Positions 1-64,000 of a stretch of DNA of 64,000 nucleotides are shown one piece after another. Both the position numbers and the translations under genes were made by a program. Where the stretch lies: assembly GCF_013184545.1 (NCBI RefSeq), contig NZ_JAAOJA010000007.1, forward strand, positions 62,001 to 126,000, read 5' to 3'. Position 1 is the stretch's first letter. Every line of letters starts with the position of its first letter. The notes below the pieces were generated by a model. It was not told the origin of the DNA and ran no database searches. It worked only from the letters and a program-made list of their open reading frames with translations. This DNA comes from Pseudomonas tumuqii (GTDB taxonomy: Bacteria; Pseudomonadota; Gammaproteobacteria; Pseudomonadales; Pseudomonadaceae).

Positions 1-242
1 TCTGCGAAGCCGTGTTCTTCGAAGGCAAAGTGGTTTCGGTCGACCTGCCGACCACCATCGTTCGCCAGATCACCTACACCGAAGGTTCCGCTCGTGGCGA
101 TACCTCGGGCAAGGTGATGAAGACCGCCAGGCTGAGCAACGGTACTGAAGTCAAGGTTGCCGATTTCTGCAACATCGACGACTGGATCGAGATCGATACC
201 CGCACCGGCGAGTACAAGTCCCGCGCTAAAGCGCCAGTCTAA
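1..242 (+). CDS. efp: Elongation factor P, C-terminal part (truncated by window edge)
   Basis: The reading frame is open from the first bases of the window and ends in TAA at 240-242. The encoded segment carries the C-terminal OB-fold of EF-P, with [23 protein letters not shown] and the family-typical ending [14 protein letters not shown] relieves ribosome stalling at polyproline stretches in the cytoplasm. Roughly the last 80 of about 188 residues are present; the N-terminal domain with the modified lysine or arginine lies outside the window. A clear intrinsic terminator follows within 30 bases, so this is the end of its transcript. Confidence 0.95.
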
Positions 243-269
243 CTACTGGCTTTACCCGCGAGCAGAAAC

Positions 270-296
270 AGCCCGGCCTGGTGTCGGGCTTTTTTC
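270..296 (+). terminator. Rho-independent terminator of efp
   Basis: A 6-bp stem AGCCCG (270-275) pairs with CGGGCT (285-290) across a 9-base loop and runs straight into TTTTTC. It lies 28 bases after the efp stop codon, which is a normal position. Confidence 0.8.
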
Positions 297-330
297 TGCC
301 TGGGGTTTGTCGAGCGGCCTGCAGGTTGGC

Positions 331-416
331 CTGAGCGCCTGTGAAAAAACTCCCGCCTACTGCGAGCACTTGGAGATGACCTTGCGGCGCCGTTGGATAT
401 GTTCACAACCTCCGAG
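331..416. repeat. Degenerate short copy of the TTGTGAAAA MITE family
   Basis: The left end reads CTGAGCGCCTGTGAAAAAAC followed by TCCCGCCTACTGCGA, and the right end reads ATATGTTCACAACCTCCGAG. These match the two ends of the fuller copies at 29225, 37765 and 51286, but the centre is missing. The rest of 243-582 holds the efp terminator and no gene that I can support. Confidence 0.6.
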
Positions 417-582
417 TTGTGCGACGTTCAACGACGGCGATCGTGAGTCGTAAAAAGTGCAGGCTGTCGAGCACGGCGCGTCGGGCCGACTCGTTCGGCA
501 TACCCTGCCTGGTATCGGTGGCGTCTGAGGGTGGGGGCGGCGCGACGAATTAAGGAGGTGGCCGTGCTGTTGTGCGCGTGCC

Positions 583-1302
583 TCATCCCCCCGCGGAAAG
601 CACCAACCCGGCTGCATTGAGCTGCTGCCGGTAGCAATCGAGCAGGCTGTCCGTAGCCGGCCAGACATCCTCGAGCAGCTCGTCCAGCGCCACATGGCTG
701 GCGACCCGGCAACGGCTCGGCAGGTCGCAGCCTGCATAGAAGCTATTGACCACCTCGACCATCGACTGGCGCTGGTTCTCCAGCAGCACCGCGGCGTGGG
801 CCAGGCACACGTGACGGCCGTCGCTCGGTCGCCGACGCCAGCGTTGCGCGGTGCCGGCCAGCTTGCGTTGCTCCAGGGTGACGTTGTAGCGGCCGTCGCA
901 GAAGGCGCCGTCCACTTCGCCCAGGCCGGGGTCCAGGCCCAGACCGCGCAGCCAGGCGCGCAGCGGTTCGCACAGGCGCAAATAGGCGGTTTCGATGCGT
1001 TTCTGTTCGTCGTCGTGCGCCGGCACGGCATAGGCCAGGGCCACGTTGAGCACCGCCGACGACTGCGGCACCGGTTCGCCGCCGGTGTCGCGCAGGGCTA
1101 CCGGCCAGCCCTGCGCCACGCAGGCGGCCTCGGCGGCAGCGAAGCCGTCCAGGCGGCCCAGCCGGCGCGGCATCACCAGCGCCGCATCCAGCGGGCGCCA
1201 GAGCAGCAGCCCGCAGTCGAGGGCGCCGGCATGCACCCGATCCAGCAACTGCCGTTCCGCATCTAGGCCGGCTTCGACCGGCAGTCGCTGTATCGATGTC
1301 AT
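583..1302 (-). CDS. Lipoate-protein ligase A-like protein (BPL/LPL fold)
   Basis: The 239-residue product looks like a lipoate/biotin ligase-fold protein. Its start fits the LplA pattern (Gln-Arg-Leu-Pro followed by a Leu-Leu-Trp-Arg-Pro segment), and later come AVLNVALAY, LGLDPGLGEVDGAFCDGRYN and RKLAGTAQR, the last resembling the R-K-(I/L)-x-G motif of lipoate ligases. It would attach lipoate to a carrier lysine. It is the last gene of the minus-strand unit and overlaps the E2-core gene by 4 bases (ATGA), so it is translationally coupled to the lipoyl/E2 genes; a dedicated ligase for the small lipoyl protein is a natural inference. The canonical lipoate-binding glycine-rich loop is not obvious, so an octanoyltransferase or maintenance role is possible. 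Confidence 0.65.
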   Translation of the reverse strand: MTSIQRLPVEAGLDAERQLLDRVHAGALDCGLLLWRPLDAALVMPRRLGRLDGFAAAEAACVAQGWPVALRDTGGEPVPQSSAVLNVALAYAVPAHDDEQKRIETAYLRLCEPLRAWLRGLGLDPGLGEVDGAFCDGRYNVTLEQRKLAGTAQRWRRRPSDGRHVCLAHAAVLLENQRQSMVEVVNSFYAGCDLPSRCRVASHVALDELLEDVWPATDSLLDCYRQQLNAAGLVLSAGG

Positions 1303-2009
1303 GTCACCTCGCTGTGTTCCAGTCGCTGGCACAGGTCGTCGAGAAAGTCCGCCGCCGGCGCGCCGTTCACCGCACGGTGATCGAAGGTCAGCGACAGGCC
1401 GATAAAGTCCCGTTCCATCAGCGTGCCGTCGGCCTCGCGCTGCAAGCGCCGCTGGCTGCCGCCGATGCCGATGATCGCCACCTGCGGCACATTGAGGATA
1501 GGGGTGAAGAAGCGTACCCGCGACAGGCCCAGGTTGGATACCGTGATGGTCGCGCCGGTCAGCTCCCTGACCGACAGCTTGCCGGCCTGAGCCTTGTCGA
1601 CCAGGGCGCGGCGTGCGCTGGCAAGCTTCTCGGCATCCAGGCGCTCGGCGTCGAACAGCGCCGGTGCCACCAGCAGGTCGCCGGCCAGCGGAATGGCCAG
1701 GCCCAGGTGCACGGCCTGGTAACGGGTGATCTGCTGGTCCTGCAGGGTGGCGTTGAGGCTCGGGTGCGCGGCCAGGGTCTGGACGATCTCGTGCAGCAGC
1801 AGATCCTGCAACGAGACCGCACTGCCGGCTGCCTTCAAGCGCGCACGCCGCGCCTGCAGCGCGGTCAGCTCGCACTCGGCGTGGTGGGTGAGCTGGGCGG
1901 CGCTCTGCAGGCTCTCGTGCATCTTCGCCGCGATCATCTTGCGCATGCCCTTGAGCGGCACTGTAGTCGTGCCTGGCAGGCAATCCGCTGTTTGTGTCAT
2001 GGCAGTCAT
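1299..2009 (-). CDS. 2-oxoacid dehydrogenase E2 catalytic core without lipoyl domain
   Basis: The 236-residue product starts directly with the sequence that normally follows the linker of an E2 (VPLKGMRKMIAAKMHESL) and runs to the acyltransferase active-site region TFDHRAVNGAPAADFL near the C-terminus. There is no lipoyl domain and no clear peripheral subunit-binding domain; full-length E2 proteins usually exceed 370 residues. The lipoyl domain is encoded separately just upstream, 3 bases away. The catalytic His (H211) is present, but the motif HxxxDG reads H-R-A-V-N-G, with Asn215 in place of the usual Asp. It probably transfers the acyl group from the lipoyl protein to CoA. The second Met codon at 2000 is an alternative start. 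Confidence 0.85.
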   Translation of the reverse strand: MTAMTQTADCLPGTTTVPLKGMRKMIAAKMHESLQSAAQLTHHAECELTALQARRARLKAAGSAVSLQDLLLHEIVQTLAAHPSLNATLQDQQITRYQAVHLGLAIPLAGDLLVAPALFDAERLDAEKLASARRALVDKAQAGKLSVRELTGATITVSNLGLSRVRFFTPILNVPQVAIIGIGGSQRRLQREADGTLMERDFIGLSLTFDHRAVNGAPAADFLDDLCQRLEHSEVT

Positions 2010-2012
2010 GGG

Positions 2013-2246
2013 CTACTCCACCAGGCCGATGGTCGCGCCCTTGGCGATCACCGCATCTTCTTCCGCGAGAATCTTCAGCACCCCGGCGCAGGGTGCCTCG
2101 ATCTCGAACTGGGCCTTCTCGGACATGATCTCGGCGACCAGGTCGCCCTGGCTGACCTCGGCACCGTCGCTGACCAGCCAGGCGGTGATCACCGCTTCGG
2201 CGTCGCCGTCCCAGAGGTCGTCTGCAATCAGGATGGGAGTACTCAT
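2013..2246 (-). CDS. Stand-alone lipoyl (biotin/lipoyl attachment) domain protein
   Basis: This 77-residue protein consists of a single lipoyl domain. Lys44 in SEKAQFEIEAPCAGVL sits at the hairpin where E2 proteins carry lipoyl-lysine (usually E-T-D-K-A). The ATG at 2246 overlaps the stop of the E1-beta gene by 4 bases; an upstream in-frame ATG would bury the start deep in the preceding gene and is less likely. It lies between E1-beta and the E2 core and must act as the mobile acyl carrier that a normal E2 has fused at its N-terminus. With no fused linker it has to dock non-covalently, which is unusual for this complex family. Confidence 0.85.
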   Translation of the reverse strand: MSTPILIADDLWDGDAEAVITAWLVSDGAEVSQGDLVAEIMSEKAQFEIEAPCAGVLKILAEEDAVIAKGATIGLVE

Positions 2247-3274
2247 CGGTTTTGTTCCTCGTGCATCTGTTGGTAAGCGGCCACAATTTTCTCGGCATTG
2301 GGCAGGGCCCATTGCTCCATGACCGGGGTGAAGGGAATCGGGATATCCGGGAAGGCCACCCGCTGCGGGCTGGCCTTGAGCATGCCGAGGTCGTGCTCGA
2401 CCACGCTGGCGATGATCTCGCCGCTGACGCCGAAGCTGTGATAATCCTCGTCGACCACGATCAGCCGGCCGGTCTTGCGTACCGAGGCGATCACGTGGGC
2501 GCGGTCCAGCGGTACCAGGCTGCGCAGGTCGATAACCTCGGCGCTGACGCCGTCCTGTTCCAGTTGCTGAGCCGCGCGCAGGGCGTGGTGCACGCCGACG
2601 CCGAGACTGACGATGGACACATCGGTGCCCTCGCGCACGGTCTTGGCCTTGCCGATTGCCAGGCAGTAGGGCTCCTCCGGCACGGCCACCGTGGCGCCTT
2701 TCTCGGTGCCCAGCCAGCCCATGCCCTGCAGGGCCTTGTGGAACAGGAAGATCACCGGGTTGTCGTCGCGGATCGCCGCGGTCATCAGGCCCTTGGCGTC
2801 ATAGGCGTTGCTCGGCACCACCACCTTCATCCCCGGCAGGTGGGCGAAGGTGGCGTACAGGCACTGCGAGTGCTGGCCGGCATCCGAGTAGCCGGCGCCG
2901 GTGGAGGCCATCAGCACCATCGGCACCCTGACCTTGCCGCCGGAGAAGTAGGTGTTCTTCGCCATCAGGTTGTAGATGGCGTCCATGCACACGCCGAAGA
3001 AATCGACGAACATCAGCTCGACGATCGGGCGCATGCCGTCGGAGGCGGCGCCCACCGCCGCGCCGATAAAGGCGGTTTCGGAGATCGGCGTGTCGCGTAC
3101 CCGCGTACCGCCGAACTCTTCATGCAGGCCGCGGGTGTTGCCGAATACCCCGCCGAGCGGGCCGATGTCCTCGCCCATTACGAACACACGGGGATCGAGG
3201 CGCATTTCCTGGGCCACCGCCTCGGCCATGGCGCGGGCGACGGTGAGTTTGCGTTGTTTGACTACTGTGGTCAT
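2243..3274 (-). CDS. 2-oxoacid (acetoin/pyruvate-type) dehydrogenase E1 component, beta subunit
   Basis: The 343 residues match the length and order of E1-beta proteins. The N-terminus has the transketolase pyrimidine domain (VMGEDIGPLGGVFGNTRGL, then RDTPISETAFIGAAVGAA), and the C-terminal half has the transketolase C-domain (DLRSLVPLDRAHV, VVDEDYHSFGVSGEI). With the alpha subunit two genes upstream it forms the TPP-dependent E1. It follows the butanediol-dehydrogenase-like gene after 26 bases, has a strong AGGAG ribosome site, and overlaps the lipoyl gene by 4 bases. The substrate cannot be read from sequence; acetoin is favoured by the adjacent dehydrogenase, pyruvate or another 2-oxoacid is possible. 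Confidence 0.9.
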   Translation of the reverse strand: MTTVVKQRKLTVARAMAEAVAQEMRLDPRVFVMGEDIGPLGGVFGNTRGLHEEFGGTRVRDTPISETAFIGAAVGAASDGMRPIVELMFVDFFGVCMDAIYNLMAKNTYFSGGKVRVPMVLMASTGAGYSDAGQHSQCLYATFAHLPGMKVVVPSNAYDAKGLMTAAIRDDNPVIFLFHKALQGMGWLGTEKGATVAVPEEPYCLAIGKAKTVREGTDVSIVSLGVGVHHALRAAQQLEQDGVSAEVIDLRSLVPLDRAHVIASVRKTGRLIVVDEDYHSFGVSGEIIASVVEHDLGMLKASPQRVAFPDIPIPFTPVMEQWALPNAEKIVAAYQQMHEEQNR

Positions 3275-3300
3275 GGTTGTCTCCTGGAATTATTGGCCGG

Positions 3301-4389
3301 TTAGATCGCCAGCGCGCTGGGGCTGACGATGATCTTGACGTTGTGATCCTTGTTGTTTACCAGCTCTTCGAAGCCCTGCTCGATGATCTGCTGCAGGCCG
3401 ATCCGCCCGGTGATCAAGGGCGTGACGTCGATGCTGCCGTCGGCGATCAGGGAGATCACGTCGGCGAACTCGCCGGCATAGGCGAGCGAGCCGATGATCT
3501 GTTTCTCGGTGGCGACGATCTCGAAGAAATTGAACTCGCTGGGCTCCTCGAAGATGCCGATCATCACGCAGCGACCGGCCTTGCGAATCACATCGATGGC
3601 CAGCTTGGCCGTGGTTTTGTGGCCGATGCACTCAAAGGAGACCGCGGCGCCGTAGCCCTCGCTGAGCTCGCGTACGGCGGCGATGGCGTCGCACTCGCTG
3701 GGATCGATGACGTGGCTGGCGCCGACTTCCAGGGCCTTGGCTTTGCGTGCGGCGGACATCTCCAGGGCGATGATGCGCGTGGCACCCGCGGCCTTGGCAC
3801 ACATGATGGTGCACAGGCCGATGGTGCCGGCGCCGACCACCACCACGGTCTGGCCGAGCAGGTTGCCGGCCTTTTTCACCGCATGCATGCCCACGGCCAG
3901 CGGCTCGATCAGCGCGCCGGCCTCGCTGGGGAATCCCTCGGGCAGGCGGTACAGCAGGTTGGCCGGCACATTGACCAACTCGGCGAAGGCACCGTTGTTC
4001 ATCAGCCCGGTGAAGGCCAGGTTCTCGCACAGGTTGTACTGGCCTTGCCGGCAGAACAGGCAATGGCCGCAGTGCTGGCAGGCATCGGCCGCCACCCGCT
4101 CGCCGCAGGCAAAGTCACTGACGCCTTCGCCCAGGGCGACGATCTCGCCGCTGAACTCATGGCCGAGGATGCATTGCCCCTGCAGCCCGGTGAGCGGGTG
4201 CGGGCTGTCCATCGGGATGAACACCGGCCCGGCCAGGTACTCGTGCAGGTCGGAGCCGCAGATGCCGCACCAGTGCACCCTGATCTGCACCCAGCCGGAT
4301 GGCGGCGTGCCGGGAAGGGCGACCTGTTCCAGGCGGATGTCGCGGCGTCCGTGCCACACCGCGGCGGTCATGCTGGCTTGCTGGTTCAT
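3301..4389 (-). CDS. 2,3-butanediol dehydrogenase-like zinc alcohol dehydrogenase
   Basis: A 362-residue medium-chain dehydrogenase. Catalytic zinc ligands are visible as Cys44 (CGICGSDLHE) and His77 (GHEFSG); the structural zinc is bound by Cys107, Cys110, Cys113 and Cys121. The Rossmann fold begins at VVVVGAGTIGL. The N-terminal region with HEYLAGPVFIP and HPLTG is typical of (R,R)-butanediol dehydrogenases, which interconvert 2,3-butanediol and acetoin with NAD. The start at 4389 has AAAGGA 7 bases upstream; a longer in-frame extension has no better site. Lying between E1-alpha and E1-beta, it probably feeds acetoin or a related ketone to the dehydrogenase complex. Confidence 0.85.
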   Translation of the reverse strand: MNQQASMTAAVWHGRRDIRLEQVALPGTPPSGWVQIRVHWCGICGSDLHEYLAGPVFIPMDSPHPLTGLQGQCILGHEFSGEIVALGEGVSDFACGERVAADACQHCGHCLFCRQGQYNLCENLAFTGLMNNGAFAELVNVPANLLYRLPEGFPSEAGALIEPLAVGMHAVKKAGNLLGQTVVVVGAGTIGLCTIMCAKAAGATRIIALEMSAARKAKALEVGASHVIDPSECDAIAAVRELSEGYGAAVSFECIGHKTTAKLAIDVIRKAGRCVMIGIFEEPSEFNFFEIVATEKQIIGSLAYAGEFADVISLIADGSIDVTPLITGRIGLQQIIEQGFEELVNNKDHNVKIIVSPSALAI

Positions 4390-4435
4390 AAGCACATCCT
4401 TTCTGTCTGTTGGTATTGGCGTGCGGCTACGACGC

Positions 4436-5425
4436 TCAAACGAAAACCTTTTCCAGCGCTTCTTCGGGTGCCGGGTAGGGGCTTTCGCGGGCGAACAGCA
4501 CGGCCTCGTCGACCCGCCCGCGGGCGCGCGCGGCGATCTCCTCGGCGGCGCGCTCATCCAGCACACCCAGCTCGAGCAGACGCTGGCGGTAGGCCGGGAT
4601 CGGGTCCTTGGCCTGCAGCGCTTCCTTCTCGCCGGCGGGGCGGTACTGCTCGCCGTCGCCCATGAAGTGGCCGGCCAGCCGGGAGGTCTCGATCTCGATC
4701 AGGCTCGGCCCGCCACCGGCGCGGGCGCGCTCGATGGCAGCAGCCGCAGCGGCGAAGATGGCGTCGGCGTCGTTGCCGGGGACGAACACCCCGGGCATGC
4801 CGTAGGCCGCCGCGCGCAGGTAGTTGCGCTCGATCGCGGTGGAGGCCTGCTTGGCCACCGAGATGCCCCAGGCGTTGTCCTCGATGACGAACACCACCGG
4901 CAGCTTCCACAGGGCGGCGAGGTTCAGCGTCTCGTGGAAGGCGCCCTGGTTGGCCGCGCCCTCGCCGATAAAGGCCACCGCCACGCCGGGCTTACCTTGC
5001 AACTGGCGCGACAGCGCCGCGCCCACGGCCGGGCCCATGCCTTCGGCGATGATCCCCGAGCAGGAGAAATTCACCCGGGCATCGAACAGGTGCATATGGC
5101 CGCCACGGCCGCCGGACAGGCCGGTCTTCTTGCCGAATATTTCGGCGAGCATCTCGTTGAGATGCACACCCTTGGCCACGGCAATGTGGTGCGGGCGATG
5201 GGTGGCGGTGACGATGTCCTCGGCATTCAGGTGCGCGCAGACGCCAACGGCGCAGGGCTCCTGGCCGTTGGACAGGTGCATTTCGCCGGGAATCGGCCCG
5301 TTGGCCATGTTGAATACCGGGGTCTTGCCTTCCATGTAGATGCGCTCGATGGACTCCTCCAGGTAGCGGCTGACGAGCATCTGCTCGAACATCCAGAGGC
5401 GCTGCGCGTTGCTTGGTACGGTCAT
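4436..5425 (-). CDS. 2-oxoacid (acetoin/pyruvate-type) dehydrogenase E1 component, alpha subunit
   Basis: A 329-residue TPP-binding subunit. The metal/TPP motif GDG-x(26-30)-N appears as GEG (154-156) in FIGEGAANQGAFHE followed by Asn184 in EDNAW; Glu replaces the usual Asp. HRPHHIAVAKG and LSGGRGGHMHLFD are the conserved loops around the cofactor. Length is normal for AcoA/PdhA proteins, but the N-terminus (NMANGPIPGEMHLSNGQE) differs from the classical Pseudomonas AcoA I remember, suggesting a separate clade. It is the first E1 gene of the unit, 22 bases after the GMC gene. No dihydrolipoamide dehydrogenase (E3) is encoded nearby, so the housekeeping E3 would be needed. Confidence 0.9.
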   Translation of the reverse strand: MTVPSNAQRLWMFEQMLVSRYLEESIERIYMEGKTPVFNMANGPIPGEMHLSNGQEPCAVGVCAHLNAEDIVTATHRPHHIAVAKGVHLNEMLAEIFGKKTGLSGGRGGHMHLFDARVNFSCSGIIAEGMGPAVGAALSRQLQGKPGVAVAFIGEGAANQGAFHETLNLAALWKLPVVFVIEDNAWGISVAKQASTAIERNYLRAAAYGMPGVFVPGNDADAIFAAAAAAIERARAGGGPSLIEIETSRLAGHFMGDGEQYRPAGEKEALQAKDPIPAYRQRLLELGVLDERAAEEIAARARGRVDEAVLFARESPYPAPEEALEKVFV

Positions 5426-5447
5426 GTGCTGGGCTCCATTGTTTCAA

Positions 5448-7028
5448 TCAGAGGGCACGCTGGCTGAGCTGCGTGCCGATGTACTCGGCCTGGCGCAGGG
5501 CCAGGGCGACGATGGTCAGGGTCGGGTTCTGACCTCCGCTGGTGGTGAACTGGCTGCCATCGGAGACGAACAGGTTGGGAATGTCGTGGCTCTGCCCCCA
5601 CTTGTTGACCACCCCGTCGGCGGCCTTGGCGCTCATGCGGTTGGTGCCCATGTTGTGGCTGGCCGGGTAGGACGGCAGGCGAATCACCTCGGTGGCGCCG
5701 ACCGCCTCGTAGCACTTGCGGGTCTGTTCGACGCCGTGCTCGCGCATGGCGATGTCGAAGGCATGGTCGTCCTTGTTCACCACCGGCACCGGCAGGCCGT
5801 ACTGGTCCTTCTCGCTGGCGTGCAGGGTGATGCGGTTGCCCTCCATGGGCAGATCCTCGCCGCACAGCCAGACCCCGGACATATGGTCGTAACGCTCCAT
5901 CTTCGAGGCGAAGGCGCGGCCCCAGCCCTGCGGCGTCGGATCGAGGAAGGCGGACATGAACGGCAGGCCGAGCGACAGCACTTCCAGGCGGTAGCCGCCG
6001 ATAAAGCCGCGGGAGGTGTCGTTGTACGATTCGTCGGAGATCACCCCGGCGCAGGTGGTGCCGCGGTACATGTGCACCGGCTTGGGCAGGGTGGCGTAGA
6101 TGCCGGCGGTGGTGTGGGTCATGTAATTGCGTCCGACCTGGCCGGAGGAGTTGGCCAGACCGTCCTTGAAGGTCGGCGATTCGGAGTTGAGCAGCAGCCG
6201 TGGCGACTCGATGGAGTTGCCGGCCACGCACACCACCCGCGCCTTCTGCCGCTGCTGGCGGCCCTGGGCGTCGGCGTAGACCACCGCGTTGACCTTGCCG
6301 CGCGCATCGTGCTCGATGCGCAGGACCATGGACTGCGGACGGACTTCGCAGTTGCCGGTGGCCTCGGCGCGCGGGATGTCGGTGTAGAGGGTCGACCACT
6401 TGGCTCCGATGCGGCAGCCCTGCATGCAGAAACCGATCTGCATGCAGCCCGGCCGGCCGTCGTAGGCCTGGGTGTTGATCGCCATCGGCCCGGACTGGAT
6501 TTCCTGGTAGCCCACCCGTTTCGCCCCTTCGGCCAGCACCTTGAAGGAGTTGTGCCACTGGTGGTACGGCATGCCGGTGGTGGGGCCGGTCACGCCCATG
6601 TGTTGTTCCGCCTTCACGTACCAGGGTTCCAGTTCCTCGTAGCCGAGCGGCCAGTCGAGCAGGTTGGCACCCTTGATCTCACCATTTTCCGTGCGCATGC
6701 GGAACTCGAAGTCGCGAAAGCGCAGGGCCACGCCGGCCCAGTGCACGGTGCTGCCGCCGACCGCCTTGACGATCCAGGCCGGCAGGTTGGGATGGTTCTG
6801 TGCCACGTCCCAGCCGCCGGTGGCGATGCGTTTGTCGAGCCAGGAAATCTTGTTGAACATGGCCCATTCGTCGTTCTCGATGTCGGCCATCTCGAAGCGT
6901 TTGCCGGCTTCCAGCACCACGCTGCGGATGCCCTGCTTGGCCAGGGCGTGGGCCAGGGTGCCTCCGCCGGCACCGGAGCCGATGATGACCACGACGTCGC
7001 CGTCGTCTTGTGCGAATTTCGCTGCCAT
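5448..7028 (-). CDS. GMC-family FAD-dependent oxidoreductase (gluconate-dehydrogenase-like large subunit)
   Basis: A 526-residue flavoprotein. The FAD-binding dinucleotide fold is at residues about 10-43 (VVVIIGSGAGGGTLAHALAK), followed by GGSTVHWAGVALRF; the C-terminal GMC signature holds ASHNMGTNRM and LFVSDGSQFTTSGGQNPTLT. It resembles the membrane-associated gluconate/sorbitol-type GMC enzymes, which oxidise an alcohol or polyol and pass electrons to the respiratory chain. It has no signal peptide of its own, while the gene just upstream encodes a small partner with a Tat signal, so it is probably exported by hitch-hiking. The cytochrome c subunit of the classical three-subunit enzymes is absent. 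Substrate unknown. Confidence 0.88.
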   Translation of the reverse strand: MAAKFAQDDGDVVVIIGSGAGGGTLAHALAKQGIRSVVLEAGKRFEMADIENDEWAMFNKISWLDKRIATGGWDVAQNHPNLPAWIVKAVGGSTVHWAGVALRFRDFEFRMRTENGEIKGANLLDWPLGYEELEPWYVKAEQHMGVTGPTTGMPYHQWHNSFKVLAEGAKRVGYQEIQSGPMAINTQAYDGRPGCMQIGFCMQGCRIGAKWSTLYTDIPRAEATGNCEVRPQSMVLRIEHDARGKVNAVVYADAQGRQQRQKARVVCVAGNSIESPRLLLNSESPTFKDGLANSSGQVGRNYMTHTTAGIYATLPKPVHMYRGTTCAGVISDESYNDTSRGFIGGYRLEVLSLGLPFMSAFLDPTPQGWGRAFASKMERYDHMSGVWLCGEDLPMEGNRITLHASEKDQYGLPVPVVNKDDHAFDIAMREHGVEQTRKCYEAVGATEVIRLPSYPASHNMGTNRMSAKAADGVVNKWGQSHDIPNLFVSDGSQFTTSGGQNPTLTIVALALRQAEYIGTQLSQRAL

Positions 7029-7082
7029 GGGGTGTTCCCCTCATTGTTGGAATTGGATGAGCTGCGTTTGCCGGGGTGTGGG

Positions 7083-7601
7083 TCAGAGCCAGTCGAGGTC
7101 GTTGTAACCGCGCGCCAGGTAGCCGCCTTTCTCCACCGAGGAGCCTTCGTAGCCGAACAGTGGGAACAGCGCCGGGTTGTCGTAGAGGCCGAACATCAGG
7201 GCATTGCGCACGGCGCGGAAGAACGGCCCGGTTTCGATCTCGCGCAGCAGGGCGACCCGGTCGTTTTCCGTGCCGAGGGCCTCGAAGGGCTGAGCGTGCC
7301 GCCGCTCGGCGCTAGCCTGCAGTTCGCGCAGGCCGTCTGCGATCAGCTCGGGCTGCTGGGTCACCAGTTCGGCCAGTGGCTTGGCGTAGTGCAGGTCGTT
7401 CAGGCGGTCATGCGGGTAGATGTCGCGGCCCATGCGCAGCAGGCCCTGGGGCAGGTCGGGCAGCGCCTCGTCGGCGAGCAGGGTGACCGGGATCAGTTGC
7501 GCGGCGACGGCCGTGACGCCGAGGGCGAGCAGGGACTGGCCGGAAAGGGACATGAAACGCCGGCGCGTGAGGCCGGTGTCGGGGCTGGGAGAGTCATGCA
7601 T
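7083..7601 (-). CDS. Gluconate 2-dehydrogenase subunit 3-like protein with Tat signal
   Basis: A 172-residue protein with a twin-arginine signal at residues 12-17 (TRRRFM) followed by a hydrophobic stretch ending near VTLLADEA. The remainder (LLRMGRDIYPHDRLND, FFRAVRNALMFGLYDNP, GYNDLDWL) matches the small gamma subunit of gluconate/sorbitol dehydrogenases, which accompanies the GMC subunit through the Tat pathway. The start at 7601 is set by a GGAG ribosome site 7 bases upstream. It is the first gene of the minus-strand unit and lies about 100 bases downstream of a sigma-54-like promoter. Confidence 0.82.
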   Translation of the reverse strand: MHDSPSPDTGLTRRRFMSLSGQSLLALGVTAVAAQLIPVTLLADEALPDLPQGLLRMGRDIYPHDRLNDLHYAKPLAELVTQQPELIADGLRELQASAERRHAQPFEALGTENDRVALLREIETGPFFRAVRNALMFGLYDNPALFPLFGYEGSSVEKGGYLARGYNDLDWL

Positions 7602-7709
7602 GGCAGTGCTCCAGGCTATTGCCGGCACAGCCTGCTGTGGGATCAGGTGTGGCCGGCGCTCATTGTTATGTGCCGAGAGGACTGTTTCTCCTCTCTCGAT
7701 AACCCTTGA

Positions 7710-7724
7710 GCAGCTTGCGTGCCA
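7710..7724 (-). promoter_or_regulatory. Sigma-54-type (-24/-12) promoter for the GMC/E1/E2 unit
   Basis: On the minus strand the sequence is TGGCACGCAAGCTGC. GG and GC are separated by exactly 10 bases, and it departs from the TGGCAC-N5-TTGC consensus at one position. It points towards the gene starting at 7601, giving a leader of about 95 bases. Acetoin catabolic operons are classically sigma-54 dependent, which fits. Confidence 0.65.
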
Positions 7725-7805
7725 ATGCTTTATTTTGTGGTTAAGTTATTGTTTATTAACGATTTTATAGGATTATAGAAGATGCTTTTGCGCGGCGCCG
7801 TAATG

Positions 7806-7834
7806 CACCTGTAAAGCGAGAATCTTTACAGGTG
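7806..7834. promoter_or_regulatory. Enhancer-like inverted repeat (possible AcoR-type binding site)
   Basis: A perfect 11-bp dyad, CACCTGTAAAG (7806-7816) and CTTTACAGGTG (7824-7834), is separated by 7 bases. Another CTGTAAGCG half-site follows at about 7843. It lies about 85-110 bp upstream of the sigma-54-like promoter, the usual place for an enhancer-binding protein. It is not followed by a T tract, so a terminator is less likely. The remainder of 7602-7973 holds no gene. Confidence 0.55.
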
Positions 7835-7973
7835 TAAAACATCTGTAAGCGGGATTGCCAGCCTTGGGGTGTGCGACGCAGGCACGCGAGTTTGTTCGGG
7901 CCGGGTCTGGGGCGACTGCTGCGGAAAACGGCACATAGCCGTTCGTGATCGATTTAGCAGGGGAGCGCGCCGC

Positions 7974-8468
7974 TCACTCCACCCGCTGTTCGCCGGTAAA
8001 GCTCAGGGTCACCTTGCAGCGCCGGCAGAAGTAGCGGCGGCCTTTGCCGACCAGGGCATGGCGTTGGGCGGAGAAGGGGAACTCGCCCTGGGGGCAGCTG
8101 CAGCGGTAGATGAAGCGGCTGACCTTGCGGCGCTTGACGTCGTAGCTATGGCAGCGGTTTGGTGGCAGCTCATAGACGCCGCGCATGATCAGTTGCCATT
8201 CCTCACCGTGAGGCTGGATCTTCAAGCCAAACAACTGATGGGCGATCAGGTGCGCCACTTCGTGGGCTACCGTCTGCCTGAGGAAATCTTCGCGGTTGTC
8301 CCGGTACAGCTGCGGGTTGAAGCGCAGCTTGTTCTCCGTCAGGTGTGCCACTCCGGCCTTTTGTCCACGCAGTTTGAAACTCACCTCGGCACGGACGAAG
8401 CGCTGCTTGAAAAAGGCCTCGGCCTGCTGGTAGCAGGTTTCGACACGGGCGTGGATGTGTTCGGGCAT
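7974..8468 (-). CDS. sprT: SprT-family zinc metalloprotease-like protein
   Basis: A 164-residue protein, the length of E. coli SprT. The zinc-protease motif HEVAH is at residues 69-73 within RQTVAHEVAHLIAHQLFG. The C-terminal part has a Cys-rich zinc-ribbon-like segment (YRCSCP ... RRYFCRRCK) typical of SprT/SprT-like domains. The family relates to the DNA-protein crosslink protease Spartan, but the bacterial role is not settled. It stands alone on the minus strand, separated from the upstream YIP1 gene by that gene's terminator. Confidence 0.88.
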   Translation of the reverse strand: MPEHIHARVETCYQQAEAFFKQRFVRAEVSFKLRGQKAGVAHLTENKLRFNPQLYRDNREDFLRQTVAHEVAHLIAHQLFGLKIQPHGEEWQLIMRGVYELPPNRCHSYDVKRRKVSRFIYRCSCPQGEFPFSAQRHALVGKGRRYFCRRCKVTLSFTGEQRVE

Positions 8469-8527
8469 GGGCGCAACCTGAGGACGACGGCGCGATTATG
8501 CCTAAGCCGAACCGGTACGGCAGCCCT

Positions 8528-8561
8528 AAAACGACGAAACCACCGCAAGGTGGTTTCGTCG
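8528..8561 (-). terminator. Rho-independent terminator of the YIP1-family gene
   Basis: A perfect 13-bp stem, CGACGAAACCACC (8532-8544) with GGTGGTTTCGTCG (8549-8561), closes a 4-base loop. Read on the minus strand it is followed by TTTTAG. It lies 19 bases past the stop of the gene at 8580-9179. Confidence 0.85.
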
Positions 8562-8579
8562 AGTCTTTGTAGTCATGCC

Positions 8580-9179
8580 TTAGCTGGTATAGACCGGGCC
8601 TACCCCAAGCCCCCAGAGAATCACCGAGCTGGCGATCATCGCCACCAGTACCACCAAGCCGACCGCGAGTACCGAGCTGGAGAACATGAAGCCCTCGTCG
8701 TCGGGAATATTCATGAAGGTTGGTATGCCCACATAGAGCAGGTAGACGGTGTAACAGATGGCCAGTGTTCCCACCACCATGGCCAGCCACATATTTGGAT
8801 AGAGTGCCGCCAGGCCGCCAATGAACAGGGGCGTCGCGGTGTAGGCGGCGAACACGATGCACTGGGTCAGGTTGGGGCTGGCGTCGTAGGTACGTGCCAT
8901 CCAGTGAATGAAGGCGCCCATCACCGCAACACCGGCAAGCATAGCCAGGTAGGTCATGATGGTCATTTGCAATGCGCTGGCTTCGGTCAGCATCACCGGT
9001 GTCCGATCACCGATGGACCAACCAACCTGGGTGGTGCCGATAAAGGCCGAGATCGCCGGAATCGCCGCGAGCACCAGTACGTGGGTGAGATACATGTGGC
9101 TGATGGTTTCTTCTTCGCCACGAATTTCCTGCCATTCCTGATCGGGATGGGTGAAGAGCCCCCAAACGTGATGGATCAT
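8580..9179 (-). CDS. YIP1-family inner-membrane protein
   Basis: A 199-residue protein starting MIHHVWGLFTHPDQEW, a typical beginning for bacterial YIP1 proteins of Pseudomonas. About five membrane segments can be seen (around THVLVLAAIPAISAFIG, YLAMLAGVAVMGAFIHW, FAAYTATPLFIGGLAAL, WLAMVVGTLAICYTVYLLYV, SSVLAVGLVVLVAMIASSV). The ATG at 9179 is preferred over a GTG three codons earlier because AGGAGG lies 8 bases before the ATG but abuts the GTG. The function of the bacterial family is unknown. It is monocistronic, with its own terminator. Confidence 0.85.
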   Translation of the reverse strand: MIHHVWGLFTHPDQEWQEIRGEEETISHMYLTHVLVLAAIPAISAFIGTTQVGWSIGDRTPVMLTEASALQMTIMTYLAMLAGVAVMGAFIHWMARTYDASPNLTQCIVFAAYTATPLFIGGLAALYPNMWLAMVVGTLAICYTVYLLYVGIPTFMNIPDDEGFMFSSSVLAVGLVVLVAMIASSVILWGLGVGPVYTS

Positions 9180-9345
9180 GCCAGACACCTCCTCTTGTTA
9201 TGCGATCGCCCCCCAGCGAAGTGCCCGGCGCGCGTATGCAGCGCCACCGGGTACTGGGCCGAACCTATGCGACCGTATGTCGCAGTATAGGCAGAGGCTT
9301 GAGAGAGTGAGGGGGCTCGACTTAGAGCAAATTAGTCTCTGAAGG

Positions 9346-9942
9346 CTAGCTGTAATAGCGTTCCAGAATTTCCATGGCTTTGTTGATCGACTGCAGACGC
9401 GCAGTGCTGCCGCCTCGATCCGGGTGATGCAGGCTGACCAGTTGCCGGTAGCGATGCTTGATCAGCCCGATATTGAGCACTTGCTGGCTGTCATTCAGCT
9501 CGAACAGTTCCAGGGCTGCACGCTTTTCCTCGCCGCCTTGCATGCGTGTCCAGAAACTGGCCAGCAGCTCTTCCACATCCTGTTCGTCGGTGTCACTCAG
9601 CTGGTTGAGGTCCAGGTAATAGTCGCGCAACGGGTCATGCTCGCTCAGTTCGGCGCTGCCGGCCTGGTAGGGCAGCAGCTGGATGTGCAGCGGGCTGATC
9701 TGGACAAAGCCGAGTCGTTCGCCCCATAAGCGCTCGCGCAGCCGGTACAGGGCGTTGAATACCAGGAAGTGGGTGCGAAACAGCACCAGTTTGTCGGTCA
9801 ATGGCAGGTGGGGAATGTGCGTGCAGTGGCGATCTTTCAGCTGTTGGATCAACTGGTATTCGCCAATCCCGGCAGGGGCAGCCTGCAGCAACTGGTGCAT
9901 TTGATCTGCCAGATCGGCAGAGGGATCAAGTTCGACGTTCAT
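9346..9942 (-). CDS. DnaJ-related protein with C-terminal J domain
   Basis: A 198-residue protein. The first two thirds match the DNAJ-related N-terminal region found in gammaproteobacteria (LLQAAPAGIGEYQLIQQLK, FRTHFLVFNALYRLRERLW). The C-terminus is a J domain with the HPD tripeptide at residues 173-175 (LHHPDRGGSTARLQSINKA), which stimulates DnaK-type ATPases. The ATG at 9942 is chosen; a GTG one codon earlier is possible. It is divergent from ttcA, with about 95 bases between them holding both promoters. Client or partner unknown. Confidence 0.87.
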   Translation of the reverse strand: MNVELDPSADLADQMHQLLQAAPAGIGEYQLIQQLKDRHCTHIPHLPLTDKLVLFRTHFLVFNALYRLRERLWGERLGFVQISPLHIQLLPYQAGSAELSEHDPLRDYYLDLNQLSDTDEQDVEELLASFWTRMQGGEEKRAALELFELNDSQQVLNIGLIKHRYRQLVSLHHPDRGGSTARLQSINKAMEILERYYS

Positions 9943-10039
9943 CACCCGAGCCTAGCATTTCAGCATGATTGGGGTAGGGCGCGTCGCGCTTTCTGGGTAA
10001 AATGCCGCACTTTAGTAAGCCTCCGGATTCCAGCGCACC

Positions 10040-10864
10040 ATGGGTAGCCTCTCGGTCAATCAGAACAAACTGCAAAAACGCCTGCGCCGTCAGGCCGGCG
10101 AAGCCATTGCCGACTTCAACATGATCGAGGATGGCGACAAGGTCATGGTTTGCCTGTCCGGGGGAAAAGACAGCTACACCATGCTCGATGTGCTGCTGCA
10201 TATGCAGAAGGTCGCGCCGATCAAGTTCGAGATAGTCGCGGTAAATATGGACCAGAAACAGCCGGGCTTTCCCGAACATGTGTTGCCGGCCTACCTGGAA
10301 TCCATCGGTGTGCCTTACCACATCGTCGAAAAAGACACCTATTCGGTGGTCAAGGAGATGATTCCGGAAGGCAAGACCACCTGTTCGCTGTGTTCCCGCC
10401 TGCGCCGCGGCACCCTTTACACCTTCGCCGACGAAATCGGCGCGACCAAGATGGCTCTGGGGCATCATCGCGACGACATCCTGGAAACCTTCTTCCTCAA
10501 CATGTTCTACGGCGGCACGCTCAAGGCCATGCCGCCCAAGCTGCGCGCCGACGACGGGCGCAACGTGGTGATCCGCCCGCTGGCCTACTGCAACGAGGCG
10601 GATATCGAGGCCTACAGCCGGCTCAAGCAGTTCCCGATCATTCCGTGCAACCTCTGCGGCTCCCAGGAAAACCTGCAGCGCCAGGTGGTCAAGGAGATGC
10701 TCCAGGACTGGGAGCGCAAGTCGCCGGGGCGCATCGAGATCATGTTCCGCGCGTTGCAGAACGTGGTGCCTTCGCAGCTGGCCGATCGCAACCTGTTCGA
10801 CTTCAAGAACCTGAAAATCGACGAAAATGCCACATCGCGCTTCGTCAATGTGATGAACCTCTGA
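10040..10864 (+). CDS. ttcA: tRNA 2-thiocytidine(32) synthetase TtcA
   Basis: A 274-residue cytoplasmic enzyme that thiolates C32 of certain tRNAs using ATP and an iron-sulfur cluster. The PP-loop SGGKDS is at residues 40-45; the Fe-S pair is Cys115 and Cys118 in [10 protein letters not shown], with a further CNLC (203-206) near the C-terminus. [10 protein letters not shown] is the conserved motif that contacts ATP/tRNA. Length and motifs are canonical. It is followed by REP hairpins and a gene 170 bases away, so it is probably monocistronic. Confidence 0.96.
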
Positions 10865-10879
10865 TCGCCTGACCTGAAA

Positions 10880-10929
10880 CCCGGATGCAATCCGGGGGCG
10901 ATTTAGAGAGTTCCCGGATTTCATCCGGG
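10880..10929. repeat. Pair of REP hairpins
   Basis: Two small palindromes of the CCCGGATxxxATCCGGG type lie at 10880-10896 and 10913-10929, followed by a GTAGGCGCGGCCTTGGCCGCGA motif at about 10949. Similar units recur at 14628, 19745 and 35220. They probably act as transcript ends or mRNA stabilisers. Confidence 0.75.
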
Positions 10930-11034
10930 CTACAAGATCTCGCCTCCTGTAGGCGCGGCCTTGGCCGCGATGGTTGCTCCCGCGCTCCAGCGTGGGCACG
11001 AATTGATCTGCGAAAGATTCCGTAAGGACAGCCC

Positions 11035-11706
11035 ATGCGCGACTACAAATGGCTCCATGAGTATTGCCTGAATCGCTTTGGCTCGGCCGCCGCCCTCGAG
11101 GCGCGCTTGCCGCAGCCGCGCAGCGATGCCGAGCTGCGCGCGCTGGGCGATGACCGTTATCTCTCCACCATCAGCCTGCGCATTTTCCGTGCAGGCCTCA
11201 AGCACAGCCTGGTCGATGCCAAATGGCCGGTTTTCGAGCAGCTGTTCTTCGGCTTCGATCCGGAAAAAGTCGTGCTGATGGGCGCCGAACACCTGGAAAA
11301 CCTGATGCAGGATGCGCGCATCATCCGCCATCTGGGCAAGCTCAAGAGCGTGCCGCGCAATGCCCAGTTCGTGCTGGATGTGCGCAGGGAGAAGGGCAGT
11401 TTCGGTGCATTGATCGCCGACTGGCCGGTGACCGATATCGTCGGCCTGTGGCACTACCTGGCCAAGCACGGCAGCCAGCTGGGCGGTTTGTCTGCGCCGC
11501 GTTTCCTGCGCATGGTCGGCAAGGACACCTTCATTCCCTCCGATGACATGGTGGCCGCACTCAAGGCGCAGCACATCATCGACAAGGCACCGACCAGCCT
11601 GAAAGACCGCGCCGCGGTGCAGGCGGCGTTCAACCAGTGGCACGCGCAGAGCGGTCGTCCGCTGTGCCAGTTGTCGATGATGCTGGCGTATACGGTCAAT
11701 CATTGA
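11035..11706 (+). CDS. DNA-3-methyladenine glycosylase I (Tag)-like protein
   Basis: A 223-residue protein of the helix-hairpin-helix Tag family. YLSTISLRIFRAGLKHSLVDAKWPVFEQLFFGFDPEKV corresponds to the conserved region of Tag (written in two parts: residues about 40-60 and 61-78), and a later segment (residues about 85-105) corresponds to the Tag region around ARIIRHLGKLKSV. Tag excises 3-methyladenine from alkylated DNA. Unlike E. coli Tag there is no Cys near the extreme N-terminus in an R-C-x-W context, and the C-terminal His/Cys zinc pair is not evident, so the zinc snap may be missing and activity is uncertain. The ATG at 11035 has AAGGA 7 bases upstream. Confidence 0.75.
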   Translation: MRDYKWLHEYCLNRFGSAAALEARLPQPRSDAELRALGDDRYLSTISLRIFRAGLKHSLVDAKWPVFEQLFFGFDPEKVVLMGAEHLENLMQDARIIRHLGKLKSVPRNAQFVLDVRREKGSFGALIADWPVTDIVGLWHYLAKHGSQLGGLSAPRFLRMVGKDTFIPSDDMVAALKAQHIIDKAPTSLKDRAAVQAAFNQWHAQSGRPLCQLSMMLAYTVNH

Positions 11707-11719
11707 GGTCATCGCCTTG

Positions 11720-11776
11720 GTAGGAGCGGGCCATGCCCGCGAAACTGAAAGCATCGCGGGCATGGCCCGCTCCTAC
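11720..11776. repeat. Inverted repeat of the GTAGGAGCGGGCCATGCCCGCGA type
   Basis: The 23-base arms 11720-11742 and 11754-11776 are perfect reverse complements around an 11-base centre; each arm also contains its own GCGGGCCATGCCCGC palindrome. This is a paired REP-type unit common between Pseudomonas genes. It could terminate the glycosylase transcript. Confidence 0.8.
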
Positions 11777-11820
11777 GAGGCTTCTCGACTGAGCTACTCG
11801 GTGTTGCAAGGAGGTGTCCA

Positions 11821-12600
11821 ATGGATGATGCAATTCGTACCGTCGCCCAGGCCATTGCCGCGGCCGAACGCATCCTGATCATCACCGGCGCCGGCCTGTC
11901 CGCCGACTCCGGCTTGCCGACCTACCGGGGTATTGGCGGCCTGTACAACGGCCAGACCGCCGAAGGCCTGCCGATCGAGGCGGCGCTTTCCGGTTCCATG
12001 CTGCAGCGCGACCCGGCGCTGTGCTGGAAGTACCTGGCCGAGCTGGGCAAGGCCTGTCTCGGCGCCCAGGCCAATGCCGGGCATTACGCCATCGCCGAGC
12101 TGCAGCGTTTGAAACCCCAGTGCTGGGTGTTGACCCAGAATATCGACGGCTATCACCGCGCCGCCGGCAGCCCGCCTGAGCGCCTGATCGAGATCCATGG
12201 CGAACTGGCGCCGCTGTATTGCCAATCCTGCGGCGCCATCGATGCGCAACTGGCCGAGCACCTGAGTCGGCCGCTACCGCCCAAGTGCCGGCAGTGCGGC
12301 GGCATCCTGCGCCCACCGGTGGTGCTGTTCGAGGAAATGCTGCCGGAACGGGCGATCGACAGCCTTTATACGCAAGTGGGTAAAGGCTTCGAGGTGGTCA
12401 TCAGCATAGGCACCAGCGCCAGCTTCCCCTATATCGTCGAACCGCTGCTACGCACCCGCCAGGCGGGTGGGTTCACCGCCGAGATCAATCCCGCCCGCGG
12501 TGACCTGAGCGATGTCGTCGATGTGCATGTGCAGGGGCGGGCCTTAGATGTTTTGCCGGGTCTACTGAGTCACATCAAGAGCCATAGAATTTGCAAATGA
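11821..12600 (+). CDS. Sir2-family NAD-dependent protein deacylase (sirtuin)
   Basis: A 259-residue sirtuin. The NAD site GAGLSADSGLPTYRG begins at residue 23, TQNIDGYH is at 105-112, the catalytic base is His126 (EIHGEL), and the zinc is held by Cys134, Cys137, Cys156 and Cys159. It would remove acetyl or longer acyl groups from lysines with NAD in the cytoplasm. AAGGAGG lies 6 bases upstream of the start. It is distinct from the CobB-named cobyrinate synthase later in this window. Its neighbours give no hint of a specific substrate. Confidence 0.93.
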   Translation: MDDAIRTVAQAIAAAERILIITGAGLSADSGLPTYRGIGGLYNGQTAEGLPIEAALSGSMLQRDPALCWKYLAELGKACLGAQANAGHYAIAELQRLKPQCWVLTQNIDGYHRAAGSPPERLIEIHGELAPLYCQSCGAIDAQLAEHLSRPLPPKCRQCGGILRPPVVLFEEMLPERAIDSLYTQVGKGFEVVISIGTSASFPYIVEPLLRTRQAGGFTAEINPARGDLSDVVDVHVQGRALDVLPGLLSHIKSHRICK

Positions 12601-12652
12601 GGAGCGTAGAAGGCATAGTCGCGCCCTTGTGAAACTACGACACGTTGTGCCC

Positions 12653-13267
12653 ATGTTCAAAAACTTCGCACCGCTCGTGCCTCTCGCACTCACTCTGGTT
12701 CTGGCCGCTTGTGCCAGTCATGCGCCGCAAACCCCGGCGACCACTGCAGTGGCGAAGGCCAAGACAGCCGCGCATGCGGTTCTTCTTGACGAAAGCGCAG
12801 CCGAAGCGGACATCGATTTTGCCGGCGACAAATCCTACCAACTTCCCCAGTTGGCCGACAGCATCCTGTCCCATGGCCTGTCGCTGGTTGGCACCCGTTA
12901 CCGCTACGGCGGCAGCACGGTAAAGTCGGGATTCGATTGCAGCGGCTTCATCGGTTACCTGTTCAAGGAAGAACTCGGCATGCAACTGCCGCGTTCGACC
13001 CGCGAAATGATCAATATCGATGCGCCTCTGGTCGAGCGTGGAGCGCTGGAACCGGGCGATCTGCTGTTCTTCAGCACCAACGGTCGTGGCCGTGTCAGCC
13101 ACGCCGGGATTTATCTGGGTGACGATCAGTTCATCCATTCCTCCAGCAGCCGTAGCGGTGGTGTGCGGGTCGATAGCCTGGAAGACCGCTATTGGAATCG
13201 CACCTTTATCGAGGCCAAACGGGCACTGGCCCTGGCGTCGACCGATCAGCTCGCCCGCCATCCCTGA
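12653..13267 (+). CDS. NlpC/P60-family lipoprotein endopeptidase (first of two)
   Basis: A 204-residue lipoprotein. The signal MFKNFAPLVPLALTLVLAAC ends in the lipobox LAAC; the mature part holds the NlpC/P60 domain with the catalytic Cys in YRYGGSTVKSGFDCSGF and the catalytic His in GRVSHAGIYLGDD. These enzymes cleave peptide bonds of peptidoglycan stems (gamma-D-Glu-DAP). The ATG at 12653 gives the best signal peptide; a GTG at 12629 would add eight residues. A close homologue follows 140 bases later, so the pair arose by tandem duplication. Confidence 0.9.
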   Translation: MFKNFAPLVPLALTLVLAACASHAPQTPATTAVAKAKTAAHAVLLDESAAEADIDFAGDKSYQLPQLADSILSHGLSLVGTRYRYGGSTVKSGFDCSGFIGYLFKEELGMQLPRSTREMINIDAPLVERGALEPGDLLFFSTNGRGRVSHAGIYLGDDQFIHSSSSRSGGVRVDSLEDRYWNRTFIEAKRALALASTDQLARHP

Positions 13268-13280
13268 TTGTCCGGCGCAG

Positions 13281-13340
13281 CGAACACCCGACGCAGCCAC
13301 AGAACACCCGACGCAGCCACAGAACACCCGGCGCAGCCAC
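13281..13340 (+). repeat. Three 20-bp direct repeats
   Basis: The unit AGAACACCCGACGCAGCCAC occurs three times head to tail (13281-13300, 13301-13320, 13321-13340), with one change in the first position of unit 1 and one in unit 3. It lies between the two NlpC/P60 genes, just after the first stop codon. Confidence 0.9.
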
Positions 13341-13406
13341 AATAGTTGCGTGGTTTCTCCCGAGTAGGCAGAGTAGAGCGCATTCAGGCTCTGGATCGCT
13401 TCGCTG

Positions 13407-13925
13407 ATGAATGTCACGACCCCTGTTGCCCTGCTCCTGCTTGCCGCGCTGCTGACTGGCTGCGCTGGCCGACCTCCTGCTCCACAGTCAATCGTTCAGG
13501 TGCCCGCCGCCAGCTTCCACAGTGGTGCCGAGGACGTACTGTTTCGCGCCCTCGGGCTGGTTGGTACGCCCTATCGCTACGGCGGCAATACCCCGGCGGG
13601 CGGTTTCGACTGCAGCGGGCTGATCGGCTACGTCTACCGTGACGCGGCTGGCGTGCGCCTGCCGCGCTCGACCCGTGAGCTGATCAGCATGCGGGCGCCA
13701 GCCGTTGGCCGTAATGCGCTGCAAAGCGGTGATCTGGTGTTCTTTGCCACCAACGGCGGCAACCAGGTCAGCCACGCCGGTATCTATGTCGGTGACGGGC
13801 GCTTCGTGCATGCCCCCTCCAGCGGCGGCACCGTACGCCTGGACAGCCTCAGCAACAGCTACTGGCAGCGTACCTATCTGGATGCCAAGCGCGTCTTCAG
13901 CCCCGAGCTGGCCCGCAACCCCTGA
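13407..13925 (+). CDS. NlpC/P60-family lipoprotein endopeptidase (second of two)
   Basis: A 172-residue lipoprotein with signal and lipobox MNVTTPVALLLLAALLTGC. The NlpC/P60 domain shows the catalytic Cys in YRYGGNTPAGGFDCSGL and the catalytic His in NQVSHAGIYVGDG. It shares the PRSTRE and GDL(L/V)FF(S/A)TN segments with the preceding gene but lacks its roughly 30-residue spacer after the lipobox. Both are probably anchored to the outer membrane facing the periplasm, acting in cell-wall turnover. Confidence 0.9.
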   Translation: MNVTTPVALLLLAALLTGCAGRPPAPQSIVQVPAASFHSGAEDVLFRALGLVGTPYRYGGNTPAGGFDCSGLIGYVYRDAAGVRLPRSTRELISMRAPAVGRNALQSGDLVFFATNGGNQVSHAGIYVGDGRFVHAPSSGGTVRLDSLSNSYWQRTYLDAKRVFSPELARNP

Positions 13926-13959
13926 CGAGCGGATCTGCGCTAACCCATGGAGAACCCCC

Positions 13960-14622
13960 ATGACCAACCGCACCCTCACCCTCGGCGACAACCTTTACCG
14001 CTATCTGCTCGACGTCTCCCTGCGCGAAACGCCGCTGCTCAAGCGGCTGCGCGATGAGACCGCGCAACTGGCCAACGCCCAGTGGCAGATCGCCCCCGAG
14101 CAGGGCCAGTTCATGGCGCTGCTGATGCAATTGACCGGCGCCAGGCGGGTCCTCGAAGTCGGCACCTTCACCGGCTACAGCGCCCTCTGCATGGCCCAGG
14201 CCATGGGGGCAGAGGGGCGGATGATCTGCTGCGATATTCCCGGCGACTACAACGCCATCGCCGAGCGCTACTGGCGCGAAGCCGGCCTCAGCGGACGCAT
14301 CGAACAACGCCTGGCGCCGGCCCTGGAGACCCTGGCCGCGCTTGAGCGCGCAGGGCAGGCGGGCAGCTTCGACCTGATCTTCATCGACGCTGACAAGAGC
14401 AACTACCCGGCCTACCTGGAACATGCCCTGCGGCTGGTGCGCCAGGGCGGTCTGATTCTGTTCGACAACACCCTGTGGAGCGGTCGCGTGCTGGAGCAGA
14501 GTCCGGACAGCGCCGACACCCGCGCCATCCAGGCCCTCAACCTGGCCCTGAAAGACGATCAGCGCCTCGACCTGTCGCTACTGCCGCTGGGCGACGGCCT
14601 GACGCTGTGCCGCAAGCGCTGA
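13960..14622 (+). CDS. Class I SAM-dependent O-methyltransferase
   Basis: A 220-residue enzyme of the caffeoyl-CoA/catechol O-methyltransferase type. The SAM-binding motif I is VLEVGTFTGYSAL; the divalent-metal and catalytic segments are FDLIFIDADKSNYPAYLE and GGLILFDNTLWSG. A GGAG ribosome site lies before the ATG at 13960; the open frame extends upstream into the NlpC gene but without support. It follows the second NlpC/P60 gene by 34 bases and may be co-transcribed. The substrate cannot be told from sequence. Confidence 0.9.
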   Translation: MTNRTLTLGDNLYRYLLDVSLRETPLLKRLRDETAQLANAQWQIAPEQGQFMALLMQLTGARRVLEVGTFTGYSALCMAQAMGAEGRMICCDIPGDYNAIAERYWREAGLSGRIEQRLAPALETLAALERAGQAGSFDLIFIDADKSNYPAYLEHALRLVRQGGLILFDNTLWSGRVLEQSPDSADTRAIQALNLALKDDQRLDLSLLPLGDGLTLCRKR

Positions 14623-14627
14623 GCATT

Positions 14628-14693
14628 GTAGATCCGGATGCAATCCGCGGATTGGGACCCTGTCCCGCAGCTCCCGGATTGCATCCGAATTAC
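14628..14693. repeat. REP-type inverted repeat
   Basis: GTAGATCCGGATGCAATCCG at the left pairs imperfectly with CGGATTGCATCCGAATTAC at the right around a short centre. Same family as 10880 and 19745. It follows the methyltransferase stop by a few bases. Confidence 0.7.
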
Positions 14694-14781
14694 AAGAGCC
14701 TCGCATCCGCCTTGTCGTCATGTCCGAGCTGAAGGAAATGGATCAAAAAAGGCTGCATTGGCGGCCCCGAACAGTGCCCTG

Positions 14782-15123
14782 TCAGCGCAGCAAGCAGTAA
14801 TTGATCAACTGTTCTTCGATGCTCTGGCGTTGCCGCAGAATCAGTGCGACTACCACCAGTTCCGCCGGCTCGTCGTAGTGATAGAGGATGCGGTACTCAT
14901 CCAGATTCAGCTCTCGGTACTGGGTGACTCCCAGTAGGGCGGCTTGCTGGCACACAGGTGCAGCCAAAGGGTGGGTCTTGAGGCGCCGTTCCACGGTATT
15001 GATCAGCTCGACCAGCTTGACCTGTGCCTGTTCTGCTCCGTGGTAGGGCGCCAAGTGATGGACCTGCGATATCAGGCTTTCTTCGGCGGTCGTCGCGTAG
15101 GCGATCCTAATCGTCTTGCTCAT
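14782..15123 (-). CDS. RelE/ParE-family toxin of a toxin-antitoxin pair
   Basis: A 113-residue basic protein ending ... [20 protein letters not shown] then [21 protein letters not shown], the typical tail of RelE/ParE toxins (Y-R-I-x-Y-x-hydrophobic, then LI-LRQRQS). RelE members cut mRNA on the ribosome and ParE members poison gyrase; sequence alone does not decide. The gene overlaps the antitoxin gene by 17 bases and follows it, the usual antitoxin-first order. The ATG at 15123 lies within the antitoxin's last codons. Confidence 0.85.
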
Positions 15124-15394
15124 CGAGAGTGGCTCCTGCCGATCCCATGGCAGCCGGGCTGCGCTGCTGCAAGCGTTCCAGCAGGGTGTCACCCGACATC
15201 AAGCGGCCTTCGGCCCTGTCGCGCTCGGCGAAGGACAGCAGCTTGATCAGTGCCAGGGCTTCGTCCCGGCGCTTGCGTTCGGCATAGGACTCGACCACAT
15301 AGGCCGGCACGCCATTCTGGGTGATCACCATCGGTTCGCTCAGATCCAGCGAAGCGGCATGCTGCTTCAGGTAACTGATGGTCTGGACTTTCAT
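15107..15394 (-). CDS. Phd/YefM-family antitoxin
   Basis: A 95-residue protein with the Phd/YefM N-terminal DNA-binding fold ([32 protein letters not shown]). The acidic C-terminus ([11 protein letters not shown]) would wrap the toxin. It overlaps the toxin gene by 17 bases and almost certainly autoregulates the pair; a palindrome lies about 95 bases upstream. Confidence 0.87.
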
Positions 15395-15487
15395 GATTGT
15401 CTCCTGGTGGTGAAAGGGAACCGGCCCCGGAAGGGGATGGCTGCCTTCAAGAGAGTTAAGCGCTTGGTGTGCTGCGGGCTATATATA

Positions 15488-15501
15488 GTCTGAATTCAGA
15501 C
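15488..15501. promoter_or_regulatory. 14-bp palindrome upstream of the toxin-antitoxin pair
   Basis: GTCTGAATTCAGAC is a perfect palindrome, preceded by an AT-rich ATATATA stretch, and a half copy AATTCAGAC recurs at about 15567-15575. Position suggests an operator for the Phd-type antitoxin, but no promoter elements were confirmed. Confidence 0.4.
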
Positions 15502-15581
15502 TGGTGACAACCAGGGACTGCTCAGCGCAAGGCTAGGAGCCGGTCGGACTTGCAAGAATGAACTAAATTCAGACGCATATC

Positions 15582-15647
15582 GGGCCGATAGCTCAGCTAG
15601 GAGAGCGCCGCGTTCGCAATGCGGGGCGATCCTCCTTCGGTCCACCA
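15582..15647 (+). pseudogene. tRNA-Ala(CGC) gene lacking the 5' half of the T arm
   Basis: The acceptor stem GGGCCGA pairs with TCGGTCC and is followed by ACCA. The D arm is GCTC-AGCTAGGA-GAGC, and the anticodon arm is CCGCG-TTCGCAA-TGCGG with anticodon CGC. After the anticodon stem only GGCGATCCTCCT remains before the acceptor, so the variable loop plus the 5' T-stem and part of the T-loop are reduced: 66 bases instead of 76. The position equivalent to G18 is A. A terminator follows directly. Either a decayed tRNA gene or an unusually short tRNA; decay is more likely. Confidence 0.7.
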
Positions 15648-15654
15648 GATCGGC

Positions 15655-15687
15655 AGCCAGGCCCTTGCGGCCTGGCTTTCTATTTTT
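15655..15687 (+). terminator. Rho-independent terminator after the tRNA-Ala-like gene
   Basis: AGCCAGGCC (15655-15663) pairs perfectly with GGCCTGGCT (15669-15677) over a 5-base loop, followed by TTCTATTTTT. It is well placed as the end of the tRNA transcript. Confidence 0.85.
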
Positions 15688-15787
15688 GCCGCGCGGATCA
15701 CCGCGAGCCCCTCGCCGGAAGGAATCCGCAAACGGCGCCGGCCAGCAGCCGCTTCCCCGGATTGCCCCGGGTGCTGGTTTTCATCCA

Positions 15788-16135
15788 CTAGAGCGCTCGC
15801 CCATCGAAATGCTTGACCGGCACGGCCTCCAGGTCGATGCCTTCCAGGCAGCGGATATTGATCGCCGCCATGGGCTTGCCCTTGGGATCGCTGGCTTCGC
15901 CGAAGGGATGGATGCCGCAGGTTGGGCAGAAATGGTGCTGGATCACGTGCTTGTTGAAGGTGTAGGTGGCCATCTGGCTTTCCGGGGTGAGTAGCGTCAG
16001 CTGGTCGCGCGGGACGAACCACATCAGCGAGCCCTTGCGCTGGCAGATCGAGCAATTGCATGCCATCGCGTCGTCGAGCTGGCCGTCCACCTCGAAGGCC
16101 ACCTGACCGCAGTGGCAGCTGCCTTGGTATTTCAT
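15788..16135 (-). CDS. GFA (glutathione-dependent formaldehyde-activating)/CENP-V-family protein
   Basis: A 115-residue zinc protein. The Cys pattern is intact: SCHCGQVAFEV near the N-terminus, CNCSICQRKG in the middle and HFCPTCGIHPFGEA towards the end, giving the two zinc sites of the Mss4-like GFA fold. Members are named after a glutathione S-hydroxymethyl transferase, but most have no proven activity. It is a single gene on the minus strand between the tRNA remnant and the riboswitch. Confidence 0.88.
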   Translation of the reverse strand: MKYQGSCHCGQVAFEVDGQLDDAMACNCSICQRKGSLMWFVPRDQLTLLTPESQMATYTFNKHVIQHHFCPTCGIHPFGEASDPKGKPMAAINIRCLEGIDLEAVPVKHFDGRAL

Positions 16136-16300
16136 GGAGGGTCTCCTGTGGGGGCACGAGATAAAAGCTTAGACCCGGTTTCGCCGAACGCGGTGCTTAT
16201 CCATTGACGTCCACGCCGCGGGTCTCTACCCTGCGCGGCTTGCAACAGGTGCCCCCGACTTTGGGCCTGCCACGATCTGCCTCGCTCTAGCTCGCGAGCT

Positions 16301-16510
16301 CGTGAACAGGTCCCGGTGTCCGAGGGGTGAAACAGGGAAGTCGGTGCGTTGTGCGTGTTCACGCCAACAATTCCGACGCTGCCCCCGCAACGGTAGACGA
16401 GTCAAACCAGCGCGTTTCAACCACTGTGCTTCGGCATGGGAAGGTGCGTTTTGGTCGCGTTCTGAGTCTTCAGTTCGCCGCTCGTAAGCCCGGAGACCGG
16501 CCTGCTGCAG
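16301..16510 (+). promoter_or_regulatory. Cobalamin (AdoCbl) riboswitch
   Basis: Conserved blocks occur in order: ACAGGTCCCGGTG, GTGAAACAGGGAAGTCGGTG, the B12-box-like GCTGCCCCCGCAACGGTAGA, then GAGTCAAACCAGCG, CCACTG, CATGGGAAGGTG and the closing GTAAGCCCGGAGACCGGCC. It lies about 130 bases upstream of btuB and would repress btuB and downstream genes when adenosylcobalamin is plentiful. Boundaries are approximate. The DNA from 16136 to 16300 upstream presumably holds the promoter. Confidence 0.93.
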
Positions 16511-16636
16511 TCCATGGCATCGCGGAGGGCGTTGTCTGGCGTGTGGGCTGCGCCGTTCCTGCAGTTCATGCGTCTGCGTTCTCCGTATGCCTTTCCTGGC
16601 CTATCGCTCGGGTGAGAGCGACGGAGCAACAACGCA

Positions 16637-18484
16637 ATGAGCAAGTCCCTTCTCCAACCGACAGCATTGCTGCTGTGTGGTGTTTCGAGCATTTCCCCGG
16701 CCCAGGCGGCCGAACACGCGTATCTGCAAGACCAGTTGGTGACGGCCACCCGCAGCGTGCAAACCACGCAGCAGAGCCTGGCCGCGGTGACGGTATTCGA
16801 CCGTGCGCAGATCGAGCAGAGCCAGGCCACGTCGGTGCCCGAGTTGTTGAAGAAAGTGCCGGGGGTTTCTCTGGCCAACAATGGCGGGCCAGGCAAGCAC
16901 ACCTCGCTGTTCATGCGCGGCAGCGAATCCGACCATGTCTTGGTCCTGATCGATGGCATCAAGATCGGTTCGGCTACCTCCGGTGGCGCGGCCTTGCAGG
17001 ATCTGCCGCTGGAGCTGATCGAGCGCATCGAGGTGGTACGCGGGCCGCGTTCCAGCCTGTATGGCTCGGAAGCCATCGGCGGGGTGATCCAGATTTTCAC
17101 CCGCAAGGGCAAGGGGAGCGGCGCCAAGCCGTTTTTCTCCGCCGGTTACGGCACCCATGACAGCTACAGCGGCAGCGCCGGGATCTCCGGTGGCGACGGC
17201 AAGGCATGGTACAGCCTGGGTCTCAGTGGCGCGGATAGCGACGGCATCAACGTCAAGCCGGTCTCCAGCAGCGGCTATGAAGACGATGCCGACGGCTACC
17301 GCAACCTGTCCGCCGCGCTGAGCGCCGGCTATCGCTTCGACAACGGCCTGGAGCTGGACGCCAATCTGCTGCAGGCCAAATCGCACAACGATTTCGATCA
17401 GGTCAACCGCGCGCGCACCTCGGGTTTTCGCGCCAACGCCAATGGCGAATCCCGGGTGTTCGGCAGCCGTGTGCGGTTCTCGCCGCTCGACCCCTGGCTG
17501 GTCACCCTGCAAGCCGGGCGCAGCGAAGACAAGTCCGATGGTTACCTGGACGGCCACTTCGATTCGCGTTTCGACAGCCGCCGCGACAGCGCCAGCTGGC
17601 AGAACGACCTGACCCTGGCGGTCGGGCATAGCCTGATCCTGGGCGTCGACTATCAGCGCGATGAGGTCAATGGCAGCACCCCTTACGCCGAGGACTCGCG
17701 GGACAACAAGGGCGCCTTCGCCCAGTACCTCGGCACCGTCGAGCGACATGACTGGCAGCTGTCGCTACGGCGTGACGACAACCAGCAGTTCGGCCAGCAC
17801 GACACCGGCAATATCGGCTACGGCTATGCCCTGACCGATTGGCTGCGCGGCACCATCAGCTACGGTACGGCGTTCAAGGCGCCGACCTTCAACGAGCTGT
17901 ATTTCCCCAACTACGGCAATCCGGCGCTGGATGCGGAAACCTCGCGCAGCCTGGAAGTCGGCCTGGCCGGCCAGCACGGCTGGGGGCATTGGGCGGTCAA
18001 CGCCTTCCGCACGCGGATCGACGATCTGATTGCCTATGACTCGAGCATCCGCGGCCCGGCCAATGTCGACGAGGCGCGCATTCGCGGTATCGAGTGGGTG
18101 CTCGGCAGCCGGTTGCTGGGGCTGGACTGGAGCGCCAACTACACCGTGATGGAACCGGAGAACCGTTCCGGCGGCGCCAACGACGGCAACGAACTGGCAC
18201 GTCGCGCCAAGCAGATCTTCAACCTGGATCTGGACCGTCGCCTCGGCGCCTTCAGCCTCGGCGCCAGTCTGCACGCCGAAGGCCAGCGCTACGACGACCT
18301 GGCCAACACCAGGGAGCTGTCCGGCTACGCCAGCCTGGATCTGCGCGGCGAATACCACATCAGCCCCGAGTGGCGCCTGCAAACCCGGGTCGCCAACCTG
18401 CTGGATGCCGATTACGAAACTGCCGAAGGCTACAACCAGCCCGGTCAGGCGCTGTACCTGAGCGTGCGCTATCAGGCGCTGTAA
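16637..18484 (+). CDS. btuB: BtuB-type TonB-dependent cobalamin receptor
   Basis: A 615-residue outer-membrane receptor. A signal peptide ends near SPAQA-AEHAYL; a TonB-box-like DQLVTATRS follows; the plug domain runs through SVPELLKKVPGVSLANNGGP, LFMRGSESDHVLVLIDGIKI and IEVVRGPRSSLYGSEAIGG; and the barrel ends in an aromatic-rich strand LYLSVRYQAL. It imports corrinoids across the outer membrane using the proton motive force through TonB. Control by the riboswitch upstream and the cobalamin genes downstream make the substrate assignment strong. Confidence 0.94.
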   Translation: MSKSLLQPTALLLCGVSSISPAQAAEHAYLQDQLVTATRSVQTTQQSLAAVTVFDRAQIEQSQATSVPELLKKVPGVSLANNGGPGKHTSLFMRGSESDHVLVLIDGIKIGSATSGGAALQDLPLELIERIEVVRGPRSSLYGSEAIGGVIQIFTRKGKGSGAKPFFSAGYGTHDSYSGSAGISGGDGKAWYSLGLSGADSDGINVKPVSSSGYEDDADGYRNLSAALSAGYRFDNGLELDANLLQAKSHNDFDQVNRARTSGFRANANGESRVFGSRVRFSPLDPWLVTLQAGRSEDKSDGYLDGHFDSRFDSRRDSASWQNDLTLAVGHSLILGVDYQRDEVNGSTPYAEDSRDNKGAFAQYLGTVERHDWQLSLRRDDNQQFGQHDTGNIGYGYALTDWLRGTISYGTAFKAPTFNELYFPNYGNPALDAETSRSLEVGLAGQHGWGHWAVNAFRTRIDDLIAYDSSIRGPANVDEARIRGIEWVLGSRLLGLDWSANYTVMEPENRSGGANDGNELARRAKQIFNLDLDRRLGAFSLGASLHAEGQRYDDLANTRELSGYASLDLRGEYHISPEWRLQTRVANLLDADYETAEGYNQPGQALYLSVRYQAL

Positions 18485-18536
18485 GCCATGCCCGTGGGCA
18501 CGGCTCCCCTTACGTGTTTAACCTGGAGATGAATGG

Positions 18537-19106
18537 ATGAACCTGTCACCCCGTACCCAACTGCTGATCGGCATCGCCCTGGCGGCGCTGATGGCCATGA
18601 CCCGTGGCCAGCACTTCGCCACGCTCAACCTGCCCAGTGCCTCCTGGGCGGTATTCTTGCTGGCGGGTGTGCTGCTCAAGCCGCGCTGGGTATTTCCGGC
18701 GCTGTTCATCGAGGCCTCCGTGCTCGATTTCGCCGCCATTCAATGGGCCGGGGTCAGCGATTGGTGCATGTCGCCGGCCTACTGGATGCTGGTGCCGGCG
18801 TATGGCTCGCTGTGGCTGGGCGGTCGCCTGTATGCCGGCTGGCACAGTAATCGCCTGAGCAGCCTGGCGCTGCTGGCGGCAACCGTGGCGGTCAGCGCCC
18901 TGGTTTGTTACCTGTTCTCCGGTGGCGGTTTCCTGTTCTTCTCCGGTCGTTATCCGGAGCCGACCCTGGCCTTGCTGGCCGATCGCATTGCGCTCTATTA
19001 CCCGCGTTACCTGGGCAGCCTGGCCCTGTATGTCGGCCTGGCGGCGCTGCTGTATGTCGGCGCCCGCTCCTGGCAACTCGCCCAGCAACGCGTCGAGGTC
19101 AAGTGA
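18537..19106 (+). CDS. BtuM-like integral membrane protein (candidate cobalamin transporter)
   Basis: A 189-residue protein with about six hydrophobic segments. The N-terminal region TRGQHFATLNLPSASWAVFLLAG and a single conserved-looking Cys77 in VSDWCMSPAYW recall BtuM, a solitary ECF-type S component of Gram-negative bacteria in which one cysteine binds the cobalt of cobalamin. It sits 52 bases after btuB and overlaps cobO by one base, so it belongs to the same riboswitch-controlled unit, and it could move cobalamin or a precursor across the inner membrane. The family assignment rests on memory and context, not alignment; an unrelated membrane protein is possible. Confidence 0.6.
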   Translation: MNLSPRTQLLIGIALAALMAMTRGQHFATLNLPSASWAVFLLAGVLLKPRWVFPALFIEASVLDFAAIQWAGVSDWCMSPAYWMLVPAYGSLWLGGRLYAGWHSNRLSSLALLAATVAVSALVCYLFSGGGFLFFSGRYPEPTLALLADRIALYYPRYLGSLALYVGLAALLYVGARSWQLAQQRVEVK

Positions 19107-19717
19107 TGAGCGAGTCGAGCGAACGCGATGCCCGACACAAGGCGCGCATGGCGCGCAAGAAGGCGCTGATCGACGAGAAGATCGCCCAGGCCCAGGACGA
19201 ATACGGCCTGCTGCTGGTGCACAGCGGCAACGGCAAGGGCAAGAGCAGCAGCGCCTTCGGCATGGTCGCGCGCGCCCTCGGCCACGGCATCAGGGTCGGC
19301 GTGGTGCAGTTCATCAAAGGCGCGGCCAGCACCGGCGAGGAAACCTTCTTCCGCCGTTTTCCCGATGAAGTCAGCTACCACGTGATGGGCGAGGGCTTCA
19401 CCTGGGAAACCCAGGACCGCCAGCGCGACATCGACAAGGCCCATGAAGCCTGGCGGGTCGCCGCGCAGTTGCTGAGTGATCCGGCCATTGGCCTGGTGGT
19501 GCTCGACGAGCTGAATATCGCCCTGAAATACGGCTACCTGGAGCTGGCGACGGTGCTCGCCGACATCGAGGCCCGGCCGTTGCTGCAACACGTGGTAGTG
19601 ACCGGCCGTGGCGCCTTGCCGGGGATGATCGAGGCGGCGGATACCGTCACCGAGATGAACCTGGTCAAGCATGCGTTCAAGGCCGGGGTCAAGGCGCAGA
19701 AAGGGGTGGAGTTCTGA
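19106..19717 (+). CDS. cobO: Cob(I)yrinic acid a,c-diamide adenosyltransferase
   Basis: A 203-residue CobO/BtuR enzyme. The P-loop is HSGNGKGKSSSAFGMVARAL, followed by VGVVQFIKGA, FTWETQDRQRD and VVLDELNIALKYGYL, all diagnostic of the family. It transfers the 5'-deoxyadenosyl group from ATP to Co(I) of the corrinoid. The ATG overlaps the stop of the preceding membrane-protein gene by one base. Confidence 0.96.
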   Translation: MSESSERDARHKARMARKKALIDEKIAQAQDEYGLLLVHSGNGKGKSSSAFGMVARALGHGIRVGVVQFIKGAASTGEETFFRRFPDEVSYHVMGEGFTWETQDRQRDIDKAHEAWRVAAQLLSDPAIGLVVLDELNIALKYGYLELATVLADIEARPLLQHVVVTGRGALPGMIEAADTVTEMNLVKHAFKAGVKAQKGVEF

Positions 19718-19744
19718 TGCCAGCGCTCAAGGCTTTCACAGACC

Positions 19745-19806
19745 GTAGCCCGGATGCAATCCGGGACTGGCGACGGCAGGTCATCCCCGGATTGCATCCG
19801 GGCTAC
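19745..19806. repeat. REP-type inverted repeat
   Basis: GTAGCCCGGATGCAATCCGG at the left and CCGGATTGCATCCGGGCTAC at the right are reverse complements around about 22 bases. It lies between cobO and cobB. Confidence 0.85.
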
Positions 19807-19815
19807 GAGAGCCGT

Positions 19816-19884
19816 GTAGGGTGGATGACGCCTTTTTCATCCACCATCGTCATTGGTGGATGGGTAAAGCGTCATCCACCCTAC
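19816..19884. repeat. Inverted repeat GTAGGGTGGATGACG ... CGTCATCCACCCTAC
   Basis: The outer 15-base arms are perfect complements; the inside holds a TTCATCCACCA and TGGTGGATG pair. Related elements occur at 26114 and 53370. Two repeats in a row separate cobO from cobB, so cobB may have its own promoter or altered mRNA stability. Confidence 0.85.
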
Positions 19885-19943
19885 GATGCCGCAGACCTTG
19901 CACATGAACATGAGATGACGTCCGCTGGTAGCAGGGGGGCGCG

Positions 19944-21251
19944 ATGAGCGCGCCACGCCACTGCCCGGCGCTGCTGATCGCCGCGCCCGCCTCGGGCCAG
20001 GGCAAGACCACGGTCACCGCCGCCCTGGCACGGCTGCATAGCCGTCAAGGCAAGCGGGTTCGGGTGTTCAAGTGCGGGCCGGATTTTCTCGACCCGATGA
20101 TCCTCGCCCGCGCCAGCGGCGCGCCGGTGTATCAGCTCGACCTGTGGATGGTCGGCGAGGTCGAGAGCCGGCGCCTGCTCTGGCAGGCGGCGGGCGAGGC
20201 CGATCTGATTCTGATTGAAGGGGTGATGGGCCTGTTCGACGGTTCGCCATCCGCCGCCGATCTGGCCCGGCAGTTTGGCGTGCCGGTGCTGGCGGTGATC
20301 GACGGCTCGGCCATGGCCCAGACCTTTGGCGCCCTGGCCCATGGTTTGGCCAGTTTCCAGGCGGATCTGCCGTTCTCCGGGGTGCTCGGCAACCGGGTCG
20401 GCAGCACCCGGCATGGCGAGATATTGCGCGACGCCTTGCCTGCGTCGATCCGCTGGTACGGCGCCTTGCCGCGCAGCGCCGCGGTGGAGTTGCCGAGTCG
20501 GCATCTGGGGCTGATTCAGGCCGAGGAACTGAGTGACCTGGACGCGCGCCTGGATGCCGCCGCCGATGCCCTGGCCGCCAGTGCCGATGTCAGCCTGCCG
20601 CCACCCGTCGAGTTCGCCGTGCCGGCGCCGCGTGAGATCCCGGCCTTGCTCGACGGCGTGCGCATCGGCGTGGCGCGCGACAGCGCCTTCGCCTTCCTCT
20701 ACCAGGCCAACCTGGATCTGCTGGGCGAGCTGGGCGCCGAGTTGTGCTTCTTCTCGCCGTTGCGCGACAGCCGACTGCCCGAGGTCGACAGCCTGTACCT
20801 GCCCGGCGGTTACCCCGAGTTGCACCTGACGCAACTGCAGGCTAACCAGGCCATGGCGGATTCGATCCGCGCGCACCATGCCGCCGGCAAGCCGATCCAC
20901 GCCGAATGCGGCGGCATGCTGTATCTGCTCGATAAGCTGACCGACAAGCAGGGCAGCAGCGCCCGGATGCTCGGCCTGCTGACCGGCGAGGCGACCCTGC
21001 AACCGCGCCTGACCGCCCTGGCGCTGCAGGAGGTCGAACTGCCGCAAGGGCGACTGCGTGGCCATACCTTCCACCACTCGGCTCTGACCACGGCGCTTGT
21101 ACCGCTCGCGCGCGGCGAGTGCCCGAACTACCAGCGCACGGCCGAGGCGGTCTATCGACTGGGCCGGCTGACGGCCTCCTATATCCACTTCTATCTAGCG
21201 TCCGATCCGGTCGCGGCGGCGGCGCTGTTTGCTCCGGGCCAACAACCATGA
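19944..21251 (+). CDS. cobB: Cobyrinic acid a,c-diamide synthase
   Basis: A 435-residue CobB/CbiA amidotransferase. The ATP site PASGQGKTTVTAALARLH is near the N-terminus, and GVMGLFDG follows. The C-terminal glutamine amidotransferase domain shows YLPGGYPELH and the catalytic Cys in HAECGGMLYLLD. It amidates the a and c carboxylates of (hydrogeno)cobyrinic acid. It overlaps bluB by 4 bases. Not to be confused with sirtuins also called CobB. Confidence 0.95.
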   Translation: MSAPRHCPALLIAAPASGQGKTTVTAALARLHSRQGKRVRVFKCGPDFLDPMILARASGAPVYQLDLWMVGEVESRRLLWQAAGEADLILIEGVMGLFDGSPSAADLARQFGVPVLAVIDGSAMAQTFGALAHGLASFQADLPFSGVLGNRVGSTRHGEILRDALPASIRWYGALPRSAAVELPSRHLGLIQAEELSDLDARLDAAADALAASADVSLPPPVEFAVPAPREIPALLDGVRIGVARDSAFAFLYQANLDLLGELGAELCFFSPLRDSRLPEVDSLYLPGGYPELHLTQLQANQAMADSIRAHHAAGKPIHAECGGMLYLLDKLTDKQGSSARMLGLLTGEATLQPRLTALALQEVELPQGRLRGHTFHHSALTTALVPLARGECPNYQRTAEAVYRLGRLTASYIHFYLASDPVAAAALFAPGQQP

Positions 21252-21901
21252 GCGAGCATGCCTTCAGCGCCGAGGAGCGCGCGGCGGTCTATCGCGCCAT
21301 TGCCGAGCGGCGCGACATGCGCCACTTCTCTCCTGGGCGGGTCGCGCCGGCGCTGCTGGCGCGCCTGCTCGAGGCGGCGCACCAGGCGCCCAGCGTCGGC
21401 CTGATGCAGCCGTGGCGCTTTATCCGCATCAGCCGGCCGGCGCTGCGCGAGGCGATCCAGGCCCTGGTGGAAGAGGAACGGCTGCGTACCGCCGAGGCCC
21501 TGGGCGAGCGTGGTGATGAATTCATGCGGCTCAAGGTCGAGGGCATTCGCGACTGCGCCGAACTGCTGGTGGTGGCGCTGATGGACGGGCGCGAGGCCCA
21601 TGTGTTCGGTCGGCGTACCTTGCCGGACATGGACGTGGCGTCATTGGCCTGCGCCATCCAGAATCTCTGGCTGGCCGCCCGTGCCGAGGGGCTGGGCATG
21701 GGCTGGGTCTCGCTGTTCGAGCCGCAGGCGCTGGCCGACCTGCTGGGCATGCCGCCGGGCAGCAAGCCATTGGCGGTGCTCTGCCTGGGGCCGGTCGAGG
21801 CGTTTTATCAGGCGCCGATGCTGGTCCAGCAGGGCTGGGCCGAGCCGCGTCCGCTGCAGGCGCTGCTGTATGAGAATTATTGGGGAGAAACTCAGCGATG
21901 A
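21248..21901 (+). CDS. bluB: 5,6-dimethylbenzimidazole synthase
   Basis: A 217-residue flavin-destroying nitroreductase-fold enzyme. AIAERRDMRHFSPG, AAHQAPSVGLMQPWRFI, VFGRRTLPDMDVASLACAIQ and EGLGMGWVSLFEP are characteristic of BluB. It breaks down reduced FMN to make the lower ligand of cobalamin with oxygen, so this pathway is aerobic at this step. It is translationally coupled to cobB and to the next gene by 4-base overlaps. Confidence 0.95.
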   Translation: MSEHAFSAEERAAVYRAIAERRDMRHFSPGRVAPALLARLLEAAHQAPSVGLMQPWRFIRISRPALREAIQALVEEERLRTAEALGERGDEFMRLKVEGIRDCAELLVVALMDGREAHVFGRRTLPDMDVASLACAIQNLWLAARAEGLGMGWVSLFEPQALADLLGMPPGSKPLAVLCLGPVEAFYQAPMLVQQGWAEPRPLQALLYENYWGETQR

Positions 21902-22695
21902 AAGGCCCGCAACGCATCGTCTGCCTGTCCACCGAGACCTGCGAAACCCTCTATCTGCTCGGCGAGCAGGCACGCATCGCGGGGATTTCCGGCTTTACCG
22001 TGCGCCCGCCGCAGGCACGCAAGGAAAAGCCCAAGGTCAGCGGCTTCACCACGGCGCGGATCGACAAGATCCTCGCGGTCAAGCCGGATCTGGTCCTGGG
22101 CTACTGCGACCTGCAGGCCGACATCGCCGCCGAACTGGCCCGCGAAGGCCTGGAAGTGCACCTGTTCAACCAGCGCGACATCGCCGGCACCTACCGCATG
22201 ATCGAAACCCTCGGCGCCCTGGTGCATGCCAACGACCGCGCCGCACGGCTGATCGGCGAGCTGCAGGATGGCCTGCAGCGCATTCGCGCCAGTGCCGCGC
22301 AATTGCCACGCCGGCCCAGGGTGTATTTCGAGGAATGGAACGAGCCCTTGATCAGCGGCATCGGCTGGGTCAGCGAGTTGATCGAACTGGCCGGCGGCGA
22401 GGATTGCTTCGCCGAGCTGGGCGGCTGCAAGCGGGCCAAGCAGCGGATCATCGCCGACCCGCTGGAAGTGGTGCGGCGTGCGCCTGATCTGATCGTCGGT
22501 TCCTGGTGCGGCAAGCGCTTTCGCCCTGAGCAGGTGCTGGCCCGGCCCGGCTGGGAGACGATCCCGGCGGTGCGTAACGGCCAGCTGTTCGAAATCAAAT
22601 CGGCGGACATCCTCCAGGCCGGCCCGGCCGCGCTGACCGATGGAGTGCGCCAGCTGCACGCGCTGATTCGTGGCTGCGTGGAGGCGGGCGATTGA
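21898..22695 (+). CDS. BtuF-like cobalamin-binding protein without signal peptide
   Basis: A 265-residue protein with the two-lobed periplasmic-binding fold of BtuF-type proteins: [60 protein letters not shown] and [15 protein letters not shown]. The start at 21898 overlaps bluB by 4 bases, and no hydrophobic leader precedes the fold; upstream in-frame codons add none. Either the protein acts in the cytoplasm or it reaches the periplasm by an unseen route. No BtuC/BtuD genes are near. Its position inside the nucleotide-loop genes supports a corrinoid-related role. Confidence 0.8.
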
Positions 22696-23600
22696 GCCTG
22701 ATACTCGCTACCCTAGCCGGCGTGGCCCTGGATGCCGTGTTCGGCGAATCGAAAGGCTGGCATCCGCTGGTGGCCTTCGGCCGCCTGGCCGAACGCATCG
22801 AACAGCGTTGCAACGCCGGCGGCAGCGGCTGGCGCAGCCATGGCGTCGGCGCCTGGTGCCTGGCGGTATTGCCCCTGACCCTGCTGGTCGGCGTGCTGGC
22901 GCAGGTGCCGCTATTCGGCTGGGCGGTGGAGATTCTCGCCCTGTATGCCGCCCTCGGCTTGAAGAGCCTCGGCGAGCATGCCCAACCGGTGGCCCAGGCG
23001 CTGCGCCTGGGCGATCTGCAACTGGCGCGCACGCGGGTCGGCTATCTGGTCAGCCGCAACACCGCCGCGCTGGATGCCACGGGCGTCGCTCGCGCCGGCA
23101 CCGAGTCGGTGCTGGAAAACGGCTCGGATGCGGTATTCGCTGCGCTGTTCTGGTTCCTCGTCGCCGGTGCGCCGGGGGTGGTGCTGTATCGCCTGAGCAA
23201 TACCCTGGACGCCATGTGGGGCTACCGCACCCCACGCTTCGAGCGCTTCGGCTGGGCCGCGGCGAAGATCGACGATGGGCTCAATTATCTGCCCGCACGC
23301 CTGGTGGCGCTGACCTATGCGCTGCTCGGCCAGACGGCCCTGGCACTGCGCTGCTGGCGGCAGCAGGCGCCGCGGTGGGACAGCCCCAACGCCGGCCCGG
23401 TGATGGCCGCCGGTGCCGGCGCCCTGGGCGTCAGCCTGGGTGGCGCGGCCGAGTACCACGGCGAACTGCATCAGCGTCCGCCGCTGGGGCAAGGCCCGCA
23501 ACCCAGGGCGCGGGACATCGAACGGGCGCTCAACCTGGTCTACGCCGGGGTGCTGCTGTGGCTGGCGCTGTTGCTGCTCTGGGGACTGTACCGTGTTTAA
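22692..23600 (+). CDS. cbiB: Adenosylcobinamide-phosphate synthase (CbiB; CobD in Pseudomonas naming)
   Basis: A 302-residue membrane protein. [24 protein letters not shown] at the N-terminus, [20 protein letters not shown] and [26 protein letters not shown] are hallmarks of the family. It attaches (R)-1-aminopropan-2-ol phosphate to adenosylcobyric acid. The start codon is TTG at 22692, overlapping the previous stop by 4 bases, with GGAGGCG just upstream. Several hydrophobic segments fit an inner-membrane location. Confidence 0.94.
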
Positions 23601-24669
23601 GCAGGGCGGGCTTGACCATGGCGGCGGCCTGCGCGCGGCGTCGTTGCGCTTCGGCATCCCCCTGGCCGAGTGGCTGGACCTGTCCACCGGCATCGCGCCC
23701 TATGGTTGGACGCTGCCGCAGATTCCGGCCACGGCCTGGACGCGTCTGCCTGAGGCAAATGACGGCCTGGAGAGCGCCGCCCGCGACTACTACGGGGTGG
23801 CCAGCCTGCTGCCGGTGGCCGGCTCGCAGGCGGCGATCCAGGCACTGCCGCGGTTGTGGCGCAATGCCCGGGTCGGCATCGTCTCGCCGGCCTATGCCGA
23901 GCATGCCGCGGCCTGGAAACGCGAAGGCCATCGCTTGCTGGAACTCAGCGAGGCCGGGGTCAATCGCGCGCTGGAACGCCTCGACGTGCTGCTGCTGATC
24001 AACCCGAACAATCCCACCGGCCGGCGTTTCGCGCCCGAGCAACTGCTCGCCTGGCATGCGCGCCTGGCCGAGCGCGGCGGCTGGCTGGTGGTCGACGAGG
24101 CCTTTATCGACAGCACCCCGCAGCACAGCCTGGCGGCCCATAGCGAGCGGCCGGGGCTGATCCTGTTGCGCTCGTTCGGCAAGTTCTTCGGCATGGCCGG
24201 CATTCGCCTGGGTTTCGTCCTGGCGCCGCCTGCGCTGCTCGAGCGGTTGGCCGAGTTGCTCGGGCCCTGGGCGGTCAGCGGGCCGAGCCGGGCGGTGGCC
24301 ACGGCGCTGTTGCAGGATCGCGCCGGCCAGCAGTTGCAGCGCCAGCGCTTGCGTGTCGACAGCGAGCGTTTGGCGGCGTTGCTCTGCGGCAATGGGTTGG
24401 CGCCGACCGGTGGCTGTGCACTGTTCCAGTGGCTGGTTACTGCGCAAGCGCCGCGACTGCATGAATTTCTCGCCGGCAACGGCATCCTCACCCGCCTGTT
24501 TGACCGCCCGTGCAGCCTGCGTTTCGGCCTGCCGCCGGACGAGCTGGGCTGGCAGCGCCTGGCGCAGGCGCTGCGCGCGTGTAGGAGCGAATTTATTCGC
24601 GATCAGGGGGGCGGCATTGCACGATCAAGCGCGGATAGATCCGCTTCCACAGATAAGGGGATTGAATGA
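23593..24669 (+). CDS. cobD: Threonine-phosphate decarboxylase (CobD; CobC in Pseudomonas naming)
   Basis: A 358-residue PLP enzyme. [12 protein letters not shown] is the N-terminal signature, [14 protein letters not shown] the cofactor region, VVDEAFID the ring-stacking Asp, and the PLP lysine is in [17 protein letters not shown]. It makes aminopropanol phosphate for CbiB. The GTG start at 23593 overlaps cbiB by 8 bases. Odd: from about residue 330 on, the normal C-terminus runs into a repeat-derived tail ([11 protein letters not shown]...), encoded by a GTAGGAGCGAATTTATTCGCG element that the reading frame crosses before stopping inside the start of cobQ. Confidence 0.93.
24581..24650 (+). 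repeat. REP-type element inside the 3' end of cobD
   Basis: GTAGGAGCGAATTTATTCGC is the start of a common Pseudomonas intergenic hairpin (GCGAATTTATTCGC is self-complementary); GCGGATAGATCCGC at about 24631 is a second palindrome. Here it is translated as the last 29 residues of the enzyme. Confidence 0.75.
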
Positions 24670-26117
24670 CCACCCTAATGGTTCAAGGTACGACCTCGGA
24701 CGCCGGCAAGAGCACCCTGGTGACCGCGTTGTGTCGCTGGCTCAAGCGCCAGGGCGTCGCCGTGGTGCCGTTCAAGCCGCAGAACATGGCGCTCAACAGC
24801 GCGGTGACCTTTGATGGCGGTGAGATCGGTCGTGCCCAGGCGGTGCAGGCCCAGGCCGCCGGGCTGGCGCCGCATACCGACATGAACCCGGTGCTGCTCA
24901 AGCCCAACAGCGACATCGGCGCCCAGGTGATCATCCATGGCCGCGCCCTGACCAGCATGGATGCCGTGGCCTATCACGACTACAAGAAGGTGGCGATGCA
25001 GGCGGTGCTGGAATCGCACCAGCGCCTGTCCGCCGCCTATCCGGTGGTGATGGTCGAGGGTGCCGGCTCGCCGGCGGAGATCAACCTGCGCGTCGGCGAT
25101 ATCGCCAACATGGGCTTTGCCGAAGCGGTGGATTGCCCGGTGATCCTGATCGCCGACATCGACAAGGGCGGGGTGTTCGCCCACCTGATCGGCACCCTGG
25201 CGTTGCTCTCCGAGAGCGAGCAGGCGCGGATCCAGGGTTTCGTGATCAACCGTTTTCGCGGCGACATCGCCCTGTTGCAGCCGGGCCTGGACTGGCTGGA
25301 GCAACGCACCGGCAAACCGGTGCTCGGCGTGCTGCCGTACCTGATGGACTTCCACCTGGAAGCCGAGGACGCCATCGACACCCGGCAGACCGTCAAGGCG
25401 GCCGAGACGCTCAGGGTGGCTGTGCCGGTGCTGCCGCGCATCAGCAATCACACCGACTTCGATCCGCTGCGCCTGCACCCGCAGGTCGAGCTGACGTTCG
25501 TCGGCCCCGGCCAACCGATCCCGGCTGCCGACCTGATCATCCTGCCCGGCTCGAAGAGCGTGCGCGCCGACCTGGCCTTCCTTCGCGAGCAGGGCTGGGA
25601 CCTGGCCATCGACAAGCACCTGCGTTATGCCGGCAAGCTGCTCGGCATCTGCGGCGGCCTGCAGATGCTCGGCCGGCAGATCAACGATCCGCTCGGCCTG
25701 GAAGGCTCCGCCGGCAGCAGCCAGGGTCTCGGCCTGCTGGATTTCGCCACCGTGCTGGAGCCCGATAAACAGCTGCGCAACGTCAGCGGGCGCCTGTGCC
25801 TGGAGAACGCGCCGGTATCCGGCTACGAGATCCACGCCGGGGTCAGCAGCGGTGTCGGTCTGGAAGCGGTCGCAGTGCGCCTCGATGATGGTCGCTGCGA
25901 TGGTGCATTCAGCGCCGACGGCCAGGTGCTCGGCAGCTACCTGCACGGCCTGTTCGAGTCGAGCGCGGCGTGCAGCGCAGTGCTGCGCTGGGCCGGGCTG
26001 TGCGAGGTGCAGACGGTCGACTACCACGCCCTGCGCGAACGCGATATCGAGCGCCTGGCCGATCTGGTCGAGGCGCATCTGGATACGCAGAAATTACGTG
26101 AGCTGTGCGGTCTGTAG
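24666..26117 (+). CDS. cobQ: Cobyric acid synthase
   Basis: A 483-residue CobQ/CbiP amidotransferase. The ATP site is [32 protein letters not shown] and [12 protein letters not shown] follow; the C-terminal GATase domain has its catalytic Cys in [11 protein letters not shown] and the His in SYLHGLFES. It amidates the b, d, e and g side chains of adenosylcobyrinic diamide. Its start overlaps the cobD stop by 4 bases. Confidence 0.96.
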
Positions 26118-26195
26118 GGTGGATGTCGCTTTTTACATCCACCTTGGTGGCGCTGTTACCGGAATGGTGGATCGGTGGAGCGTGATCCACCCTAC
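26114..26195. repeat. Inverted repeat GTAGGGTGGAT ... ATCCACCCTAC
   Basis: Arms GTAGGGTGGAT and ATCCACCCTAC enclose a TACATCCACC and GGTGGATCGGTGGAG centre. Same family as 19816 and 53370. It begins at the last base before the cobQ stop codon TAG, so the element supplies that stop. Confidence 0.8.
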
Positions 26196-26224
26196 GTTGG
26201 TCCGAACCCTGGAAGAGTCGAAAT

Positions 26225-26746
26225 ATGCTTGAACTGATTTTGGGCGGCGCCCGTTCCGGCAAGAGTCGCCTGGCCGAGAAACTGGCGAGCGAATCGGGCT
26301 TGGCGGTGAGCTATATCGCCACCAGCCAGGCGCTGGATGGCGAGATGAGTGCGCGCATCGAGCAGCACCGCCAGCGCCGTCCCGCGAGTTGGGCGCTGGT
26401 CGAGGAACCTCTGGCGCTGGCCCGGGTGCTGCTTGAGTTGGCTGAGCCAGGCCGCTGCCTGCTGGTCGACTGCCTGACCCTGTGGCTGAGCAACCTGCTG
26501 ATGCTGGATGACCAGGCACGCCTGGCAGCCGAGCGCGATGCATTGCTCGACTGCCTGGATCGATTGCCGGGGCGGATCATTCTGGTCAGCAATGAAACCG
26601 GGCTGGGTGTGGTACCAATGGGCGAACTGAGCCGGCGTTTTGTCGATGAAGCCGGCTGGCTGCATCAGGCCCTGGCCGAGTGCTGTCAGCGCGTGGTGTT
26701 TACCGTGGCGGGTTTGCCGATGGTTCTGAAAGGAGAGGCGCTATGA
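26225..26746 (+). CDS. cobU: Bifunctional adenosylcobinamide kinase / adenosylcobinamide-phosphate guanylyltransferase
   Basis: A 173-residue CobU/CobP enzyme. The P-loop [18 protein letters not shown] is at the N-terminus; the guanylylated His is expected in [27 protein letters not shown] and [14 protein letters not shown] are conserved. It phosphorylates adenosylcobinamide and then activates it as the GDP derivative. It overlaps cobT by 4 bases. Confidence 0.96.
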
Positions 26747-27798
26747 GCGAGCAATGGTGGCAACAGGGCTGTCAGGCCCCGGATATGCTGGTGCGCAACA
26801 AGGCCCAGGCCCGTCAACAGCAACTGACCAAACCGGCCGGTTCTCTTGGCCAGCTGGAGCAGTTGGCGATTCAGCTGGCGGCGCTGCAGGGCAATCAACG
26901 CCCGAGCGTCGAGCGCATTTCGATCGCCATCTTCGCCGGCGACCATGGCGTGGTCGCCGAAGGGATCTCGGCCTTTCCCCAGGAAGTCACCGGGCAGATG
27001 CTGCGCAACTTCGTTGCCGGCGGCGCGGCCATCAGCGTATTGGCGCGGCAACTGGGCGCGACCCTGGAAGTGATCGACCTGGGCACCGCCACGCCGCTGG
27101 AGCCGTTGCGCGGTGTGCGCCACCTGCATATAGGCACGGGCACGGAGAATTTCCTGCACGGGCCGGCGATGAGCACCGCCCAACTGCTGCTTGCCCTGGA
27201 CGCCGGCCAGGCCAGCGCCTTGCGTGCCCACGAGGCGCACAGCCAGCTGTTTATCGGCGGCGAGATGGGCATCGGCAACACCACCGCGGCCACGGCCCTG
27301 GCCTGCCTGCTGCTGGACTGCGCCGCGGTCGACCTGGTCGGTCCCGGCACCGGCCTGGATAGCGCCGGGGTGGCGCACAAGGCCGAGGTTATCGAGCAGG
27401 CGCTGGAATTGCACCGCCCGGCGATCGGCGAACCCATCGAGGCGCTGCAACGTCTGGGCGGCTTCGAGATAGCGGCGCTGACCGGCGCCTACCTGGCCTG
27501 CGCGCAGCAGGGCATCGCGGTGCTGGTGGACGGATTTATCTGCAGCGTTGCCGCACTCCTGGCGGTGCGCCTGAACCCGGATTGCCGCGACTGGCTGCTG
27601 TTCGCCCACTGCGGTGCCGAGCCGGGCCATAAACGCCTGCTCAAGGAGTTGCACGGCGAGCCCTTGCTCGATCTCGGCCTGCGCCTGGGTGAGGGTAGCG
27701 GCGCGGCCCTGGCGGTACCTCTGTTGCAACTGGCCTGCAGCCTGCACAACGAGATGGCCACGTTCGCCGAGGCGGCGGTGTCTGAATCGCCGGCATGA
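26743..27798 (+). CDS. cobT: Nicotinate-nucleotide--dimethylbenzimidazole phosphoribosyltransferase
   Basis: A 351-residue CobT (CobU in Pseudomonas naming). [54 protein letters not shown] and [12 protein letters not shown] are family signatures. It forms alpha-ribazole phosphate from the BluB product. The ATG at 26743 is chosen because it overlaps the cobU stop by 4 bases and follows AGGAG; an earlier in-frame ATG lies inside cobU. Confidence 0.96.
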
Positions 27799-28370
27799 CG
27801 GTTTATCTGGAGTTATTGCGCCACGGCGAAACCGAACAGGGCGGCGGCCTGCGCGGCAGCCTCGACGATGCGTTGACCGCTGCGGGCTGGGCGCAGTTGC
27901 GCGCGGCGGTGGTCGGTGCCGGACCCTGGGATCGACTGGTCAGCTCGCCCTTGCAGCGCTGCGCGCGTTTCGCCGCGGAACTGGCCGAGCAGCGCGGCCT
28001 GCCGCTGAGCCTGGAAACCGATCTGCAGGAGCTGCATTTTGGCGCCTGGGAAGGCCGCAGCGCCGCCGAATTAATGCAGACCGACGCCGATGCCCTCGGC
28101 CGATTCTGGACCGATCCCTACGCCTTCACCCCGCCCGGGGGCGAGCCGCTGCTGGCATTCGAGGCGCGGGTGCTGGGCGCGCTGCAGCGCTTGCAGGCGC
28201 GGCATGCCGGCGAGCGTCTGCTGCTGATCACCCACGGCGGGGTCATGCGCCTGCTGCTGGCCGGCGCCCGTGGCTTGCCGCCGGCGGACCTGCTGCAGGT
28301 CGATGTGCTGCATGCCCAGCGCTTTCGCCTGCAGCTGGACCGCTTTGGCCGTCTGCAGGAACTGCCATGA
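27795..28370 (+). CDS. cobC: Alpha-ribazole phosphatase (histidine phosphatase family)
   Basis: A 191-residue phosphoglycerate-mutase-like enzyme. The catalytic [11 protein letters not shown] is at the N-terminus and the second catalytic His is in [24 protein letters not shown] is also typical. Context between cobT and cobS points to dephosphorylation of alpha-ribazole 5'-phosphate or of cobalamin 5'-phosphate. Overlaps both neighbours by 4 bases. Confidence 0.92.
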
Positions 28371-29104
28371 GCACGTGGTTGATCGCCCTGCAATTTCTCA
28401 CCCGCCTGCCGGTGCGCCTGACCGCGATGCCGGCGCCCGAACAGGTCGGTCGTTCGCTGCTGTGGTACCCGCTGGTGGGGCTGCTGGTCGGTGGGTTGCT
28501 GCTCGGGCTACACCTGCTGCTGGGTGCTACCCCGTCGCTGTTGCAGGCGGTGCTGCTACTGACCGTCTGGGTCGCCATCACCGGGGGCCTGCATCTGGAT
28601 GGCCTGGCCGATAGCGCCGACGCCTGGGCCGGTGGCTTCGGCGACCGCGAGCGCAGCCTGGCGATCATGCAGGATCCACGCAGCGGGCCGATTGCCGTGG
28701 TGGTGCTGGTGCTGGTCTTGCTGCTCAAGTTCGCCGCGCTGGTGACTGTGCTCGAGGCCGGTGCAGGCCTGTTGCTGCTGCTGGCGCCCTGGCTGGCGCG
28801 CGGATCGCTGCCGCTGCTGTTTCTCAGCACGCCCTACGTGCGCGCCGGTGGCCTGGGCCAGGCGCTGGCCGAACACCTGCCGCGCCGCCAGTTGCCCTGG
28901 GTGTTGGCGGCCCATGGCATGGCTATCCTGCTGTTCGGCTGGGCGGGGCTGCAAGTGCTGCTGGTGGCGGGGCTGATCTTCGTCGGCTTGCGCTGGCTCA
29001 TGCTGCAGCGCCTGGGTGGCACCACCGGGGATACCGCGGGCGCACTGCTGGAACTGGTGGAGTGCGCGGTGCTGCTGGCGCTGGCATTGCACGTCCAGTA
29101 TTGA
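28367..29104 (+). CDS. cobS: Adenosylcobinamide-GDP ribazoletransferase (cobalamin synthase)
   Basis: A 245-residue polytopic inner-membrane enzyme (CobV in Pseudomonas naming). ALQFLTRLPVRL at the N-terminus and GGLHLDGLADSADAWAGGFGDRERSLAIMQDPRSGP are diagnostic (quoted in sections of the conserved acidic loop, residues about 70-106). It joins alpha-ribazole to adenosylcobinamide-GDP, the last step of nucleotide-loop assembly. It closes the cobalamin gene run. Confidence 0.95.
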   Translation: MSTWLIALQFLTRLPVRLTAMPAPEQVGRSLLWYPLVGLLVGGLLLGLHLLLGATPSLLQAVLLLTVWVAITGGLHLDGLADSADAWAGGFGDRERSLAIMQDPRSGPIAVVVLVLVLLLKFAALVTVLEAGAGLLLLLAPWLARGSLPLLFLSTPYVRAGGLGQALAEHLPRRQLPWVLAAHGMAILLFGWAGLQVLLVAGLIFVGLRWLMLQRLGGTTGDTAGALLELVECAVLLALALHVQY

Positions 29105-29116
29105 GAGTTTTCACAA
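29102..29116. repeat. Isolated right end of the TTGTGAAAA MITE family
   Basis: TTGAGAGTTTTCACAATCT resembles the right terminus of the fuller copies (GAGAGTTTTTTCACAATCTT at 51360). It overlaps the cobS stop codon region. Between it and the MITE at 29225 nothing else is recognised. Confidence 0.45.
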
Positions 29117-29224
29117 TCTCCATGCTCAATCTGTAGCGCTGCAATGTCAGGCAACTGTAGCTGCCGTTTCGCTGGATGGGGGTATATACCTGTATCCATG
29201 TTGCCGACCCAATGCCTGTGTACT

Positions 29225-29407
29225 CAGAGGTTGTGAAAATATCGAGCGCCATAGCGAGAGCGTCTCCAGGCGTTCGCGGCAAGGCGCGCTAGGTGAAAAG
29301 CAGGGGAGTTTAGTGAGCTAAATGACCCTGCTTTTTGCGTAGCGCAACGCCAGCAGCGGGCGCCTGGGGGCGTTCGCAGTAGGCGGGAGTTTTTTCACAA
29401 GCTCTCA
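29225..29407. mobile_element. Palindromic MITE, full-length copy 1
   Basis: About 183 bp, no coding capacity. Ends CAGAGGTTGTGAAAATATCG and GAGTTTTTTCACAAGCTCTC are inverted repeats; the interior has a second inverted pair around GGTGAAAAGCAGGGG and CCCTGCTTTTTGCG. It matches the copy at 37765-37961 in opposite orientation. Its right end abuts the truncated MarR gene. Confidence 0.75.
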
Positions 29408-29408
29408 G

Positions 29409-29792
29409 TTGCGCCGTGCCAGTCGCGGCGTGAGCAAGCTATACGACGATGCGCTGATGGGCGTCGGGCTGAATGTCGCCCAATATGCGCTGCTGAAGAA
29501 CCTGCAACGACTCGAACAACCCAGTATCACCAGCCTGGCCGACGCGCTGGGGCTGGAGCGCAGCACGCTTGGGCGCAACCTGCGGGTTCTCGAGGGCAAG
29601 GGGCTGGTGGCGTTGGCCGGTGGTGCAGATCAGCGCAATCGGCTGGTGGCTCTGACAGCGCAGGGCAAGACGTGCCTCGAGCAGGCCTTGCCGGCTTGGC
29701 AGCAGGTGCAGGAGCAACTGGCGCGGCGCATCGGCCCGCAGCAGAAAGCCGCCTTGCTGGCGTTGCTCGATGACCTGGAAACGCTCGACTGA
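29409..29792 (+). CDS. MarR-family transcriptional regulator, N-terminus apparently lost to a MITE
   Basis: A 127-residue product with a winged-helix core: ITSLADALGLERSTLGRNLRVLEGKGLV is the recognition region and LTAQGKTCLEQALPAWQQVQ the following dimer helix. MarR proteins of this group usually begin about 12-18 residues earlier (a C-x-C/F-A-L-R-R type start), but here the MITE ends directly before the codon for the first residue and the only start is a TTG without a clear ribosome site. It may be inactive or poorly expressed. It precedes the MFS gene it probably regulated. Confidence 0.7.
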   Translation: MRRASRGVSKLYDDALMGVGLNVAQYALLKNLQRLEQPSITSLADALGLERSTLGRNLRVLEGKGLVALAGGADQRNRLVALTAQGKTCLEQALPAWQQVQEQLARRIGPQQKAALLALLDDLETLD

Positions 29793-29834
29793 TTTTCTCG
29801 ATAAAGCGGGCGCCTGCCTGCGCAAGGACGTTCT

Positions 29835-31049
29835 ATGACTGCCGTTTGGCGCAAGAGTGGTTGGATTCTTCTCGGGGCCTCGTTGATCCTGGCGCTGTCC
29901 CTGGGCATTCGCCACGGCTTCGGCCTGTTCCTGCCGCCGATGAGCGCCGAGTTCGGCTGGGGGCGCGAGGTGTTCGCCTTTGCCATCGCCTTGCAGAACC
30001 TGATCTGGGGCCTGACCCAGCCGTTCACCGGCGCCTTGGCCGATCGCTTCGGCGCCCAGCGTACGGTGATCGTCGGCGGCATCCTGTATGCCGCCGGTTT
30101 GTTGTGCATGGGCCTGGCCGATTCGCCCTGGACGCTGTCACTGAGTGCCGGCCTGTTGATCGGCATCGGCCTGTCCGGCACCTCGTTCTCGGTGATCCTC
30201 GGGGTGGTGGGCCGCGCCGTGCCGGCGGAGCAGCGCAGCATGGCCATGGGCATCGCGGCGGCGGCCGGCTCGCTCGGTCAGTTCGCCATGCTGCCGGGCA
30301 CCCTGGGCCTGATCAGCTGGCTCGGCTGGTCCGCCGCCTTGCTCGCCCTCGGCGTGTTGGTGGCCTTGATCGTGCCCCTGGCGGCGATGGTCAAGGACGT
30401 GCCGTCGCCGGTTCTGGGCCACGAGCAAAGCCTGCGCGGGGCGCTGCGTGAGGCCTGCGTGCATCCCGGCTTCTGGTTGCTGGGGCTGGGTTTTTTCGTC
30501 TGCGGCTTCCAGGTGGTATTCATCGGCGTGCACCTGCCGGCTTACCTGGTCGATCAGCATCTGCCGGCACTGGTCGGCACCACGGTATTGGCCCTGGTCG
30601 GCCTGTTCAACGTGTTCGGCACCTACACTGCCGGCTGGCTCGGCGGGCGCATGTCCAAGCCGCGTCTGCTGACTGGCCTGTACCTGGCCCGGGCGGTGGT
30701 GATCGGCGCCTTCATCCTGGCCCCGCTGACCACCTGGAGCGCCTATGCCTTCGGCATCGCCATGGGCTTGTTGTGGCTGTCCACGGTGCCGTTGACCAAC
30801 GGCATCGTGGCGACCCTGTTCGGCGTGCGCAACCTGTCGATGCTCGGTGGTATCGTCTTTCTCTTTCATCAGCTCGGCGCCTTTCTCGGCGGCTGGCTGG
30901 GCGGTTATCTGTACGACCGCACCGGCAGCTATGATCTGGTCTGGCTGATCGCGATCCTCCTCAGCCTGCTTGCCGCGGCGCTGAACTGGCCGGTACGCGA
31001 GCAGCCGGTAGCGCGTCTGCAAGGCGCTGGTGTGGGAGTTGGAGCATGA
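29835..31049 (+). CDS. MFS transporter (monocarboxylate/oxalate-antiporter-like)
   Basis: A 404-residue transporter with about 12 membrane helices. GIRHGFGLFLPPMSAEFGW, LTQPFTGALADRFGAQRTV and the second-half GGWLGGYLYDRTGSYDLVW fit the MFS family, closest by eye to the oxalate/formate or monocarboxylate group. AAGGA precedes the ATG. It follows the MarR gene by 42 bases and overlaps a 41-codon gene by 4 bases. Substrate unknown. Confidence 0.9.
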   Translation: MTAVWRKSGWILLGASLILALSLGIRHGFGLFLPPMSAEFGWGREVFAFAIALQNLIWGLTQPFTGALADRFGAQRTVIVGGILYAAGLLCMGLADSPWTLSLSAGLLIGIGLSGTSFSVILGVVGRAVPAEQRSMAMGIAAAAGSLGQFAMLPGTLGLISWLGWSAALLALGVLVALIVPLAAMVKDVPSPVLGHEQSLRGALREACVHPGFWLLGLGFFVCGFQVVFIGVHLPAYLVDQHLPALVGTTVLALVGLFNVFGTYTAGWLGGRMSKPRLLTGLYLARAVVIGAFILAPLTTWSAYAFGIAMGLLWLSTVPLTNGIVATLFGVRNLSMLGGIVFLFHQLGAFLGGWLGGYLYDRTGSYDLVWLIAILLSLLAAALNWPVREQPVARLQGAGVGVGA

Positions 31050-31171
31050 AGACCGAGTATTGGTTGAGCAGTGCCTTGCTCATGCTGGTCGCCACGCTGC
31101 TGGCCTTGGCCTGGTGGGGCTGGGGGCAGGGTGGGCTGGCATTCATGCAGCTGGGCCTCGGGGTGTGTTGA
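31046..31171 (+). CDS. Small single-span membrane protein (41 aa)
   Basis: ATG at 31046 overlaps the transporter stop (ATGA) and follows GGGAGTTGGAGC. The product begins MKTEYWLSSALLMLVATLLA and continues LAWWGWGQGGLAFMQLGLGVC, one hydrophobic helix plus a short tail. Translational coupling suggests an accessory peptide of the transporter. I do not recognise a named family. Confidence 0.6.
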   Translation: MKTEYWLSSALLMLVATLLALAWWGWGQGGLAFMQLGLGVC

Positions 31172-31292
31172 GCGCCAGCTTCTCCAGTCGCACCCAGTCG
31201 GCCGCCCCGGCGCCTTGAATCGCCAGTCCAGCAGGCGATCGCGCCCTTCACCCATCTGGGCGATGGGCTGGGCGGCTGCGCTTCCTTAGAGT

Positions 31293-31328
31293 GTGGGTAC
31301 GCCGGACGCAGTCTCCCGGCGTGCCCAC
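31293..31328 (+). promoter_or_regulatory. Stem-loop in the lipase 5' leader
   Basis: GTGGGTACGCCGG (31293-31305) pairs with CCGGCGTGCCCAC (31316-31328) through 13 pairs including one G-T. It ends 10 bases before the AAGGAGG ribosome site and has no T tract, so mRNA protection or a protein site is likelier than termination. Confidence 0.5.
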
Positions 31329-31349
31329 AAGAACAATAAGGAGGCACCC

Positions 31350-32276
31350 ATGCGTCGTGTCATTACTACCGCCCTGGCCGCTGTGGCCCTGGTCGGCGCC
31401 GTCGAGGCCCAGGCCGGTTACACCCAGACCAAGTACCCGATCGTGCTGGTGCACGGCATCACCGGCTTCGACACCATCGGCGGCCTGGTCAATTACTTCC
31501 ACACCATTCCCTGGAACCTCGAGCGCGATGGCGCCAAGGTCTATGTCGCCAGCGTCGCCGCGTTCAACGACAGCGAGCAGCGCGGCGCCGAACTGGCCCG
31601 GCAGATCGTGCCCTGGGCCGGTGCCAATGGCGGCAAGGTCAACCTGATCGGCCACAGCCAGGGCTCGCCGACCGCGCGGGTCGCCGCTTCCCTGCGCCCG
31701 GATCTGGTGGCCTCGGTGACCTCGATCAATGGCGTCAACAAGGGCTCGAAGGTCGCCGACGTGGTGCGCGGGGTGATCCCACCAAGCGGCGCCATCGAAG
31801 GCGGCGCCAGTACCATTGCCAATGCCCTGGGTGCGGTGATCAACCTGTTGTCCGGCAGCAACAATCCGCAGGACGCCCTGGCCGCCCTGGAAACCCTGAC
31901 CACGCCCGGCACCACGGCCCTCAACAGCCGCCATCCGTGGGGGGTGAACAACGCCAGTTACTGCGCCAAATCCACCGAAGTGCACAATGTGCGCGGTTAT
32001 GACATCCGCTACTTCTCCTGGACCGGCAATACGTCCTACACCAACATCTTCGACGCGGTCGACCCGTTCCTGGCCATCACCGGCCTGGCCTTCGGCAGCG
32101 AGAAGAACGACGGTCTGGTCGGGGTCTGTGCGGCCTACCTGGGCCAGGTGCTCGGCGACAGCTACCACATGAACCACGTCGATGCGATCAACCACCTGTT
32201 CGGCATCCGCGGCTGGACCGAGCCGGTCTCGCTGTATCGCCAGCATGCCAACCGCCTGAAGAACAAGGGCGTCTGA
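31350..32276 (+). CDS. lipA: Secreted triacylglycerol lipase (subfamily I.1 type)
   Basis: A 308-residue lipase. The signal peptide ends AQA (about residue 22), and mature GYTQTKYPIVLVHGITGFD is typical of Pseudomonas lipases. The catalytic triad is Ser103 (LIGHSQGSP), Asp254 (NDGLVG) and His276 (YHMNHVD); two Cys residues can form the usual disulfide. The nucleophile motif is GHSQG rather than the GHSHG of P. aeruginosa, as I recall for P. alcaligenes/pseudoalcaligenes-type enzymes. It hydrolyses long-chain triglycerides after Sec export and type II secretion. Its chaperone gene follows. Confidence 0.95.
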   Translation: MRRVITTALAAVALVGAVEAQAGYTQTKYPIVLVHGITGFDTIGGLVNYFHTIPWNLERDGAKVYVASVAAFNDSEQRGAELARQIVPWAGANGGKVNLIGHSQGSPTARVAASLRPDLVASVTSINGVNKGSKVADVVRGVIPPSGAIEGGASTIANALGAVINLLSGSNNPQDALAALETLTTPGTTALNSRHPWGVNNASYCAKSTEVHNVRGYDIRYFSWTGNTSYTNIFDAVDPFLAITGLAFGSEKNDGLVGVCAAYLGQVLGDSYHMNHVDAINHLFGIRGWTEPVSLYRQHANRLKNKGV

Positions 32277-32290
32277 TCCTTGCCACGTTT

Positions 32291-32311
32291 GCGGGCTGCT
32301 AGACAGCCCGC
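32291..32311 (+). promoter_or_regulatory. Intercistronic hairpin between lipase and foldase
   Basis: GCGGGCTG (32291-32298) pairs perfectly with CAGCCCGC (32304-32311) over CTAGA. No T tract follows. It could lower chaperone expression relative to lipase or protect the lipase message from 3' decay. Confidence 0.5.
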
Positions 32312-32323
32312 CCTGGAGATCGC

Positions 32324-33397
32324 ATGCCCTTGCCGATCCGTTCCCTGGCCCTGCTGACTGTGCTCGGTCTCACCACTGCCGGAGTGATCCTCTACTGGCA
32401 ATGGCCAGACTCCGTCGTGGTCCCGGTCGATTCGGCCCGCCCGGTTCCATCTGTCGCCGTAGCCAGTGCCAGCCCCGCGCTGCGTCAGCCGGCGCCGACG
32501 ACTGTCGAACCGGCCGCGCCGCCGGCGTTGCTGCCGGGCCTGCGCGGTACCGAGGTCGACGGCGCACTGAAGACCGACAGCGCCGGCAATCTGCAGCTCG
32601 ACCTGGCGCTGCGCGACTATTTCGATTACTTCCTCAGCGCTGTCGATCAGGCCGGGCTCGATGCCTCGGTCGAGGCCTTGCTGGCGGATGCCGGCGGACG
32701 CTTGCAGGAGCCGGCGCTGGGCCAGTTGATCGGCCTGCTTGGCGATTATCTGGAGTACAAACGCGCCAGCCTGGCGCTGCTGCAGCAACCGTTGAGCACC
32801 GACCAGCAAGCCCAGCCGCAAGCGCAGTTAGTGGCGTTGCAGCAGGCCTTCGACAGGCTGGCCCAGCTGCGCCGCAGCCACTTTGCGCCGGGCGCGGTGG
32901 AGGCCTTGTTCGGCGCCGAGGAGGCCTACGCGCGTTACACCCTCGACAGTCTGGCGCTGGTCGCCCGCGACGATTTAAGCGAGCAGGATAAAGCCGATGC
33001 CCAGCAACGTCTGCGCGAGCAATTGCCCGCCGCCATGCGCGCCAGTGAGGAGCGGCAGAGCCAGGCCCAGGCACAGCAGGCGCAAAGCGAACGGCTGTGG
33101 CGCGAGGGAGCGAGCGAGGAACAGGTGCGCCAGGCATTGGCTTTGTCCTATGATCCGTCGACTGTCGAGCGCCTGCTGCTCGAGCAGCGCAACGAGCGCG
33201 ACTGGCAGCAGCGCTACACGGCCTATCGCGAGCAACTGGCCAGCTTGCACAGCAACGGCCTGAGTCCGGCGGACCGGCAGGATGAACAGCAGCGTTTGCG
33301 CCAGCGCTTGTTCGGCGCCGCCGACCAACACCGAGTCGACACCTATGATGCGATTGCCGCCAAACAGCAGGACCGCGAAGTCGCCGAGCTTCAATAG
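32324..33397 (+). CDS. lifO: Lipase-specific foldase (Lif, steric chaperone)
   Basis: A 357-residue inner-membrane-anchored periplasmic chaperone. One N-terminal membrane segment (LALLTVLGLTTAGVILYW) is followed by a Pro/Ala-rich variable region. RGTEVDGAL begins mini-domain 1, and the essential foldase motif R-x-x-F-D-Y-(F/C)-L-(S/T)-A is present as RDYFDYFLSA at residues 97-106. The rest is alpha-helical and rich in Gln/Leu/Arg, as expected for the arms that embrace the lipase. It lies 47 bases after lipA. Confidence 0.94.
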   Translation: MPLPIRSLALLTVLGLTTAGVILYWQWPDSVVVPVDSARPVPSVAVASASPALRQPAPTTVEPAAPPALLPGLRGTEVDGALKTDSAGNLQLDLALRDYFDYFLSAVDQAGLDASVEALLADAGGRLQEPALGQLIGLLGDYLEYKRASLALLQQPLSTDQQAQPQAQLVALQQAFDRLAQLRRSHFAPGAVEALFGAEEAYARYTLDSLALVARDDLSEQDKADAQQRLREQLPAAMRASEERQSQAQAQQAQSERLWREGASEEQVRQALALSYDPSTVERLLLEQRNERDWQQRYTAYREQLASLHSNGLSPADRQDEQQRLRQRLFGAADQHRVDTYDAIAAKQQDREVAELQ

Positions 33398-33427
33398 CCT
33401 GGCGCTCGCGCAGGCGGCCGGCGACCG

Positions 33428-35185
33428 ATGAGTCTGCAGCAGGAAGAACGCCTGCTGTTGGCGCAACAGCGCCGTGGCTACCGGCGGTTGTGCTTTGTCC
33501 CGGAGCTGGAGCAGGGTTTCGTCGAACACCGGGTGCAGCGCATCCACCGCCGCTTGCTGCTGATCGTCAGCACCGCGATTGTCTTTCAGCTGCTCTACAC
33601 CGTCCTCGATCTGTTGCTGATGCCGCTGGCGGTGGGGCTGACGGTGATGCCCCTGCGGGTGCTGGGCATCCTCGCGGTGCTGGTCTCGTTCGTCTACTGC
33701 CGGCGCCCGCAGAGCCCGCCGCGCCGCGTGTTGCTCGCCTACATCGGCGCATACGCGCTGAACGGCGCCTGCGTGGCGCTGATCATCCACCTGTGCTGGG
33801 CCCAGGGCGTGGCCATGCCCTACGACGGGCTGTTCCTGATCCTGCTGTTCGGCTATGTGCTGCTCGGCGTCTCGTTCCGCGCCGTGAGCGTGGCGGCCTG
33901 GGGGTTCTGCCTGCTGTTCCTGACGCTTGGGTTGTTGCTGACCGAGCCGGACGGCGTGCTGGCCTATCAGGGCCAGTTTCTGATCTTCGCCAACCTGATC
34001 GGCAGTGTCGGCGCCTATCTGCAGGAGCACGGTCAGCGCGGGGCCTGGCTCAATCTGCGCCTGCTCGACCTGGCCCGCCAGCGTGCCGAAGCCGATGACG
34101 CGCGCAAGCTGCGTCTGCTCGCGGCGGCCAGCCATGACCTGCGCCAGCCGCTGAACGCCATGGGCCTGTACGCCCAGCACCTGCTCGAGCAGAGCCAGGA
34201 ACCGGGCATCCGTCGGGTCAGCGCTCGTCTGGCGACCTCGGTGGAGCAACTCAGTCGTCTGTTGCAATCGCTGCTGGACTACACCCGTCTGACCTTGCCG
34301 GGCGGGGTACAGGCCAAGTTGGAAGTGTTCGCCCTGCGGCCGCTGCTCGAACGCCTGAGCGGCGAAACCCGCCGCGAAGCCGAATTGCAGGGGGTCGAGC
34401 TGGATCTGCAATGCGCGGATCTGTGGGTGCACAGCGACCCGTTGCTGCTCGAGCGGGTGCTGCGCAACCTGCTCACCAACGCCCTGCGCCATGCCCAGGC
34501 CGGGCGCGTGACGCTAAGCGCCCGGGAGGAGGCGGGCAGCGTGCTGCTGCAAGTCGCCGACGACGGTCGTGGTCTCAGCGCGGCAGAGCAGGCGCAGGTC
34601 TTCGAGGAATTCCGCCAACTGGACAACCCCGGACGCAATGCCGAGCGCGGCCTGGGCCTCGGTCTGGCCATCGTCCAGCAGCTGGCCGCGCTGCTGGAGC
34701 ATCCGCTGCAGCTGGACTCCAGCCCGGGTCAGGGCACCTGCTTCGCTTTGCGCCTGCCGCGCGCCGCCGTGGGGGCGTGGCAGCCAGCCAAACCGGCCGG
34801 CGCCGCGTTGAGCGGGCGGGTCTTGCTGCTGGAGGACGATGAAGCCGGGCGCGAGGCGTTGTCCGGTCTGTTGCGTCGCTGGGGTTGCGAGGTCTGGGCC
34901 TGCGCCGATCTGCAGGCGGCCCTGGAGTGCCTGGCAGAGGCAGCGCCGCAGTTGTTGATCAGCGATTACCGTCTGGCCGCCAGCGACGATGGGCTGCGCG
35001 CCATCGAGCGCTTACGCGAGGAGGCCGGGCGCATGCTCCCGGCTTTGCTGATCAGCGCCGATATCAGCCCCGAGTTGCAGGAGCGCTGCCTGCCCGCGCA
35101 CGTCACCCTGCTCGGCAAACCCCTGCTGCCGGCGCGTTTGCGCCAGGCTCTGGCGGTGCTGTTGCCGGTTGCTGAAAAAGCCTAG
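33428..35185 (+). CDS. Hybrid sensor histidine kinase with C-terminal receiver
   Basis: A 585-residue protein. The N-terminal half has about six membrane segments (IVSTAIVFQLLYTVLDLLL to LLFLTLGLLLTEPDG); the phospho-accepting His236 is in AAASHDLRQPLNAMGLYAQH; the ATPase core has N- and G-box motifs (LLTNALRHAQAG, VADDGRGLSAAE, GLGLGLAIVQQLA); a receiver domain follows with Asp513 in LLISDYRLA. It lies 30 bases after the foldase gene and converges on a LuxR-type regulator, a probable partner. Signal unknown. Confidence 0.92.
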   Translation: MSLQQEERLLLAQQRRGYRRLCFVPELEQGFVEHRVQRIHRRLLLIVSTAIVFQLLYTVLDLLLMPLAVGLTVMPLRVLGILAVLVSFVYCRRPQSPPRRVLLAYIGAYALNGACVALIIHLCWAQGVAMPYDGLFLILLFGYVLLGVSFRAVSVAAWGFCLLFLTLGLLLTEPDGVLAYQGQFLIFANLIGSVGAYLQEHGQRGAWLNLRLLDLARQRAEADDARKLRLLAAASHDLRQPLNAMGLYAQHLLEQSQEPGIRRVSARLATSVEQLSRLLQSLLDYTRLTLPGGVQAKLEVFALRPLLERLSGETRREAELQGVELDLQCADLWVHSDPLLLERVLRNLLTNALRHAQAGRVTLSAREEAGSVLLQVADDGRGLSAAEQAQVFEEFRQLDNPGRNAERGLGLGLAIVQQLAALLEHPLQLDSSPGQGTCFALRLPRAAVGAWQPAKPAGAALSGRVLLLEDDEAGREALSGLLRRWGCEVWACADLQAALECLAEAAPQLLISDYRLAASDDGLRAIERLREEAGRMLPALLISADISPELQERCLPAHVTLLGKPLLPARLRQALAVLLPVAEKA

Positions 35186-35219
35186 AAGCGGAACGCCGGC
35201 CGGCCGCTCCTACAGCCAG

Positions 35220-35244
35220 GTAGCCCGGATGAAATCCGGGCTAC
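35220..35244. repeat. REP hairpin between convergent kinase and regulator genes
   Basis: GTAGCCCGGATGAAATCCGG continues to a perfect complementary end GGGCTAC. It may serve both transcripts as a transcript-end structure. Confidence 0.75.
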
Positions 35245-35281
35245 GGGACGGTGAGGATCAGGCCTTTTCCATTCATCAGCG

Positions 35282-35899
35282 CTACAGCCATCCACGCTGG
35301 CGCGCGGCGCTGACGCAGGCGGTGCGGGTGTGCACGTCGAGTTCCTGGAACAGGGTCTTCAGGTGGGTTTTTATCGTGTCTTCGGAAACCCCCAGTTGCC
35401 GGCTGATGGCCTTGTTCGGCAAGCCGTCGGCCAGCAGCAGGAGAATCTGTAATTGCCGGGGCGTGAGCGGTGGTTTTGCGCCGGCTCCCGGCGCCGGCAG
35501 GGTTTCCCCGAGCAGCACGCGGGTCACCGCCTGGCGCAGGTCGTCGCTGTTGGCGCTTTTCGGGATAAAGCCCAGGGCACCTGCGGCCAGCGCCGCCTGA
35601 GCATCCAGGTTGGAGTCGCTGGCACTGAGGATCGCCACCGGGGTCATGCGCCCTTGCTGCTGCCAGCGCTGCAGCAGTTCGAGGCCGGCTACGTCCGGCA
35701 GGCGCAAGTCCAGGAGAATCAGGTCGAAATCGTGCTGGCGCAGACACGCCTCGGCTTCGGCGGCGTTCTGCGCGGTCTGGATCTGCAGATTCGCGCAGAG
35801 CGGCGCCAGGGCCAGGCTGAGGCCGTCGAGAAAGATCCGATGGTCATCCACCAGCAACAGGCGAAGCTGGTCGGGCAAGGCAGTACAGAGTGCTGTCAT
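35282..35899 (-). CDS. NarL/LuxR-family response regulator
   Basis: A 205-residue regulator. The receiver domain has the acidic pair in LLLVDDHRIF, the phospho-acceptor Asp64 in LILLDLRLPDV and the lysine in LGFIPKSA. The C-terminal HTH is LTPRQLQILLLLADGLPNKAIS followed by the recognition helix VSEDTIKTHLKTLF. It faces the hybrid kinase tail to tail, which suggests one phosphorelay. Targets unknown; the nearby lipase is a guess only. Confidence 0.93.
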   Translation of the reverse strand: MTALCTALPDQLRLLLVDDHRIFLDGLSLALAPLCANLQIQTAQNAAEAEACLRQHDFDLILLDLRLPDVAGLELLQRWQQQGRMTPVAILSASDSNLDAQAALAAGALGFIPKSANSDDLRQAVTRVLLGETLPAPGAGAKPPLTPRQLQILLLLADGLPNKAISRQLGVSEDTIKTHLKTLFQELDVHTRTACVSAARQRGWL

Positions 35900-36086
35900 G
35901 GCAGTTTCACGCGGTTTTTTGTGGTTATGGTCGCCGCCCGAGTGTAGCGCAAAGTGCTGGCTGGTTTAGGCGCCAGGTCACTAATAGGGGAGGGGAGGGG
36001 GCAGAGATGTAGGAGTCAGGGGGACGCCTAGTTCTTGCTGGCGAGCCGCCCACCGCCGCCGAAGGTCGCCCCAGCAGGCTGCCGGG

Positions 36087-36566
36087 TCAGGCGACCGCGC
36101 TGAAACTGCCGATGCAGCGGTGCCAGGCTTCGATGAAGTCGCGTGGGTGACCCTGCGGGTGAAAGACCCGGCGCCAGACCCGGGCTAGGCCGAGCAGGTC
36201 GTCGGCGGCGGGCAATTCGCGCTGTTCCACCTCGACCAGCATCCAGGCGATGGCGGTGGCGTAACGCAGGTTGACCGTCAGTTCCAGGTGCGGCGCCGCC
36301 AGAAAGGCGTGCTGGCTGGCCAGTCCGCGGATCTGGCTGGCCAGATCCGGATCGAGCGCCAGGTACTGGTCCCAGAGCTGTTGATGGCGCAGTTCGGCGA
36401 TGCGATAGAGGCCATGGCCGCCCTGAGCGTCCAGCGCCGAACCCAGCGCCGACTGGCAGGCGGCGGCACCCAGGAGCAGGACTTCGGCAGCAGGTGAGTG
36501 GCGTCCCAGATAGATCAGCGTGGGGCGTATGACGTGCTGGATCAACTCGCAGGCTGCAATTCCCAT
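36087..36566 (-). CDS. Hypothetical protein conserved in type (helical, 159 aa)
   Basis: A 159-residue protein that I do not recognise. It appears mainly alpha-helical, with no signal peptide or membrane segment. Notable stretches are LIQHVIRPTLIYLGRHSPAAEVLLLGAAACQ (residues 8-38 in outline), GLYRIAELRHQQLWDQYLAL and DFIEAWHRCIGSF at the C-terminus. No catalytic motif is evident. It is monocistronic on the minus strand, and codon use looks like that of its neighbours. An AT-rich stretch follows upstream. Confidence 0.75.
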   Translation of the reverse strand: MGIAACELIQHVIRPTLIYLGRHSPAAEVLLLGAAACQSALGSALDAQGGHGLYRIAELRHQQLWDQYLALDPDLASQIRGLASQHAFLAAPHLELTVNLRYATAIAWMLVEVEQRELPAADDLLGLARVWRRVFHPQGHPRDFIEAWHRCIGSFSAVA

Positions 36567-36829
36567 ATAGCCCTCGCGAAAAGTAGCCGATGGGGCCGGG
36601 GCGCTTGGCAGCTTGTGGTCGTTCTTGAAAAAGGCCCCACCGGAAGCGGGTTTAGCCGCTTGATTTAAAGTGTAGTGCGACCTTTCTCGTGTAATGGACT
36701 GTTTTTAAATTGTTTTATGCTTTCGGTTATTACCTATATTCCGCTTGGTGCTTAGGGCGGTCAGGGCGGCGATCGGTTCGGAGCACAGGACAGCCCGCTG
36801 CTTTTGTGTCGCGCCGTCTCTGACTGCCC
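36567..36829. other. AT-rich intergenic stretch without a gene
   Basis: About 260 bases, clearly richer in A+T than the surroundings around 36655-36760. It probably carries the promoter of the minus-strand gene at 36566. No repeat or gene recognised. Confidence 0.5.
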
Positions 36830-37684
36830 CTAGTCGCCCGTCGCTACAGGCCGTGCCGGGTCGGTAATCCACTCGCTCCAGGAGCCGGCATACAGCGGCG
36901 CCAGCGGGTAGCCGGCAAGGCACAGGGCGAACAGGTTGTGGCAGGCGGTGACCCCGGAGCCGCAGTAGGCCACCAGTTCGCTGGCCGGGCGCTCGCCGAG
37001 TTGCGCGGCGAAGCGCTGGCGCAGTTGCGCGGCCGGCAGGAAGCGGCCGTCGCTGCCCAGGTTGTCGGTGAACGCCGCGCAGCGGGCGCCGGGGATATGC
37101 CCGGCGACCGGGTCCAGCGGTTCCACCTCGCCGCGGAAACGCGGCAGGGCACGGGCGTCGAGCAGGGTCAGTTCGGGGTGGCCGAGGCGCTGTTGCAGCT
37201 CAACCGCGTCGACCAGCAGGCCGGCATCGGGCTGGCCGGCAAAGGTGCCGGGGGCAGGGCTTGGCTGCGCCTGGCTCAGCGCGAAACCGGCCGCGCGCCA
37301 GGCCTGCAGGCCGCCGTCGAGCAGGTAGACGCCCTCGCGCTTGCCCAGCCAGGCCAGCAGCCACCAGGCGCGTGCGGCGAAGGCACCGGGGCCGTCGTCG
37401 TACAGCACCACCTCGCTGCTCGCGTCCAGGCCCCAGGCCCGCAGGCGCTCGAGCAGTGCCTGCGGTTCCGGCAGCGGGTGGCGGCCGGTGACACCCTTGC
37501 TGACCGGGCCGGAGAGGTCGCGCTCGAGATCGGCGAACTGCGCAGCGCCGATATGCCCCTCGGCGTAGCTGCGTTGACCATAGGCCGGGTCATCGAGGGC
37601 GAAGCGGCAGTCGAGAATCAGCAGCCCGGGGCGTTCCAGGCGGGCGTGCAGGTCGTTGGCGGTGATCAGTTGGGCGAGGGGCAT
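36830..37684 (-). CDS. sseA: 3-mercaptopyruvate sulfurtransferase (two-domain rhodanese)
   Basis: A 284-residue protein with two rhodanese domains. The catalytic Cys241 is in YCGSGVTACHN; the loop CGSGVTA marks 3-mercaptopyruvate sulfurtransferases rather than thiosulfate rhodaneses. LLILDCRFALDDPAYGQRSY, YDDGPGAFAARAWW and HIPGARCAAFTDN are conserved. The start at 37684 is preferred because AGGA lies 8 bases upstream; an ATG three codons earlier is possible. It stands alone. Confidence 0.92.
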   Translation of the reverse strand: MPLAQLITANDLHARLERPGLLILDCRFALDDPAYGQRSYAEGHIGAAQFADLERDLSGPVSKGVTGRHPLPEPQALLERLRAWGLDASSEVVLYDDGPGAFAARAWWLLAWLGKREGVYLLDGGLQAWRAAGFALSQAQPSPAPGTFAGQPDAGLLVDAVELQQRLGHPELTLLDARALPRFRGEVEPLDPVAGHIPGARCAAFTDNLGSDGRFLPAAQLRQRFAAQLGERPASELVAYCGSGVTACHNLFALCLAGYPLAPLYAGSWSEWITDPARPVATGD

Positions 37685-37764
37685 GACGGGCATCCTGTGT
37701 CCGGTTGAAGGCTGCGGGCATGATAAACCCGGCACTCAGGCCGATGAACAGCGATTGAGCTAGG

Positions 37765-37961
37765 CTGAGAGCTTGTGAAAACACTCTCGCCTACTGCGAC
37801 CGCCTCTGCGAACGCCTCCAAACGCCCGCTGCGGCGTTGCGCTACGTGAAAAGCAGGGTCATTTAGCTCACTAAACTCCCCTACTTTTCACGTAGCGCGC
37901 CTTGCCGCGAACGCTTGGAGACGGTCTCGCTACGGCGCTCGATATTTTCACAAGCTCTGAG
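37765..37961. mobile_element. Palindromic MITE, full-length copy 2
   Basis: About 197 bp in opposite orientation to the copy at 29225. Ends CTGAGAGCTTGTGAAAACAC and CGATATTTTCACAAGCTCTG are inverted repeats. The centre is a near-perfect hairpin: GCGCTACGTGAAAAGCAGGG pairs with CCCCTACTTTTCACGTAGCG. No open reading frame. Confidence 0.85.
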
Positions 37962-38090
37962 CGCAAAGCGCGAACAGCTGGCTGGTCGCGCCGCTGAATA
38001 ACGGCATGCCCCCGACCGGCCCGGCTACCGGGCCAGCCCAGGCCGTGGGGGCGTGAGTCGGGTGCCGATTGCTCCAGCATCGAGGTGTCT

Positions 38091-38816
38091 ATGCATCCGC
38101 TGATGGTTGTCGTGGCATTTACCTTGCTGGCGGGCATGGCCATGCCGTTCGGCGCGGCACTTGCCAGTGTCGAGCGGATTCGATCGCACTGGCTGGAGGC
38201 CGAGTTCAGGCACGGCATCATGGCCTTCGGTGGCGGTGCGCTGCTCGCGGCAGTGGCCCTGGTGTTGGTGCCGGATGGCATCGCCCACCTGAGCCAGGGC
38301 GCGGCGGCACTGTATTTTTGCCTGGGCGGGGTCGTCTTCATGGGACTGGATATCCTGCTCTATAAAATGAAGACTTCCGCCAGCCAGCTCGCAGCGATGC
38401 TTACCGATTTCATTCCCGAGTCCCTGGCACTCGGCGCCGCCTTCGCCCTGAGCGTGGATAACGCGTTGCTGCTGGCCGTTATGATGGCCTTGCAGAATGT
38501 GCCGGAAGGCTTCAATGCCTACCACGAGCTGCACGGCTCATCCTTGCATCGTCGCCCGCGCATCATCCTGATGTTCGCCGCCATGGCCCTGCTCGGGCCT
38601 GTCGCGGGTGTGGCCGGCTACCTCTGGCTAGCGGACTATCCGACGCAAATGGCCGCCGTCATGCTGGCTGCCTCCGGCGGCATTCTCTATTCGATATTCC
38701 AGGACATCGCCCCCCAGGTGCCGCTGAAAAAGCATTGGGCACCGCCCCTCGGCGCCCTGTTGGGTTTCGCGCTGGGCATAGTCGGCCACATGCTCGTGCT
38801 GAGCAGGATGGTATGA
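38091..38816 (+). CDS. ZIP-family metal transporter
   Basis: A 241-residue membrane protein with about eight hydrophobic segments. The paired metal-binding helices show DFIPESLALGAAFA and QNVPEGFNAYHEL, the ZIP signature (H/D-x-x-P-E-G/S). Likely substrate zinc or another divalent metal, moved into the cytoplasm. ATG at 38091 has GAGG 7 bases upstream; a GTG two codons earlier is less likely. Confidence 0.87.
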   Translation: MHPLMVVVAFTLLAGMAMPFGAALASVERIRSHWLEAEFRHGIMAFGGGALLAAVALVLVPDGIAHLSQGAAALYFCLGGVVFMGLDILLYKMKTSASQLAAMLTDFIPESLALGAAFALSVDNALLLAVMMALQNVPEGFNAYHELHGSSLHRRPRIILMFAAMALLGPVAGVAGYLWLADYPTQMAAVMLAASGGILYSIFQDIAPQVPLKKHWAPPLGALLGFALGIVGHMLVLSRMV

Positions 38817-38879
38817 CGGGGGACGCGGCTGCTGTATGTTGCCCCCTTTTCAGCGGGCGCAGCCCAGGATGAGACCGCC

Positions 38880-39560
38880 ATGAAGCGCTTTGTATTGCTG
38901 GACACCGCCCAGATTCCCGATGGCTCCGGGGCGCTCTGCCTGTTCGAGTACGGCGAGGACTTCGTGATCAAGATTGCCGGTGGCGATGGCGGTCAGCTGA
39001 TGAACACGCGTATGCACGGCTCCGAAGATGCCCTGGCGGCGATTCCCTGCAAAAAGGTCGCTGGGCGTCCGGATTCGCGGGTATTGATCGGTGGCCTGGG
39101 CATGGGCTTCACCCTGGCGGCGGCCCTGCAGAACCTGGGCAAGACCGCCGAGGTGGAAGTCGCCGAGCTGGTGCCGGGCGTGGTCGAATGGAATCGTGGC
39201 CCGCTGGGGGCCAAGGCCGGTTACCCGCTGCTCGATCCGCGCACGCGGGTGTTGCAGGAGGATGTGGCCAACAGCCTGAAGACGGCGGACAAGCGTTACG
39301 ACGCGATCATGCTGGACGTCGACAACGGCCCTGAGGGCCTGACCCAGAAACGCAATAGCTGGTTGTATTCCGCGCAAGGCTTGCAGCGTTGTCACCAGGC
39401 ATTGCGCGCCAAGGGCGTGCTGGCCGTGTGGTCGGCCAGCGCCGACAGCAAGTTCGCCGACAAGGTGCGCAGGGCAGGCTTCAAGGTCGAAGAGGTGCAG
39501 GTCTACGCCCATGGCAACAAGGGCACGCGGCACACCATCTGGATTGCCGACAAGCTGTAG
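38880..39560 (+). CDS. Spermidine-synthase-like SAM-fold protein
   Basis: A 226-residue Rossmann-fold protein. RVLIGGLGMGFTLAAAL is the nucleotide motif, VEVAELVPGVVEWNRGPLG the next, and DAIMLDVDNGPEGLTQKRN resembles the active-site loop of spermidine synthases. It lacks the length (about 280 residues) and some acidic residues of true SpeE, and the order suggests a Pseudomonas paralogue of uncertain substrate. Cytoplasmic. Confidence 0.82.
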   Translation: MKRFVLLDTAQIPDGSGALCLFEYGEDFVIKIAGGDGGQLMNTRMHGSEDALAAIPCKKVAGRPDSRVLIGGLGMGFTLAAALQNLGKTAEVEVAELVPGVVEWNRGPLGAKAGYPLLDPRTRVLQEDVANSLKTADKRYDAIMLDVDNGPEGLTQKRNSWLYSAQGLQRCHQALRAKGVLAVWSASADSKFADKVRRAGFKVEEVQVYAHGNKGTRHTIWIADKL

Positions 39561-39587
39561 GAAGGGTCGGGCCACGCTGGTCGGGCG

Positions 39588-39764
39588 TCGTAGGATGGGT
39601 CGGGCCGCGTAGGTTAGGCGCAGGAAAGTTGGCCTGTTGCCACAAGAGCAAAGGCGCCGTAACCCATCAGCGATAGTGGCCATGACGCCGAGTACAGGCA
39701 CAACTGGTCTGATGGGTATCGCTGCGCTCATCCTACGCGGCCCGCACCATCCTACGGTTACATC
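39588..39764. repeat. Composite repeat block (GATGGGTATCGCTGCGCTCA family)
   Basis: Contains TAGGATGGGTCGGGCCGCGT, a ~50-bp segment around CGCCGTAACCCATCAGCGAT, and GATGGGTATCGCTGCGCTCA followed by TCCTACGCGGCCCGCACCAT. The middle segment recurs inverted at 50165-50215. The 306-base gap 39561-39866 holds nothing else. Confidence 0.65.
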
Positions 39765-39866
39765 TGCATCTGCAGGCCGCGATTAATGGCTTGTCACCTG
39801 CGCGACTCGACCAGCGTGGCCCGCCCAGCGGGGCCAGGAAGGCGATGCCGCGCGGCGTTGGCTCGC

Positions 39867-40928
39867 TCAGCGAATCTTCAGCCGGCCGATGCGGTCGTTA
39901 TCCAGGCTGCCGAAGTACAGGTAATCGCCTACCGGCTTGACCGAGGTGACCATGCGCAGGTGGGTGCCGCTGGTGTCGTGCAGGCTGCGCACGATCTCGC
40001 CCTGTTCGTTGAGGGCGATGGTGAAGCCGTAGGGAATCGCCTTGGGCCACAGCGCACGCGGCAGTTTGGCCATCTGCGCCTTGAGCCAGGGGTGGCGATG
40101 GAGGAAGTCGGCATCGGCCTTGCGTGGCGTCGGCAGGGCCACCCAGAAGGTGCCGGCGCGGTCGCCTTGCAGGTTGTCCGGCAGGCCCGGCAGGTTGTCG
40201 ATGAACACGTCCTGGCTGCCGGCTTTCTCGCCCTTTAGCCAGTAGCGGCTGATGCGGTAGCGGTAGGTTTCGTTGACCAGCACGAAATCCTCGTTGGCCG
40301 ACAGCGCCACGCCGTTGGCGAAGTACAGGTCCTTGAGCAGCACGCGGGTCTCGCCGCTGTTCGGGCTGTAGCTGAGCAGGCGGCCGTGGGGGCGGGCTTC
40401 GAGCAGGTCGAGCAAATAATCCGGTTGCGCGAAACGCGAGGAGGCGTCGCTGAAATAGATGGTGCCGTCGCTGGCAATGTCCAGGTCGTCGGTGAACTTG
40501 AAGGGCAGGCCTTCGGCTTCGGTGGTCAGGACCTGGATCTGCCCTTGCGGGTCGATGGACAGCAGGCCCTTGTAGGCGTCGGCGACGATCAGCTTGCCGG
40601 CGGCGTCGAAGTCCATGCCCAGCGGCCGGCCCCGAGTGTCGGCGAAGGGCGTGACACTGCCGTCGGCCTCGAGGCGGACGATGCGGCCGTCATGCTGGCC
40701 GCTGTAGACCCGGCCCTGGGTGTCCACGGCGGTGTCTTCCGGGCCGTGCAACTGACCGCGGCCGAGCAGTTCGGCCTTCATCAGGGTGTCGTTGGGTTCC
40801 AGCACGCCGGTCATCGCCGGGGCGGGCGGCGCCTGCCAGGCCAGCGGGTCGATGGGGCTGGGGGTGATGGCCAGGTAGAGCGCCGCGGCGGCGATCAGCA
40901 GGACGAGTAGGCCAAGCAGTTTCTTCAT
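39867..40928 (-). CDS. SMP-30/strictosidine-synthase-like six-bladed beta-propeller protein
   Basis: A 353-residue protein with an N-terminal membrane anchor or uncleaved signal (LLGLLVLLIAAAALYLAI). Propeller motifs are GPEDTAVDTQGRVYSG, GRPLGMDFDAAGKLIVADA, FTDDLDIASDGTIYFSDASS and YFANGVALSANEDFVLVNET, typical of the gluconolactonase/strictosidine-synthase-like group (as in the APMAP family). Probably a periplasm-facing lactonase or esterase; substrate unknown. It is divergent from rnd. Confidence 0.85.
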   Translation of the reverse strand: MKKLLGLLVLLIAAAALYLAITPSPIDPLAWQAPPAPAMTGVLEPNDTLMKAELLGRGQLHGPEDTAVDTQGRVYSGQHDGRIVRLEADGSVTPFADTRGRPLGMDFDAAGKLIVADAYKGLLSIDPQGQIQVLTTEAEGLPFKFTDDLDIASDGTIYFSDASSRFAQPDYLLDLLEARPHGRLLSYSPNSGETRVLLKDLYFANGVALSANEDFVLVNETYRYRISRYWLKGEKAGSQDVFIDNLPGLPDNLQGDRAGTFWVALPTPRKADADFLHRHPWLKAQMAKLPRALWPKAIPYGFTIALNEQGEIVRSLHDTSGTHLRMVTSVKPVGDYLYFGSLDNDRIGRLKIR

Positions 40929-41124
40929 TGCGCGTATTCCTTGTGCTGAAGTGTGCGAGCGGTCGCCAGATTACACAGGTAGCCGTCGGCAAGGCGAGAG
41001 CGGCAGGAGCTCGAGGCGCGCCAGGCGGCCGATGGCACGGCCCTGTGTCGGTTGGCGGGCGCGTAATACCCGGCAAAGGGCCGGGGCGATATATACTGCG
41101 CGGCATTCTTGATGGGAGCGCCGC

Positions 41125-42258
41125 GTGGCTATTGATATTCACTGGATTCGTGACAACGCCAGCCTGGCGCAGCACTGCGCCAGCTGGCGCAGCCTGCCGT
41201 TCGTGGCGGTAGACACCGAATTTATGCGGGTCGACACCTTTTACCCGATCGCCGGCCTGCTGCAGGTCAGCGAAGGCGAGCGCGCCTACCTGATCGATCC
41301 GTTGCTGATCGACGACTGGACGCCGTTCGCCGAGCTGCTGCAGGACCCGGCCGTGGTCAAGGTGCTGCATGCCTGCAGCGAGGATCTGGAAGTCTTCCTG
41401 CGCCTGACCGGCAGCCTGCCAGTGGCCCTGTTTGACACCCAGCTGGCCGCTGCCTACCTCAATCTCGGTTTCTCCATGGGCTATTCGCGCCTGGTCCAGG
41501 CGGTGCTGAACATCGAACTGCCCAAGGGCGAAACCCGTTCGGACTGGCTGCAGCGCCCGCTCACCGAGACCCAGGTCAGCTACGCCGCCGAGGACGTGCT
41601 GCACCTGGCCGAGGTCTATAACCTGCTGCAGCAACAGCTGTCGGCGGAGAAAAATGCCTGGGTGCTGGAAGACGGCGCCGAGCTGGTGGCCAACCTGGGC
41701 CGTGAAATCGCCCCGGAGGATGCCTACCGCGAGGCCAAGCTGGCCTGGAAACTGTCCCGCGCACAACTGGCGGTGCTGCGTGAACTCTGCGCCTGGCGCG
41801 AACGCGAGGCGCGGGCGCGCAACCAGCCGCGCAACCGCATCATCCGCGAGCATTCACTGTGGCCGTTGGCCCGCACCCAGCCGGACAACCTGGTGGCGCT
41901 GGCGCGGATCGACGACATGCACCCGAAAACCGTGCGCCAGGATGGCGAGTTCCTGCTCCAGCTGATCAAGCGCGCCGCCGCCACGCCGCCGCAAGACTGG
42001 CCCGAGGCGTTGCCCGAGCCCCTGCCGCTGGAAGCCTCGAGCTTGTTGAAGAAACTGCGCGCCATCGGCCAGCGCGAAGGCGAACGCCTGAACATCGCCC
42101 CGGAGCTGATGCTGCGCAAGAAAACCCTCGAAGCCCTGCTGAAAACCGGCTACCCCAATGGCCCCTACCAGCTGCCGGACTCGCTGCGTGGCTGGCGCCG
42201 TGAATTGATGGGCCAGGTCCTGCTCGATTGCCTGGCCGGCGAAGGAGAATCCGCGTGA
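41125..42258 (+). CDS. rnd: Ribonuclease D
   Basis: A 377-residue 3'-5' exoribonuclease that trims tRNA precursors. The DEDD exonuclease core has [30 protein letters not shown] and the [13 protein letters not shown] motif; an HRDC domain ([20 protein letters not shown]) follows. The start is GTG with GGGAG upstream. It overlaps ycgL by 4 bases. Confidence 0.95.
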
Positions 42259-42548
42259 AGCGCATCTGCTCGATCTACAAAAGCCCGCGCAAGAGCGGGA
42301 TGTACCTCTATGTGCTGAAAAGCGATGCCCTGGAGCGCGTGCCGGAACCTCTGCTGGCCGCATTCGGTCCGCCGACCCTGGCTTTCAGCATGGTGCTCAC
42401 CCCGGAGCGCAAGCTGGCTAGCGAGGATATTCACGCTGTGCTGGAAAACCTCGAGAAGCAGGGCTACCACCTGCAGATGCCGCCGCCGGAAGATGAATAC
42501 ATCGAGCACCTGCCAGACGAATTGCTGCGGCGCAACGATCCGATATGA
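42255..42548 (+). CDS. YcgL-domain protein
   Basis: A 97-residue protein with the YcgL signature: [19 protein letters not shown] at the N-terminus, then [19 protein letters not shown] and [20 protein letters not shown]. The GTG start overlaps the rnd stop by 4 bases and the gene overlaps the next dehydrogenase by 4. In this family function is unknown; the conserved link to rnd suggests a role in RNA metabolism. Confidence 0.92.
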
Positions 42549-43486
42549 CTGCCATGCGCGTCCTGATCGGCGAAACCGAACATCTCCGCTATGCCGAGCT
42601 GCTGCGCCAGGCGGCGCCCGAGCTCGAGCTGCACGGCAGTGCCGACCCGCTCGAACTGGCGCACTGGGCGGGTAGCTGTCCGCTCTGGCTCGGCCAGCCG
42701 GATCTGCTCGCGCCCCTGCTGGCTCAGGGCCGCCGGCCGCAATGGCTGCAATCGACCTGGGCCGGCATCACGCCGCTGCTGGCCGCCGATCTGCCGCGCG
42801 ATTACCAGTTGAGCCGCGCGGTCGGCATCTTCGGCCAGGTAATGGCCGAGTACGTGCTGTGTCACCTGCTGGCCCACGAACGCCAGCTGTTCGCCCGCCT
42901 GGCCGCCCAGGTCGAACAGCGCTGGGACAACCGCCTGCCGCAGAGCCTGGCCGGGCGCCGGGCGCTGATCGTCGGCAGCGGCGACATCGGCCTGAGCGTG
43001 GCGCACTTTCTCGCCCCCTTCGGCATCGAGTTGTACGGCGTGGCCAGTCGCGCGCGCGTGCTGGCGCCTTTTCTCGAAGTGGCCGGGCTCGATAAGCTGC
43101 CGCGCCTGGCCAGCCAGGCCGACTACCTGATCAACCTGTTGCCGGACACTCCGGCCACCCGCGACATCTATGACGCCGCGCTGTTCGCCCGGCTCAAGCC
43201 CGGCGCGCTGCTGATCAACGCCGGCCGTGGTGTGGCGGTGGTCGATGCCGACCTGGTCACGGCGCTGCAGCAGGGCCAATTGGCCGGCGCGGTGATCGAC
43301 GTCTGCCGCCAGGAGCCGCTGCCCGCCGGCCATCCGTTCTGGAGCGCGCCGCGCCTGTTGCTCACCGGGCACAGCGCCGCACCGACCGAGCCGCGGCTGA
43401 TGGTGCAGTTGTTCGTCGACAATCTGCGGCGTTACCAGGCGGGTAGCCAGCCGCACGGCGCCGTGGATTTTGCCCGCGGTTATTGA
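42545..43486 (+). CDS. D-2-hydroxyacid dehydrogenase (glyoxylate/hydroxypyruvate reductase-like)
   Basis: A 313-residue NAD(P)-dependent enzyme. The nucleotide site is [17 protein letters not shown], followed by [30 protein letters not shown] and [17 protein letters not shown]; catalytic Arg and Glu lie in these last two motifs and the His in LTGHSAAP. The usual GxGxxG is G-S-G-D-I-G. Substrate unknown. It is the last gene of the rnd-ycgL run. Confidence 0.9.
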
Positions 43487-43525
43487 GTCGCGCTGATGAG
43501 CGCGGTCCCCGGATTGCGGGTGGGT

Positions 43526-43583
43526 AGGGTGCGCCGTGCGCACCATCGTGCAGACACCTGGTGCGCACGGCGCACCCTACGCT
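43526..43583. repeat. Inverted repeat GTAGGGTGCGCCGTGCGCACCA
   Basis: Left arm GTAGGGTGCGCCGTGCGCAC and right arm GTGCGCACGGCGCACCCTAC are reverse complements about 18 bases apart. A single arm occurs at 60840. Confidence 0.85.
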
Positions 43584-43686
43584 GGCGTGTTGCCGCCACA
43601 ACGCCGCCATTCGGCCCGCCGGCCTTGGCCTTGGGCAGGCGGCGCGCTAGACTGCCGGCCTTTTCGCCAGTCACCGTACCCTCGCC

Positions 43687-44136
43687 ATGGCCGCCAAAGT
43701 CGAACCCTTCTGGAAACGCAAAACCCTCGAGCAACTCGATCAGGACGAGTGGGAGTCGCTGTGCGATGGCTGCGGCCTGTGCTGCCTGCAAAAACTCGAG
43801 GATGACGATGACGGCAGCGTCTATTACACGCGCATCGCCTGCAAGCTGCTCGACCTGAAGAGCTGCCGCTGCACGGACTACGGCAATCGCCGCTTGTCCG
43901 TGCCCGATTGCATCCAGCTCACCCCGGCCCAGGCCGACCAGTTCCAGTGGCTGCCGCCGACCTGCGCCTATCGCCTGGTCAGCGAGGGCAAGGATCTGCT
44001 GTTGTGGCATCACCTGGTCTGCGGCGATCCGGAGCAGGTGCATCAGCAGCGCATTTCCCAGTCCGGGCGCATGCTCAGCGAAAACAGCGTGGCCGAGGAC
44101 GATTGGGAAGAGCACCTGATTTTCCGCGCCGGCTGA
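43687..44136 (+). CDS. YcgN-family cysteine-cluster protein (UPF0260)
   Basis: A 149-residue protein beginning with a basic helix and carrying conserved Cys residues: [42 protein letters not shown] and LPPTCAYRL. The pattern suggests binding of zinc or an iron-sulfur cluster. Function of the family is not known. Monocistronic. Confidence 0.92.
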
Positions 44137-44243
44137 GGCAGGCCGCGGTTTAAATAGTCATAACGATCTGCTGATAGTGAATTGCATGACCTATATCCGG
44201 TCTATGTACTGCACTGACCCGCCCCGCCAAGGAAATGCCCATC

Positions 44244-45479
44244 ATGATGATCCGCCGCAGCTTGTTGTCCGCCTTACTGTTGAGCCTGTGCGCACCGCTC
44301 TGGGCGGCGCAGAAGGTCGACCTGGATTACCACGTGCGTTTTCTGCCGGAGAGCGATCAGGCCGAAGTCAGCCTGACCCTGGGGGATGGCGAACGCGTGC
44401 GCAGCCTGGCGTTCAATCTGGGCGACAAGGGCTATTACAGCGACTTCAGCGGCGATGGCGAGTGGACCCAGGAAAGCCCCGAGCTCGGTGTCTGGAAGCC
44501 AGGCAAAGGCGTGACGAAGCTGACCTATCGCGTGCAGATCAGCCATCCCCACCCGAGTCTGGAGAATCGCTTCAACGCACGCATGACCGAGGACTGGGCT
44601 TTGCTGCGCGGCGACGATCTGGTACCCAGCGCCCTGTTGCGCCAGCAGGACAAGACCGAGCTGGTCGCGCGCCTGCAGTTCGAGTTGCCCAAGGGCTGGC
44701 GCGGCGTCGAGACCGGTTGGCCGCGGATCGGCAAGGACAAGTTCCGCATCGACAACCCGCAGCGCAAGTTCGATCGCCCGACCGGCTGGATCATCGCCGG
44801 CAAGATAGGCACACGCCGCGCCAAGCTCGGCGAGACCGATGTGACCATCGCCGCGCCGGTTGGCGAGGGCATGCGCCGCATGGACATTCTTACCCTGCTG
44901 ACCTTCGTCTGGCCGGAAGCCCAGGCGGTGTTCCCGCGTGATCCGGCCAAGTTGCTGATCGTCGGTGCCGGCGATCCGATGTGGCGCGGCGGCCTGTCGG
45001 CGCCCAATTCCTATTACATGCACACCGATCGCCCGCTGGTCAGCGAAAACGGCACCAGTTCACTGGTGCACGAACTGGTGCACGTGTTCAGCCGCATCCA
45101 GGCGCGCGATCGCAGCGACTGGATCACCGAGGGGCTGGCCGAGTACTACGCTATCGAACTGGTACGCCGCGCGGGAGGCTTGAGCGAAGAGCGCTACCAG
45201 AAAGTCCGCGAGCAACAGGTCGAGTGGAGCAAATCGGTGAAGAGCCTGCGCAGCGCTAATGCCAGCGGTGCGGTGACCGCCCGCGCGGTCTTGCTGTTGC
45301 AGGAACTGGATCGGGAAATCCGCCAGAAGACCAAGGGCAGTACCGAGCCACGCTCGCTGGACGATGTCACCCGTGGCCTGATGCGCCTGGACAAGGCCAG
45401 CACCAAGGACTTCATCGAGATCAGCGAGAATGTGATGGGCGGCGCTTCCGAGGTGCTCGACAGCAAGCTGCTGAAGTAG
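44244..45479 (+). CDS. Secreted M61-glycyl-aminopeptidase-like zinc peptidase
   Basis: A protein of about 411 residues with a signal peptide (RRSLLSALLLSLCAPLWAAQ). The zinc motif HELVH is at residues 276-280 and the third ligand is in WITEGLAEYYAIEL, i.e. HExxH-x(n)-E as in gluzincins of the M61 type; a beta-sandwich precedes it. No PDZ domain is seen. Likely periplasmic. ATG at 44244 is chosen because AAGGA is too close to the ATG at 44235. Confidence 0.8.
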   Translation: MMIRRSLLSALLLSLCAPLWAAQKVDLDYHVRFLPESDQAEVSLTLGDGERVRSLAFNLGDKGYYSDFSGDGEWTQESPELGVWKPGKGVTKLTYRVQISHPHPSLENRFNARMTEDWALLRGDDLVPSALLRQQDKTELVARLQFELPKGWRGVETGWPRIGKDKFRIDNPQRKFDRPTGWIIAGKIGTRRAKLGETDVTIAAPVGEGMRRMDILTLLTFVWPEAQAVFPRDPAKLLIVGAGDPMWRGGLSAPNSYYMHTDRPLVSENGTSSLVHELVHVFSRIQARDRSDWITEGLAEYYAIELVRRAGGLSEERYQKVREQQVEWSKSVKSLRSANASGAVTARAVLLLQELDREIRQKTKGSTEPRSLDDVTRGLMRLDKASTKDFIEISENVMGGASEVLDSKLLK

Positions 45480-45496
45480 CGCCTGCGCCGGATGGT

Positions 45497-45964
45497 TTAG
45501 AATTTGGGCCCCGACTTGGTGTTGTTGCCCTTGGCCATGCGGTCGTAGAGCACCACATTGACCGTGGCCGCCAGGTTCATGCAGCCCTGGGTGGGGATGT
45601 AGATCACATCCTCGCACCAGGCGCGTATCTCTTTGTTCAGCGAGCCGTCTTCCGGGCCGAAGATGTAGATCGCCCGATCCGGGTGGGTGTACTGCGGCAG
45701 CGGCCGCGCGCCTTCGACCAGTTCCACCGCGACCGGTGTGCAGCCCAGCGGGATGATCTTCTGCAGATCATCGATGCCGATCAGCGGAATATCCTGGAAG
45801 ACCTTCTTGGTATCGGTGACGAAGTCGCGGGCATGCTCGTAGCGGGTGCCGGTGTAGAACACCGAGGCCGCGCCATAGCAACCGGCGGCGCGCATCACCG
45901 CACCGACGTTCTCCGGGGATTTCGGGTTGAATAAACCGATGCAGCTGTATCGTTTGTTCGCCAC
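45497..45964 (-). CDS. TrmH-family (SPOUT) RNA methyltransferase
   Basis: A 155-residue enzyme of the SPOUT class. Motifs are LFNPKSPENVGAVMRAAGC (motif 1), AIYIFGPEDGSLNKE (motif 2) and IPTQGCMNLAATVNVVLYDRM (motif 3, the knot), which bind SAM and modify 2'-OH of RNA. The short form resembles TrmL-like proteins; the RNA target is not certain. The start codon is GTG. Confidence 0.9.
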   Translation of the reverse strand: MANKRYSCIGLFNPKSPENVGAVMRAAGCYGAASVFYTGTRYEHARDFVTDTKKVFQDIPLIGIDDLQKIIPLGCTPVAVELVEGARPLPQYTHPDRAIYIFGPEDGSLNKEIRAWCEDVIYIPTQGCMNLAATVNVVLYDRMAKGNNTKSGPKF

Positions 45965-46264
45965 GAAGCAGGGCCTTTACGCAAAAGGCGGCAGTATAAG
46001 GCCTGGAGGCATTGCTGCCAGGGCAATCGGATGAAGCTGCATGGGGCTGATGGGATTAGGGGCTGATGAGATTACGGCATTGATTGGCCGACCGCCGATG
46101 GGTGTCGCTGCGCTCAAACCTACGCGGCCCGACGGATCGCCGCCCGCACCATCCTACAAAAGCCCCGATCGCGCAGATTGAGCGGTGATCCCGTAGGATG
46201 GCGTTGAGCGTAGCGATACCCATCACAGATCACCCGGTCGGTAGAGGGGTGCGGTGCCGCTACC
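45965..46264. repeat. Repeat-filled gap (GATGGGTATCGCTGCGCTCA family)
   Basis: GATGGGTGTCGCTGCGCTCA at 46097, GCCCGCACCATCCTACAAAA at 46142 and TGAGCGTAGCGATACCCATC at 46206 form an inverted pair around about 90 bases. No gene. Confidence 0.65.
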
Positions 46265-46639
46265 TCAGTCTTTGCTCTTCAGCAGGGCGGCCAGGTCGGC
46301 GAATGCCTTGTGGGTCGATTTCGGCCCCTGTGGGCTGGCGGTCGAGCCTTCGCTGAAGTACTGCTGGTCGGTGTAGCGCGCGTGCTCGTTATCGTGGCAA
46401 TACAGGCACAGCAACTCCCAGTTGGAACCGTCTTGCGGGTTGTTGTCGTGGTTGTGATCGCGGTGGTGCACGGTCAGTTCGCTCAGGCGCTTGCCGGAAA
46501 ATTCCCGGGCGCAACGGCCGCAGACATGCGGGTACATCTTCAGGGCTTTATCCCGGTAGCCTTCCTCGCGACTGCGCTGGGCATCGGCGAGGATGCGGTC
46601 GAGCTTGGCGGTAGGCGAGGGTGATTTGTCCGTGCTCAT
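46265..46639 (-). CDS. yajD: HNH nuclease-like protein (YajD type)
   Basis: A 124-residue protein. The HNH core is YPHVCGRCAREFSGKRLSE, LTVHHRDHNHDNNPQDGSNW and LLCLYCHDNEHARYTD, with two CxxC zinc pairs and the catalytic HH. Length and flanks match YajD. A role in DNA cleavage is expected but not demonstrated for the family. Single gene. Confidence 0.9.
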   Translation of the reverse strand: MSTDKSPSPTAKLDRILADAQRSREEGYRDKALKMYPHVCGRCAREFSGKRLSELTVHHRDHNHDNNPQDGSNWELLCLYCHDNEHARYTDQQYFSEGSTASPQGPKSTHKAFADLAALLKSKD

Positions 46640-46768
46640 GGCTTGTCTCGTGGCGGTATGCTGATGCCGACAGTGTAGCCCTGCCGATGGTCGGCGAAAA
46701 CAGCCGCAAGGGCACTTGTCGGCGGTGCGTGCAGCCCAATGCCCAAGAGTCTCGCGAAAGAGAGGTGG

Positions 46769-47098
46769 ATGATGCGCCTGACCAGCGTGCTACTGCTGTG
46801 CCTGACGGTCCTGTGCGGCGCGGCGATTCAGGCGCGGGATTACCCCGCGTCGACGCCCCGGGAGCGGTCTTCCGGCTCGCCCGGTACCGCCACGCCGCAG
46901 CCCTTCACCCAGCCGCAGCCGCGCAACCTGCCGACTCCGGCGCCGAAAACTCCACCGCTGCTCAACGACGGTACGGGCTACAAGGCCACGCCACCTGACG
47001 GCTCCCTGGCTCCGCCAGATGGCGAGTTGCCGCTGCTGGAGCAGCAGCGCCAGCGCAACAGTCAGGGCTTGCCGGGTAGTCGCAAGGGTAGCGATTGA
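46769..47098 (+). CDS. Small secreted proline-rich protein of unknown function
   Basis: A 109-residue product with a signal peptide (MMRLTSVLLLCLTVLCGAAIQA) and a disordered Pro/Gln/Thr-rich body (PQPFTQPQPRNLPTPAPK). GAGAGGTGG precedes the ATG at 46769. No cysteine or catalytic motif in the mature part. It is probably exported to the periplasm. I do not recognise the family. Confidence 0.7.
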   Translation: MMRLTSVLLLCLTVLCGAAIQARDYPASTPRERSSGSPGTATPQPFTQPQPRNLPTPAPKTPPLLNDGTGYKATPPDGSLAPPDGELPLLEQQRQRNSQGLPGSRKGSD

Positions 47099-47232
47099 AC
47101 TCGCCCAGGGGGCGGTCGTCCTCACGCTGGAGTGTGGAGACGATCATGAAATTCGCTGCCAGCACCAACGCCTTCCCGGATTGCGCTGACGCTTATGTGG
47201 GCTACTCCATTGAATGAGCGGCGATGCGTACG

Positions 47233-47333
47233 ACTATCGATGGGTATCGCTGCGCTCAACGCCATCCTACGGGGCAGCGATATCGGGCTCTTGTAGGATG
47301 TGGTTGAGCGCAGCGATACCCATCAAGCCGCTG
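47233..47333. repeat. Inverted repeat of the GATGGGTATCGCTGCGCTCA family
   Basis: GATGGGTATCGCTGCGCTCA (47238) with CGCCATCCTACGGGG faces TTGTAGGATGTGGTTGAGCG and CAGCGATACCCATC (ending 47327). It precedes the stop of ptrB. Confidence 0.8.
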
Positions 47334-47339
47334 TGCCGG

Positions 47340-49430
47340 TTACCCCAGCTGGAACACCTTGAGCAGGAAGGCGTACTCCAGCGCCACATCCCTGAGCGCC
47401 TGGTAGCGTCCGCTCATGCCGCCGTGGCCGGCATCGAGGTCGGTCTTGAGCAGCAGCAGGTTGCTGTCGGTCTTGTGCGCGCGCAGCTTGGCCACCCATT
47501 TGGCCGCCTCCCAATATTGCACGCGGCTGTCGTTGTAGCCGGCCACGGCGAGGATCGCCGGGTAGGCCTGGGGTTTGACGTTCTCGTAGGGGGCGTAGCT
47601 TTTGATCCGCTCGAACACCTCGGGAGCGTGTGGGTCGCCCCATTCGTCGTACTCGGTGACGGTCAGCGGCAGGTCGGGGTTCTGCATGGTGTTGAGCACG
47701 TCGACGAAGGGCACCTCGGCGATGGCCGCGGCAAACAGCTCCGGGCGCTGGTTGAGCACCGCGCCGATCAGCAGGCCGCCGGCGCTACCGCCGCTGATGG
47801 CGAGCTGGGCCGGGCTGGTGTAGCCGCTGGCGATCAGGTGCTCGGCGCAGGCGATGAAGTCGCTGAAGCTGTTGTGCTTGTGTTCCAGCTTGCCGGCGCG
47901 GTACCAGGCCTCGCCCAGCTCGCCGCCGCCGCGCACATGGGCGATGGCGAAGACGAACCCGCGCTCGAGCAGGCTCAGGCGCGCATGGGAGAACCAGGGG
48001 TCGAGGCTTTCGCCGTAGGCGCCGTAGCCGTAGAGGTAGAGCGGGGCGGGTTTGTTGACCCTCACCCCCGGTCCCTCTCCCAGAGGGAGAGGGGAGGCAA
48101 TGAGCATCTCACGCTTGGCCACCAGGCTGATGGGCACCTGGGTGCCGTCCGGCGCGGTGGCCCAGAGGCGCTGGCTGACATAATCGTCGGCGTCGAACGG
48201 GCCCAGCACCGGGGTTTCCTTGAGCACCTGCTGGGCGCCGTCGGCGAGGCTCAGTTGGCGGATCTGCGCCGGGCGGTTGAGCGCCTCGTAGCGCAGGCGA
48301 ATCACCGGGCTGGCGAACTCCAGGGTATCCTGCACGTACAGGCTGTAGGCCGCATCCGGCAGCTTCACCCGATAGGCTTGCTGGCCCCGGGCGTGCACCT
48401 CGATGATCGGCAGGCCGCCCTCGCGCAAGCTGAGGGTCAGCGCGCTGTCGTTCAGGCTCACGCCTTCGAGCATCACCTGCGGGTCATGGCTGCGCAGTTC
48501 GCTCCAGCGCTCGCGGGTCGGCGTCTGCGCGGCGGCGCTGCCTTCCTTGACGCAGTAGAGGGCGAAGTTGATCCCGCTCTGGTTGCTGCGGATCAGCCAG
48601 GCCCAGTCGCCCTCGACCTTGCCGTGGTCGACGTAATACTCATGGCCTTCCTCGCGCGGCGCCAGGCAGCTGAACGCGGCCTCCGGCGTGTCGGCATCCA
48701 GCACCCAGGCTTCGCTGGTGGTCTTGCTGTTGAGCAGCAGCACCAGCTGGCGCTCGGAACTGGCGCGGTAGCAGTTGAGGAAGAAGCGCCCGTCGGTTTC
48801 ATGGAACACCAGCTCGGCCGCATCGCTGCCGAGGCGATGGCGATACAGCTTGTGCGGGCGATGGCAGTCGTCCAGCTCGCCGAAAAACAGGGTCTGGCTG
48901 TCGTTGGCCCAGGTCATGCTGCCGTCGCAGTCGGCGAACGGCAGCTGGCTGATCGCGCCGGTGCTCAGCTCCTTGACGAACAGCTGGTAAACCTCGTCGC
49001 CGCTGGTGTCCAGGCTGTAGGCCAGGCGCTGGTGATCCTGGCTGACGCTGAAGGTGCCGAGCGAGAGAAAACCGCCGTCCGCCAGGGCGTTGGGGTCGAG
49101 CAGCAATTGCTCGGCGCCTTCATCGACATCGAGCGAAGCGTCGACCGGGCGCGGGCAGCGATAGTAACGCGGGTATTCGTCGCCGGCGGTGGTGCGCTGG
49201 TAATAGAGCCAGGGGCCCCAGGGCGAAGGCAGCGACAGGTCGGTCTCGCGGATGCGCCCCTTGATCTCCTGGAACAGCGCCTCGCGCAGCTCGCGTTGCT
49301 CTGCCAGCTCGGCCTCCAGGTAGGTATTTTCCGCCTTGAGATACTCGAGCACGTCCTCGGCGTCGCGCTTCTCCAGCCAGCGGTAAGGGTCGGCAGCGTT
49401 CTCGGTGCGGGCGATGGGGGCGAGGGGCAT
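47340..49430 (-). CDS. ptrB: Oligopeptidase B (S9 prolyl-oligopeptidase family)
   Basis: A 696-residue serine peptidase that cleaves small peptides after basic residues. The N-terminal propeller begins DPYRWLEKRDAEDVLEYLKAEN; the hydrolase domain has the nucleophile in AISGGSAGGLLIGAVLNQ, the Asp in VAGYNDSRVQYWEA and the His in DLDAGHGGMSGRY. Start at 49430. Odd: residues about 443-457 read SPLPLGEGPGVRVNK, translated from an inserted palindromic CCCTCTCCC element at the inter-domain boundary, in frame. Cytoplasmic. Confidence 0.94.
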   Translation of the reverse strand: MPLAPIARTENAADPYRWLEKRDAEDVLEYLKAENTYLEAELAEQRELREALFQEIKGRIRETDLSLPSPWGPWLYYQRTTAGDEYPRYYRCPRPVDASLDVDEGAEQLLLDPNALADGGFLSLGTFSVSQDHQRLAYSLDTSGDEVYQLFVKELSTGAISQLPFADCDGSMTWANDSQTLFFGELDDCHRPHKLYRHRLGSDAAELVFHETDGRFFLNCYRASSERQLVLLLNSKTTSEAWVLDADTPEAAFSCLAPREEGHEYYVDHGKVEGDWAWLIRSNQSGINFALYCVKEGSAAAQTPTRERWSELRSHDPQVMLEGVSLNDSALTLSLREGGLPIIEVHARGQQAYRVKLPDAAYSLYVQDTLEFASPVIRLRYEALNRPAQIRQLSLADGAQQVLKETPVLGPFDADDYVSQRLWATAPDGTQVPISLVAKREMLIASPLPLGEGPGVRVNKPAPLYLYGYGAYGESLDPWFSHARLSLLERGFVFAIAHVRGGGELGEAWYRAGKLEHKHNSFSDFIACAEHLIASGYTSPAQLAISGGSAGGLLIGAVLNQRPELFAAAIAEVPFVDVLNTMQNPDLPLTVTEYDEWGDPHAPEVFERIKSYAPYENVKPQAYPAILAVAGYNDSRVQYWEAAKWVAKLRAHKTDSNLLLLKTDLDAGHGGMSGRYQALRDVALEYAFLLKVFQLG
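48058..48102. repeat. CCCTCTCCC palindromic element inserted in frame in ptrB
   Basis: CCTCACCCCCGGTCCCTCTC and then CCAGAGGGAGAGGGGAGG: the CCTCTCCC/GGGAGAGG core is palindromic. It encodes the SPLPLGEGPGVRV peptide on the minus strand. A longer related element lies in the gene at 60945. Confidence 0.8.
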
Positions 49431-49582
49431 CTGGTAACTCCAATTCTGTACGGTCGGCAGTCGGACCACGGAAAAGCCGTTATCATAAGCCGCACTGCGT
49501 CAGCAGGCCGTTGAAAAATGCAGCCTTCATTCGCTGCGCTTATCAACGGCCCAGCCCCGTCATGTTCAGAGATCCGCGCTTT

Positions 49583-50068
49583 ATGACCGAGAACGACTAT
49601 TTATTTGCCTGGGGCGTCTATGCCGTCGCTGCCCTGGGTTGCCTGCTGGTGTGGTTCCGCATGACCCGCTGGATGTGGCGTTACCTGCGCGAACCCCTGC
49701 GCTTGCTGGCGGCGGTGCTGCTGTTCAGCCCGACCGCCGTCGACCCGGGCAAAGAAGAGGTGCTCGCCCCGGCGATTGCCATCACCGCGCTGGATCTGCT
49801 GTTGGATGTGGGCTCCAGCGTCTGGCGCGCAGTGGCCGATCTGGCCATGTACGGCCTGTTCGCATTTGCCCTGTATGTGCTGTTCGTGGCCATTCGTTGG
49901 CCCCTGGAGCGCTGGTGGAAGGGGCTGCGTGGCCCGCAACCGCAACCGGATGACGAGAACGCGCCGACCCTGCGCGAGATCATGCAACGCGAGAACGACG
50001 AACCTGCCGATGGCCGTTATGGGCAGGCGACTGGTGCTCGCCGCTTGCGCGTCGAACCGCGGCTTTGA
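49583..50068 (+). CDS. Hypothetical inner-membrane protein
   Basis: A 161-residue protein starting MTENDYLFAWGVYAVAALGC. Three membrane segments are likely (YLFAWGVYAVAALGCLLVWF, LLAAVLLFSPTAVD region, and AMYGLFAFALYVLFVAIRW), with a charged C-terminal tail (PTLREIMQRENDEP). Start at 49583 is uncertain; an ATG seven codons earlier exists. Divergent from ptrB. Family unknown to me, though a neighbour of ptrB in other pseudomonads as I recall. Confidence 0.75.
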   Translation: MTENDYLFAWGVYAVAALGCLLVWFRMTRWMWRYLREPLRLLAAVLLFSPTAVDPGKEEVLAPAIAITALDLLLDVGSSVWRAVADLAMYGLFAFALYVLFVAIRWPLERWWKGLRGPQPQPDDENAPTLREIMQRENDEPADGRYGQATGARRLRVEPRL

Positions 50069-50129
50069 GCAGATTCCTCGTAGCTGAATGACCAGACGTC
50101 CCCCCTATAGATTACGGATTTCGGGGATC

Positions 50130-50345
50130 AAGATCGTGGATGAGCGTAGCGATACCCCTCAAGCGAGTTATGCCTGTACTCGGTGGCATGGTCACTATCG
50201 CTGATGGGTTACGGCGCGTTTGCTCTTGTTGCAACAGGCCTATTTGCGTGCGCCTAACCCATCCTACGGACTATAGGGCTACGGGTTTCGGGGGGCACAG
50301 TAGGATGGTGTTGAGCGTAGCGATACCCATCGGGGCGCCAGCAGG
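50130..50345. repeat. Composite repeat block
   Basis: Holds GGATGAGCGTAGCGATACCC, an inverted copy of the segment at 39650-39700 (CCTGTACTCGGTGGCATGGT then CACTATCGCTGATGGGTTAC), and TGTTGAGCGTAGCGATACCC at 50310. The region 50069-50488 has no gene. Confidence 0.7.
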
Positions 50346-50429
50346 TACAGCGCTATGATGGGTTCCGCCATGCAGAACATGCGGTCCTGCCGCACATCAC
50401 CTGGGTGGCTAACCTGTCCTACGGGCCTG

Positions 50430-50473
50430 GAGTCGTTCTCGCGACGGCGCTCGATATTGTCACAACCCCTGAG
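50430..50473. repeat. Right-half remnant of the TTGTGAAAA MITE
   Basis: GAGTCGTTCTCGCGACGGCG followed by CTCGATATTGTCACAACCCC and TGAG matches the end of the copy at 37765 (GGTCTCGCTACGGCGCTCGA). It ends 15 bases before the start codon of the amidotransferase gene. Confidence 0.65.
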
Positions 50474-50488
50474 TCGAGAGTTTTAACC

Positions 50489-51265
50489 ATGTGTGAATTG
50501 CTCGGCATGAGCGCCAATGTGCCCACCGACATCGTCTTCAGCTTTACCGGGTTGATGCGTCGCGGCGGCGGCACCGGGCCGCATCGCGACGGTTGGGGTA
50601 TCGGCTTCTATGAAGGGCGCGGCCTGCGCCTGTTCCAGGAACCGCGCGCCAGCAGCGAGTCGGAAGTGGCGCAACTGGTGCAGCGTTACCCGATCAAGAG
50701 CGAAGTGGTGATCGGCCATATCCGCCAGGCCAACGTTGGCAAGGTCTGCCTGGCCAATACTCATCCGTTCGTGCGCGAGTTGTGGGGGCGTAACTGGTGT
50801 TTCGCGCACAACGGCCAGTTGGCGGATTTTTCCCCGGCGCCGAGTTTCTATCGGCCGGTTGGCGACACCGACAGCGAGGCGGCTTTTTGCGCTCTGCTCA
50901 ACGATCTGCGCCAGGCCTTCCCGGAGCCGGTGGCGGTCGAGCTGTTCTTGCCCAGCCTGGTGGCTGCCTGTGCGGCCTATCGCAAATACGGCGTGTTCAA
51001 CTGCCTGCTCAGCGATGGCGACTGGTTATTCAGCTTCTGTTCGACCAAGCTGGCGCACATCACCCGGCGCGCGCCCTTTGGCCCGGCACAGTTGAAAGAC
51101 GCCGATGTGCGGGTGGATTTCCAGGCAGAGACTACGCCCGACGATGTGGTGACGGTGCTGGCCACCGAGCCCTTGACCGATAACGAGCGCTGGAACCTGT
51201 ATCGCCCGGGCGAATGGCGTCTGTGGCGGGGCGGCGAGTGCGTGGCTGAGGGCCTGACCGACTGA
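50489..51265 (+). CDS. Class II glutamine amidotransferase (YafJ-like)
   Basis: A 258-residue protein. The N-terminal nucleophile Cys2 (MCELLGMSAN) is typical of Ntn-type class II amidotransferases, with GPHRDGWGIGFYEGRG, VIGHIRQANVG and WCFAHNGQLADF as further active-site motifs. No synthase domain is attached, so its acceptor is unknown. MITE remnants flank both ends. Confidence 0.92.
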   Translation: MCELLGMSANVPTDIVFSFTGLMRRGGGTGPHRDGWGIGFYEGRGLRLFQEPRASSESEVAQLVQRYPIKSEVVIGHIRQANVGKVCLANTHPFVRELWGRNWCFAHNGQLADFSPAPSFYRPVGDTDSEAAFCALLNDLRQAFPEPVAVELFLPSLVAACAAYRKYGVFNCLLSDGDWLFSFCSTKLAHITRRAPFGPAQLKDADVRVDFQAETTPDDVVTVLATEPLTDNERWNLYRPGEWRLWRGGECVAEGLTD

Positions 51266-51285
51266 GCGGGCGGATAACTTGAAAT

Positions 51286-51379
51286 CAGAGCTTGTGAAAA
51301 TATCGAGCGCCGTCGCGAGACCGCCTCCGGGCGTTCGGAGGTGGCCGCAGTAGGTGAGAGTTTTTTCACAATCTTTCAG
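51286..51379. mobile_element. Internally deleted MITE copy (about 94 bp)
   Basis: Ends CAGAGCTTGTGAAAATATCG and GAGAGTTTTTTCACAATCTT are inverted repeats as in the long copies; the central hairpin is missing. Its right end abuts the GGGGAGG ribosome site of the next gene. Confidence 0.75.
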
Positions 51380-51389
51380 GGGAGGGGCG

Positions 51390-51914
51390 ATGTTCAGAAG
51401 CTATCTACGCTTGGCGCTGTTTGCCTTGGGCCTGTTGGTCGGCGTGCAGGTGCCGGGGTTTATCGAGGATTACAGCAAACGTGTCGAAGCGCACCGGCTG
51501 GAGTCCGAGCAGGGCCTGGCGGGTTTCCGCGAGACTGCCGCGCGCTTTTTCAACGGTGACCTGCAGGCGTTGGTGACCCACTATCAGGCCAGTAACGACC
51601 CGGTGATGCGCAGCGATGCACAGAGCGTGGGCTATCTGGTCGATCGCGCGAGTTTCCTCGAGTTGGAATGGCAGGCCATGCAAGGGCCCTGGTACGGCCA
51701 GGTCTGGCATCTGGCGACGGCCGCCGATCGCGAACTGATCGACGAAACCTACAGCGCCTACCGTTACCAGGTGCTGCTGGCGCCGCAAGCCATCGCCTGG
51801 GGCCTGGTATGCGCCTTGCTGTTGGCCTGGCTGGTGGAAAGCCTGTTGCTGCTGATCGGCATGCTGCTCGGCGTTGGCCGCAGCCAGAAGGTGCAGCAGC
51901 GGCACTGGCGTTAG
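51390..51914 (+). CDS. DUF2937-like membrane protein
   Basis: A 174-residue protein with membrane segments at both ends (YLRLALFALGLLVGVQVPGF and AIAWGLVCALLLAWLVESLL) and an intervening helical domain that starts FIEDYSKRVEAHRLESEQGL. This layout and the opening sequence match the DUF2937 family, whose role is unknown. GGGGAGG lies just upstream of ATG 51390. Confidence 0.78.
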   Translation: MFRSYLRLALFALGLLVGVQVPGFIEDYSKRVEAHRLESEQGLAGFRETAARFFNGDLQALVTHYQASNDPVMRSDAQSVGYLVDRASFLELEWQAMQGPWYGQVWHLATAADRELIDETYSAYRYQVLLAPQAIAWGLVCALLLAWLVESLLLLIGMLLGVGRSQKVQQRHWR

Positions 51915-52010
51915 GCGCCAATGCCCCGGCGCAACTCGCAATCCATTCGCCGCAGGCAATGCACCGTGGGTTTGGCGGTGCGACGCAAAAGCTGGCGGCC
52001 GGGTGATCTG

Positions 52011-52111
52011 TGATGGGTATCGCTGCGCTCAACGCCATCCTACGGGATCACCGCTCAATCAGCGCGATCGGGGCTTTTGTAGGATGTGGTTGAGCGCAGC
52101 GATACCCATCG
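52011..52111. repeat. Inverted repeat of the GATGGGTATCGCTGCGCTCA family
   Basis: TGATGGGTATCGCTGCGCTC at 52012 faces GAGCGCAGCGATACCCATCG ending 52111, around CGCCATCCTACGGGATCACC and TGTAGGATGTGGTT. Same layout as at 47233 and 55636. Confidence 0.85.
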
Positions 52112-52171
52112 GCGGTCGGCCAATCAATGCCGTAACCCCATCCCGCGGGGCTGCATCTTGAACCGCCCGAG

Positions 52172-53350
52172 TTACTTGGACAGGAACTTCATGCCATCTT
52201 CCAACCCCTGCAGCGTCAGCGGGTACATCTTGTCTTCCAGCAGTTCGCGCATGAGGTTGGTCGAGGCGGTGTAGCCCCAGGCGTCCTTGGGGTAGGGGTT
52301 GATCCAGATGAGCTTCTTGTACTTCTCCATGAAGCGCTTGATCCACACATAGCCCGGCTCCTCGTTCCAGTGCTCGACGCTGCCGCCGGCCTGGGTGATC
52401 TCGTAGGGCGCCATGGCCGCGTCGCCGACGAACACCACCTTGTAGTCGGCGCCGTACTTGTTCAGCAGATCCTGGGTGGAGAAGCGCTCGGAGCTGCGCC
52501 GCAGGTTGTTCTTCCACACCGATTCGTACACGCAGTTATGGAAGTAGAAATACTCCATGTGCTTGAACTCGGTCTTGCAGGCGGAGAACAGCTCCTCGCA
52601 GACCTTGACGTGGGCGTCCATCGAGCCGCCGATGTCGAACAGGATCAGCAGCTTGACCGTGTTGCGCCGCTCCGGGCGCATCTGGATATTCAGCAGGCCG
52701 CCGTCCTTGGCGGTGTGGTCGATGGTGCCGTCCAGGTCCAGCTCGTCCTGGGCGCCCTGGCGGGCGAACTTGCGCAGGCGGCGCAGGGCGATCTTGATGT
52801 TGCGCGTGCCCAGCTCGACCTGATCGTCGAGGTTCTTGTACTCGCGCTGATCCCAGACCTTGACCGCCTTGCCCTGGCGCTGGCCGGCATCGCCGACACG
52901 AATGCCTTCCGGGTTGAAACCGCCGGAGCCGAATGGGCTGGTGCCGCCGGTGCCGATCCACTTGTTGCCGCCGGCGTGGCGTTCCTTCTGTTCTTCCAGG
53001 CGTTTCTTGAATTCCTCGATCAGCTTGTCGAGGCCGCCGAGGGACTCGATCTTGGCGCGCTCCTCGTCGGTCAGCGAACGCTCGAATTCCTTGCGCAGCC
53101 ACTCATCGGGGATCAAGGCCTCGATATGCTGGTTGAGGTTTTCAAGGCCCTTGAAATAGGCGCCGAAGGCGCGGTCGAACTTGTCGAAATGCCGTTCGTC
53201 CTTGACCAGGATCGCCCGGGCGAGATAGTAGAACTCGTCCATGTCGGCGAACACCACGTTGTGCTTCAACGCGTTGATCAGGTCGAGCAACTCGCGTACC
53301 GACACCGGCACCTTGGCCGCACGCATTTCATTGAACAGGTTGAGCAGCAT
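52172..53350 (-). CDS. VWA-domain protein (CoxE-like), partner of MoxR ATPase
   Basis: A 392-residue protein. The first half is helical (ELLDLINALKHNVVFADMDE, FKKRLEEQKERHAGG); the second half is a von Willebrand A domain, with the metal site region LLILFDIGGSMDAHVKVCEE. The usual DxSxS is D-I-G-G-S (Asp239, Ser243), so the first Ser is replaced. MoxR/VWA pairs act as chaperones that mature or insert metals or cofactors in partner complexes; the partner here is unknown. Start ATG 53350. It follows the MoxR gene. Confidence 0.88.
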   Translation of the reverse strand: MLLNLFNEMRAAKVPVSVRELLDLINALKHNVVFADMDEFYYLARAILVKDERHFDKFDRAFGAYFKGLENLNQHIEALIPDEWLRKEFERSLTDEERAKIESLGGLDKLIEEFKKRLEEQKERHAGGNKWIGTGGTSPFGSGGFNPEGIRVGDAGQRQGKAVKVWDQREYKNLDDQVELGTRNIKIALRRLRKFARQGAQDELDLDGTIDHTAKDGGLLNIQMRPERRNTVKLLILFDIGGSMDAHVKVCEELFSACKTEFKHMEYFYFHNCVYESVWKNNLRRSSERFSTQDLLNKYGADYKVVFVGDAAMAPYEITQAGGSVEHWNEEPGYVWIKRFMEKYKKLIWINPYPKDAWGYTASTNLMRELLEDKMYPLTLQGLEDGMKFLSK

Positions 53351-53369
53351 GGCGGATGCCTCCCGGTTA

Positions 53370-53463
53370 CCCGTAGGGTGGATGACGCTCTTTTCATCCA
53401 CCTGGCCTATACGGCGTAGGTGGTGGGCAAGGTGGAAAACGCTTCGCGGTTTTCCACCCTACG
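53370..53463. repeat. Inverted repeat GTAGGGTGGATGACG family
   Basis: Left end CGTAGGGTGGATGACGCTCT with TTCATCCACC; right end GTGGAAAACGCTTCGCGGTT ending TTCCACCCTACG, the latter containing its own AAAACGCTTCGCGGTTTT hairpin. It lies between the MoxR and VWA genes. Confidence 0.75.
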
Positions 53464-53469
53464 GAGCGG

Positions 53470-54315
53470 TCAGCGCGAAGCGCGACGGCTCATGAAAGCC
53501 AGACGCTCCAGCAACTGCACGTCCTGCTCGTTCTTCACCAGCGCACCTGCCAATGGCGGAATGGCCTTGGTTGGGTCGCGCTCGCGCAGCACCGCTTCGC
53601 CGATATTGTCGGCCATCAGCAGCTTGAGCCAGTCGACCAGTTCGCTGGTCGAGGGCTTCTTCTTCAGACCCGGCACCTTGCGCACGTCGAAGAACACGTC
53701 CAGCGCCTCGGCGACCAGATCCTTCTTGATGTCCGGGTAGTGCACGTCGACGATCTTCTGCAGGGTCACGCGATCCGGGAAGGCGATGTAGTGGAAGAAG
53801 CAGCGGCGCAGGAAGGCGTCCGGCAGTTCCTTCTCGTTGTTCGAGGTGATGATGATGATCGGGCGCTTTTTCGCCTTGATCGTCTCGTCGGTCTCATAAA
53901 CGTAGAACTCCATCTTGTCGAGTTCTTGCAGCAGGTCGTTGGGGAATTCGATGTCGGCCTTGTCGATCTCGTCGATCAGCAGGATCACTCGCTCATCTGA
54001 CTCGAAGGCTTCCCACAGCTTGCCCTTCTTGATGTAGTTGCGAACGTCATTGACCTTGTCGGAATCCAGCTGCGAATCACGCAGGCGGCTGACCGCGTCG
54101 TACTCGTACAGGCCCTGATGGGCCTTGGTGGTGGACTTGATGTGCCAGGTGATCAACTTGGCGCCGAAGGACTCGGCCAGTTGCTCGGCGAGCATGGTCT
54201 TGCCGGTGCCCGGTTCGCCCTTGACCAGCAGCGGACGCTCCAGGGTAATCGCGGCGTTGACCGCCAGCTTGAGGTCGTCGGTGGCGACGTACGACTGGGT
54301 GCCTTCGAACTTCAT
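53470..54315 (-). CDS. MoxR-family AAA+ ATPase
   Basis: A 281-residue ATPase. Walker A is GEPGTGKT (33-40) and Walker B ILLIDEIDKA (111-120); the sensor region is PIIIITSNNEKELPDAFLRRC, typical of MoxR proteins. It would remodel a client together with the VWA protein encoded next. Separated from that gene by a repeat of about 100 bases, but same strand and likely same transcript. Confidence 0.94.
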   Translation of the reverse strand: MKFEGTQSYVATDDLKLAVNAAITLERPLLVKGEPGTGKTMLAEQLAESFGAKLITWHIKSTTKAHQGLYEYDAVSRLRDSQLDSDKVNDVRNYIKKGKLWEAFESDERVILLIDEIDKADIEFPNDLLQELDKMEFYVYETDETIKAKKRPIIIITSNNEKELPDAFLRRCFFHYIAFPDRVTLQKIVDVHYPDIKKDLVAEALDVFFDVRKVPGLKKKPSTSELVDWLKLLMADNIGEAVLRERDPTKAIPPLAGALVKNEQDVQLLERLAFMSRRASR

Positions 54316-54565
54316 CGGTAAATCCTCGAACGGTAACGTACCGGGTAATACCCGCGGGTTCAGTATTTGAAAAGCCGACTATACCGCGCAGCCCCGGCGA
54401 CTGTGAACGCAGACGCGCCATTCAGTCACTGAATGGCGGGTCACGTTTTGCACGTCACCGGAGTCGACTGGTGACGCAAACCGGTTTTCGCCGCGCTGGA
54501 CGGCCGCGCCTGGGCATCTTAGGCTTCATGGCCTTCTTCCGGCCGCAAAGCACAAGGACACCGCC

Positions 54566-55540
<975 letters not shown>

Positions 55541-55635
55541 ACCCCCGCCGGGCAAGCAGCCCAAATAAGCGCCAGCGCAATCCGGGAAGGCGTTGGTGCG
55601 GGCATCGGACTTGTCGGATTTGCCGTAGATCGCGG

Positions 55636-55738
55636 TGATGGGTATCGCTGCGCTCATCCTACGCGGCCCGCACCATCCTACGGGGGGGCGATGTCGGGCT
55701 CTTGTAGGATGTGGTTGAGCGTAGCGATACCCATCGAT
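55636..55738. repeat. Inverted repeat of the GATGGGTATCGCTGCGCTCA family
   Basis: GATGGGTATCGCTGCGCTCA (55638) then TCCTACGCGGCCCGCACCAT faces TTGTAGGATGTGGTTGAGCG and TAGCGATACCCATC (ending 55735). The gap 55541-55964 otherwise holds only the heptamer repeat. Confidence 0.85.
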
Positions 55739-55876
55739 AGTCATGCGCATCGCCGGTCATTCAATGGAGCAGCCCAAATAGCGGTTGGGAGGAAGTGCAT
55801 TCCTTCCCATTTTTTTGCCTGCGTGAAATTTCCGTTGACCGTACCGGTCTGTTGTGTATCGTGTGTATAGATTATT

Positions 55877-55918
55877 GGCTCACGGCTCACGGCTCACGGC
55901 TCACGGCTCACGGCTTAC
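55877..55918 (+). repeat. Six 7-bp tandem repeats
   Basis: The unit GGCTCAC is repeated five times exactly and a sixth time as GGCTTAC. A short tract of this kind can change length by slippage. It lies 47 bases upstream of hicA. Confidence 0.9.
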
Positions 55919-55964
55919 GCTCGCGTGCAGGGTATGCACCATGGACAGGCGGCAGGGAGGCGGG

Positions 55965-56147
55965 ATGCGCAGTCGGGAGGTGATTGAGTTAATCGAGGCG
56001 GCAGGGTGGTATGAGGTGGCAGTGAAGGGAAGCCATCACCAGTTCAAGCACCCGACCAAGCCGGGGAGAGTGACGGTTCCGCATCCCAAGTCAGAAATAC
56101 CAAAGGGAACGTTGCACAACATACTGAAGACCGCCGGCCTCAAGTGA
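55965..56147 (+). CDS. hicA: HicA-family mRNA interferase toxin
   Basis: A 60-residue toxin. The double-stranded-RNA-binding-like fold shows SREVIELIEAAGWYEVAVKG, the active-site His24 in KGSHHQFKHP, and VTVPHPKSEIPKGTLHNILK, all typical of HicA. It would cleave mRNA. The ATG at 55965 follows GGGAGGCGGG; in-frame upstream codons come from the heptamer repeat. The antitoxin follows after 58 bases. Confidence 0.92.
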   Translation: MRSREVIELIEAAGWYEVAVKGSHHQFKHPTKPGRVTVPHPKSEIPKGTLHNILKTAGLK

Positions 56148-56205
56148 CGCCAGTACGAAACACCGAACCGACCGTGAGCGGTTCAACTTTTCGGAGAGAG
56201 CACCA

Positions 56206-56607
56206 ATGAAATTTCCAGTCGTACTCCACAAAGATACCGATTCGGATTTCGGGGTGACCGTGCCCGATGTGCCGGGCTGCTTTTCGGCCGGCGCCACCGT
56301 TTCGCAAGCACTGGAAAACGCACAAGAAGCCCTGGCGCTGCATTTTGAAGGGTTGGTGGCGGACGGTGCGGAACTTCCCCAGGCACAAGAAATAGACGTT
56401 CATCTGGTTAATCCCGACTATGCCGGCGGTGTGTGGGCGGTGGTTGATTTCGACGTGACGCCATACCTGGGCAAGTCTGTGAGGTTCAATGCCTCCTTAC
56501 CGGAAAACCTGCTGCATCGTATCGATGAGCGGGTGCAGAAGGATCGCCGCTACGCCTCGCGTTCGGGATTTCTGGCCACTGCTGCGTTGCGAGAGCTGGG
56601 CACCTGA
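56206..56607 (+). CDS. hicB: HicB-family antitoxin
   Basis: A 133-residue protein. The N-terminal partial RNase-H-like domain is FPVVLHKDTDSDFGVTVPDV then PGCFSAGATVSQALENAQEA; the C-terminal part carries a ribbon-helix-helix-type DNA-binding segment (VRFNASLPENLLHRIDERVQ). It neutralises HicA and probably represses the pair. Confidence 0.93.
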   Translation: MKFPVVLHKDTDSDFGVTVPDVPGCFSAGATVSQALENAQEALALHFEGLVADGAELPQAQEIDVHLVNPDYAGGVWAVVDFDVTPYLGKSVRFNASLPENLLHRIDERVQKDRRYASRSGFLATAALRELGT

Positions 56608-56659
56608 AAAAGGGCGGCTCCATTGAGGCAACAGCAAAGCCTCGCGGCTAAAACGCAAA

Positions 56660-56831
56660 GCTATGTCCCAATTGGTTGTTGCAATGGCTAACGGGCCAAA
56701 ACACAGCCCTTGTAGGAACCAGGGGGACGCCCAGTCCTTGCTGGCGATCCAGCTAACAGCGAAAAGCATCGCCAGCAAGCTGGCTCCTATGAAGAGCTTC
56801 GGCGCCATGCAACACAAAACTGGGACATAGC
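56660..56831. repeat. Inverted-repeat element with GCTATGTCCCA ends
   Basis: The left end GCTATGTCCCAATTGG with TTGTTGCAATGG faces CCATGCAACACAAAA and CTGGGACATAGC at the right, about 170 bases apart. Inside is a GTAGGAACCAGGGGGACGCC / GCCAGCAAGCTGGCTCCTA unit. It occupies most of the 56608-56944 gap between hicB and ihfB. Confidence 0.65.
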
Positions 56832-56944
56832 CAAACGGATCGTCCCCGCCCCTCTATATAGATTTTCGGGCTGTTCAAATGCTGGGCAGCGTGCTAAAAC
56901 CATTCTATCGAGTGATCTAGCCGCTTGAAAAAGAAGGGAAAAAC

Positions 56945-57229
56945 ATGACCAAGTCGGAGTTGATCGAAAGGATCGTCACCCACCAGGGGCAGCTCTCAAA
57001 CAAAGATGTCGAGCTGGCCATCAAAACCATGCTGGAACAGATGTCCCAGGCTTTGGCTACGGGTGACCGCATTGAAATCCGCGGCTTCGGCAGTTTTTCT
57101 CTGCACTACCGCGCGCCACGTGTTGGGCGCAATCCGAAAACAGGTGATTCGGTTCGCCTCGATGGCAAATTTGTACCGCATTTCAAGCCGGGCAAAGAGC
57201 TGCGCGATCGGGTCAATGAAGACGAGTGA
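56945..57229 (+). CDS. ihfB: Integration host factor beta subunit
   Basis: A 94-residue DNA-bending protein. [37 protein letters not shown] and the arm [20 protein letters not shown] are diagnostic. With IhfA it bends DNA and supports, among others, sigma-54 promoters such as the one at 7710. GAAGGGAAAAAC precedes the ATG. Its neighbour rpsA in many pseudomonads is not seen here; the HicAB/repeat block lies upstream instead. Confidence 0.96.
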
Positions 57230-57791
57230 GGCTGCGCCTGTTTTGCCATAGGGCATTTCTTCGTATTCAGAGGTTGTGAAAAAGCGCAGCAGCATTCTGC
57301 TAGAAGCGCAACGACAACCCGCCAGCTTTTGCGCCTCGCCGCCGAACCAGTGGTGCACTGCCTTCGGCGAATGACACCCTACGGATTACTAATTACCCCA
57401 GATTATGCATTCGACGCCGTTCTGTAGGCTTGCTCGCGCCCTGCGCGCAGCCCCTATTAGCAGAACCAGGCGAGGGCAGGGCTATACCAATGGACGGGAA
57501 TCCCAAGTATTTAAAATGGGAATCGCCAAGTGAGGAATGGCAAAATGCCCACGCTATTCAGCTAGCGGGTTAATTAAGTTATTCGTATTGAGAGCTTTTC
57601 CGTTTAAAGCCTGTTGGTCAGCGAAGGCATTTCAGGGGAGCAGTCGCAACCCTCGATTGGGTCAAGCGACCGGTCGGTAGGGGCTTGTATTGCATGACGT
57701 TGCTGGCAGAATGCACCCCTTGCGAAGCCCTCTGCTATGCGAGTGGCATTACGTTTGAGCAATCGAATTTTTGACAAAAGATGGATCTACA
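57230..57791. other. Gene-free stretch before the first wzz gene
   Basis: About 560 bases. A left-end fragment of the MITE family (CAGAGGTTGTGAAAAAGCGC at 57267) and an AGCAGCATTCTGCT hairpin lie near the start; the rest is more AT-rich towards 57500-57600 and probably carries the wzz promoter. No gene found. Confidence 0.5.
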
Positions 57792-58853
57792 GTGACCGAA
57801 CAAACATACCCGCGCCAAGCCAATAGTGATGATGAAATTGATCTTGTTGAACTGTTCTACGGCCTGTGGACGCAAAAATGGCTGATAGTCCTGATTACCT
57901 TGGTGTTCGCGGTGGGTGCAGCTTCGTATGCCTTTTTCAGCAAGCCGGTTTATGAGGCGCGTGCCGCTGTGCTGCCGCCTTCTCTCAGCGACATTGCCGG
58001 CTTCAGCCTGGGCCGAACAGGTGGGGATGGCTTGAAGCCATTTTCGGTTAGCGATGTATATGCGGTATTTACCCGCAACCTGCAGTCCGAGAAGTCCCGC
58101 CGTCATTTTTTCAGGGAAGTCTACTTGCCGTCCCTGGGTGATGCGCAGCGCTCCGGCTCTCAGGATGGTCTTTATAAAGCGTTTAGTGAAAAATTCAGCG
58201 TCAAGGCGCCGGATAAAAACCAGCCCGACCGCTATTCCATCGTTGTCGAACACTACAGTCCCGAACTGGCGTCAACCTGGGCGAAGCAATATATCGATCA
58301 GGTGGCTGAGCGGTCACTGAATGAAATGCTGCAGAACTCGGAGCGCGAACTTGCGGTACAGGCTCGCAATATCGAGCAGCAAATCAAGTCCGAGCGTGCT
58401 AGTGCCAAAGCTCGCCGAGATGACCGCACCAGGCAATTGCAAGAGGCATTGACGGTTGCCGAGGCAATAGGCCTGGATAATCCTCCCGTCATAACGGGGC
58501 GAGTTTCAAATGACAGCGAGCTTTCCTCCTTTATGGATGGCAGCTTGATGTACATGCGTGGTGCCAAGGCTCTGCGCGCTGAAATGCAAGTGCTGCTGGC
58601 GCGTACATCCGATGATCCGTTCATCCCAGAGCTGCGTAACCTGGAAGCGCGATATCAGTTATTCGCGGGTGTGAGTGTTGATCCGGGCAACGTCGCGGTC
58701 TTCCGGCAAGACGGGGATATCGAAGTTCCGGATCAGCCCATAAAGCCGAAAAAAACCCTGATCGTGGCATTGGGTGTGGTGCTGGGCGGCATGCTCGGCG
58801 TATTTGTCGCGTTGATTCGCCTGATGCTGAGAAAGCGCGCCGCCAAGACTTGA
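57792..58853 (+). CDS. wzz: Wzz-type O-antigen chain length determinant (first)
   Basis: A 353-residue polysaccharide co-polymerase. The N-terminal membrane helix is WLIVLITLVFAVGAASYAFF, a long periplasmic coiled region follows (NEMLQNSERELAVQARNIEQ), and the second helix near the C-terminus (KKTLIVALGVVLGGMLGVFV) has the Pro/Gly-rich approach IEVPDQPIKPKK. It sets O-antigen length by working with the Wzy polymerase in the inner membrane. The GTG at 57792 with GGATCT upstream is chosen. Confidence 0.93.
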   Translation: MTEQTYPRQANSDDEIDLVELFYGLWTQKWLIVLITLVFAVGAASYAFFSKPVYEARAAVLPPSLSDIAGFSLGRTGGDGLKPFSVSDVYAVFTRNLQSEKSRRHFFREVYLPSLGDAQRSGSQDGLYKAFSEKFSVKAPDKNQPDRYSIVVEHYSPELASTWAKQYIDQVAERSLNEMLQNSERELAVQARNIEQQIKSERASAKARRDDRTRQLQEALTVAEAIGLDNPPVITGRVSNDSELSSFMDGSLMYMRGAKALRAEMQVLLARTSDDPFIPELRNLEARYQLFAGVSVDPGNVAVFRQDGDIEVPDQPIKPKKTLIVALGVVLGGMLGVFVALIRLMLRKRAAKT

Positions 58854-59410
58854 TGCATTGTGGTTGCCGGGAGATCGCAGGTGCTTGCGAACAAAGGTTA
58901 AGGCACATGGCAAAGTGCAAAACCAGTCATGTGGTTCGGATGCGCTCTGGGAATTAATTTGCCTGACCACCATATTCCCCGGACTGCATTGAGCTACGCA
59001 AAGGTGGTCGCGCATACGATTGCTGAATGAACGCTGCCCTCCCAGATTATGCCAAGGCTTATCCGGGATCTGTGGGGTTGCGGGCATTGCATATCCACAG
59101 ACCCCGTAGCACGCAGTGGTGCCGTCAATTGTCAGGCCAACGGCGCCACCATGACCTTCAGTCAATACCTGCGTTTTACGTGGACAGCAACGCGCAGTGC
59201 TGAGCCCCAATCTGTCCGTCCGTGGCAGCAAAATCGTGGTCAAGACTTGTAATGTCGTTTAGTGGTGGCACAATGCCGCGCAATTACTGCTGGCAGGATT
59301 GGCGCAAACCCTGATGCCCCCAATCAATGGCTGAGACGGACAACAGCCCAAGGATCGTTGTCCGCCTGTTGGCGCATTAGTGATGCCCTTTTAGAAGATG
59401 GATCTTGATC
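58854..59410. other. Gene-free stretch between the two wzz genes
   Basis: About 557 bases with open frames on both strands but no recognisable product, no ribosome site at their starts and no similarity by eye to known domains. I see no repeat of the families described elsewhere. It may be remnant DNA of a lost gene. Confidence 0.45.
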
Positions 59411-60733
59411 GTGAATGCAATTACCTCCGCGATGCCGCAATTCTCCAGTGATGAAATCGACCTGGCTGCGCTATTTCGTGCGCTCTGGAAGCAAAAGCTA
59501 CTGATTGTCTCTGTCACGCTGCTGGTCGGCCTGCTGGCGGCGGCATATGCCTTCCTCGCCACGCCTGAATACCAGGTGCAAAGCGTGCTGCGTCCGGCGT
59601 TGATCAAAGACCTCGATGCGCTTAACCGTAGCGGCGTTTACGAGCTCACGCCAAGCCAGGCCATGCAGCGTGTCGGCGCCACCTTGGAGTCTTACGAAAG
59701 TCGCCTTGAGTTCTTTCGCGCCAACCAGGGCTTGTTCGAAAGCCTGCGTCGGCCCAGTCGCAGCCTCGAGCAAACCTTCGAAAGCTTCAACCAGCAAGCC
59801 TTCAAGATGTTCCAACCCGACCCGAAGAAGACCGATAACCTGAGCGCCTACGTCGGCATTCAATTGACTTACCCTGAGGGTGTGGATGGCGTCGCCTTGG
59901 TCAATGGCCTGGTCGAGTACAGTCTTCAGCGTGAGCGTGAGCGCATCGCCGCTGACTTGGCCGTGGTCATTCAGAACCGCCTGAACCAGCTCGAATTGCA
60001 GACAGCTGCTGCGCGTGCCAGATATGAGGCGACTAAAGAATCGAGAATTGCCGCGTTGCTCGAGGCCGACAGCCTCAAGCGCGCACAGTTGCAAGATGAG
60101 CTCAAAGCCTTGCGCCAACAACTCAAGACCCATCGTGACAACCGTATTGTCCAGCTGGACGAAGCCGCACGGATTGCCATGGCCCTTGGCATTGCCAAAC
60201 CGACCACGCCATCGGCTCTGGGCGAGGGTGATCGGGTTGTGCAGGGCAGCGTGATCCGCACCGAGGTGAACAGCCAGCAGATACCGCTCTATTTCATGGG
60301 CAGCGAAGCGCTCGAGGCCGAACGCAATGCCTTGCTGCAACGCCGTTCCGATGACTTCACCGAGCCGCGCGTCGCGCAGATCGCCAAGGAATTGCAGTTG
60401 TTGGCGAACAATCGTCAGATCGAAGTGCTCAATAAGCGGGAAAATGAAGACCTGTTTCTCAAGGACTTGGCCATCTGGCGTGAAGAGGCTGCACATTTGC
60501 GCAACCTCAACGTCGATGTTTCAACCCTGAAGCTGGTCACCGTCGATCAGTTGGCGATGCAGCCCCTCAAGCCGATCAAGCCGAAAAAGGCCCTGATACT
60601 GGCCTTGGGGTTGGTGCTCGGCGGAATGCTCGGTTTGTTCGTCGCCCTGATACGCAATATGCTGCGGCGTAAACCTGAGACTTTTGCCCTGGTGCACGCT
60701 GCTCGAGAGCGAGAGCCTGCATACAACTTGTAG
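59411..60733 (+). CDS. Wzz-type chain length determinant (second, long form)
   Basis: A 440-residue polysaccharide co-polymerase. Helix 1 is LLIVSVTLLVGLLAAAYAFL, the periplasmic part contains a long coiled coil (RLNQLELQTAAARARYEATK, LKRAQLQDELKALRQQLKTH), and helix 2 is KKALILALGLVLGGMLGLFV after PLKPIKPKK. It is about 90 residues longer than the first Wzz, resembling the very-long-chain (Wzz2/FepE-like) type. GTG at 59411 is chosen from GGA spacing. Confidence 0.92.
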   Translation: MNAITSAMPQFSSDEIDLAALFRALWKQKLLIVSVTLLVGLLAAAYAFLATPEYQVQSVLRPALIKDLDALNRSGVYELTPSQAMQRVGATLESYESRLEFFRANQGLFESLRRPSRSLEQTFESFNQQAFKMFQPDPKKTDNLSAYVGIQLTYPEGVDGVALVNGLVEYSLQRERERIAADLAVVIQNRLNQLELQTAAARARYEATKESRIAALLEADSLKRAQLQDELKALRQQLKTHRDNRIVQLDEAARIAMALGIAKPTTPSALGEGDRVVQGSVIRTEVNSQQIPLYFMGSEALEAERNALLQRRSDDFTEPRVAQIAKELQLLANNRQIEVLNKRENEDLFLKDLAIWREEAAHLRNLNVDVSTLKLVTVDQLAMQPLKPIKPKKALILALGLVLGGMLGLFVALIRNMLRRKPETFALVHAAREREPAYNL

Positions 60734-60870
60734 GAGCCAGGGGGACGCCTAGTCGAGGGCGCCCAGATGGGGACACCTAGTCCTTGCAGTTGTCCGGCAT
60801 TCCGGCGATCTGTGTGCAAGGGCTGATGACATCCTGACGGTAGGGTGCGCCGTGCGCACCAAGGTTTCAG
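60733..60870. repeat. Mixed repeat arms after the second wzz
   Basis: GTAGGAGCCAGGGGGACGCC at 60732 and a second partial copy (GGGGACACCTAGTCCTTGCA at 60770) are followed by GTAGGGTGCGCCGTGCGCAC at 60841, a single arm of the repeat at 43526. Confidence 0.65.
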
Positions 60871-60944
60871 ACACAAGCAATGGACCGCAGCCGGCAACGC
60901 TCTAACCGCCGGCCATCGTTAACGGACTAACACGGATCGACCCC

Positions 60945-62537
60945 ATGGACTACCCCGACATCCTCCACCACGGCGCCAAAGACGGCGTGACCGGCTCCTG
61001 CCATCAACTGCTGATGGACGCCAAGCACAGCCTGTTGATCGACTGCGGCCTGTTCCAGGGCGCGGAAACCTCGGCTGAAGGCAAGTCCGCTGCCGACCGC
61101 CTGGCCATCGAATTCCCTCTGGACACGATCAAGGCCCTGGTCGCCACCCATGTGCATATCGATCACGTCGGGCGCATTCCCTATCTACTGGCCGCCGGTT
61201 TCAAGGGGCCTATTCTCTGCAGCGAGCCTTCGGCCAAGCTGCTGCCCATCGTGCTCGAAGACGCTTTCAAGCTCGGCTTCAGTCGCGATCAGAAGCAGGT
61301 CGAGCGTTACATCAAGCTGATCGAGCAGCGCATCATCGCCTTGCCCTACAAAACCTGGTTCAGCCTGCACGAAAGCGCGAGCCTGATCTGCCGCATCCGC
61401 CTGCAGCGCGCCGGGCATATCCTCGGCTCGGCCTATGTAGAGATCGATCTGCATTACCCCGAGACCGGCGAGAAGAAACGTATCGTCTTCTCCGGCGACC
61501 TCGGCGCGCCGCATGCGCCGCTGTTGCCAGCCCCCAAGCCGCCGTATCGCGCCGACCTCCTGGTGATCGAGAGCACCTACGGCGACCGCCTGCACGAAGA
61601 CCGTCGCACCCGCCGCCAGCGTCTGGAAAGCGTCATCGAACAAGCCCTGGCCAACAACGGCACCGTACTGATCCCAGCCTTCAGCATCGGCCGCACCCAG
61701 GAGCTGCTCTACGAGCTGGAAGACATCATCCACAGCAAAAAACTCGATGCCCTTAACAAGGGGCAAGGAAACAGAGCCGCTGTTAATCCCCCTCTCCCCT
61801 CAGGGGAGACGACTGCATGGATGCAGGAGGTAGGGCGAAGCAGGATGCCCGAGCCGAGGGCCGGGGTGAGGGGAGAGGCCAAGGGCAAAGCCAATATTAG
61901 CGACCAGGTAGAGATCGACTGGCCCAAATTACCCATCATTCTCGACTCCCCCCTGGCCAGCCGTTTCACCCAGGTCTACCGCGAACTGAAACCCTTCTGG
62001 GACAACGAGGCCCTGCAGCGTGTCAAGCAGGGGCGCAACCCGCTGGGCTTCGAGCAACTGCTAACCGTCGACAGCCACCAAACCCATCTGGCCATGGTGC
62101 GCCACCTGGCAGCAACCGCTCGTCCGGCCATCGTCATCGCCGGGAACGGAATGTGCAGCAGTGGTCGAATTGTCAATTATCTGAAAGCCATGCTCCACGA
62201 TCCTCGACATGACGTACTCTTCATCGGTTACCAAGCACAAGGCACGCCCGGCCGAGCGATCCAGATGTATGGTGAGCGCGGTGGTTACGTCGATTTAGAC
62301 GGAGAGCGCTACAAGATTGGCGCCAAAATCAATACCATAGGCGGCTATTCAGCCCATGCGGATCAGAAAGGCCTGCTGGGTTTCGTCACCCGCATGCGCG
62401 ACTGGCCCAGCCAAGTGCGCATCGTCCATGGTGAAACCAGCGCCAAACACGAACTCGGCGAACGCCTCAAGGCGCTCTACAAGCAGGCCCAACGCAACCT
62501 GGAGCTATCAATCCCCAGCGGCACAAGCGATACCTAA
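60945..62537 (+). CDS. MBL-fold / beta-CASP RNA-metabolising-type hydrolase
   Basis: A 530-residue metallo-beta-lactamase-fold protein. HVHIDH (69-74) in ATHVHIDHVGRIPYL is motif II; GHILGSAYVEI, VFSGDLGAPHAPLL and the beta-CASP/C-terminal motifs IAGNGMCSSGRIVNYL and GGYSAHADQKGLLGFV follow. Such proteins are often RNases or RNA processing enzymes (YsiH/CPSF73-like). Odd: residues about 276-321 are a repeat-derived insertion (GNRAAVNPPLPSGETTAWMQ onward) between the MBL core and beta-CASP parts, in frame. Confidence 0.9.
   Translation: MDYPDILHHGAKDGVTGSCHQLLMDAKHSLLIDCGLFQGAETSAEGKSAADRLAIEFPLDTIKALVATHVHIDHVGRIPYLLAAGFKGPILCSEPSAKLLPIVLEDAFKLGFSRDQKQVERYIKLIEQRIIALPYKTWFSLHESASLICRIRLQRAGHILGSAYVEIDLHYPETGEKKRIVFSGDLGAPHAPLLPAPKPPYRADLLVIESTYGDRLHEDRRTRRQRLESVIEQALANNGTVLIPAFSIGRTQELLYELEDIIHSKKLDALNKGQGNRAAVNPPLPSGETTAWMQEVGRSRMPEPRAGVRGEAKGKANISDQVEIDWPKLPIILDSPLASRFTQVYRELKPFWDNEALQRVKQGRNPLGFEQLLTVDSHQTHLAMVRHLAATARPAIVIAGNGMCSSGRIVNYLKAMLHDPRHDVLFIGYQAQGTPGRAIQMYGERGGYVDLDGERYKIGAKINTIGGYSAHADQKGLLGFVTRMRDWPSQVRIVHGETSAKHELGERLKALYKQAQRNLELSIPSGTSDT
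61770..61905. repeat. CCCTCTCCC palindromic element inserted in frame in the MBL gene
   Basis: The left part reads CCCCCTCTCCCCTCAGGGGA and the right part GGGCCGGGGTGAGGGGAGAG, with ATGCAGGAGGTAGGGCGAAG between. It is the same family as the shorter insertion in ptrB. The reading frame is preserved through it. Confidence 0.75.
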
Positions 62538-62539
62538 CT

Positions 62540-62660
62540 GTAGGAGCCAGCTTGCTGGCGATATTCGTTATCTCCACAGGGATGTGGAAAATGCAGTAAG
62601 CCGTGAAGAATACGGCTCTTTGTAGGAGCCAGCTCGCTGGCGATCCAGCATTCTGGTGAT
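62540..62660. repeat. GTAGGAGCCAGCTTGCTGGCGAT repeats
   Basis: Two direct copies, TGTAGGAGCCAGCTTGCTGG at 62541 and TGTAGGAGCCAGCTCGCTGG at 62622, each with an internal CCAGC/GCTGG palindrome; inverted arms of the same unit occur at 56760. Confidence 0.8.
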
Positions 62661-62850
62661 CCAGCAGGCCGCCACCTAACCGGCACCTGGCGACAAATAT
62701 AAATGTGGCCTCAACAGCCAAAAAACCTTCCTATCCATCCTAACGGCTGGCCAGGTCGGAACAGATCCTGCACCCGGCCCAACCAAGCCAGGTGCAAACA
62801 GGAGTGAACTGTCGGTCTGTAGATGCTGCGCCGATTTGCTTGATACCCAT

Positions 62851-63372
62851 ATGAATGTAAGTGCCACAACTACCCCCTGCATCGCAGGTACGGCCCCGGC
62901 CTGGTACCTCGTGCATTGCAAGTCCCGCCAGGATGAGCGCGCAGAAGAAAACCTGCTGCGCCAGGGCTATGCCTGCTATCGGCCGCAGCACAGCTGCGAG
63001 CGGATAGTGCGTGGCCGTCGACAAATCATCGTCGAATCGCTGTTCCCAGGTTATCTATTCATTAAGCTGGCCGCAGATGCCAACTGGGCACCCCTGCGCT
63101 CGACTCGTGGGGTCATTCGCATCGTGGGTTTCGGCGGCATACCGCTGCGACTCGACGACAGCTTGGTCGAACACCTGCAACAACGCACGACAGCACCCGT
63201 TAAACCGGCCCTCGAAGCAGGGGATAGCGTGCGCATTACCGAAGGTGGCTTTGCCGAGCTGGACGCCATCTTCGTGGCCATGGATGGCGAGCAGCGGGTG
63301 ATACTGCTGCTCAATATGCTCAACCGCCAGCACCAGATCAGCATGCCGCTGGTAAGCATCGTCAAGAACTGA
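62851..63372 (+). CDS. rfaH: RfaH, operon-specific transcription antiterminator (NusG paralogue)
   Basis: A 173-residue NusG-family protein. AWYLVHCKSRQDERAEENLL, QGYACYRPQ and LFPGYLFIKLA form the NGN domain that binds RNA polymerase; the C-terminal part (PVKPALEAGDSVRITEGGFA ...) is the KOW-containing domain that in RfaH can switch fold and recruit ribosomes. RfaH is recruited at ops sites; a matching GGCGGTAGCGTG lies 98 bases past the stop codon, upstream of wecB. ATG 62851 is preferred over a TTG five codons earlier. Confidence 0.9.
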   Translation: MNVSATTTPCIAGTAPAWYLVHCKSRQDERAEENLLRQGYACYRPQHSCERIVRGRRQIIVESLFPGYLFIKLAADANWAPLRSTRGVIRIVGFGGIPLRLDDSLVEHLQQRTTAPVKPALEAGDSVRITEGGFAELDAIFVAMDGEQRVILLLNMLNRQHQISMPLVSIVKN

Positions 63373-63455
63373 TTAAGTCTCGGCACTGGCCGAGATCAAG
63401 GCAACACCCTGGCGACGCCAGTAAAATTTGAAGATTGCGACGTTCTCAGGAAACC

Positions 63456-63483
63456 AACGGTAAATCCTGGGGCGGTAGCGTGT
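63456..63483 (+). promoter_or_regulatory. JUMPstart-like element with ops site
   Basis: GGCGGTAGCGTG at 63471-63482 equals the ops core recognised by RfaH, and the preceding CGGTAAATCCTGG resembles the JUMPstart context (G-T-A-A-x-C-C-x-G-G). It lies 261 bases before the wecB start and on the same strand, the usual position in a leader of a surface-polysaccharide operon. The rest of 63373-63743 shows a GTAGGAGGGCCGCCCCGGCG repeat arm at 63525 and no gene. Confidence 0.8.
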
Positions 63484-63743
63484 CTGAGATGCAAGCCGCA
63501 TACAGGCATGTGCTGCACCGCTCTTGTAGGAGGGCCGCCCCGGCGCGATGCCTTTGGTTTTTGAGCGGACTGCGTGCGCCATTCGCTCTGATGTTTGTTC
63601 GGTCCACGCGGACTAGGAAATGCCGCAAGCCCTCTAATGCGTAAGATAAATCCATCGTTGTAGGCGACCAACCTCAGGGCAATGCTTGCGCTCCCCAGGG
63701 TTCCCTAAACGTCCCGATCAAAATTGGCTGTATTGGTAATTTA

Positions 63744-64000
63744 ATGTCTTTAAAAACCCTTTGCGTGTTCGGCACGCGCCCCGAAGCCATCAAGATGGCT
63801 CCGCTCGCTCTGGCGCTTACCGCCGATGAGCGCTTCGAGGCTCAGGTGTGCGTTACCGGTCAGCACAGGCAGATGCTCGACCAGGTGCTCGATCTGTTTG
63901 AGTTGAAGCCCGACTATGACCTGAACATCATGAAGCCAGGGCAAGATCTCTCCGATGTAACTACTGCCATCCTGCAAGGGATGAAGGCGGTTTTCAGTGA
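63744..64000 (+). CDS. wecB: UDP-N-acetylglucosamine 2-epimerase, N-terminal part (truncated by window edge)
   Basis: The first 85 residues are present: [20 protein letters not shown], then [29 protein letters not shown] and TGQHR are diagnostic of the non-hydrolysing epimerase, which makes UDP-ManNAc for O-antigen or enterobacterial-common-antigen-type sugars. It begins what appears to be a surface-polysaccharide operon under RfaH/ops control. Confidence 0.95.

Follow-up and report, generated by a model that had tools for sequence, protein, structure and literature searches.

The gene at 18537-19106 of the window (the whole stretch of 64,000 nucleotides that was analysed) encodes a genuine BtuM, as its sequence, the fold predicted for it, its pocket residues and the surrounding operon all support. 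Taken overall, the best explanation, which we hold with high confidence, is that btuM provides an inner-membrane corrinoid importer within a riboswitch-controlled operon for corrinoid import and completion. With it, a transporter that has been characterised but rarely sampled is found in a Pseudomonas apparently incapable of corrin-ring synthesis.

The btuM gene and its operon

The following features were identified in the window.

16291-16519, forward strand: cobalamin riboswitch (RF00174, 91.5 bits, E 2.2e-21, cut-off 31.5), preceding btuB
16637-18484, forward strand: btuB, TonB-dependent vitamin B12 receptor (TIGR01779, 785.3 bits, cut-off 599.7)
18525-18528, forward strand: GGAG, the likely ribosome-binding site of btuM, read directly, 8 nt 5' of the ATG
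18537-19106, forward strand: btuM, 189 amino acids with an ATG start; six-helix inner-membrane cobalamin transporter, with Cys77 as the predicted cobalt ligand
19106-19717, forward strand: cobO/btuR, corrinoid adenosyltransferase (TIGR00708, 220.4 bits, cut-off 167.75)
19944-21251, forward strand: cobB, cobyrinic acid a,c-diamide synthase (NF002204, 456.6 bits, cut-off 254)
21248-21901, forward strand: bluB, 5,6-dimethylbenzimidazole synthase (TIGR02476, 252.2 bits, cut-off 150; searched from 21239)
21898-22695, forward strand: leaderless BtuF-like gene (Peripla_BP_2 without a signal peptide; PF01497, 161.2 bits; searched from 21880)
22692-23600, forward strand: cbiB/cobD, adenosylcobinamide-phosphate synthase (PF03186, 311.6 bits; TIGR00380, 170.3 bits, cut-off 165.9)

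The operon runs in the order riboswitch, btuB, btuM, cobO, cobB and bluB, followed by the BtuF-like gene and cbiB, and downstream of cbiB lie genes resembling cobD/C, cobQ, cobU, cobT, cobC and cobS (names taken from reading the translations alone). A cobalamin riboswitch had been named as the control element in the original prediction, and it was recovered by the RF00174 model. The gap between btuB and btuM is 52 nt, while the last base of the btuM stop codon TGA (19104-19106) is also the first base of the cobO ATG (19106-19108), and this one-base overlap bears out the predicted coupling of btuM to cobO. A promoter scan found no site, and the six terminator-like sites detected were all inside ORFs (shuffle mean 2.3, sd 1.7).

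The btuM frame is not a chance ORF, because relatives are encoded at 65 loci of other genomes. The gene directly upstream is btuB in 64 of these (the exception being L071), cobO follows directly in 61 (exceptions L038, L053, L072 and L073), and cobB is found somewhere in the stretch at 62 (exceptions L038, L071 and L073); L071 and L073 are short loci. In the subset scanned for riboswitches, one was present upstream of btuB at 7/7 loci. The nearest named relative among the matches listed, from which very near genomes were possibly omitted, was the BtuM of Pseudomonas aestuarii (93% identical).

The association of BtuM with such a cluster has already been published for Azotobacter chroococcum NCIMB 8003 (Achr_16170; PMC4465626, partial text), in which a twelve-gene late-pathway and salvage cluster lies behind a cobalamin riboswitch and btuM adjoins btuB. 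BtuM has also been noted in a Stutzerimonas isolate (PMC10378866, partial text).

Sequence, fold and pocket of BtuM

None of the Pfam or NCBIfam models matched the BtuM protein beyond chance (two NCBIfam models reached E 0.12 and 0.22), therefore its identity was tested against solved structures, and its membership of the family rests on these together with the alignment. A FecCD-type permease (BtuCDF) identity was set aside, as the protein had no Pfam match. In a sequence search of the PDB with E-values up to 10, the sole match was 8c7p/8ovv (E 2.1e-47, residues 1-175), the entries being titled "Tagless BtuM" in complex with cyanocobalamin (8c7p) or hydroxycobalamin; the titles give no organism, and the numbering fits the BtuM of T. 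denitrificans.

The predicted model (pLDDT 89.1, made from 38 rows comprising the window protein and 37 proteins from fetched loci) contains six helices, each 11 to 45 residues long, in agreement with the six-segment membrane protein first proposed, plus an extra four-residue helix at 75-78 that contains Cys77. When this model was used as the Foldseek query, the best match was 8c7p (E 2.4e-12, TM 0.85/0.89, 48% identity), and the other BtuM entry of the pair gave TM 0.82/0.88.

The next three Foldseek matches were folate S-component chains with insignificant E-values of 0.56-1.4. Together with the S-component-like fold, they are what could suggest that the btuM product is an S-component dependent on an ECF module encoded elsewhere. 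S-components such as FolT and RibU have a similarly shaped six-helix fold (on weak scores), but they need the ECF module, and EcfT (PF02361) had no match in the host genome and was present in only 2 of 69 BtuM carriers, being absent from 67. A dependence on a hidden module is therefore largely refuted and was dropped as very improbable.

The original prediction had also pointed to Cys77 in VSDWCMSP and to an N-terminal stretch, RGQHFATLNLPSASWAVF, and both are as claimed, the latter being residues 23-40. H26, D64, C77, Y82 and R150 align with H28, D67, C80, Y85 and R153, which are named as the pocket residues of T. denitrificans BtuM (PMC6072759, partial text). In an alignment of 77 sequences (76 ORFs from the 65 loci and the window protein), C77, D64, Y82 and R150 were each present in 77/77 and H26 in 76/77, with a gap at that position in the remaining row. 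The cysteine had been placed near the cytoplasm or a loop, and here the loop stands and the cytoplasm does not, as the equivalent cysteine of T. denitrificans BtuM is in loop L3, with the cobalamin close to the periplasmic surface; its C80S mutant abolishes both complementation and decyanation (PMC6072759, partial text).

The size, helices and operon position would also agree with some other membrane protein encoded in the cob operon and unrelated to BtuM, for example a cobalt transporter. This is hardly credible given the specific sequence and fold match to BtuM and the presence of all five pocket residues, and a cobalt transporter or generic membrane protein was dropped because the sequence match is specific to BtuM. 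The protein and its setting thus combine the features of BtuM: homology, a six-helix S-component-like fold, the invariant cysteine, the four other pocket residues, btuB and cobO as neighbours, and a host without an ECF module. The likeness to T. denitrificans BtuM covers the six helices, the cobalt-ligand cysteine with four pocket residues, btuB and an adenosyltransferase gene alongside, and the absence of EcfT (PMC6072759, partial text). However, the operon in the window differs in that it extends through genes for late steps of the cobalamin pathway and includes a leaderless BtuF-like gene, and its genome has a candidate BtuCDF elsewhere.

Corrin supply and other importers

No CbiC/CobH was found in the host genome (5.5 Mb in 64 contigs, completeness 100, contamination 0.61), and it encodes 3 tetrapyrrole methylases, compared with 2-4 in eight other genomes with BtuM and without CobH, and 8, 8 and 9 in three genomes with CobH. 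With no CobH and only 3 of these methylases, the host should not make the corrin ring, and as it seems unable to build one, the corrin would have to be imported. In this the genome differs from that of A. chroococcum, which has both BtuM and corrin-ring synthesis, the ring genes being on a plasmid (PMC4465626, partial text), whereas the markers tested are missing here.

By analogy with T. denitrificans BtuM and from general knowledge, BtuM in the inner membrane would accept the corrinoid from BtuB at its periplasmic face and bind it in the base-off form, Cys77 serving as the lower cobalt ligand, a ligation that would also strip cyanide. The corrinoid would then reach the cytoplasm with no help from an ECF module or ATPase, and co-translated CobO could trap it there by adenosylation. 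The whole operon would form a pathway for corrinoid import and completion, because the host has no corrin-ring synthesis genes, and the riboswitch would presumably lower its expression when cobalamin is plentiful. The E. coli BtuCDF system does the same job of inner-membrane cobalamin import, but according to the literature it is an ABC transporter with an ATPase and a binding protein, whereas BtuM has neither and has a different fold.

The absence of corrin-ring synthesis can be related to BtuM across 198 Pseudomonadaceae genomes. BtuM was found in 69 (including one partial match of 41 residues, in G174), CobH in 117, both in 10, BtuM alone in 59, CobH alone in 107 and neither in 22. CobH was therefore absent from 59/69 BtuM carriers and from 22/129 non-carriers (p 2.3e-21 by Fisher's test, which ignores phylogeny). 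After stratification by genus (Cochran-Mantel-Haenszel; 19 genera, four informative), p was 8.6e-5, in a test that still counts the species of one genus as independent. The genus of the window (g1) was completely split, with 2 BtuM carriers without CobH and 39 other genomes with CobH (p 0.0012), and the exclusion also held in genus g15 (p 0.0039). There was no exclusion in g5 (p 1) or in g10 (p 1), where 4/5 BtuM carriers have CobH. BtuM and CobH are therefore largely exclusive in the sampled Pseudomonadaceae, clearly so in two of the four informative genera.

The original prediction had argued that BtuM is the importer since no BtuCD genes are nearby. This is true of the locus, but an exported BtuF and a BtuC-like permease with an ATPase are encoded elsewhere in the genome, therefore BtuM may not be the sole importer. 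The exported BtuF is the only exported one of the two PF01497 proteins of the genome, and its best PDB match is the vitamin B12-binding protein 5ysc (E 1.3e-38). Its gene adjoins, on the opposite strand, a second and more divergent btuB-like gene (514.6 bits, under the cut-off of 599.7), which follows a second cobalamin riboswitch (L005, 7466-10634, contig C9). The permease and ATPase genes are on another contig (L006, 8602-11385, contig C13), and no binding-protein gene was recognised in the 16 kb stretch that holds them. This permease is the sole full FecCD permease in the genome, and the two NCBIfam models that fit it best are for BtuC, although it scores below their cut-offs. With a sole full FecCD permease and a sole exported PF01497 protein, a scattered BtuCDF is plausible and may work beside BtuM.

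It is possible, if somewhat doubtful, that the scattered BtuF, FecCD permease and ATPase are the main BtuCDF, and that BtuM has a secondary or specialised role, importing other corrinoids, for example cobinamide or intermediates that feed cobB and cobQ earlier in the pathway. The B12-binding match of BtuF, the BtuC models of the permease and the uniqueness of both proteins in the genome agree with this, as do the cobB gene at most BtuM loci, the retention of an exported BtuF orthologue by most BtuM carriers (60/69) and the binding of cobinamide by T. denitrificans BtuM at about 0.6 uM (PMC6072759, partial text). However, besides the sub-threshold permease, the ATPase scores above the cut-off of a heme-transporter model (353.2 bits against 261), therefore the ABC system could serve heme; a 2009 survey describes such B12 systems as hard to separate from iron, siderophore and heme systems (PMC2667541, partial text).

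The 198 genomes also bear on this. With orthologue cut-offs set after viewing the lists (exported BtuF, best E <1e-40; FecCD, <1e-70; leaderless protein, <1e-50), the exported BtuF was found in those 60 BtuM carriers and in 105/129 non-carriers (p 0.42), and the FecCD orthologue in 62/69 and 104/129, respectively (p 0.11). A strict replacement of BtuCDF by BtuM was therefore rejected, as BtuM is not exclusive of either protein and is no simple substitute for an ABC importer. Speaking against a purely secondary role, seven BtuM carriers (G010, G015, G026, G031, G081, G121 and G126) have no BtuF, FecCD orthologue, CobH or EcfT, and BtuM is the only importer recognised in them by the searches used. 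Together, these patterns suggest that in Pseudomonadaceae BtuM tracks the absence of ring synthesis and not the absence of BtuCDF. The seven BtuM-only genomes could be useful for understanding how a lone S-component moves its substrate, and so could the operon in which a putative cytosolic partner is encoded.

The leaderless BtuF-like protein and further btuM loci

The candidate partner is the product of 21898-22695, between bluB and cbiB. It has no signal peptide, because the reading frame is open for only 8 codons upstream of the ATG. Among 26 other rows, 8 have a frame that begins no more than 13 codons ahead of the match (L009, L010, L020, L022, L035, L037, L051 and L086, of which L037 and L086 seem to be the same genome). 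The remaining 18 have an open frame of 21-238 codons there, and for these the absence of a leader is read from the conserved start only. C9, C15, C170, C204 and C260 are invariant in 14/14 aligned rows of the leaderless protein, and its structure prediction was poor (pLDDT 61.9). When 14 leaderless and 10 exported proteins were aligned, the five leaderless rows inspected all kept the docking acid of the N-lobe and had L, Q or A for that of the C-lobe. We take these positions to be the docking glutamates of E. coli BtuF with BtuC, and the pattern is suggestive only.

Leaderless orthologues were present in 29 of the 198 genomes, all 29 of which have BtuM, and in each btuM lies 1.9-3.1 kb upstream of the gene, both being on one contig and strand. 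A further 40 BtuM carriers in this sample do not have the protein, and the gene is present at 19/65 of the BtuM loci. Three homologues with 57-66% identity were found on plasmids of Xanthomonas sacchari, Ideonella and Methylobacterium, and the gene table, which is incomplete, lists no cob gene within 9 kb of them; the BtuM search had no match in these three plasmid records. As these homologues are away from cob operons, the leaderless family is not tied to BtuM generally, and its role as a BtuM-specific partner is half supported. The Ideonella homologue is near icmF, a gene for a B12-dependent mutase, and a fourth plasmid match had 26% identity.

A more speculative and improbable scenario is that the btuM operon of Pseudomonadaceae is a corrin-scavenging module that takes over after the loss of ring synthesis. 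BtuM would then import cobalamin and also corrinoids that are still incomplete, and a cytosolic acceptor, the leaderless protein, would pull the corrinoid off BtuM and pass it to CobO, so giving direction to an energy-free transporter. A literature search of paper listings and selected passages recognised no report of the anti-association with CobH, the link to a leaderless BtuF or a tandem btuM pair; this new context around btuM is useful but secondary.

Such tandem pairs, btuM1-btuM2 before cobO, were seen at 11 Lysobacteraceae loci (L059-L065, L067 and L069-L071). Both copies keep the cysteine, and btuB is upstream in 10/11, not being seen in the short L071, which is from Xanthomonas axonopodis, a species given as without BtuFCD in PMC2667541 (partial text). 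Of the 77 sequences, 36 were placed in a tree, where a supported branch separates the two copies and copy 1 is near a Nitrosomonadales sequence.

Two btuM clusters on different contigs (L045 and L072) were found in Stutzerimonas stutzeri 95A6, which could be a mixture of strains; in the L072 cluster, cobO does not come right after btuM and FecCD- and ATPase-like genes are nearby. On a Novosphingobium plasmid (L094, 5914-7085), a distant BtuM-like protein annotated as hypothetical is encoded directly before cobO.
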